A DNA stretch of 39,359 bases. Source: Nitrospirota bacterium (GTDB lineage Bacteria; Nitrospirota; JACRHJ01). Positions 1-39,359 of the stretch are shown in pieces. The stretch is from the NCBI GenBank assembly GCA_021789495.1, contig JAJYJM010000008.1:24588-63946 (forward strand). Reading direction: 5' to 3'. The notes beneath the pieces were generated by a model that saw only the letters and a list, made by a program, of their open reading frames with translations, was not told where the DNA came from and searched no databases. How positions within the stretch are numbered: position 1 is the first letter of the stretch; each line of letters opens with the position of its first letter. The position numbers were made by a program, and so were the translations under genes.

Positions 1-2
1 CG

Positions 3-257
3 CACCTCTCGCACATAGTCTTCGACGCCCTTGTCAAGACAAAGGCCGCGGAAGCCCTGGAAGAAGACGCAAAGGTGCGGCGCGAGCTTAAGCAGGATAT
101 CGCCAAGGCCCTGAAAGGCGAGGAGGATATGGAAGAGGCCGTCAGGAAGAAAGTCCTCTCCTACTCCCGGAAGATACAGGAAGGAAGCCAGGAATGGGAC
201 ATACTCTTCCGGAAGCATTACCAGGAGGAACTGAAAAAGAGGGGTAGAATGCCATAG
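3..257 (+). CDS. DUF507 family protein, C-terminal part (5' end outside window)
   Basis: The frame is open from the first bases of the window to TAG at 255-257, so only the last 84 codons are present. The charged, helical C-terminus has the run 'RKKVLSYSRKI', then 'EGSQEWDILF' and 'KHYQEEL'. These match what I know of DUF507 (PF04368) proteins, small uncharacterised proteins common in Desulfobacterota, Nitrospirota and Aquificota. An internal ATG at 249 lies two codons before the stop and is not a start. An internal GTG at 75 could begin a 60-residue product, but the DUF507-like sequence continues upstream of it, so truncation by the window edge is the better reading. It sits directly upstream of the diguanylate cyclase gene. 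Function unknown. Confidence 0.75.
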   Translation, partial: HLSHIVFDALVKTKAAEALEEDAKVRRELKQDIAKALKGEEDMEEAVRKKVLSYSRKIQEGSQEWDILFRKHYQEELKKRGRMP

Positions 258-262
258 CTCAT

Positions 263-369
263 GGTGAAGGAGCATCCTCTCCGGAAAAATATTGTTCACA
301 ACAATGCTTCATCGGCTATCGCTCTATTTTACGTTCAAGATATTTTTTCTACGAGAATACTCCTTCACC
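263..369. repeat. ~107-bp palindromic element, copy 1
   Basis: The ends form a perfect 10-bp inverted repeat (GGTGAAGGAG at 263-272, CTCCTTCACC at 360-369), with further internal complementarity (GAAAAATAT near 281, ATATTTTTTC near 340). The right half is almost identical to a second copy at 2484-2586: the stretch 328-360 differs at only about one position. The two copies bracket the GAF-GGDEF gene. The longest open frame of that gene begins at ATG 261, so this element would supply its first ~36 codons. A small MITE-like or REP-like mobile palindrome is the likely identity. No transposase lies nearby. Confidence 0.75.
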
Positions 370-383
370 CGAAAGGCGACTTT

Positions 384-2468
384 TTGACACTAACCGGTTC
401 CGGCAGTTTCTTACGTAAAAACTACCTGGCGGTCTTTGCCTTCCTCGCGTATGCCGGAGCCGCCATAATCCCCTTCATGAGGCTTGGGTGGGATTCGCCG
501 TTCCTCGTTTTCTGGGCCGCCCTGCTTTTAATTATTCTTTCCGTCAGTTTTATAAAGCTTCTCCAACCCTCGGGGCCTCAGACCGCATCCGACCTAAGCT
601 TTGTCATCTCGCTTGTGCTTACGCTCGATTTATTCTCCGTCCTGCTCGGCCCGGAGAACCATTGGCTCCAGCCGATGAACTACGTCCTGATAGCCCTCTG
701 CGCGGTATATTACTCGCTCGGCTTTAATTTCATTGTCGCCGCTTTCATATTCATTCTCCAGCTTTCAAACGCGCTCTCCGCAGGGGCCGCGCCAAAGCCG
801 CTCGCCGGCCTTGCGGTGTTCGGCGCATACCTCCTTGGGACGGCGATAATCCTCGGCAGGCTTTTCCAGTCCGAGCAGAAGAAGAAGGAAAAGGCGATGC
901 TCGCCGTGCGCAGGCTGCACGAGGGCGCGGCGGGCATGGCCGACGGCGCGGACAGGCAGCTTTCGTCCATCTCGCCGCAGGGACGTCTGTCCAATCTCGT
1001 GGAAGGCGCGGCGGAGCTCGACATGGTGCTCGAAGAGCTTTTAAGGACAATCAGGACATCCATCCCATGCGGCAACGCCCTTATTTTCATGCCCACGGAG
1101 GGCGCCGAAAAGCTCTATCTCCGGCTGTATATCGGGGACGCCGCCCTGTCCGACATCCCCGAAATCGCCATCGGCCGGGGGCTTGTCGGATGGGTGGCGA
1201 AGGAGAAAAAGGCGGTGCTTGTAAAAGAGGGCGCGCACGGCCTCGGATACCTAAGCGACGAGCGCGATACCGGCGCATTCCTGGCCGTGCCGATAATGAA
1301 CGGCGGACTCCTGGAGGGCGTTATCGCGCTCGACGGCGCCGATGGGACATTCACGGAAAAAGACAAGGAAAGTCTTGCCGGTTTTGCGTCCCTCGCCCTT
1401 CACGTCCTGAAGAACGCAAGGGCGTACAAGCGGGTTGACATGTCGGCGAAGGAGTCCGAGGCCCTGCACCGAATAAGCGCGGAGTTGTCCTCAAGCCTCG
1501 ACCTGAAGACCATACTGGAGAAGCTCGCGACGCTCTCGCGGGAGATAATAGCCTACGACTACCTGACAATCTCGCTTGTAGATGGAACGGATTCTGCCGT
1601 ATTCAGGACGCTCAAGGGCTACGACGGGTTCAAGGTCCCGGAGGGGCCTGTGCCTTTTGCAAAGAGCCTGCTGGGGTGGATAGCACAGACCAGACAGGAG
1701 CTTTTTTTTAACGACATTGACCAGAGAACGCAAAAGCTCCCCGTGTTCCCGAACGGTCTGCTTAAGACGGACTTCCGGTCATTCCTCGGCATACCCCTCC
1801 TGAGCCGCGACTCCTGCCTTGGCGTCTTCACGATTGCCATGCGCGCGCCCGGCGCGATAACGCAATACCAGCACAATACGCTTTCCATCATCGCAAACCA
1901 GGTGGCAGTCAATATCGCCAACGCGAACCTCCATCAAGAAATGGCAAAGATGGCGACGACCGACGGGCTTACGGGGCTTACGAACCACCGGACTTTCCAG
2001 GACAAGGCCGACCTGGAGTTCGACAGGGCCTCAAGATACCCGGAGCCTATAGCGATACTCCTCTTCGACATAGACCACTTCAAGAAAATAAACGATACCT
2101 ACGGCCATCCCGTCGGGGACGCGGTGCTTAGGAAGATTGCGGCTCTCCTTCGGGACACTGTGCGGACTGTGGACATCGCGGCACGTTACGGCGGCGAAGA
2201 ATTCATAGCCCTGCTCATCAACACGGATATAAAAGGCGCGTCTCTCATGGCCGAGAGGATACGCGCAAGCATAGAGAAGAGTCGGTTCGTCCTGGACGGC
2301 ACGAGGATACCCGTAACCGTGAGCGTCGGCTACGCCGTCTTCCCGGAAGACGCGAAGGAAAAGAGCGGACTCATAGAGAAGGCCGACCAGGCCCTCTACG
2401 CCGCGAAGAACGGCGGCAGGAACCAGTGCCGCGCGTATCGGGAGATTGCAGCAGCGGCGTCAAAATAA
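384..2468 (+). CDS. Membrane-bound diguanylate cyclase, GAF-GAF-GGDEF
   Basis: Makes c-di-GMP from two GTP at the inner membrane. Counting from ATG 261, five or six membrane segments span residues ~55-200, a short coil follows, GAF domains lie at ~245-388 and ~400-556, and the GGDEF domain at ~565-725. The active-site loop is GGEEF (644-648), an active variant. The RxxD inhibitory site is intact (R635-D638), so product feedback inhibition is expected. The frame is open from ATG 261, but residues 1-36 would be translated from a palindromic repeat and that ATG has no Shine-Dalgarno sequence. TTG 384 has AAAGG six bases upstream and starts just before the first membrane helix, giving 694 residues. 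I prefer TTG 384, at moderate confidence. Ligands of the GAF domains cannot be read from sequence. Confidence 0.9.
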   Translation: MTLTGSGSFLRKNYLAVFAFLAYAGAAIIPFMRLGWDSPFLVFWAALLLIILSVSFIKLLQPSGPQTASDLSFVISLVLTLDLFSVLLGPENHWLQPMNYVLIALCAVYYSLGFNFIVAAFIFILQLSNALSAGAAPKPLAGLAVFGAYLLGTAIILGRLFQSEQKKKEKAMLAVRRLHEGAAGMADGADRQLSSISPQGRLSNLVEGAAELDMVLEELLRTIRTSIPCGNALIFMPTEGAEKLYLRLYIGDAALSDIPEIAIGRGLVGWVAKEKKAVLVKEGAHGLGYLSDERDTGAFLAVPIMNGGLLEGVIALDGADGTFTEKDKESLAGFASLALHVLKNARAYKRVDMSAKESEALHRISAELSSSLDLKTILEKLATLSREIIAYDYLTISLVDGTDSAVFRTLKGYDGFKVPEGPVPFAKSLLGWIAQTRQELFFNDIDQRTQKLPVFPNGLLKTDFRSFLGIPLLSRDSCLGVFTIAMRAPGAITQYQHNTLSIIANQVAVNIANANLHQEMAKMATTDGLTGLTNHRTFQDKADLEFDRASRYPEPIAILLFDIDHFKKINDTYGHPVGDAVLRKIAALLRDTVRTVDIAARYGGEEFIALLINTDIKGASLMAERIRASIEKSRFVLDGTRIPVTVSVGYAVFPEDAKEKSGLIEKADQALYAAKNGGRNQCRAYREIAAAASK

Positions 2469-2483
2469 GCGCCGGGCGCTTAC

Positions 2484-2586
2484 GGAGAGGGTATTCTCTC
2501 CGAAAAATTATTATTCACAATAGCGATCTTACGGCAATAGTTCTACTTTACGTTCAAGATAATTTTTCTACGAGAATACCCCCTCC
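2484..2586. repeat. ~103-bp palindromic element, copy 2
   Basis: The outer arms GGAGAGGGTATTCTC (2484-2498) and GAGAATACCCCCTCC (2572-2586) pair with one mismatch. Inner arms GAAAAATTAT and ATAATTTTTC also pair. The right half is nearly identical to the copy at 263-369. It begins 15 bp after the diguanylate cyclase stop codon, so it may also act as a transcript-end hairpin. The arms differ between the two copies but stay complementary within each copy. Confidence 0.75.
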
Positions 2587-2609
2587 TTCTCTATTCAGGG
2601 GCTGATGGG

Positions 2610-2636
2610 TTGACTCCCGCCTTTTCGTCATATAAT
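2610..2636 (+). promoter_or_regulatory. Sigma-70-like promoter for the acyl-CoA synthetase gene
   Basis: TTGACT (2610-2615) is followed by 15 bp and a perfect TATAAT (2631-2636). The spacer is short compared with the preferred 17 bp. Only eight bases separate the -10 box from ATG 2645, so transcription should begin at or within a base or two of the start codon. This would give a leaderless or nearly leaderless mRNA, consistent with the lack of any Shine-Dalgarno sequence. Confidence 0.55.
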
Positions 2637-2644
2637 ATATAAAA

Positions 2645-4747
2645 ATGGCTCCCGAACCTCTGCACAAATTCTTCAACCCCTCTTCCGTGGCAGTGATAGG
2701 CGCATCGAGAGACGCGGCTAAGGTCGGCCACAGCATCCTCGGCAACCTCAAGCGCAACGGTTATGCTGGAAAGCTCTATCCCGTCAACCCGAATGCCAAA
2801 AGAATACTCGGTCTTAAAGCATACCCGGACATCTTAAGCATCCGCGAGGCCGTAGACCTGGCCGTAATCGCGGTGCCCGCGAGGTTCGTCCTGGACTCCG
2901 TGCGGGAGTGCGCCAGGAAGGGCGTCATGGCCGCAATTGTCATAACCGCCGGCTTCAAGGAGACCGGCGATGAAGGACATATCCTTGAGCGGCAGGTTCT
3001 CGAAACCGCAGCAGCCGGAGGCGTCCGAATACTTGGGCCGAACTGTCTTGGGTTAATCAACACGGCGAACGGCCTGAACGCCTCCTTCGCGCCGCTTATG
3101 CCGAGGAAGGGGAGTATCGCTTTTTTTTCGCAGTCCGGCGCGCTCTGCACGGCAATACTCGACTGGTCCTTGGTGCGCGGCGTCGGGTTTTCCAAGTTCG
3201 TCTCGCTCGGCAACAAGTCCGACATAAGCGAGCTGGATATGCTCGAATACCTTGCGGACGACCATGAGACGCGCGTTATCCTTGGCTACATCGAGGGAAT
3301 AACGAATGGCCGCGAGTTCATGGAGAAGGCGGCGGAGGCAGTGCAGAAAAAGCCTCTGATAGTAATGAAGGGCGGCGGAACCGCCGCCGGGGCAAGGGCC
3401 GCGTCTTCTCACACCGGATCGCTCGCAGGCTCGGAGAGGGCCTTCGACGCGGCCTTCAGGCAGACCGGCGTCCTGCGCGCGCATACGATAGAAGACCTGT
3501 TCAACTTCGCGCTTGCGTTTGCCGATAACCCGATCCCGGAAGGGCCGGGGCTGTGCATCGTTACAAACGCGGGCGGACCCGGCATAATCGCGGCGGACGC
3601 GTGCGAACACTCGACGGCGAGTATGGCGGAGCTATCTTCCGGCACGGTCTCTTCGCTTCGCAGGAGCCTCCCGCCTACGGCGGGATTCTATAACCCGGTA
3701 GATGTCATAGGCGACGCGAGGGCGGACAGGTATGCGGCTGCGATGTCGGCTGTTATGAAAGACCCCGGCGTTGACGGCGCCCTCGTTATACTCACGCCCC
3801 AGGCCATGACGGAAGTGGAAGAGACGGCTAAAACGATCCTCCGGCTTAAGGGCAGGAAGGCGAAGCCGGTTTTGACCTGTTTCATGGGCGGCGACAGCAT
3901 AAGGAAAGGAGCGGAGATGCTCCGCTCCGGCGGGATACCGACATATCCCTATCCGGAAGACGGCGTGCGGGCCTTCGACGCATTGGTCAGATACCGCCGC
4001 GCAAAAGAAAGGCCGGATCCGGGTTTCGCGCATTTTGACGCGGACACGGAAAGGGCGCGCGTGGTAATATCGAAGGCGCGCGGGGCGGGCAGACACGAGC
4101 TTGGCGAGAAGGACGCGCGGGAGATAATCTCGGCCTACGGATTCCGCACGCCTATGAGCGCCCTTGCCAGGACTTCGGGCGAGGCGGTGAAAGCGGCGGT
4201 CAGCATAGGATTTCCCGTCGTGCTGAAAATCTCGTCCCCGGACATACTCCACAAGACGGACATCGGCGGCGTCAGGGCGAGTCTTCGCACGCCGCGCGAC
4301 GTGGAAACGGCATTTCTCGAAATAACCTCCAACGCCCGGAGGCTCATGCCTGGGGCTATGGTATGGGGATGCCTGGTGCAGGAGATGGTAGCGGGCGGAA
4401 GGGAAGTAATCCTCGGAATGACGCTCGACCACACCTTCGGCCCGCTGATAATGTTCGGCATGGGCGGGATTTACGTGGAGGCTCTTGGCGACGTATCATT
4501 CCGGATTGCGCCCGTCGGAACGCTTGAAGCCGGCGCCATGATGGATGAGATACGCTCTTCCAGGCTGCTCAAGGGGCTTCGCGGCGAAAGGCCGTCGGAT
4601 CTTGACGCCGCGAAAGAGTGCATATTGCGGCTTTCCCGGCTCGTTACGGATTTCCCGGAGATTGTGGAGATGGATATAAATCCCCTGCTGGTTCTGCCGG
4701 AGGGCGAAGGCGCGGTCGCCATCGACGCTAGGGTCGTGCTGGGATAA
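2645..4747 (+). CDS. ADP-forming acyl-CoA synthetase, fused alpha-beta subunits
   Basis: Interconverts an acyl-CoA (acetyl-CoA or a related acid) with the free acid, making ATP from ADP and phosphate in the fermentative direction. The 700-residue protein has the full fused architecture: an N-terminal CoA-binding Rossmann domain (~10-135, 'SVAVIGAS'), succinyl-CoA-ligase-like domains (~150-450) with the phosphorylated histidine in 'SSHTGSLAG' (H256), and a C-terminal ATP-grasp domain (~480-700, 'FPVVLKISSPDILHKTDIGG'). No key motif is missing. The start is ATG 2645, which lies immediately after a good -10 box and has no Shine-Dalgarno sequence. The downstream DRTGG-domain gene suggests a role in acetyl-CoA/acetate metabolism. 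Protein lysine acetyltransferases of the Pat type share part of this fold but carry a GNAT domain, absent here. Substrate is not predictable. Confidence 0.93.
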   Translation: MAPEPLHKFFNPSSVAVIGASRDAAKVGHSILGNLKRNGYAGKLYPVNPNAKRILGLKAYPDILSIREAVDLAVIAVPARFVLDSVRECARKGVMAAIVITAGFKETGDEGHILERQVLETAAAGGVRILGPNCLGLINTANGLNASFAPLMPRKGSIAFFSQSGALCTAILDWSLVRGVGFSKFVSLGNKSDISELDMLEYLADDHETRVILGYIEGITNGREFMEKAAEAVQKKPLIVMKGGGTAAGARAASSHTGSLAGSERAFDAAFRQTGVLRAHTIEDLFNFALAFADNPIPEGPGLCIVTNAGGPGIIAADACEHSTASMAELSSGTVSSLRRSLPPTAGFYNPVDVIGDARADRYAAAMSAVMKDPGVDGALVILTPQAMTEVEETAKTILRLKGRKAKPVLTCFMGGDSIRKGAEMLRSGGIPTYPYPEDGVRAFDALVRYRRAKERPDPGFAHFDADTERARVVISKARGAGRHELGEKDAREIISAYGFRTPMSALARTSGEAVKAAVSIGFPVVLKISSPDILHKTDIGGVRASLRTPRDVETAFLEITSNARRLMPGAMVWGCLVQEMVAGGREVILGMTLDHTFGPLIMFGMGGIYVEALGDVSFRIAPVGTLEAGAMMDEIRSSRLLKGLRGERPSDLDAAKECILRLSRLVTDFPEIVEMDINPLLVLPEGEGAVAIDARVVLG

Positions 4748-4756
4748 TAATAACCT

Positions 4757-4835
4757 GTCATTCCGAGCACAGCCGAGGAATCCACATTTGAATTTTAAAA
4801 TCAACTGTGGGTCCCTCCGCTACGGTCGGGACGAC
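4757..4835. repeat. Imperfect palindromic intergenic repeat (GTCATTCCGAGC type)
   Basis: The left arm from GTCATTCCGAGC at 4757 to about 4791 pairs imperfectly with the right arm at ~4801-4835, which ends CGGTCGGGACGAC. The two are roughly 70% complementary and enclose an AT-rich loop. Elements starting 'TGTCATTCCGAGC' and containing 'GAGGAATC' are common dispersed palindromes in many bacterial genomes. This one fills most of the gap between the synthetase and DRTGG genes. It overlaps a longer possible start of the next gene (ATG 4807), which argues against that start. Confidence 0.6.
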
Positions 4836-4872
4836 AAACATGGCAACCGCCCCATTTCACTGGAGGATTAAA

Positions 4873-5955
4873 ATGGTCCCGCTATATGTAGGTTCCACGG
4901 CAGGCTACTCCGGCAAAAGCCTCGTCTCCCTGGGCCTTGCGCTCAAGATGCAGGAAGACGGGCTTCGGGTGGCGTACATGAAGCCTTACGGAAGGGTGCC
5001 GACTGTCGAGGGCGGCATCCTCTCGGACGGAGACGTCCTTTTTATGAAAAAAAGACTGGGCCTCGCGGGGCCGCTTGAGAGGCTCTGCCCGGTCGTATAC
5101 TCGCACGACCTCATGGCGGAAGCCCTGCGAGGGCGCGGCAAAGACCTCCTGAAAAAGGTCATGGCGGCATACAAAACAATCTCCTCCGATGCGGACGCCG
5201 TAATCCTCGGCGGGGCAAGGAACATCTTCGACGGCAAATCCATAGGCATTTCCGGCGCGAGGATAATCAGGGAGACGGGCGCAAAGGCGCTTATAGTAGA
5301 CCCTTTCAACGGCGAGACGTGCGTGGACTGCCTGCTTTCCGTCAAGGATTTCCTGGGTGAAAACCTTGTCGGAGCCGTCATAAACCGCGTCCCCCCCGAG
5401 GGCATGGATTACCTGAAAGAGTCCGCCGGGCCGTTTTTAAAGAGAAAAGGCATACCCCTCATGGGTATAATTCCGGCAGACCCGGTACTAAACTCCATGA
5501 CCGTCCGGCAGGTGAACGAGTCGATAGGCGGGACGGCATTGTGCTGCGAGGAGAACATGGACGAACTCGTCGAGAACCTCTCCATAGGCGCGATGGACGT
5601 CGAGAGCGCGCTGAAGTATTTCAGGCGCACGCACAACAAGGCCGTCATAACCGGCGGACATCGCTCCGACATCCAGCTCGCTGCGCTGGAGACCTCGACA
5701 AAGTGCCTGATTCTGACTGGAGACCTCCTGCCGAACGCCCTTATCATCGCAAAGGCGAAGCTCTCCGGCGTGCCGGTGATAACGGTCAAGGGCGACACGC
5801 TCTCGACCGTCGAGCGGCTGGAATCCACGCTCGGCAAGGTGCGCATCCGCGAGGAGAGAAAGGTTGCGCGGGCAATGGAACTGATGCGCGCGCATTTCGA
5901 TTTCTCCGCCCTATACAAGGCGACGGGGATAAAAAAGGCGGGGGCAGGGAATTAA
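4873..5955 (+). CDS. P-loop NTPase with C-terminal DRTGG domain (Pta N-terminus-like)
   Basis: The N-terminal half (~1-210) is a BioD/CobQ-like P-loop domain with Walker A 'GSTAGYSGKS' at residues 7-16. The C-terminal half (~215-340) resembles the DRTGG domain ('GGHRSDIQLAALE', 'LILTGDLLPN'). The same pair forms the regulatory N-terminal region of long phosphotransacetylases, but the catalytic PTA domain is absent, so this 360-residue stand-alone protein is more likely a regulator or sensor than an acetyltransferase. The start is ATG 4873, with GGAGG six bases upstream. An upstream in-frame ATG at 4807 falls in a palindromic repeat and has no ribosome site. The gene lies between an ADP-forming acyl-CoA synthetase and a DUF3786 gene and overlaps the latter by one base, implying co-translation and a role in acyl-CoA or acetate metabolism. 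Confidence 0.85.
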   Translation: MVPLYVGSTAGYSGKSLVSLGLALKMQEDGLRVAYMKPYGRVPTVEGGILSDGDVLFMKKRLGLAGPLERLCPVVYSHDLMAEALRGRGKDLLKKVMAAYKTISSDADAVILGGARNIFDGKSIGISGARIIRETGAKALIVDPFNGETCVDCLLSVKDFLGENLVGAVINRVPPEGMDYLKESAGPFLKRKGIPLMGIIPADPVLNSMTVRQVNESIGGTALCCEENMDELVENLSIGAMDVESALKYFRRTHNKAVITGGHRSDIQLAALETSTKCLILTGDLLPNALIIAKAKLSGVPVITVKGDTLSTVERLESTLGKVRIREERKVARAMELMRAHFDFSALYKATGIKKAGAGN

Positions 5956-6566
5956 TGGAAAAGGCATACAATATCGAGTCCGGGGAGGACAAGGCCTGGC
6001 GGGAACTTGGGGAGGCCGACCCGCGCGAGGTCGAGACGAACAGCGGCGCCGAATATATCGAATCGAAAGACACCTACAGGCTTGAGATACTTGGCGGAGT
6101 GCACGAGGTGTCCGTCCGCGAGAGAAAGACAGCCTGCATATCCGAGCCGGGCAGGAAACCTGAGTATTTCATAAGCCTCACGGCGCCGATTTACCTTGTG
6201 CAGGCAAAACCGATTCTTCCTTCCGGCGAGCTTGTGAAGGAGGTTGCCGGCGGGGGATTCTTTTTCAGGGGGTCGCATACCCTGCCGCTTGACTCCATTG
6301 CCGGCAAATACGGGGGGAACAGGGATTTATTCCTGCGGGCGGCGGCATGCGTGGGCGGGGTTACCATTCCGGGCGGAGACGCGGCTTTTGCCTTCCATGC
6401 CTATCCCAGGATAGTCATGGCGTTCATGCTCTGGCTCGCGGACGAGGAGTTCGAGGCCAGGGCGAGTCTCCTTTTCGATTCAAACGCCCATCTACACATG
6501 GCCCTCGACGCCCTCTGGGCGGTTGCGCTCACTGCCTGCCGGAGGATACTGGCATTTACTTCCTGA
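5955..6566 (+). CDS. DUF3786 domain protein
   Basis: The 203-residue protein matches the DUF3786 pattern from memory: a central 'GGGFFFRGSHTLPLDSIAGKYG' region (~110-131), 'ALGG'-like and 'GGDAAFAFHAYPRIVMAFMLW' segments, and a C-terminal 'DEEF.A..SLLFDSNAHLHM' motif. Function is unknown. In anaerobes the family often accompanies corrinoid, CO-dehydrogenase or acetyl-CoA genes. Its ATG overlaps the stop of the preceding gene (TAATG), so it is probably translationally coupled to the DRTGG protein. Its 3' end overlaps the convergent cheY gene by 11 bases. No signal peptide or membrane segment is seen. Confidence 0.8.
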   Translation: MEKAYNIESGEDKAWRELGEADPREVETNSGAEYIESKDTYRLEILGGVHEVSVRERKTACISEPGRKPEYFISLTAPIYLVQAKPILPSGELVKEVAGGGFFFRGSHTLPLDSIAGKYGGNRDLFLRAAACVGGVTIPGGDAAFAFHAYPRIVMAFMLWLADEEFEARASLLFDSNAHLHMALDALWAVALTACRRILAFTS

Positions 6567-6930
6567 CGTATTCATTTACCAGCCTTAGAAGCTCCGCCGT
6601 CTGGATCGGCTTGGAGAGGTAGGCGTTCGCGCCCAGGGCCAAACCCTTCTTCCTGTCCTCCTCGGCGCCCTCCGTCGTTATTATTATTATCGGCATGTCC
6701 TTGTGCTGGTCGTTCCCGCGGATAAGCGAGACGAGCTTAAGTCCGTCCATTATCGGCATGTTTATGTCCGTCAGGACGAGGTCGAATTTCTGCGCCGAGA
6801 GCTTCTTCAGCGCGTCTATGCCGTCCGTGGCCTCCATTATCTTGGCCCCGTGCACCCTCTTCAGGGCGAAGGAAATAAGCTGCCTCATGGTTGGCGAATC
6901 TTCGACTATCAGGAAATTTATTTCAGCCAT
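6556..6930 (-). CDS. CheY-like single-domain response regulator
   Basis: A 124-residue stand-alone receiver domain with no output domain. The phosphorylation site is D55 ('LVLTDINMP'), with the acidic pair E10/D11, the switch T85/T86 and K107 ('YLSKP') all present. ATG 6930 is preceded by AAGGAG. It is the last gene of the large chemosensory operon, 30 bp after the GAF-domain gene. It could carry CheA phosphate to an output or act as a phosphate sink, since a second cheY lies at the head of the operon. Its stop codon lies inside the tail of the opposite-strand DUF3786 gene. No terminator is visible in the overlap. Confidence 0.92.
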   Translation of the reverse strand: MAEINFLIVEDSPTMRQLISFALKRVHGAKIMEATDGIDALKKLSAQKFDLVLTDINMPIMDGLKLVSLIRGNDQHKDMPIIIITTEGAEEDRKKGLALGANAYLSKPIQTAELLRLVNEYVRK

Positions 6931-6960
6931 TTTTATGCTCCTTATGCAAATGCGGCCTGC

Positions 6961-7791
6961 TTAAGCCGGTTTCTCTTTTATGAGGTCGAGGAAACTCTGG
7001 ATGGTAACGAGCTTTCTCTCCGACTGAGAATAAAGCCTTGAAGAGAATATGGCCGTCGCCGCATGTCCGGCGAGCATGGAGAAAAGCTCGTAGTCCACTT
7101 CCGTGAACTCCTTCTTCTGCACGAGCAGCTTGTAAATCACTATTACGCCGATTACATGCTCCTTTATCTTAAGCGGTATGCAGACTATCGGGAGCAGGAG
7201 GTCCGGCTTTTCGCCGGGGGCGTCCGCGGCATAATAGCTTTCTCCCTCGGCTGCGACACGGCCTATTATACCCTCGCCCGTGGCTATGGACGGCATGTCC
7301 TCGACCGCCACTCCCTCAGTCGCCACCGCGGAGAGCTCCATTGTCTTTTCGTCCAGGAGCATTATCGCGAACTTCTCCGCGCCGACAAGGTTCATTATAA
7401 TCTCAAGCACCGTCTTTACGGCTTCGGAAAAATCGAGCGTGGAATGGAGCTGGTAGCTTGCGACGTAGAGATTCGCCAGGTTGTTGTTCTCCTGCTCGAC
7501 CTCAAGGTATTTCTCCGCGAAGCTCTTGTTCTCCAGTTCAACCTCCCGGTACCGTTCCATCAGCCGACGGTTCTCCTCCACGAGTGAAGCCATCTGCTCT
7601 TCGAGCGTCTTTACCCTTGCGGGATCGACTTCCCTGGCCCGCTTGTTTTCTTCCTCGAGCTGGACAATCTTGAAACGGAGCTTCTCGTTCTCAGCCAGGA
7701 CCTCCTGGGTAAACTCCTCCCCTTTCCTGAATATCTGGAGGAATTCCTCCGTCCTAATCTTCAAGTCTTTATGTCCTTCCCTGCTGTCCAA
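6961..7791 (-). CDS. Coiled-coil plus GAF domain protein
   Basis: A cytoplasmic protein of 276 residues. Residues ~15-115 are a long heptad-rich coiled coil full of Glu, Lys and Leu, and a GAF domain covers ~120-265 ('LVGAEKFAIMLLDEK', 'GEGIIGRVAAEGE', 'IPLKIKEHVIGVIVIYKL'). There is no kinase, GGDEF or DNA-binding output, so it likely works through protein contacts, perhaps bringing a small-molecule or redox signal to the chemosensory array. It lies between cheB and the distal cheY with 28-30 bp gaps, in the same operon. No haem- or iron-ligand signature is evident in the GAF domain. Confidence 0.85.
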   Translation of the reverse strand: MDSREGHKDLKIRTEEFLQIFRKGEEFTQEVLAENEKLRFKIVQLEEENKRAREVDPARVKTLEEQMASLVEENRRLMERYREVELENKSFAEKYLEVEQENNNLANLYVASYQLHSTLDFSEAVKTVLEIIMNLVGAEKFAIMLLDEKTMELSAVATEGVAVEDMPSIATGEGIIGRVAAEGESYYAADAPGEKPDLLLPIVCIPLKIKEHVIGVIVIYKLLVQKKEFTEVDYELFSMLAGHAATAIFSSRLYSQSERKLVTIQSFLDLIKEKPA

Positions 7792-7819
7792 ATCTACCTC
7801 CCGCGCATCGGCCCTGACA

Positions 7820-8863
7820 TCAGCAGAGCCTTATTATCTCGGCGGCTATCCTGTCCAAAGGCACGGATATGTCCACCGCCCCCGCCTCAACAGCCTCTTT
7901 CGGCATGCCGTATATCACCGCGGTCTCCTGAGATTCCGCGATGGTTATCCCCCCAAGTCCTTTTATAAGCGACATGCCCTCCCGTCCGTCGTTTCCCATA
8001 CCCGTCAGGATGACGCCCATCGTCCTCCTGCCGTAATTCTGCGCGGCTGACCGCATCATAACATCCACGGATGGTATGTATCTGTCGTCTTCATGCGCTT
8101 CCTTCAGCGAGACCGCAATCCCGCCCCCGCTCCTCCTGAAGGACATATGATGCCCTCCGGGCGTCACGAGGGCCGTCCCCGGAATAAGCGGCTCTCCATC
8201 GACGGCCTCCCTCACGGAAATCTTGCATACCTTATTCAGCCGCTCCGCAAAGAACCTCGTGAATATCGGCGGCATATGCTGGCTTACCGCGATTGCCGCT
8301 GGAAACTGCCTTGGCAGGCCTGCCAGTATCGCCTGCACTGCTGGAGGCCCGCCGGTGGAGGCCCCTATCGCGACAAGGTCTACATGCCGCCTTGAGGGCG
8401 CCTGCCTCTCTTCCTCGTCCTCCACGGGGCCGATTCTCCGGAGCAGGTCAACCGACCTGCTTACCCTGGATATTTCGATCCCGGCGAAAAATTTTACCTT
8501 CTCGAGGAGGTCCCGCCCGAGTTCCTCCATGTCTTCCGGCGACACCGGCTTCGGAAGGAAATCGACAGCCCCGAACTCAAGCGCTGTAAGAACGCTCCTG
8601 TCGTCGTTCCTCGAACTTATTACCAGGGTCGGCGTCGGCGCGACCCTCATCAGCCACCGAAGGAACGTGAAACCGTCCATCCGGGGCATTTCGAGGTCGA
8701 GCGTGATGAGGTCGGGCCTCAGCCTTACGACCTTCTCTATGGCCTCTTCGCCGTCAGCGGCAACGCCGACGACCTCTATTCCCGGCGATTGTCCCAGCAT
8801 CCCGGCCAGGGCATTCCTGTTCGGGAGCGAGTCATCGACCACAAGCACTTTTATTTTTTTCAT
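7820..8863 (-). CDS. cheB: CheB protein-glutamate methylesterase
   Basis: Removes methyl groups from chemoreceptor glutamates and deamidates glutamines, resetting receptor sensitivity. The 347-residue protein has an N-terminal receiver (D10, D11, phospho-acceptor D56 in 'TLDLEMP') and a C-terminal esterase domain (~160-347). The catalytic triad is complete: S169 in 'GASTGG', H196 in 'SQHMPP' and D292 in 'TGMGNDG'. It follows cheR by 27 bp in the operon, so reversible methylation of the nearby receptor is expected. Phosphorylation by CheA would relieve inhibition by the receiver domain. Nothing is missing or unusual. Confidence 0.97.
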   Translation of the reverse strand: MKKIKVLVVDDSLPNRNALAGMLGQSPGIEVVGVAADGEEAIEKVVRLRPDLITLDLEMPRMDGFTFLRWLMRVAPTPTLVISSRNDDRSVLTALEFGAVDFLPKPVSPEDMEELGRDLLEKVKFFAGIEISRVSRSVDLLRRIGPVEDEEERQAPSRRHVDLVAIGASTGGPPAVQAILAGLPRQFPAAIAVSQHMPPIFTRFFAERLNKVCKISVREAVDGEPLIPGTALVTPGGHHMSFRRSGGGIAVSLKEAHEDDRYIPSVDVMMRSAAQNYGRRTMGVILTGMGNDGREGMSLIKGLGGITIAESQETAVIYGMPKEAVEAGAVDISVPLDRIAAEIIRLC

Positions 8864-8890
8864 CCGGGGCAGCGTCCGTTAAATCTATTT

Positions 8891-9760
8891 CTATATTGGC
8901 ATCGCTTCCCTGACTGAAACCGGCTTCTGGTAAACCATGTCGTTTCTTAGGTGAACGAGCCTGAATGCCGTCGTAACGTTCAAGAGCGACTCCGCATGCC
9001 CCAGCAGGAGATACCCGCCCGGCGACAGCTTGTCGTAGAACATCTTTATGAGTTTCTTCTTCGACTCAGGGTCGAAATATATCATCACGTTCCGGCAGAA
9101 TATGACGTCAAATCCCTTGAGGAAGCTTAAGCGGTACGGGTCGAACAGATTCAAATGGGAAAACGTCACGAGCTTTTTTATATCGTCCGATATCCTGAAG
9201 CTCCCGGGCAATTCCTCTTTGAAGTATTTGCGCATCATGTCGTCCTTGATGGCTCGGAAGGAGCCGCGTCTGTAGACGCCTCTGCGGGCGGCGGTCAGCA
9301 CCTTCTGGTTTATGTCGCTGCCTATTATCTCCATATCTATTCCGCCTATGTGTCCGGCCTCGGAGAGTATCATGCCTATCGTATACGGTTCCTCGCCGGT
9401 CGAACAGCCCGCGCTCCACACCTTGAGCGTCTTCTGGCCTCCGGGGCCTATGATTTCCGGGAGAATTTCGTCCCTGAAAGCCCTGAGCTGCGCCTCTTCC
9501 CGGAAGAAATACGTCTCGTTCGTGGTAAGACTGTCCACTACCTCCACAAGCTCCGCCTCCCTTCTTCTGTCGTAGGACAGGAAGCGGTAATAGTCGAGGA
9601 AGGTATTGAGCTGGTGCAGGCGGACGCGGCGCGAGAGCCTCTTCTCCAGGAGATATTTCGATGTGTCGTCGAAATAAAGCCCGCAGTAATCCCGGATAAA
9701 GTCCCGAAGCAGCCGGAAAACGTCGTCCGGAAGCTCCACTATGTCCTCGGTAAAAATCAT
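8891..9760 (-). CDS. cheR: CheR chemoreceptor methyltransferase
   Basis: Transfers methyl groups from S-adenosylmethionine to receptor glutamates. The 289-residue length is typical for a CheR without a TPR tail. The N-terminal helical domain (~10-85) contains 'TTNETYFFRE'. The SAM-binding loop is 'VWSAGCSTGEEPYTI' (~114-128), and 'IFCRNVMIYF' and 'GGYLLLGHAESL' are also present. The start codon overlaps the stop of the upstream HEAT-repeat gene by four bases (ATGA), implying translational coupling. With cheB it provides the adaptation module. No receptor C-terminal pentapeptide is evident on the operon's receptor, which ends 'IDYSVS', so binding is presumably direct to the methylation helices. 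Confidence 0.97.
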   Translation of the reverse strand: MIFTEDIVELPDDVFRLLRDFIRDYCGLYFDDTSKYLLEKRLSRRVRLHQLNTFLDYYRFLSYDRRREAELVEVVDSLTTNETYFFREEAQLRAFRDEILPEIIGPGGQKTLKVWSAGCSTGEEPYTIGMILSEAGHIGGIDMEIIGSDINQKVLTAARRGVYRRGSFRAIKDDMMRKYFKEELPGSFRISDDIKKLVTFSHLNLFDPYRLSFLKGFDVIFCRNVMIYFDPESKKKLIKMFYDKLSPGGYLLLGHAESLLNVTTAFRLVHLRNDMVYQKPVSVREAMPI

Positions 9761-11733
9761 TTGCCTTCCCCGACAAGCCTCGACGCGGCCTCTCTTACGA
9801 TGCGCTCCGGGTCGCTTTCCGCCGCCGCGGCCAGAAGCTCCGCGCTCCCCTCAATCCCCGCGCGGACCAGCGCTTCGAGCGCGGCCTTCCGGACGCTCCA
9901 GTCCGGGTCTTTCGCAAGCGTCTTCAGATTAAGAAGCGGCTCCGGCGCGTTCAACGACAGCGCGGCGGATATGCCCGCCTTCCTCACCTCCGGGTCCCTG
10001 TCCGTCATCGCGTTAAGTATATGCTTCCCGGCCTCCGGTCTTCCCGTCCTTCCGAGCCCCTCGACGGCCTCCATTTTGACAGGGCCGTAGACATCCGACA
10101 GAAGCGAAAGGAGCGCGGCGAAAACCCTTGGGTCGGATTCGTAAGATAAGGCCCTTGCGGCCTGCGCCCGCACCCAGGGATCGGAGTCTTTTAAAAGCAG
10201 GAACATCGGCTCCGCCGCTCCGGGGACGTTCTTCCCAGTCAGGGCGTTTACCGCGGAGAGCCGCACCCTCGCGTCCTCGTCCACTACGCACCTGAGCACC
10301 GCTCCGAGCGACGCATCCTCGTCCGCAGTGGCAATGGAATCGACAGCCGCAGCGCGGACTTCGGCGTCCTCGTCTTTTAAAAGCCCCTCAAGGACCGGCG
10401 CGTTCCCCTTCCCCAGGAGGCCGCACAAAAACGCGATGTTCCTCCTGAACGAAGGCTCCGGGTCCTGGGCGAGGGCCTTCAGGTTAAGTCCGTCCCTGAC
10501 GCCGGGTATGGATGCGACGGCCTTTATCGCCGTTTCCTGGACGTCGGGGTATTCGTCCCGCAAAAGTTCCAGCATTCTGAGCGCGGATTTCTCCGCCTTA
10601 AGCCTGCCCATCGCCGCCACCGCCGCAGAACGGGTGTGCCCGTCCTCGTCGTCGAGGAGCGGCAGGAGAAATTTCGACGCCCTGGCGTCCCCCGCAATTC
10701 CCAGAAGCTCCGCGCAGGCGCGTCTCACCGCCGCGTCTTCGTCGTTCAGCAGGAATATCAGCGGCTCTACTCCGTCCCTGGAAATCTCGAAGAGCGCGGC
10801 CATCGCGTCTTCACGCAGTTCGTCGTCGTACAGAAGTCTTGCGACGGCGCCCACCGCGCCCCGCTCCCTCATCCACCCGGCCAAGCGGGCTGCGGACTTG
10901 CTGAGCTCCGGCTCGTAGGAACTTATAAGTCCTTTTATGAATTCCATTTCGTCCGCGCCGAGCTCCGACTTAAGCTTGCGCGCGAGCGCGCCCGGCTCCG
11001 GCGAGGACGCCATTATCCTGGCCGCGCCCTTCACGGCTATTTCCCGAATCACGGGGACTTCGTCTTTCAGCGCCTCCTTGAAAACCGGCCAGGCCGAGGG
11101 ATCGCCAATCCTGTATAGCGCGTCGAGCGACGGCTCCCTGAGGAAGTCGTCCTTCGAGGCCTCCATGAGCGCGCCGACGGCTTCCTGGTCTCCGAGCTCT
11201 CCGAGCGCGGCGGCAGCGTTGAAAGCGAGCCACTGCTCGTCCGCCTTCAAAAACGAGACAAGCGCCGGAATCGCGCTCTTCGCCTTCATCTTGCCCAGGT
11301 GTTCCATGGCCGAGGAGCGGACGTTCATGTCGCTGTCGCCGAGCGCCCTTATCAGGGCGTCCACGCAGGATAAATCGCCTATCTCGCCTATGATGTCAAC
11401 AATGAATTTCCTGACGTCCCTGTCCGGCTCGCCCAGCCGCATGGAAAGCGCCTTTGCCGCGGGAGGCCCAAGCCTTATCAGGCCTTCCGCGGCAGAGTTG
11501 CGCGCGCCTGCGTTGTCCTCGGAAAAAAGCGACCGGTACAGCCCCTCGAAGACCTCTTCCCCGCCGTAGGAGACGAGCGCGTCGAGAGCGGTCTTGCGCA
11601 CCCGCCAGTCAGGGTCGGCGACGGCCTTCAGGAGCGCAGGGATATATTCGGCGGAAACGTTTTCCGCCATCTCCGCCGCCGCGAGACGCCGGGCCTCCGG
11701 GTCTTCCGCCTCGAGCCTCTTCAATATATCCAT
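9757..11733 (-). CDS. HEAT-repeat protein in chemosensory operon
   Basis: A soluble protein of about 658 residues built almost entirely of ~31-residue helical repeats. The recurring pattern is 'D.dw.VR..A..aL..ig' (for example 'DPDWRVRKTALDAL', 'DSDMNVRSSAMEHL', 'DPDWSVRKAALEAL'), typical of PBS-lyase-type HEAT repeats, with roughly 19-20 units. There is no catalytic motif, signal peptide or membrane segment, so it is probably a scaffold or adaptor. The frame is open to 11775, but that start lies inside cheW. ATG 11733 follows the cheW stop by 16 bp, with 'AGGA' just upstream, so it is chosen. Its stop overlaps the cheR start, a tight link suggesting that it works with CheR or the array. Confidence 0.88.
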   Translation of the reverse strand: MDILKRLEAEDPEARRLAAAEMAENVSAEYIPALLKAVADPDWRVRKTALDALVSYGGEEVFEGLYRSLFSEDNAGARNSAAEGLIRLGPPAAKALSMRLGEPDRDVRKFIVDIIGEIGDLSCVDALIRALGDSDMNVRSSAMEHLGKMKAKSAIPALVSFLKADEQWLAFNAAAALGELGDQEAVGALMEASKDDFLREPSLDALYRIGDPSAWPVFKEALKDEVPVIREIAVKGAARIMASSPEPGALARKLKSELGADEMEFIKGLISSYEPELSKSAARLAGWMRERGAVGAVARLLYDDELREDAMAALFEISRDGVEPLIFLLNDEDAAVRRACAELLGIAGDARASKFLLPLLDDEDGHTRSAAVAAMGRLKAEKSALRMLELLRDEYPDVQETAIKAVASIPGVRDGLNLKALAQDPEPSFRRNIAFLCGLLGKGNAPVLEGLLKDEDAEVRAAAVDSIATADEDASLGAVLRCVVDEDARVRLSAVNALTGKNVPGAAEPMFLLLKDSDPWVRAQAARALSYESDPRVFAALLSLLSDVYGPVKMEAVEGLGRTGRPEAGKHILNAMTDRDPEVRKAGISAALSLNAPEPLLNLKTLAKDPDWSVRKAALEALVRAGIEGSAELLAAAAESDPERIVREAASRLVGEGK

Positions 11734-11749
11734 CGACAAGTCCTGTTCC

Positions 11750-12247
11750 TTAAATATCCGGAGTCGTGCGCGCACGCTCCAGTTCCGCCAGTTCGCCGGG
11801 GTTAAGGAGCTTCTCCGGGTCGAGCACCATTATAAGCCTCTCGCCCGCCTTGCCTATACCCTGGAGAAACTGCGCCTCCGGCCCCTTTACTATTTCAGGG
11901 GCATCCTCTATCGAGCCCATGTCCATGTACAGAATTTCCTTCACGTCGTCAACCACGGCCCCGACTTTCCTGCCGCCTATAAGCAGTATAAGAACCTTGC
12001 TCCTGGAACCGGCGTCTGAGCCATGTGTTATACCCAGCCTTTTCCTGATGTCTATAACCGGGACGACGCCTCCGCGCAGGTTTATGACGCCCTCGATAAA
12101 GTCCGGGGCCTTCGGGACGAACGTGAGTTTCTGGGGCCTGATTATCTCCGTTATCCTCATTATATCCACGGCGTATTCGCCCGCGCCGGCGGAGAATACC
12201 GCCAACTGGACCCGCCTGTCTTCTTTTTTTACCGCACTTTCCTGCAT
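11750..12247 (-). CDS. cheW: CheW coupling protein (compact)
   Basis: Couples CheA to the chemoreceptor in the signalling array. The 165-residue protein is a single CheW domain: 'QLAVFSAGAGEYAVDIMRITEIIRP', 'PDFIEGVINLRGGVVPVIDIRKRLG' and 'GAVVDDVKEIL' are the characteristic strands. The conserved Asn-Leu-Arg-Gly segment is intact. It lies 10 bp after the receptor gene, so receptor and coupler are likely made together. A second, much longer CheW lies at 19181-20104 in the same operon. Two couplers could form mixed arrays or connect CheA with different partners. Confidence 0.95.
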   Translation of the reverse strand: MQESAVKKEDRRVQLAVFSAGAGEYAVDIMRITEIIRPQKLTFVPKAPDFIEGVINLRGGVVPVIDIRKRLGITHGSDAGSRSKVLILLIGGRKVGAVVDDVKEILYMDMGSIEDAPEIVKGPEAQFLQGIGKAGERLIMVLDPEKLLNPGELAELERARTTPDI

Positions 12248-12257
12248 CGCCGCCTCT

Positions 12258-15161
12258 TCAAGAGACTGAGTAATCTATACCGTAAAGCCTTTTCATCATC
12301 TTCCTTATGGCGTCGTATTCCCCGTCGCTTACGTCCGTAAAACCCTCGCATTCAGAGTCTATGGCCTTGAGTATCCTGGCCTGTGCCGGGTCCGATGTCG
12401 AAAGACCGACAAACGCCTTCTTGAGTTTTTCCCGAATGGCCGAGTCCACTTTCTTGCCCGCCGAGAAATTAAAGTTCGCAATCGAGTCCGAATAATGGAT
12501 TATCTTTAAGCCCTTGTTCAGGTATTCCCTGGCAACGGATTCCATCATCCCGCCTGCGTCGCATTCCCCGGCCAGGACGGCCTTTGCCACCGCGTCATGG
12601 CGATCAAGGTACTTGTAGGATTTCAGGTCGTAGAGTCTTATCCCCGCGTCGCCCAGGATTGCTCTCGGCATCAGGTGCGAGGAAGTGGATTTTTCGCTCC
12701 CGAAGGCGAAACTTCTGCCCCGTATGTCCTTAACGGCCGTGATATCCGAACCGTCCTTAACAACAATAACCGAACGCGTGAAAATGTTCCCCCTGCCTAT
12801 GGATTTTACGATAGCCTCGACTCCGTACTTGTATCTCGCTTCAACATAGGTCGCCGGGCCGAGCCAGCAGACGTCGGTAATGCCGAGGCCAAGGTCGTTC
12901 ACGGCGGCGGCCATGTCCTGGCCCGGAACCACCTCCACCTCCACGCCAAGGCTGTCCGAGATATAGCCGGCAAGCGGCATGAAACGTTTCTTCATGTTTT
13001 CCGGCTCCTCGAGCGGCAGGACGCCCAGGCGCATCCTGCCGGACGACAGGCTGTACTGCGACATGAGCGAGAAGTGGTTTATTTCCTCCCTTAAGAGATC
13101 CGCCTGGCTGGAAAGCTCCGAAACGGACTGGTCCATCTCCCCGGCCAGTTTTACGGAAACGGCCGTTATTTCCCTTATCTTGCCGAGCGCCCGCACTATC
13201 TCCTGGCTCCCCTTCTTCTGCTCGGATGTGGCCGCGGCGATATTTTGGACCTTGTCCGAGACGTTCTCGACGGCGACGGTAATCTGTTTGCTGCCCTTCG
13301 TCTGCTCGGCCATGGCGGTCTTTACCTGACGGCTTATGTCGTTCATGTTCTCGGACGCCACCATAATCTGCTCGGAGCCCTGGCTCTGCTCCTGCGTGGC
13401 CGCAAGTATCTGCTGCACCATGTTTGAAATAGACAGCATCGCCGCGGACACCTGGCGTATCCCCTCTGCCTGCTCCACGGTAGCCTTTTCTATGCCCTTG
13501 GACATCGAGGCGGCGCGGGTGGAACTCTGCACTATCTTCTTTAGCGCCTCCTTGGCCTCGTTCGCTATCCTGACCCCCTGCTCAACGCTCTCGCGGCCCG
13601 TCTTGATGGATTTTACCGCGTCCTTGGCCTCCGTCTGCACGGCGCTTATACGTTTCGCTATCTCCTGGGTAGACGAGGAGGTGCGCTCCGCCAGGTCTTT
13701 TATCTCGTTGGCCACGACGGCGAAACCCTTGCCGTGCTCGCCCGCCTGGGCGGCGAGTATCGCGGCGTTGAGCGCAAGGAGCGAGGTCTGGTCGGTAACG
13801 TCGTCTATGACGGTAAGTATCTCGCCTATCTCTTCGGAACGCACGCCCAGTTGTTCTATTACCTGCGCCGCTTTCTCGACGGTTTCCTTGATATTGCTCA
13901 TGCTCTCGATGGTCTTTTCGACCGACCTCATGCCGAGCCCGGACGCCTCTTCCGTAACCTGCTCCGAGAGATATGCCGATTCCTTCGATATGGCCTCGAC
14001 TTCCTTTATGGAGGCGCCCATCTCGGTTGCGGAGGCCGTGGTCTCCTCCGCCGCGCTTGAGAGCACGTCCATGTTCTCCGCGACCTGTTTTATGGACGCC
14101 GCCATTTCCATGATCGAAGACGAGGTGGATTCCGCAGAAGCGGAGAGCTGTCCGGTACTGCCCGCGACCTGGTCTATAGAGGCAGCCATTTCCATTATCG
14201 AGGACGAGGAAGATTCGGCAGACGACGAAAGGGAATCCACGCTCTCGGCAACTTCCTTTATCGAGGCATTCATCTCCTCCATGGAGGACGAGGTGGTCTC
14301 CGTAAGGTCGTGCTGGGCCTCCGAGCCTTCGGATATTTTCTTTGCGTTCATGGCTATCCGCTCGGTGGCGTTGGCGACGCTTATGGAGGCATCCTTTACC
14401 CTCGCCAGCATGTTCTTGAGGTTGGATACCATACCGTTAATGGCGCTGCCGAGCTCGCCCAGTTCGTCGTCCGAATCCGTCTCGATAAGCTTTGTCAAAT
14501 CGCCGCTCGCTATTTTTTTGGCGGTGATTACCAGGCTTGATATTCTGCCGGTGATAAACTTTGAAACGAAGAAGGCGAAAACGATAATGGAGAGAATCAT
14601 GGAGCCGACGGCTATGAGCATTGACCTGAATATCAGTTTCCGTTTCTGAGCGTATACGTTGTCGTAGTCCAGGCCCAGCCTGATGGAGCCTACATGCTTA
14701 CCCTCCGGGTCGGAAAGCGGTATGACCGTGTCGTAATAGCTCTTATGCCCGTACTCGAATACCGGCGCGCTCTTCCTTTCCTCCGTGGTTGCCCTCGCGG
14801 CGGCCATGCTTACCGGGTCCGTAAGCGCCTTGCCTATGTCGTCCGCCTTGTTAGAAAACAGGACCTTCCCGGAAGGGTCCACCACCATGCAGTATCCGAT
14901 GTCGGAGTCCTTGCCGGTCAACTGCGCGCAGCGTTCGTTGACGCCGGAGAGGGATTCCAGCGGTAGCCCGAGGTTCAGCGAATCCTGAAGGTTCTCCTTG
15001 AAAGAATCCCCTACCGCGAACGCCTTGCCCAGAAGGGCCTGTGTGTAAAGGGTCGTAAACCCGTACGTCAGGGCGGCGGTGGAAACGGATATAACGCCCA
15101 GCAGCACCAGGGTCACGATTGCGAGCACCCTTACCCGGAGGGATTTAAGACTGATTTTCAT
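12258..15161 (-). CDS. Chemoreceptor (MCP) with C-terminal PhnD-like binding domain
   Basis: A 967-residue inner-membrane receptor. TM1 (~12-32) is followed by a periplasmic Cache-like sensor (~33-177, '[17 protein letters not shown]', '[19 protein letters not shown]'), TM2 (~178-200), HAMP (~200-253) and a long signalling coiled coil (~260-700). The hairpin tip at ~451-495 reads '[19 protein letters not shown]' and '[20 protein letters not shown]'. 28-residue repeats occur on both arms. After the coil, ~708-967 is a second domain resembling PhnD-type phosphonate/phosphite-binding proteins ('[20 protein letters not shown]', '[10 protein letters not shown]', '[20 protein letters not shown]'). 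No membrane segment separates it from the coil, so it should be cytoplasmic. Such domains are usually periplasmic. The gene lies 13 bp after an ABC_sub_bind gene. The ligand is unknown. Confidence 0.93.
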
Positions 15162-15174
15162 TGCCTTCCTCCTC

Positions 15175-16116
15175 CTACTTGATTACCTTCGTCGCCGCGT
15201 TCAGGACGTCGAAAGGCACCTTTATGGACAATGCGTTCGCGGCCTTCAGATTAACTACAAGATTTATCTTCCTGGCGCTTTCCATGCCGATCCTCGAGAC
15301 CGGCACTCCCTTCAGTATCTTCGCCGCCATCATCGCGGCGTCCGCGCCCTGCTCCTCCGGAGACGGGGCAAGGGCAAGAAGGCCTCCGTTTTCGGCAATC
15401 CCGGAGACCTGCGCAATTACCGGAATCTTCTTCCTGTCGGCTGCCGCGATGATTCCGGATTCGCCTTTGCCGACAGCCGCGCTGCACGATACATAAACGC
15501 AGTCTGCGGCGGTCTTCTGCACTATCGACTTCGCCGCCTGGGCGCTCTTAACCTGTACTCCAACAGGGCTGAACCTCAGGGCGGGCGCATTCCTTACAAC
15601 CTCGTTCCACTGGACAACGGAATCCTTTTCATACGGGTTATAAAGCACGGCAAGCCTGGTAAAGGGCTTTATCGACTTCATCGTTCGAAGCAGGGTTACC
15701 ATCGGAACCTTTGAACTTACCCCCGTGGAGTTTGCCCTCTTAGACCCGCATGCGGCGGGATCGTACACGTAGGCGAAAACGATTGGTATCCTGCCTGTCT
15801 CCCTTACCGCGGTAGTCGCCGCGCCCGCCCCGTAGGCGACTATGACATCCGCCTGAATCCCGATAAACTTTCTCACGCTGTTCGTCCAGGACATCGGGTC
15901 GGGGTTGGGCGTCTGGACATAGACCGAGACCTTGCCCTGGCCGAACCCCGCCCTGGCAAGGGTTGACATAAAGGCCTTCTGGGCCTCCTGATAACGCGGC
16001 AGATCGCCTGAAAACACCACGCCGATAGTCTTCTGGGCCGCGAATGCTCCTGGCACGCAAAAACAAGCCGTCATAAGCAGAAATAGAAAAGTGAAGATGG
16101 CTTTTCTAAGAGGCAT
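15175..16116 (-). CDS. Periplasmic ABC_sub_bind family binding protein
   Basis: A 313-residue exported protein. The N-terminal signal peptide (~1-26) ends 'GAFAAQ' and there is no lipobox. The mature part follows the ABC_sub_bind (PF04392/TrpX-like) pattern: '[20 protein letters not shown]', '[19 protein letters not shown]', '[12 protein letters not shown]', '[19 protein letters not shown]'. Family members bind small organic ligands, but no ABC permease or ATPase lies near it. In this operon it is 9 bp after the outer-membrane porin gene and 13 bp before the receptor, so a role as periplasmic co-receptor or conduit-associated sensor is plausible (inference). ATG 16116 has AGGAGG upstream. Confidence 0.88.
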
Positions 16117-16125
16117 TGTCTCCTC

Positions 16126-18111
16126 CTACCATTTTTTGGTCGCCAGCATCATTACCGTCTGTGCCGTGCCGTTCTGGGGCCCGTCCTGGGGCTTGTTCTT
16201 GAAATCGACGAAATTGTTTATTCCGTAAGTAGCCGATAACCCCCAGCCCTTGTGCAGGGCATATTTCGCCGTGATGCTGCCGCCGGTTTCCCTGTCGGCC
16301 AGGTCGGCAAGCTCGCCAATCCCTGCGGTGCTGCCTGCGCTGCCAGTCTCGACAATTCTGAATACACCCTTGCTGAAGCTCTGGTGAAACTCCGCATCCA
16401 GCGTGAGCGGAATGACGGCAAAGACATAATCGCCGGAGACTGAGTAGACGTGGGACTGGTCGTCATACGGCGCAAGCTCCTCCGAAAGCGACACCACCGT
16501 GAGCGGCGGGGGCTGAAGAATGATTTCCCTCTTCATGTTGTACCGGAAGTAGTCGTAGTTCACGGACATCGTGAACGGCCCGCCGGGAGTCCATATCAGG
16601 CCGACGCCGGGGTTGTTGTAGTCGGAGTGCATATCGGAGGTGTTGTTGTCGTTCACGGTGAGCCTGTAATGCAGGTTCGCGCTTAATGCCGACATCGGGA
16701 TAATGTTCACGTCCGCACGCGCCTTGTAGGAATTCTTCGGGTTTACCGGGTATGCGGGCTCTCCGGTATAGGTATATTCCACGCCGCCCCTGAAGTTTAT
16801 CCATCGGGCCGGGTCGGAGGTTACCCCGGCGGTTACTTTATGGATGTTCTGCTGGGATGGTATGCTCTGGAACGGGATTATCGGAGCACTGGTGCCCGGG
16901 GATACGATCGCATTCCATGCATCGACATTGTATCGCTGGAGGTTCTCATAGGAGTATTCGGCGTTGAATGCGAGCACGGTAATCGGGTTATAGCGGACGG
17001 ACACCTCGGCCCTGTTCGATCTGTAGCTTATCGGATTTGTCGGGGTAACGGTAGGTGTCAAGCTGCCTGTCCCCGCCGGGACGGCCTCGACGGTCTCGTC
17101 CGTCCAGTTGCCGCGGTAGCGTATCGCCACCGTCAGGCCGTTCGCGGGTATCAGAGTAACGTCGCCGTATGCCCTGCGGTATTTAAGGTCGGCCTCCGAG
17201 TGTTCGTTCCTGCGCTCGCCGTTTATGAACGTGCTGTCGGCCACTATCCTCCCGGTATAGTCCGTATGCAGTTTAACGGTATCGAGGTTGTCGTCGTATT
17301 GCGGCACATGGCTTGGATAAAGACCGCTCTCAAGGATTGGGATTTCCACTTCTCCGTGCGGGTCGAACGTCTTCGCCGTATGGCTGTATTCCGCCTCCAC
17401 CGGGCCGAAATGGCCGTTTATCCCCACGTTCAGTTTCGTGGTTACCCAGTCTATATCCCTGGAGAGGGACTCTTTCGCATGTAGCGTCTGAGACACGTCG
17501 AAGAACCTCGCCTGGATAGTCCCTTCCTTCTCGAAGTGCCGCATGTTCACAAAGACGTGATACGGCCTGTCCGGCCATTTCAGCACCAGGGACAGCCTGT
17601 TGTCCCGGTCGTCCGTAAAATAATTGTCACCAATATCCGTGTCGCGAGGCGCCCCTAACGGGTGCAGGCCGCCCGGTATGGGGCCTCCTATCAGGCCGTA
17701 GTGGTTGTAGTTGCGCCAGAGCGCCCACCCGGTATAATCGACCTTTACCATGTCTTTGTATGCGAAGGAAAGATCCGCATCCCAGCTGTTTGGATTCACC
17801 CATTCGAGGTTCGCCTCCCACCTCGTGGGCAGAGGAACATAAACCACATTGAATCCGCCCACTACGGAGCCGTATGGATATTCATATTCGGCGGCCTTCC
17901 TCGAGCCTTGCAGGTCGAAGAAATTATAGCCCAGCCATGCGTTGCCCTCCGACGGCATTGAGTAATCCGTGTTCCCCTGCGCGCCGCCGTCGGTCACGGT
18001 CTGCCCTCCATCCGGCGCGGGTTGACCCGCCGCCGCATTTTCATCCGCAAATGCCCTGCCGCCCGTGAGAACGGCCATGAGGACCAGCAGGGCGATCAAT
18101 ATGTTCTTCAT
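16126..18111 (-). CDS. Outer-membrane beta-barrel of MtrB/PioB type (cytochrome conduit porin)
   Basis: A 661-residue exported beta-barrel with a signal peptide at ~1-22 ending 'GGRAFA'. Many alternating hydrophobic strands follow, and the protein ends in an aromatic residue ('LATKKW'), typical of outer-membrane barrels. Strand patterns such as 'DIDWVTTKLNVGINGHFGPV' and 'EAEYSHTAKTFD' resemble MtrB/PioB-family porins, which sheath a periplasmic decahaem cytochrome to carry electrons across the outer membrane. The adjacent decahaem gene, 22 bp upstream, supports this. The start is ATG 18111, preceded by AAGGAGG. The frame is open to 18183, but that extension runs into the cytochrome gene. The N-terminal CxxC of some MtrB proteins is absent. 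Other large barrels cannot be fully excluded. Confidence 0.75.
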   Translation of the reverse strand: MKNILIALLVLMAVLTGGRAFADENAAAGQPAPDGGQTVTDGGAQGNTDYSMPSEGNAWLGYNFFDLQGSRKAAEYEYPYGSVVGGFNVVYVPLPTRWEANLEWVNPNSWDADLSFAYKDMVKVDYTGWALWRNYNHYGLIGGPIPGGLHPLGAPRDTDIGDNYFTDDRDNRLSLVLKWPDRPYHVFVNMRHFEKEGTIQARFFDVSQTLHAKESLSRDIDWVTTKLNVGINGHFGPVEAEYSHTAKTFDPHGEVEIPILESGLYPSHVPQYDDNLDTVKLHTDYTGRIVADSTFINGERRNEHSEADLKYRRAYGDVTLIPANGLTVAIRYRGNWTDETVEAVPAGTGSLTPTVTPTNPISYRSNRAEVSVRYNPITVLAFNAEYSYENLQRYNVDAWNAIVSPGTSAPIIPFQSIPSQQNIHKVTAGVTSDPARWINFRGGVEYTYTGEPAYPVNPKNSYKARADVNIIPMSALSANLHYRLTVNDNNTSDMHSDYNNPGVGLIWTPGGPFTMSVNYDYFRYNMKREIILQPPPLTVVSLSEELAPYDDQSHVYSVSGDYVFAVIPLTLDAEFHQSFSKGVFRIVETGSAGSTAGIGELADLADRETGGSITAKYALHKGWGLSATYGINNFVDFKNKPQDGPQNGTAQTVMMLATKKW

Positions 18112-18133
18112 ATAAAATCCCTCCTTTTGGTCC

Positions 18134-19108
18134 TTAGCGTGTGAATGCGCCGCCGTTACCCAGGTCCGGGGTATCGGAACCATGAATCTCGGTGTGGCAG
18201 TCCGTGCATATCGTGCGCGCCTGCTGATTAAGCTGGTCCGTCACGGGGTGCTGGGCCTCGTGGCACTGGTAGCACAGGTACGGCAGGCGCACTTTAAGCA
18301 GGTGCTGGTTCACCGAGCCGTGCGGGCGATGGCAGTTCAGGCAGTTCTCGGTGACGTCGCCGTGCTCGAAGGCGAACGGCCCGGCCTTCTCCGCGTGGCA
18401 GTTGCCGCAAAGCTCCTTCATGCTCCCGTCTTTCAGCATGTGCCTGTTGGGCGAACCCATCGGGTCGTGGCAATCAAGGCATGTGACCGCACCTTCGTTG
18501 ACGGGGTGATGGTTCGGAAGAGAGAACTGCGCCCTTATCTCCGGATGGCATTTGTAGCACAGAGCCACCACGTTCCTACGGCCAACTTTCAGGTCCACGC
18601 CCTTATGGACGTTATGGCAGTCGAAACACGACACTCCGGAGAGGTTGTGTATGCTCGTGTTCCAGTAATGCAGGCCGAAGGTGGCGTTCGCGGTATGGCA
18701 TTTAAGGCAGATGAGGGACTGCGCCTGCTTCGGGAGGCGCTTTAAGTCGATGAGCGTTGAGTAATCGCAGGTGCGTCTTCCGTTTATCACCCTGATATTA
18801 GCGATTGCAAGGCTTCCCGGGCCGTGGCAGGACTCGCAGTTAACAAGCGGCAGGCCGGAATCGGAGCTTAACTGCGACCCCATCGTCGATGCGTCGAACC
18901 ACTTCTTGAGCTGGTCGTGCGCATGGCACTTTGCAAGACATGCCTGGTCGCCCACGTAATTTGCGTCCAGTCTTCCAACTATCAGCTTTTCGTACTCGCT
19001 TACCGGTATTATCGGCTGGCTTTCCTGCATGCCGGCGCATCCCGCGACGGCGGCAACCGCCGCCAGGAATACGGCCAGCAATACGGCCTTTCCCCCTCCT
19101 CGGAACAT
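18134..19108 (-). CDS. Decahaem c-type cytochrome lipoprotein (DmsE/MtrA-like)
   Basis: A 324-residue exported cytochrome. I count nine CxxCH haem sites (CESCH, CLKCH, CFDCH, CYKCH, CLDCH, CGNCH, CLNCH, CYQCH, CTDCH) and one atypical CxxxCH near the N-terminus (C57-C61-H62), ten in total. The size and haem spacing fit DmsE/MtrA/PioA decahaem cytochromes, which move electrons across the periplasm into an MtrB porin, encoded next. The N-terminus carries a lipobox ('VAGC', C24), so it is probably a lipid-anchored variant, unlike soluble MtrA. ATG 19108 has AGGAGG upstream. A 72-bp gap separates it from the upstream cheW, the largest gap inside this operon, so an internal promoter is possible, although none is convincing. 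Confidence 0.92.
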   Translation of the reverse strand: MFRGGGKAVLLAVFLAAVAAVAGCAGMQESQPIIPVSEYEKLIVGRLDANYVGDQACLAKCHAHDQLKKWFDASTMGSQLSSDSGLPLVNCESCHGPGSLAIANIRVINGRRTCDYSTLIDLKRLPKQAQSLICLKCHTANATFGLHYWNTSIHNLSGVSCFDCHNVHKGVDLKVGRRNVVALCYKCHPEIRAQFSLPNHHPVNEGAVTCLDCHDPMGSPNRHMLKDGSMKELCGNCHAEKAGPFAFEHGDVTENCLNCHRPHGSVNQHLLKVRLPYLCYQCHEAQHPVTDQLNQQARTICTDCHTEIHGSDTPDLGNGGAFTR

Positions 19109-19180
19109 CCTGTTGGCCTCCTTTTTGTCCTTAGAGCTAGTTAAAAGCTGAAAAACTCTTGCCTGCCTGTAAAGCTTCCC

Positions 19181-20104
19181 TTAAGCCGCCAGCGCCCTGG
19201 ACGTCTTTATTAAAATAAGCAGCCTGTTCCCGCCGTCATCCGCCCTTCCGACGCCTTCGATAAACTCCGCCTCGTTCCCGCTTATAACCGACGGAGGCGG
19301 CTCCATGCCTTCTCTTGACATGAAACTGACGCCCGTTATACTGTCAACCACCATCCCGCTTAAAGAAAAACCGCCATCCGAAACGACTATAATCCTCGCC
19401 TGGCGGGACGGCTTGAACTCTCCAAGGCCCAGGCGTTTTTTCACGTCGAAAACCGGCAGGATTACGCCCCGAAGCGAGATTATGCCGATTATATGCTCCG
19501 GCGCGCGCGGCACCTTCGTGGGTTTTCTCCACCTGATTATCTCCCTTGCCTCTTCCATCTTAAGCGCGTATTCCTCGCCCGCGAGCATGAACGACAGAAG
19601 CTCAAGCCTATCCGGAAACGCGGGCGACAAGGCATCCGCCACGGGCGCAGAAACGGCCTTTTCCGTCCCCGGCGAATCTCCCGGTACCGTTTTAATGTCC
19701 GCCTCGAACGCGGCGCCTGGTCGACCTGCCGGCTCTTGAACGGAGGTATCGCATGGCTTTTCGACCGGCCCCTCAACGGATGCGGAGCCTGGAATTTCCT
19801 CTTCGTTATAACCCTCCCCGACCGGGGAAACTTCAGGCCGGGTGGAGGCTTCTTCCGTCTGCGCAGGAATGGTTACCGAATCTTTTATACCCTCCGCATG
19901 AGGCCCGGCGTCAGCCGTTTTTCTCCGCGATGCCTTCTTTTTCCGGGGAACTCCCGACCGCCCTTTACGCTCCTTCGCAGGCTGCTCCGCCAACTCCGGG
20001 GCAGGCGCATCGCCTGAAATCTCTCCTGCCGCCGGTTGGCCGGCCTTGGCCGCTTTGGCCTCTTTCGCCTCCCTGGCTTTTTTCCTTATCTCCAGTAAAT
20101 CCAT
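19181..20104 (-). CDS. CheW-domain protein with long disordered N-terminus
   Basis: A 307-residue coupling protein. Residues ~1-165 are rich in Ala, Glu, Pro, Lys and Gly with no recognisable fold and are probably disordered. The start is strongly charged ('MDLLEIRKKAREAKEAKAAK'), and a basic stretch 'PRKKKASRRK' lies near residue 55. Residues ~168-307 are a CheW domain ('LELLSFMLAGEEYALKMEEA', 'HIIGIISLRGVILPVFDVKK', 'SGMVVDSITGV'). It lies between the ExeA-like ATPase (11 bp) and the decahaem gene (72 bp). A long flexible tail on a coupler could tether the array to another protein or to DNA, and the neighbouring ATPase is an obvious candidate (inference). Confidence 0.9.
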   Translation of the reverse strand: MDLLEIRKKAREAKEAKAAKAGQPAAGEISGDAPAPELAEQPAKERKGRSGVPRKKKASRRKTADAGPHAEGIKDSVTIPAQTEEASTRPEVSPVGEGYNEEEIPGSASVEGPVEKPCDTSVQEPAGRPGAAFEADIKTVPGDSPGTEKAVSAPVADALSPAFPDRLELLSFMLAGEEYALKMEEAREIIRWRKPTKVPRAPEHIIGIISLRGVILPVFDVKKRLGLGEFKPSRQARIIVVSDGGFSLSGMVVDSITGVSFMSREGMEPPPSVISGNEAEFIEGVGRADDGGNRLLILIKTSRALAA

Positions 20105-20115
20105 ACTGTTAACCC

Positions 20116-20922
20116 TTATCCGAGAAACCCGAGGTCTCTTACGGCGTCCTCGACAAGCCCCGCGCCGACCATGCTCTCTCCCGCGCCGAAACCGGCAAGA
20201 AGCGCGCCCGTGGCTATGGTATTTATGAGCCTCGGCACACCACCGGAGCGGGCATGTATAAGCTCGATCGCCTTCTCGTCGAAAATCTTTTCGCCCCTGC
20301 CCGCCACCTTAAGGCGATGCGCCAGGTAAAGCGCTGTCTCCCGGGCCGTAAGCGGCGGAAGATGATATGCTATGCCTATCCTCTGCGTGAGCGCCCTGTA
20401 TGCCGGACGCTTCAGCCTGTCCTTTATCTCCGTCTGGCCGACAAGCACAAGCGAGAGCAGGTTCGTGTCGTCGAGCTGGTAGTTGGTGAGGAGTCTTATC
20501 TCCTCGAACGTGTCCTTGCCCGGTATCAGCTGCGCCTCGTCTATTATAATTACGGGGCACTGCCCTCTCTCGTGGAACTGGTACAAAAAGGAATTTATCT
20601 GCTCCACGAGGTCTGCCTTGTAGTGCATCGGCTTCTCGGCGCCGAGCTTCTTCGCCAGCGCCCGGAGGAACTGCGCCGGGGAGAGCCTCGGGTTCGTAAT
20701 GAGCACGGGCTTGAAAGAGCTGTCCAGGGAATCTATCAGGGCGCGCGTAAGGGTGGTCTTGCCGGAGCCGACTTCGCCCGTCAGGAGCGCCACCTCCCGC
20801 TCCTCCACGGCGTACTGAAGCCTCGCCAGCGCCTCGGCGTGAGAGCGGCTCATGTACATGAAAGCCGGGTCGGGTGTCTTGGAGAAACATCTCGTTTTCA
20901 GTCCGTAAAACTCTTCGTACAT
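20116..20922 (-). CDS. ExeA/GspA-like AAA ATPase
   Basis: A 268-residue cytosolic ATPase. It has Walker A 'GEVGSGKTT' (residues 49-57), Walker B 'VIIIDEAQ' (~124-131) and the family opening 'YGLKTRCFSKTPDPAFMYMS'. The C-terminal lid contains 'RSGGVPRLINTIATGALLAG'. This is the ATPase module of the ExeA/GspA type, found in type II secretion and in other ATPases such as transposition factors of the TniB class. The peptidoglycan-binding domain of full-length ExeA is absent and there is no membrane segment. It sits 6 bp after cheA and 11 bp before a cheW, so it probably serves the chemosensory array (positioning or output), which is unusual. No secretion or transposon gene is nearby. Confidence 0.88.
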   Translation of the reverse strand: MYEEFYGLKTRCFSKTPDPAFMYMSRSHAEALARLQYAVEEREVALLTGEVGSGKTTLTRALIDSLDSSFKPVLITNPRLSPAQFLRALAKKLGAEKPMHYKADLVEQINSFLYQFHERGQCPVIIIDEAQLIPGKDTFEEIRLLTNYQLDDTNLLSLVLVGQTEIKDRLKRPAYRALTQRIGIAYHLPPLTARETALYLAHRLKVAGRGEKIFDEKAIELIHARSGGVPRLINTIATGALLAGFGAGESMVGAGLVEDAVRDLGFLG

Positions 20923-20928
20923 AATCCT

Positions 20929-22911
20929 TTAGCGCATCTGCCTTTTCTTGGTCGATTCGTTTATAAGGGATTCAAGGTCCAGAACGAGCACAACCTCGTT
21001 GTCGCCAAGCTCCGTCGCCCCGGCAATGCCCGGCAGGTCCTTCAGCTTCTCACCCAGGCTCTTTATTACCACCTCCTGCTGACCGAGGAGCCTGTCCACC
21101 ACGAAACCTATCCTGCGTTCCGCTAGCCCCGCCACGACGACATAAATAAACTCCTGGTCTTCTTTCTTCGGAAACCGGAATACCTCGTCGAGTCTTAGAA
21201 GCGGCAAGGTCTCGCCCCTGAGCGTTATCACCTCGCGCCGCTCGACCGAGTTCACCTTCTCCGGTTCGAGCATCAGCGTCTCGGACACAGCCGAGAGCGG
21301 CATTGCGAATTTCTCCCCGCCGGACTCCACCATCAGCCCCTTTATTATCGCGAGGGTGATGGGCAGGGTTATGGTGATATTGGTGCCCCTGCCGATTTCT
21401 GTGTCGATGTCTATGATGCCGGAGAGTTTTGCGACGTTCCGCTTGACCACGTCCATGCCTACGCCGCGCCCGGAAACCTCGCTGACCTCCTCTTTCGTCG
21501 AGAAGCCCGGCAGGAATATAAGGTCGAGCATCTCTCGCCTTGTCAGCGTCTCGGAAGGCTCGGCAAGTCCCTTCTCGACGGCCTTGCGCCAGACCCTTTC
21601 CGGGTCTATGCCGCCGCCGTCGTCCTCGACTGATATGGCGACCCTGTTCCCCTTGGGGTATGCGTCCAGGCGTATCTTTCCGCGCGGAGGCTTGCCTCGC
21701 CTGGCCCTTTCCTCCGGAGGCTCTATGCCGTGGTCGATGGCGTTTCTTATCAGGTGCATCAGAGGGTCGGAGATTTCCTCTATCACGAGTTTGTCGAGCT
21801 CCGTGTCCTCGCCGAACATCTCCATTCGTATGTCCTTGCCCACCTCTGAAGAGTATTTCCTTACCGCCTGCGAGAGCCTGGTGAATATCTGGCCGACGGG
21901 GACCATGCGGGCTTCGATGACCCCCTCCTGAAGCTCGGAAAGCTTCCTCTCAAGCCCGCGCGAGGCTTTGTACAGGTCTATTGCCAGCCCCTGGAATCCC
22001 TGCACGGCCCGAAGATCCTTCGAGAGCCGGGTAATGACGTTCTTGGAGAGCACAAGCTCTCCGACTATGTTCATTATCCTGTCAAGACGGGAGATGTCCA
22101 CCCGGATAGTCCTGGACAGACTCCGCACCGTCTTCGATTCCGGCTCCGCCTTCTTCTGGACCGCCTTGTACTTGATTACCGAGACTACGACGTCCGGCCC
22201 GGACAGCTCCGAAATAAATTTTTCGACCGACTCCTTTGTCCCGACAAGTATATTGAACTCTATGCCTGCCTCCGGGCCCGTTCCGGTAGTGGGCAGCGTG
22301 CTGATTATCTCGCCCATCACCTTCAGCCGGTCGTTAAGCGATGTCAGGTCTTTGTCGAAGCTCGCAAGGTCGAACCGGGCCTTTACAAGGAGTATGGAAT
22401 GTTTGGCCTTGACGTTCTCCCGGAGGCGATGCTCCTCATACTCGGTCAGGACCTTCAGTATCTGGGCGTCTATCTCTATCTCGTCCGTGAGGTCCTTTGA
22501 ATCCAGGCCATGCCCCTTGGATAGCGCGTCCTCTATCATGGAGGATATGTCGGCGTAATCCGAGCGCTCGGCCCCGCCCCGGCTTATGTCCTCGGAGAGT
22601 ATCTTAAGCCTGTCCAGCGCGGCGAATATTACGGAGGTCATTTCATGGGAGATGGGCAGCTTGCCCAGGCGTAGGGCGTCGAGGAGGGATTCGAGCTGGT
22701 GGGAGAGCTGCGAGATGCCCTCAAAACCGAACATGCCGGAGAGGCCTTTCAAGGAATGGACGCCGCGGAATATCGCGTTGACGACATCCGGGTCAACCTC
22801 TCCGGACTCGGTCATTTCGTCCATGCGGGTAAGGTGCTGGCCAAGGTCTTCGAGGATGTCCTCGCTCTCGGCCAGGAACTCGCCCCTGGACTTGTCGTCC
22901 TTTCCTGCCAT
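20929..22911 (-). CDS. cheA: CheA chemotaxis histidine kinase
   Basis: The central kinase of the chemosensory array, which passes phosphate to CheY and CheB. In order along 660 residues: an HPt domain with phospho-acceptor H52 ('GVHSLKG'), a P2-like middle domain (~170-250), dimerisation helices (~262-335, 'ISRLDRIMNIVGELVLSKN'), an ATPase domain with N-box 'HLIRNAIDHGIEPPEE' (~386-401), G1 'DDGGGIDPERV' (~430-440) and G2 'GRGVGMDVV' (~481-489), and a C-terminal CheW-like domain (~525-655). All catalytic elements are intact and there is no fused receiver. GTAGGAGGA precedes ATG 22911. It follows cheY by 12 bp. Confidence 0.97.
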   Translation of the reverse strand: MAGKDDKSRGEFLAESEDILEDLGQHLTRMDEMTESGEVDPDVVNAIFRGVHSLKGLSGMFGFEGISQLSHQLESLLDALRLGKLPISHEMTSVIFAALDRLKILSEDISRGGAERSDYADISSMIEDALSKGHGLDSKDLTDEIEIDAQILKVLTEYEEHRLRENVKAKHSILLVKARFDLASFDKDLTSLNDRLKVMGEIISTLPTTGTGPEAGIEFNILVGTKESVEKFISELSGPDVVVSVIKYKAVQKKAEPESKTVRSLSRTIRVDISRLDRIMNIVGELVLSKNVITRLSKDLRAVQGFQGLAIDLYKASRGLERKLSELQEGVIEARMVPVGQIFTRLSQAVRKYSSEVGKDIRMEMFGEDTELDKLVIEEISDPLMHLIRNAIDHGIEPPEERARRGKPPRGKIRLDAYPKGNRVAISVEDDGGGIDPERVWRKAVEKGLAEPSETLTRREMLDLIFLPGFSTKEEVSEVSGRGVGMDVVKRNVAKLSGIIDIDTEIGRGTNITITLPITLAIIKGLMVESGGEKFAMPLSAVSETLMLEPEKVNSVERREVITLRGETLPLLRLDEVFRFPKKEDQEFIYVVVAGLAERRIGFVVDRLLGQQEVVIKSLGEKLKDLPGIAGATELGDNEVVLVLDLESLINESTKKRQMR

Positions 22912-22923
22912 CCGGAAATCCTC

Positions 22924-23292
22924 CTACCCAAGCACTTCCTTTACAAGTTCCTGAAGCTCGTTCCCCTTGAACGGCTTTATGATATAACCGGATGCGCCAA
23001 GCTTCAGGCCGCGCTCCATGTCCTCGTCGCTCCGCTCCGTGCTGACAATGATGAGCGGAATGTCCTTGTAGTCCGGATGTCCCTTAACGAAGCTTATCAG
23101 TTCCAGTCCGTTAATGTCGGGCATGTTGATGTCCGTAATGATAAGGTCATACTTTCGCGCGGGAAGGTTCTTCAGGGCGTCGAAACCGTTCGCGGCCTCA
23201 AACGTCGAAAAACCGGGCATCTGCTCTACGGTTGCCCGGATAAGCCCCCTCATGGCCCTGGAATCTTCCACTATCAGGACGGAATACGACAT
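22924..23292 (-). CDS. CheY-like response regulator (promoter-proximal)
   Basis: A 122-residue stand-alone receiver with E9/D10, phospho-acceptor D54 ('IITDINMP'), S84/T85 and K106 ('YIIKP'). Its ATG overlaps the stop codon of the upstream DUF4388 gene by one base (TAATG), and cheA starts 12 bp later, so it is the cognate receiver by position. It is similar in size and layout to the distal receiver at 6556-6930 but clearly not a recent duplicate, since the helices differ. No FliM-binding prediction can be made, and no flagellar genes are present in the window. Confidence 0.94.
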   Translation of the reverse strand: MSYSVLIVEDSRAMRGLIRATVEQMPGFSTFEAANGFDALKNLPARKYDLIITDINMPDINGLELISFVKGHPDYKDIPLIIVSTERSDEDMERGLKLGASGYIIKPFKGNELQELVKEVLG

Positions 23293-24539
23293 TACGGCTG
23301 TTTCCTCCCGCTCTCCGCCTGTTTTGTTCCGGGATGAACGCGTCCTGCCGACATCTGTTTTTCGAGTTCCGAAATCTTACGCTCAAGAAGCGCCTTTTCC
23401 ATGGCAAGACCCGCCTGGTGCACGAATATTTCCAGGCCGGAAATGCCGGGGATAGGCCTGCCGTCCGGGAGGTTGTCGCCGTACAGGATTGCCGCGACCC
23501 TCCCGTTGCTTATCATCGGCACCAGGAAATACCCTTTCGGTTCCCCGCCCAGCTCTTTCATAAGATACATATCCCAGGCGCTGTCCGTGAAGCAGCCTAT
23601 CTTTGTCCGCTTGTCGCGGATGACTTCCGAGAAGATGGACGACTCCTTCACCGGGACCCGTATCTTCCTGACGCGCCTGTCGGGGGACTCGTCCGGGAAT
23701 TCCATCCCGAACTGCCCAAGCCCGCGTATCTCGTCCCTCGTAACCATAAAAAGCACCGCCCGGCTTACAAGCTCGCTCGCATACCTGAGTATCAGGAGCG
23801 TTATCTCCGCAGTGGCCGAAGGGAATCTCAGTTCCTCAAACATGGACTTAAGCTGGTTAAGCTCTCTGTCCTTATCCGTCGCGGCCTTTTCCTCCGGTGA
23901 CGGAACCGAAGGCGCAACCCCCTGCTCCTGAAGAAACTGCGCAAACTCGGAGACCTTTGTCTTGTCTTCGGGCTCCTGGCGGGGTTCGCCGCCCGCGTGC
24001 AAGGACGGCTTTCCCTTTTTCCCCCGCTTCCTCTCGTCCAGAACGCGGGCGCTCTCCATGAGGAGATACTCCGGGTTCAGGCCGGCCTTGAGCAGAAAAT
24101 CCTGCGTCACGACTTCTATCTTGTCGGATACCGAGACAGAGCCCAGGTCGAAGTTGAAGAACCCGTCCTCCCACGCCAGCAGGGAGTAGACCATGCTCTC
24201 TATCTGCTCCCTTATCGTCTCTTCCAGCACCTCCTGGGAAATCGCGCCCGTCTCCACGAGTATCTGGCCCAGACGCTTGACGCCCTTCACGTTCTTCTGA
24301 ACGTTAAGCGCGCGCGCCAGGCTGTCTTCCGAGATATATCCTTTCGAGATAAGGATATTACCAAGCGTGTCGCGGATGTCGTCCGTCGCCGCCTGAATTA
24401 TCTGCCCGTTTTTAAAAACTACAACGGCGGAACCCTTCGTCTTGTTCTTAAGGATAAGGGTTCCTGTTTTTTTGCTAAGGCTTATAATCTGGAAGATATC
24501 TGCAAGCGCCAGGTCCTCCAGACGTCCAACAAGGCTCAT
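23292..24539 (-). CDS. DUF4388 (PATAN) protein with C-terminal GAF-like domain
   Basis: The first gene of the chemosensory operon, 415 residues, cytosolic. Residues ~1-150 match the DUF4388/PATAN domain ('LEDLALADIFQIISLSKKTG', 'LILKNKTKGSAVVVFKNGQI', 'IRDTLGNILISKGYISEDSL'), a domain that in cyanobacterial and deltaproteobacterial proteins mediates two-component contacts. A charged linker (~175-225) follows, then a GAF-like region (~235-395, 'ASELVSRAVLFMVTRDEIRG', 'GYFLVPMISNGRVAAILYGD'). There is no catalytic domain. ATG 24539 has GGAGA six bases upstream, and a good promoter lies 26 bp further up. Likely an input or output adaptor for the CheA/CheY pair. Confidence 0.85.
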   Translation of the reverse strand: MSLVGRLEDLALADIFQIISLSKKTGTLILKNKTKGSAVVVFKNGQIIQAATDDIRDTLGNILISKGYISEDSLARALNVQKNVKGVKRLGQILVETGAISQEVLEETIREQIESMVYSLLAWEDGFFNFDLGSVSVSDKIEVVTQDFLLKAGLNPEYLLMESARVLDERKRGKKGKPSLHAGGEPRQEPEDKTKVSEFAQFLQEQGVAPSVPSPEEKAATDKDRELNQLKSMFEELRFPSATAEITLLILRYASELVSRAVLFMVTRDEIRGLGQFGMEFPDESPDRRVRKIRVPVKESSIFSEVIRDKRTKIGCFTDSAWDMYLMKELGGEPKGYFLVPMISNGRVAAILYGDNLPDGRPIPGISGLEIFVHQAGLAMEKALLERKISELEKQMSAGRVHPGTKQAESGRKQP

Positions 24540-24571
24540 TCTGTCTCCATCGGATTTTCCGAGTCCGCGCG

Positions 24572-24600
24572 ATTATAACATCTTAAATTAAACTTGTAAA
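24572..24600 (-). promoter_or_regulatory. Promoter of the ~18-kb chemosensory operon
   Basis: On the minus strand, TTTACA (24600-24595) is followed by 17 bp and a perfect TATAAT (24577-24572). Transcription should begin near 24565, giving a leader of about 26 bases that carries the GGAGA ribosome site of the DUF4388 gene. No sigma-28 or sigma-54 signature is seen, so housekeeping transcription is the simplest reading. Confidence 0.65.
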
Positions 24601-24663
24601 TACAATCATCAAACCCCTTACGTTTCCTTAGCTTATTATAAAAACTTTTTATACCGAAAATCC

Positions 24664-24692
24664 TTGACAGCACAACCCCCTTGATATATAAA
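24664..24692 (+). promoter_or_regulatory. Promoter of atpB-atpE
   Basis: A consensus TTGACA (24664-24669), 17-bp spacer and TATAAA (24687-24692). This is a near-perfect housekeeping promoter, divergent from the chemosensory promoter and about 40 bp upstream of the atpB start. The intervening leader is AT-rich and carries GAGG before ATG 24740. Confidence 0.7.
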
Positions 24693-24739
24693 CTTCCGGT
24701 AGTCTAAAATTTCATAATCCATAAGAGATAGAGGTAGAG

Positions 24740-25411
24740 ATGAAAGAAGCGCCGCTTTTCATACATGGTCTTACCTTGGGGTCGTGGCACGTGCCCCCGT
24801 TTGTCGTCTATACCTGGCTTGTGATGGCCATCCTCATCGTCGTCGCGCTCATCGTCCGGAGCAGCCTCAAGCCCGTGCCGGGCAAGCTTCAGAATATAGT
24901 GGAGGCGTTCGTCGGCGGCCTTCGGGATTTCACAACCACTACAATGGGCCCGAAGGGCATGGACTACTTCCCGCTCATCGCCACGGCGGGCGCATTCATC
25001 CTCCTCGCTAATATAATGGACGTAATCCCGGGGTTCGAGTCCCCGACGGATAACATAAACACCACCTTGGCCTGCGCCCTCGTCGTCTTCGTCTCCACGC
25101 ATTTCGTCGGCATCAGAAAGCACGGCTTTCACTACATAAAGCACTTCCTGGGGCCGGTCGCGTGGCTCGCCCCGGCAATGTTCTTCATAGAGCTTATCGG
25201 CCATCTGGCCCGTCCGGTATCCCTTTCCCTTCGGCTTTTCGGGAATATCAAGGGCGAGGACCTGGTCGTCGCCGTGCTCCTGCTGCTCGTGCCCCTCGCC
25301 GTCCCGTCTATAATGGTCGGACTCCAGGTCTTCACAAGCTTCGTCCAGGCCTTCGTGTTCATACTCCTGACGATGCTCTACATCTCCGGCGCCGTCGAAG
25401 AGGCGCACTAA
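24740..25411 (+). CDS. atpB: F-type ATP synthase subunit a
   Basis: The membrane stator subunit that forms the ion half-channels against the c ring. The 223-residue protein is short like those of Geobacter-type bacteria and has about five or six membrane helices. The essential arginine lies in the characteristic 'ARPVSLSLRLFGNI' segment (~157-170). 'LLANIMDVIPGFESPTDNIN' and the C-terminal 'VQAFVFILLTMLYISGA' are also typical. It is followed by atpE after a 105-bp gap. The rest of the ATP synthase genes are not in the window, so a and c are split from the F1 operon, as in several Desulfobacterota and Nitrospirota. ATG 24740 has GAGG upstream. Confidence 0.96.
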   Translation: MKEAPLFIHGLTLGSWHVPPFVVYTWLVMAILIVVALIVRSSLKPVPGKLQNIVEAFVGGLRDFTTTTMGPKGMDYFPLIATAGAFILLANIMDVIPGFESPTDNINTTLACALVVFVSTHFVGIRKHGFHYIKHFLGPVAWLAPAMFFIELIGHLARPVSLSLRLFGNIKGEDLVVAVLLLLVPLAVPSIMVGLQVFTSFVQAFVFILLTMLYISGAVEEAH

Positions 25412-25436
25412 AGGGGGCCGGGGTTGCGTTAATGGC

Positions 25437-25475
25437 CGTCATTCCCGCGAAAGCGGAAAGCCGGCGACTTTAAAA
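25437..25475. repeat. GTCATTCCCGCGAAAGCGG palindromic repeat in atpB-atpE gap
   Basis: The sequence from CGTCATTCCCGCGAAAGCGG through GCGACTTTAAAAATTT closely matches a second copy at ~32190-32230, over about 35 bases. The core CCCGCGAAAGCGG is a short hairpin. This is a widespread class of dispersed bacterial palindromes. The copy lies between two co-transcribed ATP synthase genes and may affect relative expression or mRNA stability. Confidence 0.6.
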
Positions 25476-25516
25476 ATTTCCAGGTTCCATCAATTAGGAA
25501 AGGAGGAAATAACAAA

Positions 25517-25867
25517 ATGAAGAAATCGCTTCTTCTCGTGCTCTTCAGCCTTATCGCAGTGGCAATCTCCGCGCCTGTCGCACTGGCGGACCAGGCGGCG
25601 GCAGCGGCGACCGGCGGCGGCAAGGGCGTGTACGGCCTCGTGGCGCTCGGCGCCGGCCTCGGCATCGGCTTTGCCGCGCTCGGCACAGGCATCGGGCAGG
25701 GTATCGCCGCCAACGGCGCTCTTGAGGGCATATCAAGGAACCCCGGCGTCTCCGGCAAGATAATGACCACCATGATCATCGCCTTCGCCATGATCGAGTC
25801 CCTGGCCATCTACGCCCTGGTCGTTTCGCTCATCCTGCTCTTCGTGAACCCCTACAAGATATTCTAA
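25517..25867 (+). CDS. atpE: F-type ATP synthase subunit c with N-terminal leader
   Basis: The rotor-ring proteolipid. The 116-residue length exceeds the usual ~75-90 because residues ~1-25 look like a signal peptide ('LIAVAISAPVALADQ'). The mature part has two membrane helices joined by the polar loop 'ISRNPG'. The ion-binding carboxylate is E93 in 'FAMIESLAIYALV'. A glutamine in helix 1 ('GTGIGQGIAANG') and Ser after the Glu match residues known to coordinate Na+ in c rings such as Ilyobacter, although the Thr of 'EST' is Leu here. AGGAGG lies 10 bp before ATG 25517. A strong terminator lies ~110 bp downstream. Confidence 0.95.
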   Translation: MKKSLLLVLFSLIAVAISAPVALADQAAAAATGGGKGVYGLVALGAGLGIGFAALGTGIGQGIAANGALEGISRNPGVSGKIMTTMIIAFAMIESLAIYALVVSLILLFVNPYKIF

Positions 25868-25977
25868 AGCGGGCACGGGCAGGTTGGGCCGGGTGGTTGG
25901 CGCGGCAAAAAGTTCGCTGACCGAACAGTCCGGATTTATCGAGATTCAGGCCGATCCAAACTCGCAGGAAAAACATA

Positions 25978-26006
25978 AAGCCCCGCAAATCGCGGGGCTT
26001 TTTTTT
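25978..26006 (+). terminator. Rho-independent terminator after atpE
   Basis: A 9-bp perfect stem AAGCCCCGC (25978-25986) / GCGGGGCTT (25992-26000) with a 5-base loop is followed by an eight-T run (25999-26006). It closes the atpB-atpE transcript. The surrounding 25868-26100 holds no convincing gene or RNA. Confidence 0.9.
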
Positions 26007-26100
26007 GTGGTATTTTTTATAGGCCGGGGAGCAATCTTATTAGAGCCGGCAGGGCCTGCGGAGGCCGAAAACGGGAGATTATGCCTATCCGAGGTGACTT

Positions 26101-26595
26101 TTATTCCTTCATCAGCGACGTCTCTTCCGGGACGGTAAGGACGGCGTCGATTGTGCTTTCGTTCCACTTGTGCGAGGGCGCCCAGTCCATAATAACGAGC
26201 ACGGGCTTCATCTCGAACCACCCTTCCTTTATCCCCTTTATGTTCTCCTTGTGCGGGAGCGCCCCGGCCACGTCCGCATGGCAGAATATCGCAAGCCCTT
26301 CCTGGGCGTTCTCCCTGATAACCGCCTCCAGCAAATCCGCTTTGTCCAGGCGCGCAAGCCTCTTGTCCGTGTCCACCTTCGATATGTCGTCCGAGCCGAG
26401 CTCCTCAAGCGCAAGGAGCGCGGTGTCCAGGCACCTTGCCGCCGGAGAGGACACCGCCTTCTGTATCCGGTAGCGCTCTCCGAGCTTGCCCTTCACCATA
26501 TCCACCACCTGCTCCACTTCATACCTTCCGGTAAGGGAGAGCCGCTTGGGCGGCCTGTTCGCGGTCTTCGCATGGGTTATGATGACAATCTTCAT
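26101..26595 (-). CDS. Degenerate histidine-phosphatase-superfamily protein (SixA-like)
   Basis: The 164-residue protein keeps the layout of a small histidine phosphatase: an N-terminal beta strand into 'IITHAKTA' with the nucleophile-position H8, 'VSSPAARCLDTALLALEELG' with the SSPxxR arginine, and 'LAIFCHADVAGAL' with a second His. The usual RHG triad reads THA, so the arginine that normally binds phosphate is replaced by Thr7. Activity may be lost or altered. SixA proteins dephosphorylate His-phospho domains. Whether this one acts on HPt proteins is unknown. It is transcribed alone, divergent from the small ORF at 26735. Confidence 0.7.
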   Translation of the reverse strand: MKIVIITHAKTANRPPKRLSLTGRYEVEQVVDMVKGKLGERYRIQKAVSSPAARCLDTALLALEELGSDDISKVDTDKRLARLDKADLLEAVIRENAQEGLAIFCHADVAGALPHKENIKGIKEGWFEMKPVLVIMDWAPSHKWNESTIDAVLTVPEETSLMKE

Positions 26596-26674
26596 TTTTT
26601 CCTGCCTCCTCGTTTTTGTGTTGCTTCTTAAAAAAAATTAATATAGGATTAACGCCTGTTTAACAATCACGCAT

Positions 26675-26710
26675 TATAATTCAGCCATCGATATCGGATG
26701 GCTGAATTAT
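26675..26710 (+). promoter_or_regulatory. Perfect 14-bp inverted repeat over a TATAAT box
   Basis: ATAATTCAGCCATC (26676-26689) and GATGGCTGAATTAT (26697-26710) are perfectly complementary with a 7-base centre. The first arm overlaps a consensus TATAAT (26675-26680), although no good -35 is visible. The dyad sits 24 bp before the 31-residue ORF. An operator for a dimeric repressor, or a leader hairpin, would both fit. There is no long T-run, so it is not a clear terminator. Confidence 0.55.
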
Positions 26711-26734
26711 TTTAAAAAGTTTACGGAGTTAAAA

Positions 26735-26830
26735 ATGCTTAAGCGTATCCTCCTGTTCGTCGTGCTTCTCGGCGCCTATGTAGGCCTCGGTATGCTTAAC
26801 TACACCCTCTCCGGTCCCGCCGGATATTAA
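26735..26830 (+). CDS. 31-residue single-pass membrane peptide
   Basis: ATG 26735 has GGAG six bases upstream, and the frame runs to TAA at 26828-26830. The peptide begins 'MLKRILLFVVLLGAYVGLGM', a positive N-terminus followed by a ~16-residue hydrophobic helix, and ends 'LNYTLSGPAGY'. This is a credible small inner-membrane protein with an N-in orientation. I do not recognise it. It could equally be a short leader. The combination of a ribosome site, an upstream palindrome over a -10 box and a downstream hairpin supports a real transcription unit. Confidence 0.5.
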   Translation: MLKRILLFVVLLGAYVGLGMLNYTLSGPAGY

Positions 26831-26860
26831 AGCCGGGCAACCCGCCTTTGCGTGAAATTC

Positions 26861-26876
26861 GCCCGATAAATCGGGC
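26861..26876. terminator. GC-rich hairpin between convergent genes
   Basis: GCCCGA (26861-26866) and TCGGGC (26871-26876) form a 6-bp stem with a TAAA loop. It lies between the 3' end of the small peptide gene (+) and the 3' end of the hydrolase gene (-). T-runs are weak on both sides, so bidirectional termination is only probable. Confidence 0.45.
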
Positions 26877-26878
26877 AG

Positions 26879-27610
26879 CTACGGTTTTAATTTGGCGGCC
26901 AGCCAGTCCGCAACCTGCACAAGCAGCTCCGGGTCCTTCTGAAACATCTGCGCGCCGTGCCCGGCGTCGGAGAGTATCACCACCTTCTTCGGCCCCCGCG
27001 CGAGCCTCGACAATACCCCCACCGCCTCGTATGACGTCGTATCCTCTCTCGACGCGGCGATGAAGACGGGCCTTTTCCCGTATTCCTTCATGGGCAGGGT
27101 CGTGTCTATGTTGTGATAGGCAAGCCCCGGCGAGAGCATCACGAGCGCCTTGACCTCCGGGTGTTTTGCGGCGTAGACAAGCCCGGTGGAGGACTGTATC
27201 GATGCCCCGACAAGCCCCACGAGCGCCTTGTCCCCGACGTAATTTCCGCGCAGGTATTTCAGCACCGAATCAATGTCTGTCGTCATGTTCTCGAAGTCCT
27301 GGTCGGAAAAACTCTCGAACGTCTCCCGTCTGCCATTATGCAGCGTGCTCTCTCCGTGCCCGCGCGCGTCGTATGCGACGACGTTATAGCCCCTCGCGCT
27401 CAGTTCCCCGGCGAGTCCGATGAACTCGCTTCGGTCGCTCCCCAGCTTGTGCATCAGGAGGATCACCGGCATTCCCTTTCTGCCGGGATAATACGTGCCG
27501 TGGAGCGTCCAGCCGTCGGGTGTGTGAACGATTATCTCGCGGGGCTTTGCGGCGGACGCGGCGGCGGGGAAGAACGCCAGGATAAAAAATATCACTGCCA
27601 GACTTTTCAT
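26879..27610 (-). CDS. Exported alpha/beta hydrolase (dienelactone-hydrolase-like)
   Basis: A secreted serine hydrolase of about 243 residues. A signal peptide (~1-20, 'AVIFFILAFFPAAASA') precedes an alpha/beta fold: the oxyanion-side 'VILLMHKLGSD', 'VVAYDARGHGES', the nucleophile elbow 'VGASIQSS' (GxSxQ instead of GxSxG), the acid in 'AASREDTTS' and the catalytic His in 'SDAGHGAQMF'. The substrate is unknown. The frame is open to 27676, but ATG 27610 has GGGAG seven bases upstream and begins the signal peptide, so it is chosen. Transcribed alone from its own promoter. Confidence 0.85.
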   Translation of the reverse strand: MKSLAVIFFILAFFPAAASAAKPREIIVHTPDGWTLHGTYYPGRKGMPVILLMHKLGSDRSEFIGLAGELSARGYNVVAYDARGHGESTLHNGRRETFESFSDQDFENMTTDIDSVLKYLRGNYVGDKALVGLVGASIQSSTGLVYAAKHPEVKALVMLSPGLAYHNIDTTLPMKEYGKRPVFIAASREDTTSYEAVGVLSRLARGPKKVVILSDAGHGAQMFQKDPELLVQVADWLAAKLKP

Positions 27611-27649
27611 GGGCAGGCTCCCTTTCGTGGAATTGGTATTTTCCCGGAA

Positions 27650-27678
27650 AGTATAGCAGACGCAGGATTGTATCACAA
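27650..27678 (-). promoter_or_regulatory. Promoter of the alpha/beta hydrolase gene
   Basis: On the minus strand, TTGTGA (27678-27673), a 17-bp spacer and TATACT (27655-27650). Transcription would begin near 27643, leaving a leader of about 33 bases before ATG 27610. Confidence 0.5.
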
Positions 27679-27765
27679 AACTGAAAATATAAGGTTATAA
27701 ATTCCGGCGCCGCGTTTTAAATACATATCTTAAAGTCGCAGCTTTAGATTAATCGGTTTTTATTA

Positions 27766-27794
27766 TTGACAAAATATGTCAGATACTATATTAA
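27766..27794 (+). promoter_or_regulatory. Promoter of the two-CW protein gene
   Basis: A consensus TTGACA (27766-27771) is followed by an AT-rich -10 region: TATATT (27787-27792, 15-bp spacer) or TATTAA (27789-27794, 17-bp spacer). It is about 35 bp upstream of ATG 27829. The TTG at 27766 also opens a longer frame, but it is part of the -35 box and is not a credible start. Confidence 0.5.
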
Positions 27795-27828
27795 TAATCA
27801 GGAGCAATACGCAATACGGGGGGGCGGC

Positions 27829-28026
27829 ATGAACTGCTGGGAATTAAGGAAGTGCGCGGAAGAGGTAATGAGAAATTGCCCTGCGTATCCTGAGCAGGGC
27901 GCAGACTGCTGGAAGGTTACCGGGACACTTTGCGATTCCGGGAAGATGAGGATGAAGACGCGGGCGGAGAAGATAGAATACTGCCGGAGGTGCGATTTCT
28001 ATATCAGATACGCGAACCGGTTCTGA
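27829..28026 (+). CDS. Two-CW domain protein
   Basis: A 65-residue cysteine-rich protein. It begins 'MNCWELRKC', continues 'NCPAYPEQGADCWKVTG' and 'LCDSGK', and closes with 'YCRRCDFY', giving eight cysteines with two CW pairs. This matches the small 'two-CW' domain known as a stand-alone protein and as a domain in signalling proteins of Geobacter-type bacteria. The cysteines probably bind a metal or a cluster (inference). ATG 27829 has a G-rich run just upstream. Its stop codon is immediately adjacent to that of the convergent crotonase gene. Confidence 0.8.
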   Translation: MNCWELRKCAEEVMRNCPAYPEQGADCWKVTGTLCDSGKMRMKTRAEKIEYCRRCDFYIRYANRF

Positions 28027-28833
28027 CTACTTGAACCTGCACCACTCCACCTTGTCCTTGCTCCAGGGGCTTTTCCTGCCTTCGAGATAGGCCTCCATCC
28101 CTTCTCTCTGTTCCGTTCCCGGGCCGAACGACTCCCCGAACGCGTTAATCTCAGCCTCTTCGAGTATGTCCGAGAAGCCCTTGTCCAGGCTTGAGTTCAC
28201 GAGCGTCTTGGTCTGGCGCACGGAGTCCGGCGCGTTGTTGGCAATCCTGAAGGCGAAATCACGCGCCGCGTCCATAAGTTCGCGCTGGTCCTTGACGACC
28301 AGGTTCACAAGACCTATCTCGAGGGCCTCCCTCGCCCCCACCTCCCTGCCGGTAAAGAGTATCTCCTTCGCCCTCCCGGAGCCGATTATCGCCGGGAGGC
28401 GCGCCGTCGCGCCGGATGACGGCGGGACGCCTATTTTTATCGTGGACATCGAGAACACGGCGTCAGCCGTGCATATCCGCAGATCGCAGGCAAGGGAGAG
28501 CTCGAAACCTATGTCGAACGCCTTGCCGCTTATGGCCGCGATAACGGGCACCGGGAGTTCCTCAAGGCCGCGCATGGCGTTATGGCCTATGCGGGAGAGG
28601 AGCTTGGCCTCCTCGCGCCCGACCTTCACCATGTCCTTTATGTCCATGCCGGAGGAGAAGTTCGGGCCTTCCCCGGTTATGACGACGCTGCAAAGCTTTA
28701 TCTTCGGCCTTAAGTCCTCTTCTATGAACCTGTTTATGTCCGCCATCACCTTTCGGGAGATATAATTGTCCGGCGGGTCGTTAAGGATTATCGCGCCGAT
28801 GCACTCCGGGTCGGTAAACGTTACGTAGGCCAT
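28027..28833 (-). CDS. Crotonase-family (enoyl-CoA hydratase-like) protein
   Basis: A 268-residue crotonase fold with the CoA/oxyanion segments 'GPNFSSGMDIKDM' and 'AAISGKAFDIGFELSLACDL'. Of the two catalytic glutamates of true enoyl-CoA hydratases, the first is present (in 'GFELSLACD'), but the second, normally in 'PEIKLG', is Thr ('STIKIGVPPSSGA'). Classical hydration is therefore unlikely. Another reaction on acyl-CoA, or a binding role, is possible. It begins 1 bp after the RND pump stop, and its ribosome site lies inside the pump gene, so it is translationally coupled to the efflux operon, an odd pairing. Confidence 0.85.
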   Translation of the reverse strand: MAYVTFTDPECIGAIILNDPPDNYISRKVMADINRFIEEDLRPKIKLCSVVITGEGPNFSSGMDIKDMVKVGREEAKLLSRIGHNAMRGLEELPVPVIAAISGKAFDIGFELSLACDLRICTADAVFSMSTIKIGVPPSSGATARLPAIIGSGRAKEILFTGREVGAREALEIGLVNLVVKDQRELMDAARDFAFRIANNAPDSVRQTKTLVNSSLDKGFSDILEEAEINAFGESFGPGTEQREGMEAYLEGRKSPWSKDKVEWCRFK

Positions 28834-28834
28834 A

Positions 28835-31800
28835 TTACACCTCCTCCCACTTCTTTCGCTGGAATATATAATACAATACCGGTATCACGACAAGCGTGAG
28901 CGCCGTGGATGCGGCCATGCCGAATATCAGCGACCATGCAAGCCCGCTCCAGACCGGGTCGGACGCGATTACGGACGCGCCGAGTATGGCGGCCATGGCG
29001 GTCAGGACTATCGGCCTCGTGCGGATCGCCCCGGCCTCGATTAGCGCGCGCTCTATGGGCATGCCCTCGTTCTTCTTGTCCTGTATGAACTCGATCAGGA
29101 TAATCGAGTTCCTTACTACTATGCCCGCAAGCGCTATGACGCCGATCATGGACGTCGCCGAGAAATATACCCCCGTGACGGCAAACCCCGGCATTATGCC
29201 TATCATGGCGAGCGGTATCGGGCCCATGATGATGAACGGCACGATGAACGAGCGGAACTTGCCCACGAGCAGGAGATATATCAGGATAAGCGCCACGGCC
29301 ATCGCCGCGCCCAGGTCGCGGAAGACGTCCTTCGTGAGCCTCATCTCCCCGCCCCACTTGAGGCTGTAGCCGTTCGGGAGCGGGTGTTTTTCAAGCCGGC
29401 GCATCATGTCTATAACGGCATAGAGCGGCGGCCTTCCGGCCATCTCGCCGTATACGTAAGCCACCTTCCTCATGTCCTTGTGGTATATCGGCTTGTCCTC
29501 GTCCGAGGGCACGACATGGGCAAGCTCGGTCAAGGGTATCCGGCTTCCGTCCTTCCCCATGACGTATATCTGCCCCAGGCTCGAAGGTGTCGCCCTCACG
29601 GCGCGCGGGAAGCGCAGGAATATGTCCACGGGGTTCTTCTCGCTTGGGACGTGCAGGGTCGTGACGGATACGCCTCCAAGCGCAATCCTCATCGCGCCGA
29701 TAATCCCTTCCGTGGATATGCCGTTCTCGGCGGCCTTCGTCTTGTCAACGATTATGTGATACATCGTCGAGTCCGCCTGGAGGCTGTCGTCCACGTCCGT
29801 AACGCCCGCCGTCCTTGAGAAAAGCCCGCGCACCTTGCGCGCAAGCGCGCGAAGCTCCCTGTAATGCGGGCCGTAAATCTCCGCCAGGACGGTCGCGCGC
29901 ACGGGCGGGCCGGGCGGGTCTTCGACAATCTTTATGTTCGCGCCGTATTCTCTGCCGAGCGCGGCAATCTCCGGCCTTATCTTCAGCACGAGGTCTTCGC
30001 TTGAGATGGAGCGCCTGGACTTGTCAACTATGTTCACCCTTACGTCCGCATACTGCGGCATGTTCCGCGCGCCGCTTCCGCGAAGGAGACCGTTGAAGTC
30101 TATCACAGAGGGCACGCCCACGAACGTCTCGTAGTTCTTCACCTCCGGTATCGTGTCAATATACCTGCCCACGGCCCTCGCCACGCGATCCGTGTCTTCG
30201 AGCGCCATGCCCCTCGGCATGTCAACGGTAATCAGAAACGTGTTCTTGTTCGCCTTCGGGAGCATCCGGAACTGCACCCACTCAAGAAACGGGAAGGTCA
30301 TCACCGAGACGAACAGGAGTATTATCACGGCTATGAAAATGCGCCTCTTCGACCTGTTCTCCAGGAGCGGGCCGAGTATTTTCCTGTACAGCCTGAATAT
30401 CCGCGTGTCTTCCAGTTTTCCCTCGCCCGCGTGCCTGACCTTGACCAGCCTGAAGGCCGCCCAGGGCGTGACGATGAACGCAATCATAAGGGACGCAAGC
30501 ATCGCCACCGGGACGTTGAAGGGTATCGGCGCCATGTACGGCCCCATCATGCCCGTCACGAAGAACATCGGCAGGAACGCGAGTATGACGGTAAGCGTCG
30601 CGAGCACCGTGGGGCTTCCGATTTCGTTCACGGCGGTTATCGCGGCCTGGAGGCGCGGCATCTTCTGCGCCTGGTAGTGCCTGTGTATGTTCTCCACGAC
30701 GACGATGGCGTCGTCGACAAGAAGACCAAGCGACAGCGTGAGCGCAAACAGCGTAATCCTGTTTATAGTCTGGCCCGCGAGCATCCCCGTCCCGAGCGTG
30801 ACGAAGAGCGTAAGCGGTATCGCGAGCGCGACTATCATGGCGTCCCGCCATCCGAGCGCGACGAGCAGGAGCATTACGACGATGATTATGCTTAGCACAA
30901 GGTGCCGGACGAGTTCATTTACGGCGTCGTTTGCGGTCTTGCCGTCGTTTCTTGTAACCGTCGCCTTGATGCCCGGCGGCAGCGAGGCTTTAAGCTCGTT
31001 CATCTTCTTAAGGATGGCCTCAGAGACCTTGACGGCGTTCTCGCCTTTTTTCTTGGCTATGGCAATCGTCACGGCGGCGTGTTCCGTCATGTCGGAGGCG
31101 CCGCTTCCGGGGCCGAAGGCGATCCTCGTGAAGTGCGTAGTCGGCTCCTTTCCGTCCACGACGTCGGCCACGTCCCGGAGGTATACGAGCCTGCCGCCTG
31201 ATGCCGGGCGACCGGCGGAGCTTCCGACGACGAGATCTTTCACGTCGCTTACGGAACTGAAAAACCCGCCGGTCTCGATGGAAAATCTCCTGCCGGCGGA
31301 CTCGAAGCTTCCGGTCCGGAGGTTCGCGTTGGCTGCCGTCAGCGCCCCCTGCACCTGCAAGGGCGAGATGTTGTGCGCCGCGAGGCGGGCGGGGTCGAGC
31401 GTAACGCGCACCTGCCTGTTGCGCCCGCCGACGACGTAGGACTTCGACGTCCCCGGCACCTTCTGAAGCTCGATCAAGACATTGTCCGCGACGCGTTTCA
31501 GTTGATAGTCGCTGTATCCGCCGCCGGAGAGCGTGATTGCGACAATCGGCACGTCGTCCACCTCGATAGGCTTCACGAGCGGGGGCATTACCGCGCCGGG
31601 CGGGGCGAAATCGACGTTCGACATGACTTTGTTGTAGAGGTTGAAGAGGCTCTTCTCTCTGTCCTGCCCGACATAGAACTTCACCGTCACGACGGCCATC
31701 CCGTTCATCGAGATGGAATAGACGTTCTCGACGCCCTTTATTTCGCGCACTATCCGCTCAAGCGGCCTTGCGACAAGCTCCTCCACTTCCTTCGCGCTCC

Positions 31801-31975
31801 CGCCCGGGTACATTATGTATATGTTCGCCGCCGGGACGACTATCTGCGGGTTCTCCTCGCGCGGCGTGTGAACGAGCGCGAAAATCCCGAACCCCGCCGC
31901 CGCAACCATCAGGAGCACGGTAAGCTGGGAGTTTATGAAATACTCGGTTATCCTTCCCGCCAAATTCAACTTCAA
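28835..31975 (-). CDS. RND efflux pump, inner-membrane permease
   Basis: The proton-driven inner-membrane component of a tripartite efflux system, ~1046 residues with the expected 12 helices and two large periplasmic domains. Helix 4 carries the proton-relay acidic pair ('SLGLLVDDAIVVVENIHR'). The N-terminal 'NSQLTVLLMVAAAGFGIFAL' and 'PREENPQIVVPAANI' are typical of the HAE1-like branch and lack any heavy-metal (CusA) methionine signature. The frame is open to TTG 32002, but that lies in a repeat. TTG 31975 has GGAGGG seven bases upstream and is chosen. The partner adaptor, outer-membrane channel and TetR regulator are encoded upstream. Substrate unknown. Confidence 0.94.
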   Translation of the reverse strand: MKLNLAGRITEYFINSQLTVLLMVAAAGFGIFALVHTPREENPQIVVPAANIYIMYPGGSAKEVEELVARPLERIVREIKGVENVYSISMNGMAVVTVKFYVGQDREKSLFNLYNKVMSNVDFAPPGAVMPPLVKPIEVDDVPIVAITLSGGGYSDYQLKRVADNVLIELQKVPGTSKSYVVGGRNRQVRVTLDPARLAAHNISPLQVQGALTAANANLRTGSFESAGRRFSIETGGFFSSVSDVKDLVVGSSAGRPASGGRLVYLRDVADVVDGKEPTTHFTRIAFGPGSGASDMTEHAAVTIAIAKKKGENAVKVSEAILKKMNELKASLPPGIKATVTRNDGKTANDAVNELVRHLVLSIIIVVMLLLVALGWRDAMIVALAIPLTLFVTLGTGMLAGQTINRITLFALTLSLGLLVDDAIVVVENIHRHYQAQKMPRLQAAITAVNEIGSPTVLATLTVILAFLPMFFVTGMMGPYMAPIPFNVPVAMLASLMIAFIVTPWAAFRLVKVRHAGEGKLEDTRIFRLYRKILGPLLENRSKRRIFIAVIILLFVSVMTFPFLEWVQFRMLPKANKNTFLITVDMPRGMALEDTDRVARAVGRYIDTIPEVKNYETFVGVPSVIDFNGLLRGSGARNMPQYADVRVNIVDKSRRSISSEDLVLKIRPEIAALGREYGANIKIVEDPPGPPVRATVLAEIYGPHYRELRALARKVRGLFSRTAGVTDVDDSLQADSTMYHIIVDKTKAAENGISTEGIIGAMRIALGGVSVTTLHVPSEKNPVDIFLRFPRAVRATPSSLGQIYVMGKDGSRIPLTELAHVVPSDEDKPIYHKDMRKVAYVYGEMAGRPPLYAVIDMMRRLEKHPLPNGYSLKWGGEMRLTKDVFRDLGAAMAVALILIYLLLVGKFRSFIVPFIIMGPIPLAMIGIMPGFAVTGVYFSATSMIGVIALAGIVVRNSIILIEFIQDKKNEGMPIERALIEAGAIRTRPIVLTAMAAILGASVIASDPVWSGLAWSLIFGMAASTALTLVVIPVLYYIFQRKKWEEV

Positions 31976-32000
31976 GGAGAAACCCTCCGAACTAAAAATC

Positions 32001-32224
32001 AAAGTCGCTTGGCCCCCGTTTCCACGGGGGTGACACTCTTATTATCGTCATGCGAGCGGAGAGTGGATAAAAAGCAAACTCCGCATCCCGTTTTCACGGG
32101 GGCGACACTCTTATTATCGTCATGCAAGCGGAGAGTGGATAAAAAGCAAACTCCGCATCCCGTTTTCACGGGGGCGACACTCTTATTATCGTCATTCCCG
32201 CGAAAGCGGGAACCCAGCGACTTT
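32001..32224. repeat. Composite intergenic repeat: 72-bp tandem units inside inverted ends
   Basis: A unit containing 'ACACTCTTATTATCGTCATG' recurs at 32033, 32105 and 32177, an exact 72-bp period, with about two and a half copies that are nearly identical. The outer ends are inverted copies of one another: AAAGTCGCTTGGCCCCCG at 32001 versus the GTCATTCCCGCGAAAGCGGG element ending CAGCGACTTT at 32224. The array fills the whole gap between the adaptor and RND genes. It resembles the mosaic palindrome arrays (BIMEs) of other bacteria and is not CRISPR, because the units are contiguous with no variable spacers. Confidence 0.85.
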
Positions 32225-33363
32225 TATTTTATCTTCATCCCCTCTCGCAAACTATCCAGGTTTCCGACCGCGACCCTCTCGCCGCCGGAGAGGCCGGCCA
32301 GGACCTCCCTTTCGCCGTCCGCCTCGGCGCCGAGCCTCACGGCCCGGAAACTTAGGGTATTTCCAGCCGCAACCACCCAGACGCCCTCCATGCCTTCCTT
32401 ATCGACGAGCGCGGCGTCCGGCACGAGGACGGCGCGCGTCTTTCCGAACGGCAGCCACGCCCGTCCGAACATGCCGGGCCTTAAGTCGTCCGTCTTCGGC
32501 AGGTCTATCTTTACCGTGAACGAGCGGGTCGATGGATCTGCCGCCGGGACAATCTCCGAGACAACGCCTTCTATCTTCCTGCCGCCCAGCGCGTCCACCG
32601 TAACCTTGACGCCCTCGCCCTTATGAATCCCCGCGATGTCGTCTTCCTTCACGCCGCACGCGAGCCTCAGCGCACTGTTATCGACGACCGTGAGAAGCGG
32701 CCTGCCGGGCGCGGCCATCTCGCCCACGTTCGCCGTCTTCGCCGTAACCGCCCCGTTAATCGGCGAGCGTATGACGGCGTATCCGAGCATTACATCCGCC
32801 TCTTTTATGGCGGCGTCGGCCTGGGCGATTTTCGCCTGCACCTGTTTCTTTTTGGCTATGGCCTGCTCCTCCCCCGCCCTTGCCATCCTGAGCTGCGTGG
32901 ACATGTCGTCGAGCTCTTTTTTCGTTACGGCCTGCTCCTTGTAGAGGTTCCTGAATCGCCCGTAGTTTATCCTCGCGTTTTGAAGCGCGGCCTTCGCCCC
33001 GGCGATCGCGGCGTTTGTCTCCTTAAGCGCCGCCCGGCCTTCGGCCCCGGCATCGACGGCCTGCTGCCTCTTGGCCGCGATGTCGGCGGCGTCGATGGTT
33101 ACGAGGACTTCTCCCTTCCTGACGGGGCTTCCCTCGCTTACGTTAATCGCCGTTATGGCGCCCATAATCTTCGCAGAGAGGGTGGCCTCTTTCTTCGCCT
33201 CCACCGTGCCCACCGTCTGGAGCGTTCTCGTTATTTCCCTCGCCGAAACGACCGCAGTCGGGACTTCCACCGGCGCGCCTTGCCGTGCGGGCGCCTTTTG
33301 CGGCCCCTTTGCGCAGCCTATGAACAAGGTAAAAATCAGTGAGTAAAGCAGGAGTCGTCTCAT
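32224..33363 (-). CDS. RND periplasmic adaptor lipoprotein (membrane fusion protein)
   Basis: Bridges the RND pump to the TolC-like channel. The 379-residue protein has a lipoprotein signal with lipobox 'LFIGC' (C17), a barrel-sandwich lipoyl half ('ATLSAKIMGAITAINVSEGS'), a long alpha-hairpin (~95-190), the second lipoyl half ('IRSPINGAVTAKTANVGEMA') and beta-barrel and membrane-proximal domains ('ADPSTRSFTVKIDLP'). ATG 33363 has GAGG upstream. The 68-bp gap from the channel gene contains a short GACGG/CCGTC dyad. The stop codon lies at the edge of the composite repeat. Confidence 0.94.
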   Translation of the reverse strand: MRRLLLYSLIFTLFIGCAKGPQKAPARQGAPVEVPTAVVSAREITRTLQTVGTVEAKKEATLSAKIMGAITAINVSEGSPVRKGEVLVTIDAADIAAKRQQAVDAGAEGRAALKETNAAIAGAKAALQNARINYGRFRNLYKEQAVTKKELDDMSTQLRMARAGEEQAIAKKKQVQAKIAQADAAIKEADVMLGYAVIRSPINGAVTAKTANVGEMAAPGRPLLTVVDNSALRLACGVKEDDIAGIHKGEGVKVTVDALGGRKIEGVVSEIVPAADPSTRSFTVKIDLPKTDDLRPGMFGRAWLPFGKTRAVLVPDAALVDKEGMEGVWVVAAGNTLSFRAVRLGAEADGEREVLAGLSGGERVAVGNLDSLREGMKIK

Positions 33364-33431
33364 TTTACAACACCTCTATTAATCTCTTATGCCAGCCGAC
33401 GGAACCGTCAAATAAGACCATATCCATGTTC

Positions 33432-34763
33432 TCAATATTTCTCTCCAATCGCCAGCCTTAGCGCGGCCCCGGAGACGTTATAGTCGTAGAGCGCAGAGGC
33501 GTAGTTCGTGCGCGCGCGGGTGAGCGCCGTGTCCGCATCTATCACGTCGAGGGACTTCGCCATCCCCGCCCCGAAGCGCTTCGTGATTATCCGCAGGCTC
33601 TCCCTGCCTTCACTCACCGCGGCGGATTCCACGTCCATGCGCTTTTTCGCCTCCAGCAGGTCGTTATAGGCCTTGCGCACCTCGAATAGCGCGCCCTCCT
33701 TCATCTGGTCGTACATGTACGACGCCGCGTTTCTATCGGCCCTCGCCTCGCGCACCTTGTTCGTCGTGAGGAAGCCGTCGAAGACGTTCCACGTAAGTCT
33801 GCCCATAATTGTGTAGGAGTCCCCGCCGTGTCCGAAGGCGTCTTCGCTGTCCCGGTCGTATTGCCCTATCAGGTTTACGTTCGGCAGGTAGTCCGTCTGC
33901 GCGAGCTTTACGCCATCGCCCATGTTCTCCACGTTGAACTTCATGCCCTTCAGGTCCGGCCTGTCCTTAAGGGCCTCGGCCTGGAGGCTTTCAAGGCTCC
34001 CGGGGAACGGGCTGTATTCGAGCCTGTCGGCAATCGCAACAGGCGTGTCCTGCGGCCTTCCGAGTATCATGTTCAGCGCGGCCTTCGCGAGTGCCTCGCG
34101 GTTCTCCGCCTTGATGAGCATCTCCTCCACGTCCGCAAGATGCACCTTCGCAAGCAGCACCTCCGAGCGAAGGAGCATCCCCTGGCCGTATAAATCCTGC
34201 GCGAGTTTAAGATGCCTTTCCGTGGACTTCTCCGCCTGCTTCGCCGTCTTTATATACTCGCCCGCCAGGGCCACTCCCCAGTAGGCCTGCACCGTTTCGT
34301 AGGCCGTCTCCATGCGCGCGCGCTCGTGTTTCATCTTCGCGGACTCAAGGGCGAGCTTCGCGCGCCTGTAGCCGAGTATCTCCTTGCCGCCGTTGAAGAG
34401 CGGCTGGATTACCTGCACCCTGAAGTTGAAGTCGTTTATGGGGCTTGGGCTGTTCAGCTTGTCGATTGCGAAGTCCGACGCCTGGAAGTTTCCCTGGTTC
34501 AGTTTCGAGCCGAAAACCGTCACAGGGTTGTCCGAGCGCACGAAGGTCTCCGAGACATCGGCCTTCGGCAGGAATGCGGATCTCGCCTCGCCTATGCCTG
34601 CCTCCGACGCCTTCAGCTTCTCTCCCTCCGACAGGAGCGGGCGGTTGTGCGCAAGCGCGGCATTTACCGCCTCATCGAGCGTCAGAGGCGCCGGGCCTCC
34701 GGCCAGAGCCGCCGCTGGAGCGAAAATAAACACGATGAACAAAAGCCGGACGACCGTTTTCAT
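33432..34763 (-). CDS. TolC-family outer-membrane efflux channel
   Basis: A 443-residue exported protein with a signal peptide (~1-21, ending 'AAALAGG') and the duplicated long-helix organisation of the OEP family: 'PLTLDEAVNAALAHNRPLLS', 'RMETAYETVQAYWGVALAGE', 'RPDLKGMKFNVENMGDGVKL' and 'LEVIDADTAL'-type repeats ('SLDVIDADTALTRART'). Trimers would form the outer-membrane duct for the RND pump. It starts 4 bp after the tetR stop, so it is co-transcribed with the regulator. Confidence 0.93.
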   Translation of the reverse strand: MKTVVRLLFIVFIFAPAAALAGGPAPLTLDEAVNAALAHNRPLLSEGEKLKASEAGIGEARSAFLPKADVSETFVRSDNPVTVFGSKLNQGNFQASDFAIDKLNSPSPINDFNFRVQVIQPLFNGGKEILGYRRAKLALESAKMKHERARMETAYETVQAYWGVALAGEYIKTAKQAEKSTERHLKLAQDLYGQGMLLRSEVLLAKVHLADVEEMLIKAENREALAKAALNMILGRPQDTPVAIADRLEYSPFPGSLESLQAEALKDRPDLKGMKFNVENMGDGVKLAQTDYLPNVNLIGQYDRDSEDAFGHGGDSYTIMGRLTWNVFDGFLTTNKVREARADRNAASYMYDQMKEGALFEVRKAYNDLLEAKKRMDVESAAVSEGRESLRIITKRFGAGMAKSLDVIDADTALTRARTNYASALYDYNVSGAALRLAIGEKY

Positions 34764-34767
34764 AACC

Positions 34768-35358
34768 TCATGCCTTCAGCATCCTGCAGAAATTAAGCCA
34801 CAACCTCTCGCCCTCCTCCGAAAGCGAAAACGAAAGGCCGCTCAAGGACCATCTCATGGCCGCGAACTGTATCATGCCGAGATACGTCCTGGCCGTCTCC
34901 TGTATGTTTATTTCCGGTTTTATGCTCCCGTCCTTCCTGCCTTCCGAAAGGACGTTCTCAATCGTGGAGAGGTAGCCTCCCATGCACATGACGAGCTTAT
35001 CCCGAAGCGCCGGGTATTTCACGTGCATCTCCTCGGAGAAGAGGAGCCTTGGGATCCCGCTCCTCTCTTCCACCTGGGAGACATGGCTGGCCATTATTTT
35101 TTTGAGTTTCTCCTTCGGGGAGATCTCCTGCCTCGCAAGCTCGAACGCCCTGCCTGTGATGACAAGGGCGATCTCGTCTATCACTGCTGAAAGTATAGCC
35201 TCTTTGTCCTGGAAATGCCTGTAAAGCGCGGGCTCGGACATCCCAAGCCTCTCGGCCAGCTTGGCGATGGTAAGCCCGCCCACCCCCAGCTCGCCGATGA
35301 CGGCTATAGCGGTGTTTATAATCTCCGCCTGCCTGATTTTCGTATTCTTCCGTTCCAT
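34768..35358 (-). CDS. TetR-family regulator of the efflux operon
   Basis: A 196-residue dimeric repressor. The N-terminal helix-turn-helix (~10-58) reads 'GGLTIAKLAERLGMSEPALY' followed by 'RHFQDKEAIL', typical of the TetR/AcrR family. The ligand-binding C-terminal domain (~65-196) is divergent, so the inducer cannot be predicted. It is the first gene of the operon that continues into the channel, adaptor, pump and crotonase. Two matching 18-bp dyads flank its promoter, which implies autoregulation. No clear Shine-Dalgarno sequence is seen at ATG 35358. A GCGTC/GACGC dyad lies directly before it (35359-35370). Confidence 0.93.
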   Translation of the reverse strand: MERKNTKIRQAEIINTAIAVIGELGVGGLTIAKLAERLGMSEPALYRHFQDKEAILSAVIDEIALVITGRAFELARQEISPKEKLKKIMASHVSQVEERSGIPRLLFSEEMHVKYPALRDKLVMCMGGYLSTIENVLSEGRKDGSIKPEINIQETARTYLGMIQFAAMRWSLSGLSFSLSEEGERLWLNFCRMLKA

Positions 35359-35372
35359 GCGTCTTGACGCTT

Positions 35373-35416
35373 TCTCCCCTCGCCCTTCGGGAGAGGGATA
35401 AGGGGTGAGGGTGCCC
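35373..35416. repeat. GC-rich dispersed repeat in the tetR leader
   Basis: TCTCCC (35373-35378) pairs with GGGAGA (35389-35394), followed by the GGGGTGAGGGTG stretch. Sequences of the type 'CCCTCACCCCTTATCCCTCTCCC' are dispersed in many bacterial genomes. Here the element lies within the predicted 5' leader of the tetR mRNA and could affect its translation. Confidence 0.4.
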
Positions 35417-35419
35417 TCT

Positions 35420-35481
35420 TGTTAGTATTTACTAACATAATATTCCGAGGATGTCAAGTATTTTGTTAGCGCTCATTAACA
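35420..35481 (-). promoter_or_regulatory. Twin TetR operators around the efflux-operon promoter
   Basis: Two 18-bp dyads share the pattern TGTTAG-N6-YTAACA: TGTTAGTATTTACTAACA (35420-35437) and TGTTAGCGCTCATTAACA (35464-35481), 44 bp apart centre to centre. Between them on the minus strand is TTGACA (35458-35453). With a 17-bp spacer its -10 (TAGTAA) falls inside the first dyad. One site therefore covers the -10 and the other lies just upstream of the -35, as expected for repression by the adjacent TetR protein. Confidence 0.75.
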
Positions 35482-35740
35482 AAAACCGGAACCCGGATTT
35501 CCGTTAGAGGCGTTCGGGAATTACGATGCTATTTACTTATAACACCGGGCCGAGCTTAAAGAGTAAACCTAATCGGTCGGGGAAGTTCATTGCCAATAGC
35601 AATTCCGGATTGATTCCGGAACCTGCCGATTGTTAAGGTAAAAACGTGTAAAAATCACGAATTTCCCACGGTCTCGAAAACGGGCCTGAAAATGGCCTCT
35701 GCGGGCGGGTTTAAGGCCAAAAAACGGGCGCGGGAAAGGC
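35482..35740. other. Non-coding gap between rluB-like gene and efflux promoter
   Basis: No credible gene is seen here. It holds small dyads: ATTGC/GCAAT (35589-35603) and a 7-bp hairpin TTCCGGA/TCCGGAA (35603-35621). The part nearest 35740, directly downstream of the pseudouridine synthase stop on the minus strand, has GC-rich patches separated by T-rich stretches that may contribute to transcription ending. No classic terminator was found. Confidence 0.4.
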
Positions 35741-36472
35741 TTAAAATTCCTCACCCGGCGCAAGGTATCTCCACTTCCCCTCAGGCAGGCTCCCAAGCCG
35801 GATTTCCCCGATTCTGACACGCTTTAGGCCAGTTACCCTGAGATTCACCTGCTCGCACATCCTGCGTATCTGCCGCTTTTTCCCCTGCTTTAAAACGAAC
35901 CGGAGCTGGTCGTTGTTAAGACGTGTAACTATCGCTTTTTTAAGGGGAATCCCATCCAGAGACAGGCCGAAATTCAGGAGATTCAAAGCGTTTTGTGCAA
36001 CATCTCCTTCCACCCGGACGATGTATTCCTTTTCAATCTCCGAGTGCTCCCCGATGAGCTTCTTCGCCACCCGCCCGTCCTGTGTAAACACGATAAGTCC
36101 TTGAGAATCAATGTCAAGTCGTCCCGCGGGCGCAAGGTTTTTCATGCTTGCGGGCGAGAATTTCATGCCGGATATATCCCCCTTTGCGCGGTTCGCGGCG
36201 GTAAGCAAAACGGAGGCGGGCTTATAACCTTTCTCCGCCTGGCCGGAGACGTAACCTACTGGTTTATTTAGGATAATTGTGGCAAGACCCATCTGCTCGG
36301 CGACGGCCCTCTGGTCGAGAGTCACCTCCGAGGACGGGTCCACCTTAAGTCCCAGTTCGCTTACGGATAAGCCGTTTACGAATACAAGTCCGCGTTCTAT
36401 AAAGGAATCCGCCTCGCGCCGGGAGCACATCCCGCGCTCGGACATGAGCTTGGAAAGCCGAATTTTTTCCAC
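35741..36472 (-). CDS. rRNA large/small-subunit pseudouridine synthase (RsuA/RluB family)
   Basis: Isomerises specific uridines in rRNA. An N-terminal S4 RNA-binding domain ('[20 protein letters not shown]') is followed by the catalytic domain with the active-site aspartate in '[17 protein letters not shown]', then '[12 protein letters not shown]' and the family's C-terminal '[17 protein letters not shown]' motif. The family split between RluB, RluE, RluF and RsuA cannot be settled here. I use GTG 36472, just before the S4 domain. The frame is open to TTG 36517, and neither start has a good ribosome site. It lies downstream of nadA on the same strand. Confidence 0.9.
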
Positions 36473-36535
36473 TTGGATAAACCAAGGGCAGCTAACTGCT
36501 GCCCATTCCCCCTGCAACCTGACGTTTTCTTTACT

Positions 36536-37651
36536 TTATTTGATTTCCAGCATCCTGTCCAAAGCGCGTTTGGCGGGAATGCGTATATCTTCCGGGACCT
36601 TAACCACACAGTCCATATGCTCCAACGTGCGCAGGACGCTCTTGATGGTCGTTTTCTTCATGTTCGGGCAGAGCATGTCTTTCCTGAGCGGGTAGAACGA
36701 CTTACCCGGGCTGTCCTTCCTTAAACGGTACATAAGCCCAAGCTCGGTTCCGATGATGAATTCCTTCGCGCCCGATTCCCTGCAAAACCTAAGCATCCCG
36801 GATGTGGACGTGACAAAATCCGCCTTCTCCAGGACTTCCATCGGGCATTCCGGATGCGCGATAAGCAGGGCATTCGGGCACTCTGCGCGCGCGGCCATAA
36901 CGTCCTGAATCGTCACCCTGTCGTGGATGTTGCAGAAGCCGTCCCAGGCGATTATTTCCTTGCCGGTATTCTTCGCCGCCCAGGCGGCCAGGTTCTTGTC
37001 CGGGACACAGATTACACGCCTTGAATCCAGGGATTCGACGACCTTTACAACGTTCGCCGACGTGCAGCAGATGTCGCTCTCGGCCTTTACCGACGCCGTG
37101 GTATTGACATAACTGACAACGGGTATGCCGGGATATTTCGCCTTTATATCGCGCAGGCTGAAATCCTCCGGGTAGGTATAGCAGAACTCCTTCCCGGCAC
37201 CGGGGAAATGCGTGGAATAAAAACGCGGCCCGGAAACCGTAACCATCTCGGCCATCGGGCATCCGGCCTCGGCCTCGGTCAACAGCACGGTCTTGCCGGG
37301 CGAGAGGATGCTTGCCGATTCCGCCATGAAATGCACGCCTGCGAAGACGATGACGCTGTAATCCGTCCCGGCTGCGATGCGCGAAAGTTCAAGGGAATCG
37401 CCGGTATAATCCGCCACCTCCTGCACCTCGTCCCGCTGGTAGTTGTGCGCGAGAATGACGGCGTTTCGCTCAGCCTTGAGCTTAAATATCTTTTCGGAGA
37501 TCTCTTTGAACTCGGAAGAATCTATCAGCAAGGCCGAAAACCTTTCAAAATGGCCATTAAATTCGCTCCCTGTGGATTCGTTCGGGAAATTATACGGTCC
37601 GCCAAGAATTTCCAACTCGTGAATCCAATGTCCGCTCATTTCAATGGCCAT
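36536..37651 (-). CDS. nadA: Quinolinate synthase
   Basis: Condenses iminoaspartate with dihydroxyacetone phosphate to quinolinate in NAD biosynthesis, using a [4Fe-4S] cluster. The body shows 'AVILAHNYQRDEVQEVADYT', 'AEAGCPMAEM', 'YVNTTASVKAESDICCTSAN', 'HPECPMEV' and 'MLCPNMKKT', including the three conserved cluster cysteines. The 371-residue frame is longer than the usual ~300-350, and the first ~40 residues do not resemble NadA. TTG 37531 (AAAGG nine bases upstream) is a possible start giving 331 residues. I keep ATG 37651 because the promoter just upstream would give it a short leader. nadB and nadC are not adjacent. Confidence 0.95.
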   Translation of the reverse strand: MAIEMSGHWIHELEILGGPYNFPNESTGSEFNGHFERFSALLIDSSEFKEISEKIFKLKAERNAVILAHNYQRDEVQEVADYTGDSLELSRIAAGTDYSVIVFAGVHFMAESASILSPGKTVLLTEAEAGCPMAEMVTVSGPRFYSTHFPGAGKEFCYTYPEDFSLRDIKAKYPGIPVVSYVNTTASVKAESDICCTSANVVKVVESLDSRRVICVPDKNLAAWAAKNTGKEIIAWDGFCNIHDRVTIQDVMAARAECPNALLIAHPECPMEVLEKADFVTSTSGMLRFCRESGAKEFIIGTELGLMYRLRKDSPGKSFYPLRKDMLCPNMKKTTIKSVLRTLEHMDCVVKVPEDIRIPAKRALDRMLEIK

Positions 37652-37668
37652 TGGGAGTTTAATAATTT

Positions 37669-37697
37669 ATTATATTGAAATTGACCTTACTCGGCAA
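37669..37697 (-). promoter_or_regulatory. Promoter of nadA
   Basis: On the minus strand, TTGCCG (37697-37692), a 17-bp spacer and a perfect TATAAT (37674-37669). The -35 box lies inside the last codons of the lytic transglycosylase gene. The predicted start near 37662 is about 11 bases before ATG 37651. Confidence 0.5.
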
Positions 37698-38493
37698 GAG
37701 AAATATCTTTTGCGGAGGACGAGACGGGGGTTTCCGTGAACAAAATAGAGCCGTCTTTCATCTCGACTTTGTATATCGGCCTTGAATAGTTCGTGCCGGT
37801 GACGGGGTTTTTGGACAGCCGCATAACCTTTCTCACATAGTTTCTCGTCTCCGGGATTGCCGGGACGCACATGCCGTTCCTGATAACCCTGCCCTGGCCG
37901 CAGTTATACGCCGCGACAGAGAGCTCCACGTCTCCATTAAAGCAATTCAGCAGGTAGTGAAGGTACTTTACGCCCCCGTCTATGTTCTGGGCCGGGTCGA
38001 AAATCTTGCGGACGCCCATGTCCGCGGCGGTGGAAGGCATAAGCTGCATAAGCCCCCGCGCGCCCTTCTGGGACACGGCGGACGGATTGAAGTTCGATTC
38101 AGCCTTTATGATGGAGCGCACAAGGTTGGGATCCACGTCGTATTTCTCGCACTTGGCATTGATTATGCCCGAATAGGGCACATCGCCAGGCAATTGCGCA
38201 TTTGCCTTGCGGCAGGCTTTTTTAAGGGGCTTACCGCCTGTGGCTTTTGCGATTTTCACGCATGGTTTCTTCGGTTTGACAGCCGGGATTGTCTTCGGGA
38301 TTTTATGCCGTTCCCGGACTACCGTCTCGATTTTTCTCTCGTCGGCCCTTGGGACGTTGGTAAAGACGATCACGCCTTTGCTGTTTATGTATTTGTAGAT
38401 GTCGGCGGAGGCCTTACGGGATGAAAAAAACAGCATGACCGGCAGGATGGCAGCCGGCAGTATGAGGAACTTTTTGAAATCTAACGGCGGCAT
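37687..38493 (-). CDS. Lytic transglycosylase with N-terminal DUF4124
   Basis: Cleaves peptidoglycan glycan strands in the periplasm. A membrane/signal segment (~8-25) precedes a DUF4124-like domain (~30-60, 'ADIYKYINSKGVIVFTNVP'), a basic linker (~60-100) and an SLT domain (~105-230). The catalytic glutamate is E132 in 'IIKAESNFNPSAVS', with 'GARGLMQLMPSTA' and 'AAYNCGQGRV' as the other family motifs. The last ~30 residues return to a DUF4124-like 'IYKVEMKDGSILFTETP'. The length of 268 fits small Slt-like enzymes. It has its own promoter. The neighbouring genes give no clue to a specific assembly system. Confidence 0.93.
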   Translation of the reverse strand: MPPLDFKKFLILPAAILPVMLFFSSRKASADIYKYINSKGVIVFTNVPRADERKIETVVRERHKIPKTIPAVKPKKPCVKIAKATGGKPLKKACRKANAQLPGDVPYSGIINAKCEKYDVDPNLVRSIIKAESNFNPSAVSQKGARGLMQLMPSTAADMGVRKIFDPAQNIDGGVKYLHYLLNCFNGDVELSVAAYNCGQGRVIRNGMCVPAIPETRNYVRKVMRLSKNPVTGTNYSRPIYKVEMKDGSILFTETPVSSSAKDISLAE

Positions 38494-38541
38494 TATTCTC
38501 GTAACGCTTGGTGCGGCCTTAAGAAAACCGGCCTGGAATCT

Positions 38542-38559
38542 GCCCTTTTAAAGAAGGGC
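38542..38559 (-). other. Leader hairpin before the lytic transglycosylase gene
   Basis: GCCCTT (38542-38547) and AAGGGC (38554-38559) form a 6-bp stem with a 6-base loop, starting about two bases after the predicted transcription start near 38561. A hairpin at the 5' end may protect the mRNA. It is not a recognised riboswitch. Confidence 0.4.
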
Positions 38560-38567
38560 CCGAAATT

Positions 38568-38596
38568 TTTATATCAAAAAAATGCAGGAAAGTCAA
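38568..38596 (-). promoter_or_regulatory. Promoter of the lytic transglycosylase gene
   Basis: On the minus strand, TTGACT (38596-38591), a 17-bp spacer and TATAAA (38573-38568), one mismatch from consensus in each box. It gives a leader of about 68 bases before ATG 38493. Confidence 0.6.
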
Positions 38597-38650
38597 TAAA
38601 ACCGGGCCGCCGGAGCGGGATTATTAAAATATTTTAAGATTAAAATACCA

Positions 38651-38667
38651 ACCGGCATGGCACCGGT
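38651..38667 (-). terminator. Possible weak terminator after the ABC ATPase gene
   Basis: ACCGG (38651-38655) and CCGGT (38663-38667) form a 5-bp stem with a 7-base loop. On the minus strand it is followed by TTGGTATTTTAATC just after the TAG stop at 38671. The stem is short, so termination is uncertain. Confidence 0.3.
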
Positions 38668-38670
38668 CAG

Positions 38671-39359
38671 CTATTTAACCCCCGCCTTTGCACGCGGGTC
38701 GGGTATCGGTATCGCGGCGAGGAGGGCCTTGGTATACGGGTCCTTCGGGTTATTGTATACCTCCGCCGCCGAACCGGATTCCACGATCCTGCCCTGGTTC
38801 ATAACCGCAACCTTGTCGCAGAAATATCGGACGATGTTCAGGTCGTGCGCAATGAAGAGGAAGGAAAGCGAGAACTCCTCCTGGAGGTCCTTGAGGAGGT
38901 TCAAGACCTGCGCCTGGATGGAGACGTCGAGCGCGGAGATAGGTTCGTCCGCGACAATCAGTTCCGGCTTTACCGAGAGCGCCCGCGCGATGCCTATCCT
39001 CTGCCTCTGGCCGCCGGAGAACTCGTGCGGGTATTTCCCGACGGCCTCCGGGCCTATGCCGACTTTCTTCAGTATCTCCGCCACGCGGTCTTTGAGATCG
39101 CTTCCTTTGGCCAGGCCGTTTACGTATAGCGGCTCGCCGACAATCTCGCCCACCTTCATCCGCGGGTTAAGCGAGGCGAACGGGTCCTGGAATATTATCT
39201 GCATCCTGCGCCGGAGCTTTCTTAGGCCCTCGCGGTCAGCCTTCAAAACGTCCACGCCGTCGAAGCGCACCGTCCCTTCGGTAGGCTCGATAAGCCGAAG
39301 AACGCATCTGCCCGCCGTGGACTTCCCGGAGCCGGATTCTCCGACAAGGCCCAGTACCT
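38671..39359 (-). CDS. Oligopeptide/dipeptide ABC transporter ATPase (OppF/DppF type), 5' end outside window
   Basis: An ATPase subunit of a peptide-type importer. The frame stays open to the window edge at 39359, so the N-terminus is missing. Visible motifs are Walker A '[15 protein letters not shown]' just inside the edge, the Q-loop '[14 protein letters not shown]', the signature '[16 protein letters not shown]', Walker B '[14 protein letters not shown]', the switch 'FIAHDL' and the OppF-type C-terminal '[20 protein letters not shown]'. The internal ATG 39270 follows Walker A and cannot be the start. The companion permease and binding-protein genes would lie beyond the window. Confidence 0.94.

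Follow-up and report, generated by a model that had tools for sequence, protein, structure and literature searches.

Chemoreceptors that carry an LBD at their C-terminus are a known but poorly characterised class, of which the PF12974 fusion described here is a variant. In Pfam, the LBDs located at MCP C-termini belong to at least 17 types (PMC7390727), and DcrH and Tlp1 have been given as examples of chemoreceptors with C-terminal sensor domains (PMC13401364). CZB receptors, DcrH (hemerythrin) and Azospirillum Tlp1/Aer (PilZ) likewise have a cytoplasmic sensor located after the MCP signalling domain, but their modules deal with zinc, di-iron/O2 or c-di-GMP, whereas the present receptor ends with a domain that has the two-lobed fold of substrate-binding proteins. 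A literature search with incomplete coverage of subscription papers and of the list of 17 types found no paper on PF12974 at an MCP C-terminus; it is quite possible that the fusion was noticed earlier at the level of Pfam architectures.

AioX, ArrX and the PhnD-like XAC2383 belong to the same superfamily as this domain and are involved in sensing instead of uptake. They are separate periplasmic proteins that act via a partner receptor, whereas the domain studied here is cytoplasmic and fused to its receptor. The effector domains of LysR-type regulators use a type II binding-protein fold as a cytoplasmic sensor, but joined to DNA binding and not to a chemoreceptor. The nearest protein by both sequence and fold is PtxB (5o2j, 5o37, 5lv1, 5jvb), which has an STS-H motif in common with the fusions. 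PtxB is a secreted periplasmic ABC component capped by D16 and Y203, whereas the fusions have an L/F cap and no adjoining transporter genes. Its contacts with phosphite involve S124, T125, S126, H155, Y49 and Y94, the cap being formed by Y203 and D16 (PMC5700983). On the periplasmic side, the CxxCH domain of most fusions looks like that of the sCache_haem receptors GSU0582 and GSU0935 from Geobacter (PMC12889525), for which no C-terminal PF12974 is described; the receptor of the window itself lacks CxxCH.

The window, i.e. the whole stretch of 39,359 nucleotides from a Nitrospirota bacterium that was analysed, carries an unbroken reading frame of 967 aa. The initial annotation had located there a chemoreceptor with a PhnD-like C-terminal domain; its coordinates are correct, and the strand, which it did not state, is the minus one. 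The gene and the parts of its product are the following:

12258-15161 (stop included), minus strand: mcp gene, 967-aa chemoreceptor with a C-terminal PF12974 domain (single ORF and Pfam)
15072-15140, minus strand: TM1, residues ~8-30 (hydropathy)
14637-14939, minus strand: periplasmic sCache_3_2 domain, residues 75-175 (Pfam, 38.2 bits, cut-off 28.4)
14547-14636, minus strand: TM2, residues ~176-205 (hydropathy)
14415-14570, minus strand: HAMP, residues 198-249 (Pfam, 48 bits)
13068-14414, minus strand: MCP signalling hairpin, residues 250-698 (Pfam, tip position, helix end at 698 in the full-length model)
13038-13067, minus strand: flexible linker, residues 699-708 (low pLDDT at 698-707, no hydrophobic segment)
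12261-13037, minus strand: cytoplasmic PtxB/PhnD-type type II binding domain, residues 709-967 (PF12974, AF2, Foldseek)

The single product of this gene runs from a periplasmic Cache through a HAMP and a long signalling hairpin to a PtxB-type domain in the cytoplasm. It has the sequence hallmarks of MCPs: MCPsignal (PF00015, core at residues 411-575, 155.8 bits in Pfam), HAMP and a conserved hairpin tip around residue 475, with about 32 heptads each way. The gene is linked to those of CheA, CheW, CheR and CheB, on the same strand and in the same cluster, and this linkage is kept in relatives. The tip (residues ~465-480) departs from the usual MCP sequence NAAIEAARAGEQGRGF; its L and Q are found throughout the family, where contacts within the trimer or with CheA might be affected by them.

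The C-terminal domain matches Phosphonate-bd PF12974 at residues 712-949, with the whole profile covered (1-242; 199 bits for a cut-off of 27, E=8.4e-59), and NCBIfam TIGR01098 is also matched above its cut-off. The AlphaFold2 model of residues 690-967, built with 47 relatives (pLDDT 91.8), has a two-lobed type II fold. Its top Foldseek match is Pseudomonas stutzeri PtxB (5o37, E=1.9e-26, TM 0.84/0.89), followed by further structures of PtxB and by those of ArrX, PhnD, AioX and HtxB among the matches, and the sequence search also gives PtxB as closest (5o2j, E=7e-30). The two-lobed PhnD-like domain that had been proposed after the coil is therefore present, and it is PtxB-like rather than E. 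coli PhnD itself.

Only two TM segments were found by hydropathy (~6-38 and ~175-212). None follows the coil, the hydropathy maximum being 1.18 over all windows past residue 255 and 0.40 around the junction, and no segment between coil and domain reaches the TM threshold in any of the 50 fused frames described below. In the full-length model, which is weak in the coil (mean pLDDT 72, pTM 0.37) and was used for no fine detail of it, the helix is unbroken to residue 698 and is followed by a low-confidence linker (698-707) and then by the domain. Contact with CheA/CheW requires the hairpin to be in the cytoplasm; the domain begins about 10 residues after it and is therefore cytoplasmic too. This location, already proposed by the initial annotation, is well supported. 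The traits usual for transport proteins, a signal peptide and a periplasmic location, are absent, since the PF12974 domain follows a cytoplasmic coil without any TM; instead, the receptor has a sensor-type domain after its signalling domain and on the cytoplasmic side, as C-terminal-LBD receptors do.

Across Nitrospirota, the fusion is conserved and has a che operon dedicated to it. When 84,980 species genomes were scanned with the fused domains as query and one peptide pattern, [YWF][ML][TGS]PxTY[IV]EA, 62 loci were obtained, i.e. 50 MCP+PF12974 frames and 12 Paenibacillus proteins that were rejected as fusions because they are free secreted proteins. The 50 further fusions recovered in this way come from Nitrospirota MAGs or from MAGs labelled only 'bacterium', the pattern being narrow enough that fusions with other motifs outside Nitrospirota may be missed. 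Two of the loci, L081 and L082, are apparent exceptions to the single frame that are explained by a frameshift and an N-gap, respectively. In a sample of 296 genomes from the phylum, 76 matches of at least 267 bits make up a fusion-type group, sharply set apart by score; they come from 68 genomes, and their frames are 640-1040 aa long throughout (counts tallied by hand, the MCP part being confirmed in the 50 fetched frames and not in each of the 76). The next score group, at 259 bits or less, is mostly made of 538-600-aa tandem-domain proteins and ~300-aa binding proteins. In independent genomes, relatives that are 90-94% identical over the domain have this frame as well. The tree unites the fused domains in one group (96/86) inside the diversity of the Nitrospirota binding proteins; the only intruder is one non-fused row on a long branch (L036), whose placement was not relied on. 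No viral relatives were found, and the plasmid matches listed bear the annotation of free phnD-type genes or none at all (~30-35% identity).

Other arrangements of PF12974 were encountered in Nitrospirota. Proteins of ~570 aa in which two PF12974 domains in tandem are combined with an N-terminal anchor are common (e.g. L042:5570-7288). In L043 (9403-12584), one of them has an sCache_3 histidine kinase and a protein of the GGDEF-EAL type next to it, a neighbourhood that suggests a sensor rather than transport role for the tandem proteins. In two other proteins (L036:9762-12188 and L041:3706-5745), a C-terminal PF12974 comes directly after a TM and the N-terminal part is unrecognised; in contrast to the fusion, their PF12974 is probably periplasmic.

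The pocket of the fused domain can be compared residue by residue with that of PtxB at the following positions:

12678-12689, minus strand: oxyanion-binding STS motif S825-T826-S827-S828, matching PtxB S124-T125-S126 (PMC5700983)
12597-12599, minus strand: H855, equivalent of PtxB H155 (His in 47/48 fusions)
12471-12473, minus strand: F897, in place of the capping Y203 of PtxB (F in 48/48 fusions)

The STS-H oxyanion motif of PtxB (S825, T826, S827 and H855) is present, but the capping D16 and Y203 are absent and replaced by L717 and F897. The STS is kept across the fused domains (S825 in 48/48, T826 in 46/48, S827 in 43/48) and, like the H, is among their most conserved positions, while L stands at the D16 position in 46 of the 48. 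F, Y or M is found at the Y49 position, and the Y94 position is variable. None of the non-fused relatives checked showed the L/F cap combination, and several have an altered STS-H while still being recognised as the same domain. When the window gene is compared with two congeners, dN/dS amounts to 0.067-0.071 for the PF12974 domain (0.066-0.125 for the periplasmic domain, 0.033-0.045 for the coil); the PF12974 domain is under purifying selection. Judging from these residues, the oxyanion site is constrained, and its specificity has probably shifted. A straight phosphite specificity is unsupported, as the cap residues differ from those of PtxB; the expected putative ligand would be a small oxyanion other than classical phosphite, because D16 and Y203 have been changed to L and F. 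Given the lost cap and the variable Y94 position, the pocket may also bind something else or bind weakly.

The periplasmic part of the fusions is variable. A CxxCH motif occurs in the periplasmic segment of 33 of the 50 fused frames (L046-L095), and an Mcp40H-20 sensor was identified with Pfam in 18 of 31 scanned fusions, while the window's genus has sCache_3 without CxxCH. When joined to signalling modules, the haem-c Cache domain has been reported to act as a sensor of NO (PMC12889525), and the motif indicates that most fusions are probably haem-c Cache receptors. At least six fusions (L069, L072, L078, L083, L093 and L094) lack a periplasmic domain and have two adjacent TMs, PF12974 being the sole recognised sensor of L069 and L093; such fusions provide the strongest comparative argument for the C-terminal domain as an input itself. 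The periplasmic input thus varies (haem-c Cache, sCache_3 or none), whereas the C-terminal domain and its anion motif are constant. These comparative data fit the two-input receptor proposed by the initial annotation, of which the reading of a ligand is the part that we infer.

The other conserved che genes of the window are all located on the same strand:

7820-8863, minus strand: CheB methylesterase (Pfam; conserved in relatives)
8891-9760, minus strand: CheR methyltransferase (Pfam; conserved in relatives)
9757-11775, minus strand: HEAT-repeat protein of the operon (Pfam; conserved in relatives)
11750-12247, minus strand: CheW (Pfam; kept beside the fusion in relatives)
19181-20104, minus strand: second CheW-domain protein (Pfam; immediately upstream of the fusion in most relatives)
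20116-20922, minus strand: AAA_22 ATPase between CheA and CheW (Pfam; conserved in relatives)
20929-22911, minus strand: CheA kinase (Pfam; conserved in relatives)

In most relatives, the usual order is DUF4388-CheA-AAA ATPase-CheW-fusion-(usually a second MCP)-CheW-HEAT-CheR-CheB-GAF protein. The HEAT-repeat, AAA_22 and DUF4388 proteins (9757-11775, 20116-20922 and 23292-24539 in the window) are conserved members of the che operon across Nitrospirota. The window keeps the che set, with three extra genes between CheW and the fusion (15175-19108, minus strand), which encode a lone binding protein similar to TrpX, a porin similar to MtrB/PioB and a decaheme cytochrome of the DmsE type. In L077, this trio lies between two MCP-PF12974 paralogues. 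Its position inside the operon hints at a link of the pathway to extracellular electron transfer.

The window's genome has three MCP loci and two PilT, and neither flagellin nor FlhA was found in it. Among the 68 carrier genomes, PilT is present in 68 and FlhA in 21, against 40 and 32, respectively, of 48 sampled non-carriers; this contrast is an association uncorrected for shared ancestry, and non-carriers often have PilT as well. As all carriers have PilT and most lack FlhA, an output through type IV pili, or another non-flagellar one, is more likely than swimming in most of them. The initial reading can be refined in two respects: the domain is PtxB-like with an altered cap, and the pathway is probably of a pilus type or otherwise non-flagellar.

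The fusion is real and probably a functional internal sensor. In the explanation that we favour, and to which we give somewhat better than even chances, the C-terminal domain would bind an intracellular oxyanion and thereby shift the methylation bundle and CheA activity. The following model of its functioning can be drawn. The domain would close on a small oxyanion inside the cell, one that probably resembles phosphate, phosphonate or phosphite without being classical phosphite. The return helix of the hairpin would end near HAMP and the membrane and would tether the PF12974 domain there, a proximity argued from helix length. Because of this proximity, closure of both domains of the receptor dimer would alter the packing of the HAMP-proximal methylation bundle. 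The altered bundle would then tune CheA, an internal signal being added to the periplasmic one. A broader scheme, possible but tentative, is a Nitrospirota pathway that would steer type IV pili, in which one receptor would weigh the cytosolic level of a small oxyanion, read by a recruited binding-protein domain, against a periplasmic redox or NO signal (haem-c Cache in most members).

As the main alternative, the C-terminal domain might be a docking or structural module that, for example, keeps a partner from the operon (CheR, the HEAT protein or a further one) close to the methylation region, its anion site being kept for stability. The protein ends with the PF12974 domain, after which there is no separate tail that could bear a CheR-binding pentapeptide, the HEAT and AAA proteins, for which no role is known, are conserved as neighbours, and the pocket cap is unlike that of all the characterised binders compared. 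We nevertheless consider such a module unlikely, as conservation is not confined to the surface but peaks at positions that include the anion-site STS and H, and as this motif is probably dispensable for folding, non-fused relatives with an altered STS-H being still recognised as the domain. A periplasmic PF12974 domain, reached by an unrecognised re-entrant or translocated topology, is very improbable: all well-studied PtxB/PhnD-type proteins are periplasmic and the related L036 and L041 have PF12974 after a TM, but the low hydropathy past residue 255 in the window and between coil and domain in the 50 relatives, and the short distance from the domain to a hairpin that must meet CheA/CheW in the cytoplasm, argue against it. 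Finally, although the window's genome is a 53-contig draft, the idea that an MCP gene and a separate binding-protein gene were merged by an artefact of assembly or frame is refuted by the single 967-aa frame and by the same frame at 50 other loci in independent assemblies, so that the frameshift between two genes envisaged by the initial annotation can be set aside.

PtxB/PhnD-type domains have been studied as periplasmic nutrient binders, in contrast to the cytoplasmic version conserved on this chemoreceptor. The fusion is a tractable case for how C-terminal sensors signal to CheA, and the natural variants without a periplasmic domain make this signalling directly testable. In the broader scheme, a transporter-type ligand trap would have been turned into an internal metabolic gauge; with such a cytoplasmic version conserved on a chemoreceptor, the cells would steer by the oxyanion level inside them as well as outside.
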